Below, one piece after another: positions 1-11,737 of a DNA stretch of 11,737 bases (the stretch's first letter is position 1; each line of letters starts with the position of its first letter). Origin of the DNA: Dehalococcoidia bacterium (GTDB lineage: Bacteria > Chloroflexota > Dehalococcoidia > GIF9 > AB-539-J10); the NCBI GenBank assembly GCA_023128875.1, contig JAGMDB010000090.1, positions 1-11,737 of the forward strand, given 5' to 3'. Both the position numbers and the translations under genes were made by a program. The notes beneath the pieces are model-generated. The model was given only the letters and a program-made list of their open reading frames with translations, was not told the DNA's origin and searched no databases.

Positions 1-61
1 ATCCCGAACTCTACTTTTGAAAAAAGGAACGAGAATAATTTAGTATGTGTGGGGGTTAAAA

Positions 62-550
62 ATGAGCGACAAAACTAAACCACGCAAATCCTGGCATGAG
101 AAATTGGCGGATAGCAAAGGCCTGCCCAAAGTGGAAAAAATCACTGACAAAATGAGTAAAAGATGGGGAACAGGCACGGTTGTTATTCCAGCACCAAAAG
201 AAGTAGATGAAATTATGCGAAAAGTTCCCCAAGGTAGAGTTATTACAATAAATGAAATTCGTGCCAAACTCGCCCGAAAACACGGTGCTACAATCGGTTG
301 CCCCATAACTACTGGGATTTTCGCCTGGATTGCGGCTAATGCAGCAGGGGAAGCGGCAGAAGAAGGAAAGCAAGATATTACTCCTTACTGGCGGACATTA
401 AAATCCGCAGGGCAACTAAATGAAAAATACCCAGGAGGAGTAGAAGCTCAGGCTGCACATTTAGAAGAAGAGGGACACATAATTGAGCCAGGCAAAGGTA
501 AAAAGCCGCCAAAAGTGAAAGATTTCGAGAAATACCTGGTAAAACTATAA
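62..550 (+). CDS. MGMT-family DNA-binding-domain-like protein
   Basis: A 162-residue soluble protein that resembles the DNA-binding (winged-helix) domain of O6-methylguanine-DNA methyltransferases and their alkyltransferase-like relatives. Visible features are a basic N-terminus (residues 1-35), a helical stretch with VPQGRVITINEIRAKLARKHG (about 55-75, written here as one run of family-like sequence split by R59), then GCPITTGIFAWI (79-90), DITPYWRTLKSAG (105-117) and PGGVEAQ (124-130). The methyl-accepting PCHR motif of true MGMT is absent. The only cysteine is C80 in GCPITTG, so a suicide alkyl-transfer activity is not supported and DNA binding or lesion recognition is an inference. I chose ATG 62 because GGGGG at 51-55 lies six bases upstream. 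A GTG at 47 is in frame but would put that ribosome-binding site inside the gene. No co-directional partner is next to it. Confidence 0.8.
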   Translation: MSDKTKPRKSWHEKLADSKGLPKVEKITDKMSKRWGTGTVVIPAPKEVDEIMRKVPQGRVITINEIRAKLARKHGATIGCPITTGIFAWIAANAAGEAAEEGKQDITPYWRTLKSAGQLNEKYPGGVEAQAAHLEEEGHIIEPGKGKKPPKVKDFEKYLVKL

Positions 551-561
551 GATTTTACCCG

Positions 562-625
562 CCGCTTCTCTTCAGTTTCTCTATCACGGTATCCGTCCCC
601 CCCAGCTGGTAGTACCCTCAGTAAT
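562..625 (-). pseudogene. Relic of the C-terminal end of an isocitrate/isopropylmalate dehydrogenase
   Basis: Read on the minus strand, this stretch gives GTTSWG in one frame and then, after a one-base shift, TDTVIEKLKR. That matches the AGTSQVADAVIEKLK end of the intact dehydrogenase at 1581-2702. At the DNA level 17 bases are identical (571-587 and 1627-1643). Only this tail is recognisable: the upstream DNA (626-700) does not continue the homology by eye. I read it as the remains of a second, frameshifted copy or paralogue. The match is short, so a small duplicated fragment is also possible. Confidence 0.5.
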
Positions 626-705
626 TCTTTCACGTGTGTTGTTTTGCACCATTTGAGCGCTTATCCTGTGAACTTCCGCAGGGGCAGAAAGGCATGAGCC
701 TGCTC

Positions 706-949
706 TTAATATCGTAAAAATTTATCGCCAAACTCCTGTGCTAAAAGCTCACTTTCCCGTGAAGCAATTGTAGGGGGCAAGGTAATTATATACGCTAAAG
801 CTGCTGCATAAACAAAAGTTACCGGCCCAATATTGGCCAAAAAAGAAGTCACAAGAAGGACTCCGGCTGAAAGTCCCACGAAATGAGAGCCCTCGATTAA
901 AAACCTCCGTTATACATGCCTGAGAGACAAAAGCAACACATTGAGGCAT
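706..949 (-). pseudogene. Relic of an isoprenylcysteine-methyltransferase-like membrane protein
   Basis: A minus-strand frame open from 894 to the TAA at 706-708 has no start codon but reads as a coherent protein end. SHFVGLSAGVLLVTSFLANI is followed by a second hydrophobic segment with AAALAYIITLP, then SRESELLAQEFGDKFLRY. This is the usual C-terminal layout of ICMT/PEMT-like methyltransferases: an HP-Y-G motif, two membrane segments, then an EE-L-FG-Y-Y block. The N-terminal half is not in the same frame, which hits a stop just upstream. A second frame beginning at 949 (MPQCVAFVSQ...VFNRG) can be joined to it by one frameshift near 890. The coding potential is therefore broken, and I call it a pseudogene. 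The family assignment rests on motif shape alone. Confidence 0.45.
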
Positions 950-979
950 TATAGCGGGAAGTGACCAAGCCCCAGGAAC

Positions 980-1423
980 TCACGGTTTGGGCATCTTGCT
1001 TCTGGTATTTTTGAGTTGTGCCCTTTGTTCCCCTTTTAGTTTCTTAGACTTGAAGCGGTCAATTATATTCTCGATGTTCTGATGTCTCCTGGTAACTAGG
1101 ATTCTATGCCAATCACTGTAGTAGTAAATACCCTGGAAAACTGAGCCGCTTAAAACTCCGTAGGCTATTGCTGAAGTCAAAAAGCGGACGCTCATTATCA
1201 GACTAAGAATTATTATCCCTGAAGAGATGAGCCAATGGTGAAAGTGAATCTCGTGATTTCCAAAAGGAAAGACAATTGATTTTATTCTACCAGGTTTTCC
1301 ACTTGCTTTGCCGGCCATGTATTTGGTTAGCAGAAAACCTAGAAGCCAGCCCACAAAGAAGAGATAGCCAAGAATAATACCAGCAGCTAGTACTGGGGGG
1401 ATGCAAGCTAACTTTCTCTTCAT
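980..1423 (-). CDS. Small integral membrane protein with HEIHFHHW motif, function unknown
   Basis: A 147-residue protein I cannot assign to a named family. Residues 8-36 form one long hydrophobic segment. A loop carries the histidine-rich motif HEIHFHHW (57-64). Two more hydrophobic segments follow at about 64-79 and 81-101, then YYSDWHRIL (100-109) and a basic, charged tail (110-147). Three or four membrane passes are likely. Five histidines and a tryptophan clustered at a membrane boundary (H57, H60, H62, H63, plus H106 later) could bind a metal or a lipid head group, which is inference. The start is ATG 1423, with a GGAG about 10 bases upstream. An in-frame stop codon (TAG, 1424-1426) of a short upstream reading frame abuts the start. 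The gene stands apart from the carboxylase operon and is next to decayed DNA. Confidence 0.7.
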   Translation of the reverse strand: MKRKLACIPPVLAAGIILGYLFFVGWLLGFLLTKYMAGKASGKPGRIKSIVFPFGNHEIHFHHWLISSGIIILSLIMSVRFLTSAIAYGVLSGSVFQGIYYYSDWHRILVTRRHQNIENIIDRFKSKKLKGEQRAQLKNTRSKMPKP

Positions 1424-1508
1424 CTAAGAGATACTCCATATTCCCACTTTGCCACGTTCAACTATTTTCCCTCCATAACAGAATCTACCAACTTTCTCCT
1501 CGCCCATC

Positions 1509-1537
1509 ATAATAATAACAGAATGGAGCCGTTGCAA
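1509..1537 (-). promoter_or_regulatory. Possible promoter for the membrane-protein gene
   Basis: On the minus strand TTGCAA (1537-1532) and TATTAT (1514-1509) are separated by 17 bases. They match the sigma-70 consensus at 4/6 and 5/6 positions. Transcription would start near 1502, leaving a leader of about 80 bases before ATG 1423. This is seen by eye only. Confidence 0.35.
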
Positions 1538-1545
1538 TCCCTATT

Positions 1546-1570
1546 GTGAGTATAATATGAGATTACTCAC
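1546..1570. repeat. Inverted repeat downstream of the dehydrogenase gene
   Basis: GTGAGTA (1546-1552) and TACTCAC (1564-1570) are perfect inverted repeats around an 11-base loop. They sit 11 bases past the stop codon of the dehydrogenase gene, where a transcript end would be expected. No T-run follows on the minus strand, so it is not a standard intrinsic terminator. It could be an mRNA 3'-end hairpin or an operator. Confidence 0.3.
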
Positions 1571-1580
1571 TGTAGTTCCT

Positions 1581-2702
1581 TCACTGCCTCCTCGCTTCGC
1601 TCGGAGCTTCGGCTCGGGGCTTTGGTTTCAGTTTCTCTATCACCGCATCGGCTACCTGGCTGGTGCCTGCAGCGGTACTATCACCGCGGTCAAGCTTCAA
1701 GTCGTAAGTAACATTCTTGCCTTCAGCGATGACCTCCATTATGGCTTTCTCTAACCTGTCAGCACTATCCCCTTCTCCCAGATAGCGAAGCATCATTACA
1801 CCGGAGAGCATCGTTGCTATGGGGTTAACCTTGTTTTTGCCAGCGTACTTAGGGGCACTTCCATGAGTAGGTTCAAAGATAGCTATATCATCCCCTATAT
1901 TAGCTCCTGGAGCCAAGCCTAAGCCGCCAACCAGCCCAGCGCACAAATCGGAAATAAAGTCTCCATAGAAATTAGGTAAGACAAGAACATCAAATTGCTG
2001 AGGCCTCCTTACTAATTGCATGCAGGTAGCATCCAGAACCATGTCGGCAAATTCTGTATCTGGATACTCCTTAGCCACTTCACGAGCGGTATTCAGGAAA
2101 AGCCCATCGGAAAATTTGAGTATGTTCGCCTTGTGGATTGCCGTCACCTTTTTTCTGCCGTTTTGTCTGGCATATTCGAAGGCAAATTTGACAATCCGTC
2201 TGCTTGCCGTCTGGGATATCACTTTCAAGCTTACTGCGGAATCTTTACTTATCTTTTCTCCAGTAGCTTGAACAACTAACTCCAATAGTTTTGCGGTTTC
2301 TGTGCCATCCTTGGCGAATTCAATGCCGCAGTAAAGGTCTTCAGTGTTTTCCCTGACCACCACTATATCCACGCTTTTGTAGGGGGTATGAACACCAGGA
2401 TAGGTCTTACAGGGGCGGAGACAGGCATAAAGGGCCAATTTCTTGCGCAAAGCCACATTAACGCTTCTAAAGCCACTGCCTATGGGAGTGGTCACCGGTC
2501 CCTTGATGGCAACTTTATTCCTCTTTATTGACTCCAGAGCACTTTCAGGGAGGGGCGTACCAAACATATCCTGAGCTTGGCTACCTATGATAGCAATATC
2601 CCACTGAAACTGGACTCCCGTAGCCTCCAACGTTCTCTGGGCTGCCCTGGCTACTTCAGGGCCTACGCCATCGCCAGGTATGAAAGTTACTTTATGTACC
2701 AC
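1581..2702 (-). CDS. icd: Isocitrate/isopropylmalate dehydrogenase family enzyme, probably isocitrate dehydrogenase
   Basis: A 373-residue beta-decarboxylating dehydrogenase that oxidises a 2-hydroxyacid (isocitrate, homoisocitrate or 3-isopropylmalate) to a 2-oxoacid. FIPGDGVGPEV begins the fold. The substrate block RSVNVALRKKLALYACLRP is isocitrate-dehydrogenase-like, including the Ser-x-Asn-x-x-x-Arg pattern, and is followed by RENTEDLYCGIE and the metal-binding aspartate region GDFISDLCAGLVGG. The coenzyme loop reads HGSAPKYAGKNKVNP. It keeps the Lys-Tyr and Val that in E. coli isocitrate dehydrogenase select NADP+, and a Tyr is retained in VTYD, so I infer NADP+ preference. I chose GTG 2702 because AGGAGG lies six bases upstream; a TTG at 2717 would contain that site. 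The last 14 residues (PKPRAEAPSEARRQ) are encoded by repeat-like DNA and look like an acquired tail. It follows the hydro-lyase pair, which suggests a joint route. Confidence 0.82.
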   Translation of the reverse strand: MVHKVTFIPGDGVGPEVARAAQRTLEATGVQFQWDIAIIGSQAQDMFGTPLPESALESIKRNKVAIKGPVTTPIGSGFRSVNVALRKKLALYACLRPCKTYPGVHTPYKSVDIVVVRENTEDLYCGIEFAKDGTETAKLLELVVQATGEKISKDSAVSLKVISQTASRRIVKFAFEYARQNGRKKVTAIHKANILKFSDGLFLNTAREVAKEYPDTEFADMVLDATCMQLVRRPQQFDVLVLPNFYGDFISDLCAGLVGGLGLAPGANIGDDIAIFEPTHGSAPKYAGKNKVNPIATMLSGVMMLRYLGEGDSADRLEKAIMEVIAEGKNVTYDLKLDRGDSTAAGTSQVADAVIEKLKPKPRAEAPSEARRQ

Positions 2703-2717
2703 AATATTCCTCCTCAA

Positions 2718-2910
2718 ATTGGGGTCGTCTCGCTTCGCTAATCGCCCTCATCCTTCGATAAACTCAGGACAGGCTTTAATCCTCTCCCTTGGCGGGAGAG
2801 CAAGTTGTATCGTCGCATCCGCTCCTCGCAATGACACTTTTACCACGAGGGAGGGAAAAATCACAAGCCATAAGTTCCTAAACAAATCCAGATTCCTAAG
2901 TTTTCAGAAG
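2718..2910. repeat. Cluster of dispersed palindromic-type repeats inside the operon
   Basis: This 190-base gap between the small hydro-lyase subunit and the dehydrogenase is a mosaic of three recognisable pieces. The first, 2749-2773, contains CCTTCGATAAACTCAGG, very close to the phrase CCTTCGACAAGCTCAGG found as a dispersed repeat in many bacterial genomes. The second, 2782-2800, is a perfect 7-bp hairpin, CTCTCCC-TTGGC-GGGAGAG. The third, 2810-2836, is on the minus strand a variant of the widespread CATTGCGAGGAGCGAAGCGACG repeat. A piece at 2728-2738 (TCTCGCTTCGC) resembles DNA at the 3' end of the dehydrogenase gene. The plus-strand open frame across it has no protein-like features, and I see no gene here. 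Confidence 0.6.
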
Positions 2911-3426
2911 TCAGTGCTTCGTTATGACAAAGTCCTTGTGCTTTTGTATGTAAGGGATAAGTCCACCTTCCCCTAGGATAGCAGACATTAACGGTGGTGT
3001 TTTGCTACAGCTCAGTTTAGCTCCAGAAGTCAAGTTGGTGACCGCACCATGAGATAAATTTATCTCTAACTGATCCCCGTCACTGATTTTATCAGTGTCA
3101 CACAGCAGCACAGGCATCCCTTGATTTATGGCATTTCTAAAGAAAATACGAGCTGCTGACTTAGCCAATATAGCGCTTATCCCTGCCATTTTAATCACCA
3201 CAGGAGCATGCTCTCGACTGGAGCCTAATCCAAAGTTTTTGCCAGCTACCAGAAAGTCACCTGGTCTTACCCTGGAGACAAACGTAGGGTCGGCATCTTC
3301 CAGTGCATGTTTAGCAAGCTGGGGTAAATTACTTCTTAAATGGGCGTACCTGCCAGGGATGATAAGGTCTGTGGAAATATTATCACCCAATTTGATAGCT
3401 TCGCCCTTAAGTATTATGTCAGGCAT
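2911..3426 (-). CDS. leuD: 3-isopropylmalate dehydratase/homoaconitase-type small subunit
   Basis: A 171-residue swivel-domain subunit that pairs with the [4Fe-4S] large subunit encoded just upstream to isomerise a 2-hydroxyacid by dehydration and rehydration. Visible motifs are GDNISTDLIIPGRY (14-27), the substrate-specificity loop YAHLRS (27-32) and the active-site block FGLGSSREHAP (65-75). The DNISTDLIIPGRY form and the length are those of the archaeal-type LeuD/HacB family rather than the roughly 200-residue E. coli type. An arginine in the specificity loop is compatible with a tricarboxylate substrate, as described for methanogen homoaconitase, so aconitase or homoaconitase activity is an alternative to isopropylmalate isomerase. 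I chose ATG 3426 because the protein then starts like its relatives; GTG 3438 adds four residues. A hairpin covers the AGGAG just upstream. Confidence 0.85.
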   Translation of the reverse strand: MPDIILKGEAIKLGDNISTDLIIPGRYAHLRSNLPQLAKHALEDADPTFVSRVRPGDFLVAGKNFGLGSSREHAPVVIKMAGISAILAKSAARIFFRNAINQGMPVLLCDTDKISDGDQLEINLSHGAVTNLTSGAKLSCSKTPPLMSAILGEGGLIPYIQKHKDFVITKH

Positions 3427-3439
3427 CTTTAGCTTCACC

Positions 3440-3458
3440 CTCTCCTGCTAGAGGAGAG
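3440..3458 (-). promoter_or_regulatory. Hairpin covering the ribosome-binding site of the small subunit
   Basis: On the minus strand CTCTCCT (3458-3452), a 5-base loop and AGGAGAG (3446-3440) form a perfect 7-bp hairpin. Its 3' arm holds the best Shine-Dalgarno-like sequence ahead of the small-subunit gene. The arm would be hidden when the hairpin folds. It may also simply be another copy of the dispersed CCCTCTCC...GGAGAG repeat. Confidence 0.4.
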
Positions 3459-3479
3459 AAATTTGTAGGTAGCATTCTG

Positions 3480-4733
3480 TCACATAATCTCCCTGGGGTC
3501 AGTAATCTCACCTCTTATAGCTGAAGCGGCGGCTGTAGCTGGGCTAGCTAAGTATATCATGGCTTCAGGATTACCCATTCTGCCCCTGAAATTGCGGTTG
3601 GCAGTGGAAAGGCAAATTTCACCATCGCCCAATACTCCTTGATGAAGGCCAAGGCAAGCAGCGCAGCCCGGCGGGAGAATAACTGCCCCAGCTTCAATCA
3701 GGGTTTTAATATAGCCGTTGTCCATGGCTTGAGTAAGCACTTGCCTCGAAGCCGGTGCCACAAGTAACCTAGTATCAGGAGACCTCTTCTTCCCCTGTAG
3801 AATGCTAGTAGCCACAGCTAAATCCTCAAGACGTCCATTGGTACAAGTACCAATGAATACCTGCTGGATTTTAATCCCCCTTGCCAAGCTCACCGGAAAA
3901 GCATTATCTACAGTATGAGGAAAGGAGGCCATTGGCTCAAGCTCAGCCATATTCAAAGATATGAGTCGCTCATAATGTGCATCAGCGTCAGGATAAAGCG
4001 GCCTATAGCTATCGCTGCGGTTTTGAGCGGCCAGGAATTCTTGAGTGGCCTCGTCACTGGGGAATAAGCCAACTTTGGCGCCAGCCTCTACAGCCATGTT
4101 AGCTATCGTAAGACGTTCTGGCACAGCAATGTGAGCTAAGGCTTCACCGCCAAATTCTAAAGCTTTGTAGGTAGCACCATCAGCCCCAAGCTGGCCTATA
4201 AGATATAAAATCAAGTCCTTAGCATAAACTCCTGTGGAAAATACGCCTTTAAGATTGATGAAAAAAGTTTCAGGCACACGAAACCAGGTTTTACCCAAGG
4301 CTAAAGCCACTGCTACATCGCTGGAACCCATGCCAGTGGCGAAAGCACCTAAGGCACCAGCAGTAACAGTATGAGAGTCAGAGCCAACAATGATGTCTCC
4401 AGGCCTGGCGAAACGCTCGGCTACTAGCTGGTGGCATACCCCATCGCCTACTTCATAAATATGGCAACTCGTTTCATGGGCAAAGCGACGCAGAAGCATG
4501 TGGTCATTAGAAAGCTGTCTGGCGGGGCTGGGAGCAGCGTGGTCAAGGAAAATCACTGCATTCTGTGGTTCAGCTACTTTTCGAAAGCCACTTTCCTTGA
4601 ATTGCCTCACCGTCAAAGGTCCGGTAGTATCCTGGACAAAAGCTAAATCTACATTGGCAACGACGATATCCCCGGCCCTGGCATCAGTTTTTGCTCTGGC
4701 AGTCAAAATCTTCTCAGCTAGTGTTTTGCCCAT
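3480..4733 (-). CDS. leuC: 3-isopropylmalate dehydratase/homoaconitase-type large subunit
   Basis: A 417-residue aconitase-superfamily large subunit. DHAAPSP (64-70), GSDSHTVTAGALGAFATGMGSSD (117-139 with S118 and H121) and the three [4Fe-4S] cysteines C297 in GTCTNGR and C357/C360 in PPGCAACLG are all present. NRNFRGRMG (379-387) is the expected substrate-phosphate-like loop region. The length matches the short LeuC2/HacA branch (about 420 residues), not the E. coli type (about 466). It should form a heterodimer with the small subunit 53 bases downstream. The start codon lies four bases after the stop of the biotin-carboxyltransferase gene and has no clear ribosome-binding site, so translational coupling is likely. 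The substrate (isopropylmalate, homocitrate or citrate) cannot be fixed from the large subunit. Its place between an oxaloacetate-forming enzyme and an isocitrate-dehydrogenase-like enzyme favours a citrate/isocitrate-type role. Confidence 0.88.
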   Translation of the reverse strand: MGKTLAEKILTARAKTDARAGDIVVANVDLAFVQDTTGPLTVRQFKESGFRKVAEPQNAVIFLDHAAPSPARQLSNDHMLLRRFAHETSCHIYEVGDGVCHQLVAERFARPGDIIVGSDSHTVTAGALGAFATGMGSSDVAVALALGKTWFRVPETFFINLKGVFSTGVYAKDLILYLIGQLGADGATYKALEFGGEALAHIAVPERLTIANMAVEAGAKVGLFPSDEATQEFLAAQNRSDSYRPLYPDADAHYERLISLNMAELEPMASFPHTVDNAFPVSLARGIKIQQVFIGTCTNGRLEDLAVATSILQGKKRSPDTRLLVAPASRQVLTQAMDNGYIKTLIEAGAVILPPGCAACLGLHQGVLGDGEICLSTANRNFRGRMGNPEAMIYLASPATAAASAIRGEITDPREIM

Positions 4734-4737
4734 CAGA

Positions 4738-6606
4738 CTAAGCTATTATTGCCAGAACGTCATTCGTATTTACTCGATCGCCAGGCTTAAAACCTATGGC
4801 CACAATCTTGCCATCCTCAGGAGCAGGTAGAACGTTTTCCATCTTCATCGCCTCCAAAATAACTACTCCGTCACCTGCTACAACCTCATCTCCCTCATTA
4901 ACCAGATAACGTATAATTGTGCCTGGCATTGGTGCTGCCAGAGGGAATCCGCTTACCTTCTCAGTTTTCTCTTCTCCAGTTTCCGGTTGCAGGTCAGCAA
5001 TTGGTGGCGTCATAGTAAATGAAGAGCCACCAGAAAACCCAATATCTACCTTATGATATTTTCCATCAACGAGGACATTAAGAGTTATCCCACTCATTCC
5101 TGGTGATGATGTCTTCGCTTCCACCTTATCAACCAATTCACCATTCTTAGCTTTAGCTACGAGTTCATCTTCCCGTTTTACGTCTTCCAGAGTTTTTGCT
5201 TTCGTTTCCGGGAGAGGTTCCTCCAAACCATATTTCCACCTCAGAAACCTCATTCCACTGGTAGGATAGAGGGCATAGATAAGAACATCCCCAATGTCTT
5301 TGGCGATATCCTCAGTTGCTTCCCTAGCTTTGTCTAACTCGGGCTCCAGTATATCAGCAGCCCGACAAGTGATTGGCTGCTTCCCCCTTTCATAATCCTC
5401 GAGAACGATTTTCTGCACTTTGGGGTCGATGGGAGCTGGCGGTTTACCATAAAGGCCGTAGGCGTAATCCTTAATCTGCTGGGAAATAACCTTATATCTA
5501 CCAAAGAGGACATTGCTAATGGCCTGTGTGGCCACAATTTGGCTCGTAGGCGTAACCAGGGGCGGATAGCCCAATTCCTTACGCGTTCGTGGGAGTTCTG
5601 CGTAAACCTCGGCCAGTCTATCAAGAGCATCAGCTTCTCTTAGCTGGGCCACCATATTAGTAAACATTCCTCCAGGAATGTGATGCCACAGCACTCCCGT
5701 ATCAATCACTGACATTTTCGTTGTATCTAAAAAGTCGCGATACTTGGGGGCTATGGATTCAAAATATTCGCCTAGCTTAAGAAGGTTCTCCAGATTAAGC
5801 CCGGTATCCCGCGGTGCTCCACGGAGAGCTACTACTATTGGTTCTATCGCTGGGTGTGAAGTGCGTAGCGCAAAAGGGGCAATGCAAGTATCAATGATAT
5901 CCACTCCAGCCTCAATAGCCTTTAAATGGCTCATGAATGCCATGCCGCTGGTAAAATGGCTGTGCAGGCAAACGGGTATTTTTAAGGCTCGCTTTAGAGC
6001 TTCAGTTAAATTGTAAGCATCGTCTGGAGCAATAAGCCCAGCCATGTCCTTAATACACAGGCTATCTGCCCCCATGCCTTGAATCAGGAGAGCTTTCTTG
6101 ACATAGTAATCGATGTTGTAGACCGGCCCACCTAGCTTCTGTTGAGTAAGAGAGTAGCTTAATGACCCCTGTATATGTTTGCCACAGTCCTTGATTGCCT
6201 TGAAGGCAGCCTCAAAATTGCGTTCATCATTAATAGCATCGAAAACGCGGAAAACGTCTATGCCGCAATCAGCGGCATGGTGAACAAAAGCAGTAACTAC
6301 ATCATCGGCATAATTCCGATAGCCAACAAGATTCTGCCCTCGGAGTAACATTTGGAGCTTTGTATGAGGCATTAATTCCTTCAAAATACGCACCCTTTCC
6401 CAGGGGTCCTCATTCAGGAATCGAGTCATAACATCAAAAGTAGCTCCTCCCCATATCTCCATAGACCAAAAGCCAACTTTATCCATCTCCGTAGCAATAG
6501 CTTCTAAGTCCTTAGTGCGTACTCGAGTAGCTAGCAAAGACTGATGCCCATCACGAAAGGTGAGATCAGTAATTTTCACCGCATTTTTGTTGCCAGCCAA
6601 ATTCAT
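4738..6606 (-). CDS. pycB: Pyruvate carboxylase subunit B / oxaloacetate decarboxylase alpha-type carboxyltransferase with biotin carrier domain
   Basis: A 622-residue protein that moves a carboxyl group between biotin and pyruvate/oxaloacetate. The carboxyltransferase barrel (about 12-290) shows LTFRDGHQS (15-23), the probable carbamylated lysine K186 in LCIKDMAG and the metal-binding HSH (H215, H217) in CLHSHFTSG. The conserved post-barrel domain (about 290-460) has GGMFTN and [11 protein letters not shown] charged linker leads to a C-terminal biotinyl domain with EAMKMEN, whose lysine (K588) is 34 residues before the end, as is normal. ATG 6606 is preceded by GGGAGGT; a GTG at 6618 lies within that site. 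There is no biotin carboxylase gene in the window. With the MmdA-like protein encoded 71 bases upstream it could act as a transcarboxylase (5S plus 1.3S fusion with 12S), as the PycB half of a two-subunit pyruvate carboxylase, or in a decarboxylase. Confidence 0.9.
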
Positions 6607-6677
6607 ATTACCTCCCACAAATAAACTATTTCTTGTTGCCCGGGAATTTGGTTCTTAATCCCTACGGTTTGAACCTT

Positions 6678-8228
6678 TTAAAGAGGAATATTACCATGTT
6701 TTTTAGGTGTATTGCAGATGTCTTTATTCCGTAACATCTGTAATGCCTTGATTACCTTGGGGCGTGTCTCTCGAGGGGCAATGATATCATCAATATAGCC
6801 CCTGGCTGCTGCCACATAAGGGTTGGCAAACTTATCCCGATATTCTCGAACTAGCCTCTGCCTTGCTTCCTCCGCATTCTCCGATTTCTTGATTTCGTTA
6901 CGATAGACAACATTCACGGCCCCCTCAGGACCCATCACGGCAATTTCCGCTGTAGGCCAGGCATAATTAATATCCCCTCGCAAGCTCTTGCTGCTCATAG
7001 CAATATAAGCTCCTCCGTAGGCCTTGCGAATGATTATACTCACCTTGGGCACAGTAGCCTCAGCATAGGCAAAAAGGAGCTTGGCGCCATGCCTGATAAT
7101 ACCCCTGAATTCCTGGTCCGTACCTGGCATGTATCCCGGAACATCAACGAACGTAACCAGAGGGATATTGAAGCAATCACAAACACGTACAAACCTGGCT
7201 GCTTTATCGCTAGCATCGATATCCAGGGCTCCAGCTAAGTGCATCGGCTGTTGGGCTAAAATGCCCACACTTTGAGCATCTAAATGAGCAAAACCAACAA
7301 TAAAATTACGGGCAAACTTCTCATGAACTTCCATAAAATCGCTATTGTCGACCACCTTTGTAATAATCCTCTTCATATCATATGGCTGAGTGGGGTTAAC
7401 CGGAACGATGTTAAGAAATTCCTCATCCATACGATTAGGATCATCGTTTGTATCTGCCAAAGGCGGCCTCTCCTTATAGCTCTGAGGAAGGAAGCCCAAT
7501 AATCTGCGCACCTGCTGGAAACATTGCTCCTCAGTATCACATACGAAGTGGCAATTGCCACTTCGGGTGGCATTTACCGTGGCCCCACCCAGTTCCTCTA
7601 AGCTGACTTCTTCTCCAGTTACTGCTTTGACAACCTCAGGACCGGTGATATAACTTTGTCCCAAATCTTTAACCATGAAGACAAAGTCAGTAATAGCTGG
7701 GGAATAAACAGCGCCTCCTGCGGTGGGACCAACTATTACCGAGATTTGAGGGATACTGCCCGAGTAGAGGGTATTTCGCGTAAAAATCTCACCATAGCCG
7801 GCAAGACTATCAGCTCCTTCCTGGATACGCGCCCCGCCGGAATCCAACACAGCCACAAAAGGAGCACCATTCCGGGCAGCTAGATCCATTACCTTACAAA
7901 TCTTTCCAGCGGCTACCTCAGACAACGACCCGCCAAAAACGGTGAAGTCCTGTGCAGAAACAAAGATATGTCGGTTATTTACCTTGCCATAGCCAGTAAC
8001 CACTGAATCACCAAGAAACTTCCGCTCCGCCATGTCAAAGTCAGTACAGCGATGGGTTACAAAAGGGTCGATTTCTTCAAAAGTCCCCGCATCGAAAAGA
8101 AGAGCAATCCGCTCCCTGGCAGTTAGTTTTCCCTTGGCATGTTGTGCCTCAATGCGTTTAAGCCCTCCCCCACTCTTGGCTTCTTCTCTGGTTTTTTTTA
8201 GTTGAGCTAACTCTTTCTCGATTTCCAT
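6678..8228 (-). CDS. Acyl-CoA carboxyltransferase subunit (MmdA/PccB type)
   Basis: A 516-residue carboxyltransferase with the duplicated crotonase fold. It moves carboxyl groups between biotin and an acyl-CoA (propionyl/methylmalonyl-CoA or acetyl/malonyl-CoA). Motifs are QHAKGKLTARERI (29-41), DSGGARIQEGADSL (129-142), the first oxyanion loop GPTAGGAVYSPA (167-178), VDVPGYMPGTDQE (361-373) and the second loop RKAYGGAYIAM (401-411). Position I409 corresponds to the residue reported to steer acyl-CoA choice in Streptomyces enzymes (Asp in PccB, Ile in the acetyl-CoA-accepting form). Strict propionyl-CoA use is therefore not indicated. MmdA and archaeal dual-specificity enzymes also carry a hydrophobic residue there. 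It is the first gene of the operon. ATG 8228 gives the usual family N-terminus; an in-frame TTG at 8240 adds four residues, and neither has a well-spaced ribosome-binding site. Confidence 0.88.
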   Translation of the reverse strand: MEIEKELAQLKKTREEAKSGGGLKRIEAQHAKGKLTARERIALLFDAGTFEEIDPFVTHRCTDFDMAERKFLGDSVVTGYGKVNNRHIFVSAQDFTVFGGSLSEVAAGKICKVMDLAARNGAPFVAVLDSGGARIQEGADSLAGYGEIFTRNTLYSGSIPQISVIVGPTAGGAVYSPAITDFVFMVKDLGQSYITGPEVVKAVTGEEVSLEELGGATVNATRSGNCHFVCDTEEQCFQQVRRLLGFLPQSYKERPPLADTNDDPNRMDEEFLNIVPVNPTQPYDMKRIITKVVDNSDFMEVHEKFARNFIVGFAHLDAQSVGILAQQPMHLAGALDIDASDKAARFVRVCDCFNIPLVTFVDVPGYMPGTDQEFRGIIRHGAKLLFAYAEATVPKVSIIIRKAYGGAYIAMSSKSLRGDINYAWPTAEIAVMGPEGAVNVVYRNEIKKSENAEEARQRLVREYRDKFANPYVAAARGYIDDIIAPRETRPKVIKALQMLRNKDICNTPKKHGNIPL

Positions 8229-8259
8229 TTCCTTTTTCAATCGCTTAGCTTAGACTGCT

Positions 8260-8288
8260 ATTTTAATAGTCTCCTCTGTTATAATCAA
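8260..8288 (-). promoter_or_regulatory. Promoter of the carboxylase/hydro-lyase operon
   Basis: On the minus strand TTGATT (8288-8283) and TAAAAT (8265-8260) are 17 bases apart. They match sigma-70 hexamers at 4/6 and 5/6 positions. The predicted start near 8253 leaves a leader of about 25 bases before ATG 8228. The -35 element overlaps the -10 element of the opposing folP promoter by three bases. Confidence 0.5.
8277..8285 (+). promoter_or_regulatory. Extended -10 promoter of folP, giving a leaderless transcript
   Basis: TGTTATAAT is a perfect extended -10 element (TGn plus TATAAT at 8280-8285). Transcription should begin at about 8292, one base from the folP ATG at 8293. No Shine-Dalgarno sequence precedes that ATG and no good -35 element is visible, which fits a leaderless mRNA. 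Confidence 0.6.
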
Positions 8289-8292
8289 TGCT

Positions 8293-9174
8293 ATGCCCAA
8301 TCACAATGAAGACAAAGCAAAAAAACTTGGCTATACTCACTGCGGCAGGACAACTTTTCACTGGGGCAGGCGAACCTACATTATGGGGATCGTAAACCTT
8401 TCTCCAGATTCCTTCGCTGGTGATGGATTAAGCAATATTGAAGCTGCTGTAGGCCAGGCAAAACGCATGGCCATAGAAGGAGCAGATATACTCGATATTG
8501 GTGGCGAATCCACCCGCCCTAGCTCAACTCCGATTTCAGTTGATGAGGAACTTGGCCGTGTAATTCCTGCTCTGGAGAAGCTAGCCGAAGAGGTAACATT
8601 GCCATTGAGCATTGATACCTACAAGCTAGAAGTGGCTCGAAAGGCTTTAGATGCCGGTGTCAACATGATAAACGATATCTGGGGACTAAAGCAGGAGCCA
8701 GGGCTAGCCGAGCTAGCAGCGCAAAGAAAGGTACCTCTTATTTTAATGAGCAATCAGCGCGATATCTCCCCACACCATGATGTTATCTTTCCTGACATTA
8801 TTACTGCGGTTATTGCCGATTTGCACAGAGCTATACAGCAAGCTCTAGCTATGGGTGTGCCTCCGGAGAATATCATCATTGACCCAGGAATCGGCTTCGG
8901 CAAAACGCAAGAACAAAACCTGGAACTCATGCGGCGCCTAGAGGAACTCAAGAGATTAGGCAAGCCCATTCTTTTAGCTAGCTCGCGTAAGTCAATAATA
9001 GGCCGTGTACTCAATTCGCCTCCTGAGCAGAGTTTAGAAGGAACAATGGCCACTGTAGCTATTGGTATCGCCAAAGGCGTCGATATTGTCCGCGTACATG
9101 ATGTCAAAGAGATAGCCCGTGTCTGTAAGATGAGCGATGCTATCATCAGAGAGGGGAACCTGCAAAGAATGTGA
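8293..9174 (+). CDS. folP: Dihydropteroate synthase
   Basis: A 293-residue TIM-barrel enzyme that condenses 6-hydroxymethyl-7,8-dihydropterin diphosphate with p-aminobenzoate to dihydropteroate in folate synthesis. GIVNLSPDSF (32-41), LDIGGESTRPSS (67-78), SIDTY (106-110), NMINDIWG (124-131), DPGIGFGKT (197-205), LLASSRKSIIG (227-237) and the last-strand VRVHDV (266-271) are all present and in order. One departure is LMSNQRD (151-157), where relatives commonly have LMHN or LMHM, so the usual histidine is a serine. The first 20 residues are a short polar extension. The ATG follows an extended -10 promoter with almost no leader. It is the first gene of a folP-folK-pterin synthase cluster. Confidence 0.93.
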   Translation: MPNHNEDKAKKLGYTHCGRTTFHWGRRTYIMGIVNLSPDSFAGDGLSNIEAAVGQAKRMAIEGADILDIGGESTRPSSTPISVDEELGRVIPALEKLAEEVTLPLSIDTYKLEVARKALDAGVNMINDIWGLKQEPGLAELAAQRKVPLILMSNQRDISPHHDVIFPDIITAVIADLHRAIQQALAMGVPPENIIIDPGIGFGKTQEQNLELMRRLEELKRLGKPILLASSRKSIIGRVLNSPPEQSLEGTMATVAIGIAKGVDIVRVHDVKEIARVCKMSDAIIREGNLQRM

Positions 9175-9282
9175 GAAATCGATTCTGGAATGCTTCTATA
9201 TTGGGGCATATCAGGAATATCAGCATCGTTTAAGAAGAAGAATTAGCCTTGGCAGTATCAAAGAGTTTAACAAAGGAATAAA

Positions 9283-9765
9283 TTGCCTACTGCTTATCTT
9301 TGTCTTGGGTCGAATTTGGGAGACCGTGAGAAAAACCTGATTCGGGCTTTGTCATTGCTTTCCACAGAGGTAAATCTCGATAAAGCTTCGTCCATTTATG
9401 AAACCGAGCCAGTAGGCTATAAAGAACAACCTTTTTTCCTCAATCTGGCATGTCAAGTCACAACCAATTTGAATCCTTGGGAACTCCTCCACTTAGCTAA
9501 AACCATTGAAAATAAAATGGGCAGAATACCCAGCAAGCAAATAAACGCGCCCCGTCCTATTGACATAGATATCCTTTTCTATAACAAGCAAATCATTAAT
9601 AGTAAGAATTTAACTGTCCCCCACCCCCGTCTAGCAAAACGAGCTTTCGTTCTCATACCACTATCCGAGATTGCTGCAGAGCTAATTCACCCCCAACTTG
9701 GCAAGAGTATTGCTGCATTAGTTAACAATGTGAGAGGGCAGAGTGGAGTGCGAAAATACAATTAG
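9283..9765 (+). CDS. folK: 2-amino-4-hydroxy-6-hydroxymethyldihydropteridine diphosphokinase
   Basis: A 160-residue HPPK that transfers diphosphate from ATP to 6-hydroxymethyl-7,8-dihydropterin, making the substrate of FolP. Diagnostic motifs are LGSNLGDRE (8-16), YETEPVGY (39-46), FFLNLAC (51-57), the Mg-binding PRPIDIDILFY (90-100 with D94 and D96) and VPHPRLAKRAFVLIPLSEI in the C-terminal third. The start is TTG 9283, supported by AAAGGA at 9272-9277; an ATG would have to be well inside the conserved first strand. A gap of 108 bases separates it from folP, and I see no gene in that gap. The stop codon overlaps the ribosome-binding site of the next gene. Confidence 0.93.
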   Translation: MPTAYLCLGSNLGDREKNLIRALSLLSTEVNLDKASSIYETEPVGYKEQPFFLNLACQVTTNLNPWELLHLAKTIENKMGRIPSKQINAPRPIDIDILFYNKQIINSKNLTVPHPRLAKRAFVLIPLSEIAAELIHPQLGKSIAALVNNVRGQSGVRKYN

Positions 9766-9774
9766 GAGGTTGCG

Positions 9775-10143
9775 ATGTATCAATTATTTGTAGAAGGACA
9801 TTTTGATGCTGCACACTATCTGCGACATTACCGTGGCAAGTGTGAAAAGTTGCATGGCCACCGCTTTAAAGTAGTAGTACGTTTAAACACCACAAAGCTC
9901 GACCAGGCTGGCTTAGCCTACGACTTTGCCCAAATAAAGCGCTTCCTAAGAGAAGCCCTAGCTCCATTTGACCACGCTTGCCTCAACGATGTACCACCAT
10001 TTGACGAAACTGAGCCCTCCTGTGAGAATCTTGCCCCTACCATATATAATAGGCTTCAGCCCTGTTTTTTAGGGTCACCAGTAACATTAGCATGCATCGA
10101 GGTGTGGGAATCTCCCACAAGCGGAGTCGCTTACTACCCTTGA
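9775..10143 (+). CDS. 6-pyruvoyltetrahydropterin synthase/QueD family protein with CExxHGH motif (PTPS-I/III)
   Basis: A 122-residue T-fold enzyme acting on 7,8-dihydroneopterin triphosphate. Zinc ligands are H14 (FDAAHYL) and H27/H29 in CEKLHGH (23-29). D66-H67 in FDHACLND and E109/E112 in IEVWES are the other active-site positions. Both C23 (QueD-type, 6-carboxytetrahydropterin synthase) and E24 (the residue that in PTPS-III allows 6-hydroxymethyldihydropterin formation) are present. From the published COG0720 subfamily scheme, a CExxHGH motif marks enzymes able to serve both queuosine and folate synthesis. Its place directly after folP and folK, with no folB nearby, supports a FolB-bypass role. 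AGGAGGT, overlapping the folK stop, lies four bases before ATG 9775. The 3' end overlaps the convergent Trm112-like gene by 10 bases. A queD annotation would also be reasonable. Confidence 0.88.
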   Translation: MYQLFVEGHFDAAHYLRHYRGKCEKLHGHRFKVVVRLNTTKLDQAGLAYDFAQIKRFLREALAPFDHACLNDVPPFDETEPSCENLAPTIYNRLQPCFLGSPVTLACIEVWESPTSGVAYYP

Positions 10144-10325
10144 GCCTTACCCAGGTCTGGCGGCAACAAGTTGGGAATGGCGTCTTCAATAGGATATGAA
10201 TGCCGACAACTGAAGCAGTACAGGGAGCCACCGATAACCTCCTCACCCTCCTCCCTATCCACCTTCAGTTGCAAAGGCCCTTTACATACTGGACACACCA
10301 GGATTTGCATTAATTCCTTTTTCAT
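10134..10325 (-). CDS. Trm112-like zinc-ribbon protein (UPF0434 family)
   Basis: A 63-residue protein with two CxxC pairs, CPVC (11-14) and CFSC (37-40), set in the typical frame ILVCPVCKGPL ... LYCFSCRHSYPIEDAIPNLLP. This is the Trm112/YcaR-like fold, which in eukaryotes and archaea activates methyltransferases. Bacterial members are small and mostly uncharacterised, so a partner role is inference. It is encoded convergently to the pterin synthase with a 10-base overlap of the two 3' ends. ATG 10325 lies 14 bases from a good extended -10 element and lacks a clear Shine-Dalgarno sequence, so the transcript is nearly leaderless. Confidence 0.85.
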   Translation of the reverse strand: MKKELMQILVCPVCKGPLQLKVDREEGEEVIGGSLYCFSCRHSYPIEDAIPNLLPPDLGKAQG

Positions 10326-10339
10326 CTTAGCTATAGAGA

Positions 10340-10348
10340 ATTATACCA
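10340..10348 (-). promoter_or_regulatory. Extended -10 promoter of the Trm112-like gene
   Basis: The minus strand reads TGGTATAAT (10348-10340), a perfect extended -10. The predicted start near 10333 leaves only about 8 bases before ATG 10325. The -35 region is weak. Confidence 0.55.
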
Positions 10349-10380
10349 GATAAGCACCATAATAAGTAACCAGAGAAAAA

Positions 10381-10389
10381 TGCTATAAT
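10381..10389 (+). promoter_or_regulatory. Extended -10 promoter of the 10408 gene
   Basis: TGCTATAAT is a perfect extended -10. Transcription starting near 10396 would give a short leader containing GGGAGGA (10397-10403), a good ribosome-binding site four bases before ATG 10408. Confidence 0.6.
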
Positions 10390-10407
10390 ATCCCGTGGGA
10401 GGACAAA

Positions 10408-10743
10408 ATGACAGTTCAGATAAAGAAAACTTACCGAGGTATAAGCCCCGAGATGCTTCATGACGAGATACGAGATCTGGCGCAACAAGAGGGGGTTTTG
10501 GTAGGCGAAGCCAAACTACAAACATATTCACTTCCCAGCGGCTCAACGCAATCTCGTGTCACCCTAGTATTTAAGGCGCAGGCTAATCAGAAACAGTGTG
10601 GCAGCGCACATATTATAGGCTCACCCTCAGGCGAAACTAAAATAATGCTTGACTTCGACGAAACACTCCTGCCCCAGGAGAAAATCACATCCCTTCAAGA
10701 AAAAATGGACTTTGTACTCGGCTCATACGAACTTAAGTGGTGA
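10408..10743 (+). CDS. Hypothetical protein, 111 residues
   Basis: I do not recognise this protein. It is soluble, has no signal peptide or membrane segment, and alternates charged helical stretches (EMLHDEIRDLAQQEG, 15-29) with strand-like segments (RVTLVFKAQ, KIMLDFDETL). It ends in a helix and GSYELKW. The pattern suggests a small alpha/beta domain. Expression is well supported by a TGCTATAAT promoter and a GGGAGGA ribosome-binding site ahead of ATG 10408. It is divergent from the Trm112-like gene and followed by the putative small-RNA gene, not by another coding region. Confidence 0.75.
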   Translation: MTVQIKKTYRGISPEMLHDEIRDLAQQEGVLVGEAKLQTYSLPSGSTQSRVTLVFKAQANQKQCGSAHIIGSPSGETKIMLDFDETLLPQEKITSLQEKMDFVLGSYELKW

Positions 10744-10819
10744 TATATGGAAGAAACCAGACGGCATTTCCGAAGCCTGAAAACTGTATAGCATACCCCG
10801 GACACCGCACAAGAGAAAT

Positions 10820-10848
10820 TTGACAAATTTTTGGGGATGTGCTAGATT
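10820..10848 (+). promoter_or_regulatory. Strong promoter of the putative small RNA
   Basis: TTGACA (10820-10825, perfect -35), a 17-base spacer and TAGATT (10843-10848, 4/6) with an extended TG at 10840-10841. It is the best -35 box in the window. The predicted start is G10855, which is also the first base of the closing helix of the downstream RNA. Confidence 0.6.
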
Positions 10849-10854
10849 GAGAAT

Positions 10855-11012
10855 GTCCCAAGTAATCAAACCAGGCGGATGGAGAGGGAGGGAAGAGGCA
10901 AGTAAGCGGAAGCTGAAAGGAACTGGGAAGCAAAATTCCTGGTGCAAGGTAGGCGGAAGCTGGAAAGCCAAGCAGATAAGCAAAAGGAGAGGTTACTTGG
11001 GGCGGTTTTTTT
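10855..11012 (+). ncRNA. Putative structured small RNA, class unknown
   Basis: This stretch lacks a convincing protein but has the layout of a free-standing RNA gene. The 5' end (10855-10867) pairs with 10991-11003 in a 13-bp helix: 11 consecutive pairs from C10857 to C10867 inside, plus G-C and U-G at the base, with one further U-G within the run. Seven T residues (11006-11012) follow. Inside, ACTGGGAA (10922-10929) and TTCCTGGT (10936-10943) form an 8-bp hairpin with loop GCAAAA and two wobble pairs. It is flanked by two near-identical modules (10898-10919 and 10944-10967) that share GCGGAAGCTG, each able to form a GGAA-tetraloop mini-hairpin. The interior is strongly purine-rich, including GGAGAGGGAGGGAAGAGG (10881-10898). 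I could not match it to SRP RNA, 6S RNA, RNase P or a riboswitch consensus. No gene follows closely on the plus strand, so a trans-acting RNA is more likely than a leader. Confidence 0.5.
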
Positions 11013-11292
11013 GCCCTACCTCAAGGATTCTCAGTTGCCCCTGCAATTATTGTTAATTGTCTCAAAGCCATCTCATATTGCACATCTCTTGACGTCTTTC
11101 CTCAGTAACCATAAAGGGGGGATGCCTTTTGGCTCGGGCGATGGAAAGGCAAAATACAAAGCAAAACCATGTGCAACAGAGAGCCTCCTGAGCCTGAGTT
11201 CCTTCTGTCAATCCACAGTGCCATCGCTTCGTTTACCAAGTAATGAGGAGGAAGAAACTCAGTAGTTAAGAGTGTACATCCCGATGGAATGT
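11013..11292. other. Region without a recognisable gene
   Basis: These 280 bases hold no protein I can support. A plus-strand open frame runs through to 11265 but has low-complexity, non-protein-like content. A 6-bp inverted repeat (GCCTTT 11124-11129, AAAGGC 11145-11150) is the only structure noticed. A third copy of CAAGTAA occurs at 11237-11243. Confidence 0.5.
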
Positions 11293-11631
11293 CTAGCTCC
11301 AGATACGTTGTCCTGACGAGGTAATGCTGCTGGTAGGTAACTTGACTATGAATTCCGCTCCTCTGCCCAAGGTGCTGCTAACCTCAATATTGCCACCATG
11401 AGCCAAAACTATCTCCCTGGCTATGGCTAGCCCCAGGCCAACGCCAGTTCTCATTTCATCAGCTTGATAGAAACACCCAAATGCATGAGCTAACTGCTCA
11501 GAGGAAATTTCAGGCCTGCTGCCAGCTACCCTGATTTCAAGGCAATCAGTGGTAGCTGGACGACCAATAGTATTCACTTGTCTCCCAACCGGAGTATATT
11601 TTAGGCCGTTGTCCAGCAAGTCAATGGTTGG
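11293..11631 (-). pseudogene. Relic of a histidine-kinase ATPase domain
   Basis: The minus-strand frame from 11631 to the stop at 11293 reads as the C-terminal half of a sensor histidine kinase. The N-box IDLLDNGLKYTPVG, an F-box-like FGCFYQADEMRTG, the G2 box GVGLGLAIAREIVLAHGG and the ending GRGAEFIVKLP are clear. The G1 box, normally DxGxGI, is degraded to AGSRPEI and lacks the ATP-binding aspartate. There is no dimerisation domain, sensor region or start codon: the frame meets a stop at 11632-11634 and then a tRNA terminator. It cannot encode a working kinase and is a truncated remnant. A TTG at 11619 could start a 108-residue product, but I consider that unlikely. Confidence 0.7.
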
Positions 11632-11640
11632 TCATACCAC

Positions 11641-11680
11641 GGTGCAAACAAATAAGGCAGGCTAATCCGACCTGCCTTAT
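11641..11680 (-). terminator. Intrinsic terminator of the tRNA transcript
   Basis: On the minus strand ATAAGGCAGG (11680-11671) and CCTGCCTTAT (11661-11652) form a perfect 10-bp stem with a 9-base loop. It is followed by the T-rich stretch TTGTTTG. It lies 9 bases past the CCA end of the tRNA gene. Confidence 0.8.
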
Positions 11681-11689
11681 ACGCTTTCT

Positions 11690-11737
11690 TGGTAGCGGGG
11701 GTTGGATTTGAACCAACGACCTCCGGGTTATGAGCCC
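11690..11737 (-). tRNA. tRNA-Met (CAT), probably initiator, 3' part only
   Basis: The last 48 bases of a tRNA gene, cut by the window edge inside the anticodon arm. The minus strand reads GGGCTCATAACCC: anticodon CAT in a seven-base loop between three G-C pairs. Those three pairs are the hallmark of initiator tRNA. Next come the variable loop AGGTC, a T-arm GTTGG/CCAAC around TTCAAAT, the acceptor strand CCCCGCT, discriminator A and an encoded CCA. The 5' acceptor strand and D-arm lie outside the window, so the usual 1-72 mismatch cannot be checked. Confidence 0.93.

Follow-up and report, generated by a model that had tools for sequence, protein, structure and literature searches.

Positions 10855 to 11003 (+ strand) of the window, as we call the whole analyzed stretch of 11,737 nucleotides from a Dehalococcoidia bacterium, are very probably the gene for a small structured RNA, free-standing and with its own promoter. 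By comparison with related sequences, this RNA belongs, as a paralogue, to a so far undescribed family of Chloroflexota RNAs. What appears new is this family together with its genetic partner, a gene coding for a fusion protein of the purine-salvage enzyme hypoxanthine phosphoribosyltransferase (HPRT).

The signals of the gene were found where an earlier note on this DNA had placed them. The promoter (10820-10848, + strand) consists of the -35 box TTGACA (10820-10825), a spacer of 17 nt and the -10 box TAGATT (10843-10848) with TG ahead of it, and agrees with the consensus at 10 of 12 positions. Five promoter-like sites were detected between 10300 and 11737, against 1.6 (sd 1.4) in shuffled sequences, and this one was the best-scoring. 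The predicted start, G10855, opens a 13-bp closing helix, P1, whose 5' strand (10855-10867) pairs with 10991-11003; GG and a run of seven T (11006-11012), the predicted terminator tail, come after it, all on the + strand. A simple terminator scan, covering loops of 3 to 8 nt only, did not list the stem ahead of this T-run. The MFE of 10855-11012 (158 nt) was -46.1 kcal/mol vs. -35.8 (sd 3.5) for 200 dinucleotide shuffles (z -2.96), and only one of these shuffles folded as well. A single-sequence fold is by itself suggestive, and what confirms the RNA gene are the comparative data, since promoter, P1 and T-run recur in other copies and P1 covaries. Upstream of the RNA there is an ORF of 111 aa (10408-10743, + strand), conserved in two related loci (L002 and L003), that matched nothing in a Pfam search. 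At the end of the contig, next to a tRNA, a 108-aa HATPase_c fragment that starts with TTG (11293-11619, - strand) resembles the C-terminus of a histidine kinase and may be broken.

When 100 relatives were searched at the DNA level, 82 gave matches at E values up to 1, chance matches included. The first 60 loci (20 taken automatically and 40 hand-picked from the match list) were all matched by a profile built from 11 loci, promoter included, some weakly or in two pieces; this is no frequency, because the loci had been picked for having matches, and it is partly circular, with the promoter in the query and P1 in the models. Altogether 125 copies were gathered, 119 of them distinct and with enough upstream sequence. 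TTGACA with up to one mismatch was located at the right distance in 114 of the 119 (103 exact), whereas of 2380 shuffled upstreams 119 had it. A -10-like element was present in 113, and at least 5 T within 12 nt after P1 in 115, counts that are again partly circular since the promoter had been part of the query for the first 60 loci and P1 was in all models. P1 had 13 base pairs in 86 of these copies, 12 in 31 and 11 in 2. When we considered the 57 usable copies found by a promoter-free RNA model, the -35 box was present in 53, vs. 122 of 2850 shuffled upstreams (4%). The T-run was also found in 53 (control 1554 of 2850), but it is weak evidence because the flanks are T-rich, and in-place flank shuffles pass in 79% and 55% of cases. 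Promoter, helix and T-run, which had been claimed to agree on the same ends, recur together in relatives.

The compensatory changes that the earlier note proposed to look for in P1 were found. In 42 chosen class members, 98.2% of the P1 cells were paired and 8 of the 13 pairs had changes on both sides. This covariation, with promoter and T-run in register with P1, bears out the claim of a structured small-RNA gene and makes it extremely improbable that the stretch is instead a repeat, a DNA element or a coding stretch. The multiple copies in some genomes would be consistent with that, as would the antisense strand, on which one frame stays open along the entire RNA in 99 of 120 copies. However, the open antisense frames accompany a sense strand rich in purines, which gives few antisense stop codons, and the sense frames are mostly closed (a stop-free one is absent in 80 of 120 distinct RNAs). 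The RNA lengths take every value modulo 3.

Inside P1, a two-fold design of tandem modules had been described. The near-identical modules and the central 8-bp hairpin (10922-10929/10936-10943) are indeed present, but probably not as separate tandem units; the window MFE pairs the modules to each other as strands of a rod (10897-10969, + strand). This predicted rod runs from a GGC/GCC helix (10897-99/10967-69) with an adjoining AAGUA loop, through the helix 10905-07/10959-61, the internal loop GGAA/GGAA (10908-11/10955-58) and the helix 10912-14/10952-54, to the apical hairpin (10922-29/10936-43), which covaries in relatives. Within the window's order two types of the RNA were aligned: A3 has two modules and a length of about 155 nt (28 rows), A2 a single module and about 112 nt (24 rows). 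A2 had 96.7% of cells paired and both-sided changes in 10 of 25 pairs. For A3 the values were 95.2% and 9 of 26 with module hairpins, and 94.9% and 7 of 26 with the rod; the helices of the hairpin reading show a few both-sided changes and the module helices of the rod none. None of 500 shuffles each (A2, A3 hairpins, A3 rod) attained the observed paired cells or covariation score, while further pair types were attained by 0, 16 and 78 of them, respectively, and the pairs with a change on both sides by one in the case of the A3 rod. Slid versions of the A2 and A3 structures scored lower throughout. The pair counts alone lean slightly to hairpins without being decisive; we prefer the rod because of the window MFE and of several distant short members (L211, L212), in which the modules are opposite strands of the rod. 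The two modules are thus predicted to be more likely opposite strands of one rod than tandem hairpins. The rod is not shown to be universal, as a strict motif script detected it in 11 of 93 members and weaker forms of it in another 10, leaving 72 with neither. The purine-rich interior varies across the class, where no conserved aptamer core was seen; some members form a rod that contains loops of AGUA/GAAA type as well as GGAA/GGAA loops.

The covariance search of Rfam (release 15, 4227 families) found no match to a known RNA class, as had been claimed. At gathering thresholds the whole window gave tRNA only, and on 10700-11150 with E up to 5 there were three weak and implausible matches, with no known class, no 6S and no SRP. 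Module 2 weakly resembled DUF805b (12.1 bits, E 1.5), which we attribute to chance. At 36 related loci (20 + 16) and E up to 0.5, no RNA family was found at this RNA. The literature within reach of our search, which left out most subscription papers and all supplements, gave no recognisable description of such an RNA; an rdhA motif in Dehalococcoides (PMC11109978) is another RNA.

Several known systems resemble this RNA in part. One is 6S RNA (RF00013), also free-standing, rod-like and with paired ends. The rod shape, the paired ends and the strong promoter, with a search of 61 relatives in which 6S was not found, might suggest a 6S-like RNA polymerase regulator that replaces 6S in the class. 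We consider this substitution very unlikely because 6S and the present RNA coexist in one genome (G584); besides, no covariance model of 6S matches this RNA, its 13-bp P1 is conserved in sequence, and copies may be as short as 75 nt. In the phylum, 6S RNA was found in 66 of 301 genomes, all outside the class among the matches listed. The bacterial small SRP RNA (RF00169) was discarded, with no SRP match at this RNA; SRP RNA was found elsewhere in 28 of 41 genomes, and not in the window assembly, which is incomplete. Bacterial Y RNAs, the partners of Ro60 in RNPs, have a conserved end-pairing stem and a variable interior like those seen here, and sponge RNAs of the CsrB/RsmZ type share the GGA-rich loops. 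Both candidates were rejected: TROVE protein was present in none of the 61 relatives (one control genome positive), with no Rfam match either, and CsrA in none of the 61 (three control genomes positive). OLE and raiA are free-standing, conserved and structured orphan RNAs of function not known, a description that applies equally to this RNA; unlike them, it matches no Rfam family and was found in Chloroflexota only, other phyla having been searched with one strict pattern.

The idea that Shine-Dalgarno-like runs in the interior could touch 16S rRNA was not supported by the counts. GGAGG was found in 69 of 120 interiors, about as expected (61.2), and AGGAG (36 vs. 51.8) and AAGGAG (11 vs. 20.5) were below the shuffled mean, though GGAGGT was above it (31 vs. 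10.0), all with mononucleotide shuffles and relatedness ignored. A Shine-Dalgarno decoy was rejected, GGAGG not being clearly enriched, and such runs mostly reflect the purine-rich composition of the interior.

The family was traced with two models. R1 matched the window copy with E 2e-6 and, with E limited to 0.01, detected the RNA in 53 of the 393 genomes of the class, with 3-5 copies in some. R2 was built from 42 members, and its E of 4.8e-14 for the window copy has to be read with that copy among its rows; it detected the RNA in 29 of 400 phylum genomes, 15 of them outside the class and 12 of those 15 in family f116. These genome counts are minimum values: run without filters, R2 detected the RNA (E < 0.01) in 12 of 20 flanks of X genes (X being a domain of the HPRT fusion protein) from genomes that it had missed earlier. 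L229 was marginal (E 0.064), and an arm scan gave one further candidate, L237. The gathered members were 75-229 nt long, with promoters of the sigma-70 type. A strict two-arm pattern run over named genomes gave 33 stretches, 30 of them labelled Dehalococcoidia, Chloroflexi or Chloroflexota; the other three (one Gemmatales, two Vibrio) were taken as chance, no promoter being seen. The same pattern gave no match on viral contigs. One copy matched in a genome of a single contig of 1,469,720 bases (G176), which we take to be that of Dehalococcoides mccartyi 195, a cultured dechlorinating organism; this copy (G176:C1:689380-689561, about 182 nt) is convergent with the HPRT gene. Some copies are peculiar. 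In G049:C58 (L003) the RNA is nearly identical to that of G002 although the two genomes are placed in different genera; the contig may be a contaminant. In G039:C20 two identical copies (L146 and L147), with the same flanking genes in opposite orientation and about 18 kb apart, represent an inverted duplication or an assembly artefact.

Gathering the homologues revealed a multi-copy family whose commonest copy is convergent with an HPRT-fusion gene, which the earlier note did not contain. At the first 60 loci, one gene family was located directly downstream on the opposite strand in 46, while the largest upstream family covered 10. This neighbour codes for a GAF-X-HPRT protein, with an HPRT domain of type TIGR01203, and it adjoins the RNA also at 8 of 11 class-level outlier loci. 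From genomes without R1 match we took 15 HPRT flanks; nine reach into X and were scanned, and five carry the RNA and one (L176) a variant of it. In f116 the HPRT gene is one ORF further on (5 loci, by BLASTP). Over the 125 copies, 74 were convergent with the HPRT-fusion gene within 1.2 kb, 48 were unlinked and 3 were short of flank; by source, the linked ones were 46 of the first 60 loci, 23 of 60 found by model and 5 of 5 fetched through the HPRT gene, the last set having been retrieved via that gene itself. The 3' end of a linked RNA faces the 3' end of the HPRT gene, and between a few and some hundred nt separate the two. The copy in the window is unlinked, and it is a paralogue because the sister genome G002 has a linked copy (L024) in addition to one of the window type (L002). 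In the window assembly, an X gene is near a contig start (G000:C110), so that a linked RNA of this genome, if any, may lie off the contig. Beside an X-HPRT gene, L176 (G110) is a variant in which the promoter is followed by a short hairpin, GTCCC/GGGGAC, and one module, while the ends lack their usual P1 pairing; L227 and L228 have tandem RNA gene pairs adjoining the HPRT gene, the second copies at E 0.028 and 0.011.

Antisense-acting riboswitches, for SAM at ubiG and for cobalamin at pocR (PMC9943018), likewise face a metabolic gene from its 3' side in convergent orientation, the arrangement of 74 of our 125 copies, the window copy excepted. By analogy, P1 and T-run could be a conditional terminator whose read-through yields antisense RNA to the HPRT mRNA, and that precedent, with the convergent placement and the purine-related gene, keeps such cis control alive for the linked copy. 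We regard it as unlikely, given that 48 of the 125 copies are away from the gene and show no preference for convergent neighbours (convergent in 20, on the same strand in 24, absent in 4) and that no conserved aptamer core was seen across the class, in both of which the RNA differs from those riboswitches. Action in trans is favoured because of these unlinked copies.

The domain X offers a candidate for the partner. Its profile against PDB chains gave a T7-endonuclease-I-like best match (E 3.5e-4) and three more at 0.017-0.096, and the best Pfam match, Phage_endo_I, reached 22.2 bits, under the cut-off of 29.1. X is PD-(D/E)xK-like and keeps the aligned Asp and Glu. The Lys of the E-x-K motif, catalytic in the T7 endonuclease I family, is absent, with an invariant Thr at the aligned position in 28 of 28 aligned X domains. 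L010:1770-3197 (- strand) and its relatives illustrate the fusion of HPRT to GAF and the T7-endonuclease-I-like domain with this Thr; X appears also in short open frames in other Chloroflexota families. For full-length X-HPRT, AF2 gave a mediocre model (pLDDT 69).

Our tentative preference, at somewhat less than even chances, is that the RNA acts in trans as a ribonucleoprotein partner of the X-HPRT protein. X, with Asp and Glu kept and Thr for Lys, would bind the RNA in its folded state and leave it uncut; bound in this way, it would couple the RNA to purine status, with the HPRT domain as the sensor and, in the class, the GAF domain as well, and unlinked copies such as that of the window would be additional RNAs for the same protein. 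PyrR-type RNA-binding proteins are also phosphoribosyltransferases tied to structured RNA, and the likeness here is a genetic one; unlike them, this system has an HPRT of type TIGR01203, a separate RNA gene and an extra endonuclease-I-like domain. It is possible, if doubtful, that the trans-acting RNA has another partner, such as RNA polymerase, the ribosome or mRNAs, and that the adjacency to HPRT is an old functionless synteny. Paralogues dispersed with their own promoters, 3-5 copies in some genomes, the lack of fixed neighbours around the unlinked copies and an interior variable across the class would be consistent with this. Against it, the HPRT linkage persists across the class and in f116 while the upstream neighbours vary, and among 400 phylum genomes X was present in 29 of 29 with the RNA vs. 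107 of 371 others, a co-occurrence that holds also where X is unlinked to the RNA.

Returning to the X-HPRT protein as partner, the larger proposal, which we consider rather doubtful, is a metabolite-linked RNP. In it, X-HPRT with its altered catalytic site would bind dedicated structured RNAs, whose genes lie tail-to-tail with its own, as well as their dispersed paralogues, and the state of purine salvage would control how active a regulatory RNP is across much of the Dehalococcoidia and in other Chloroflexota. If true, such an RNA-regulated enzyme system would be of a new kind. The RNA family itself reaches class-wide and beyond and was missed by Rfam; its promoter, its ends and a large part of its fold can be predicted, and it has a specific candidate protein partner. 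The copy in the presumed Dehalococcoides mccartyi 195 genome makes expression and partners directly testable in a cultured organism, and if RNA and X-HPRT form a complex, purine salvage would be linked to an RNA machine.
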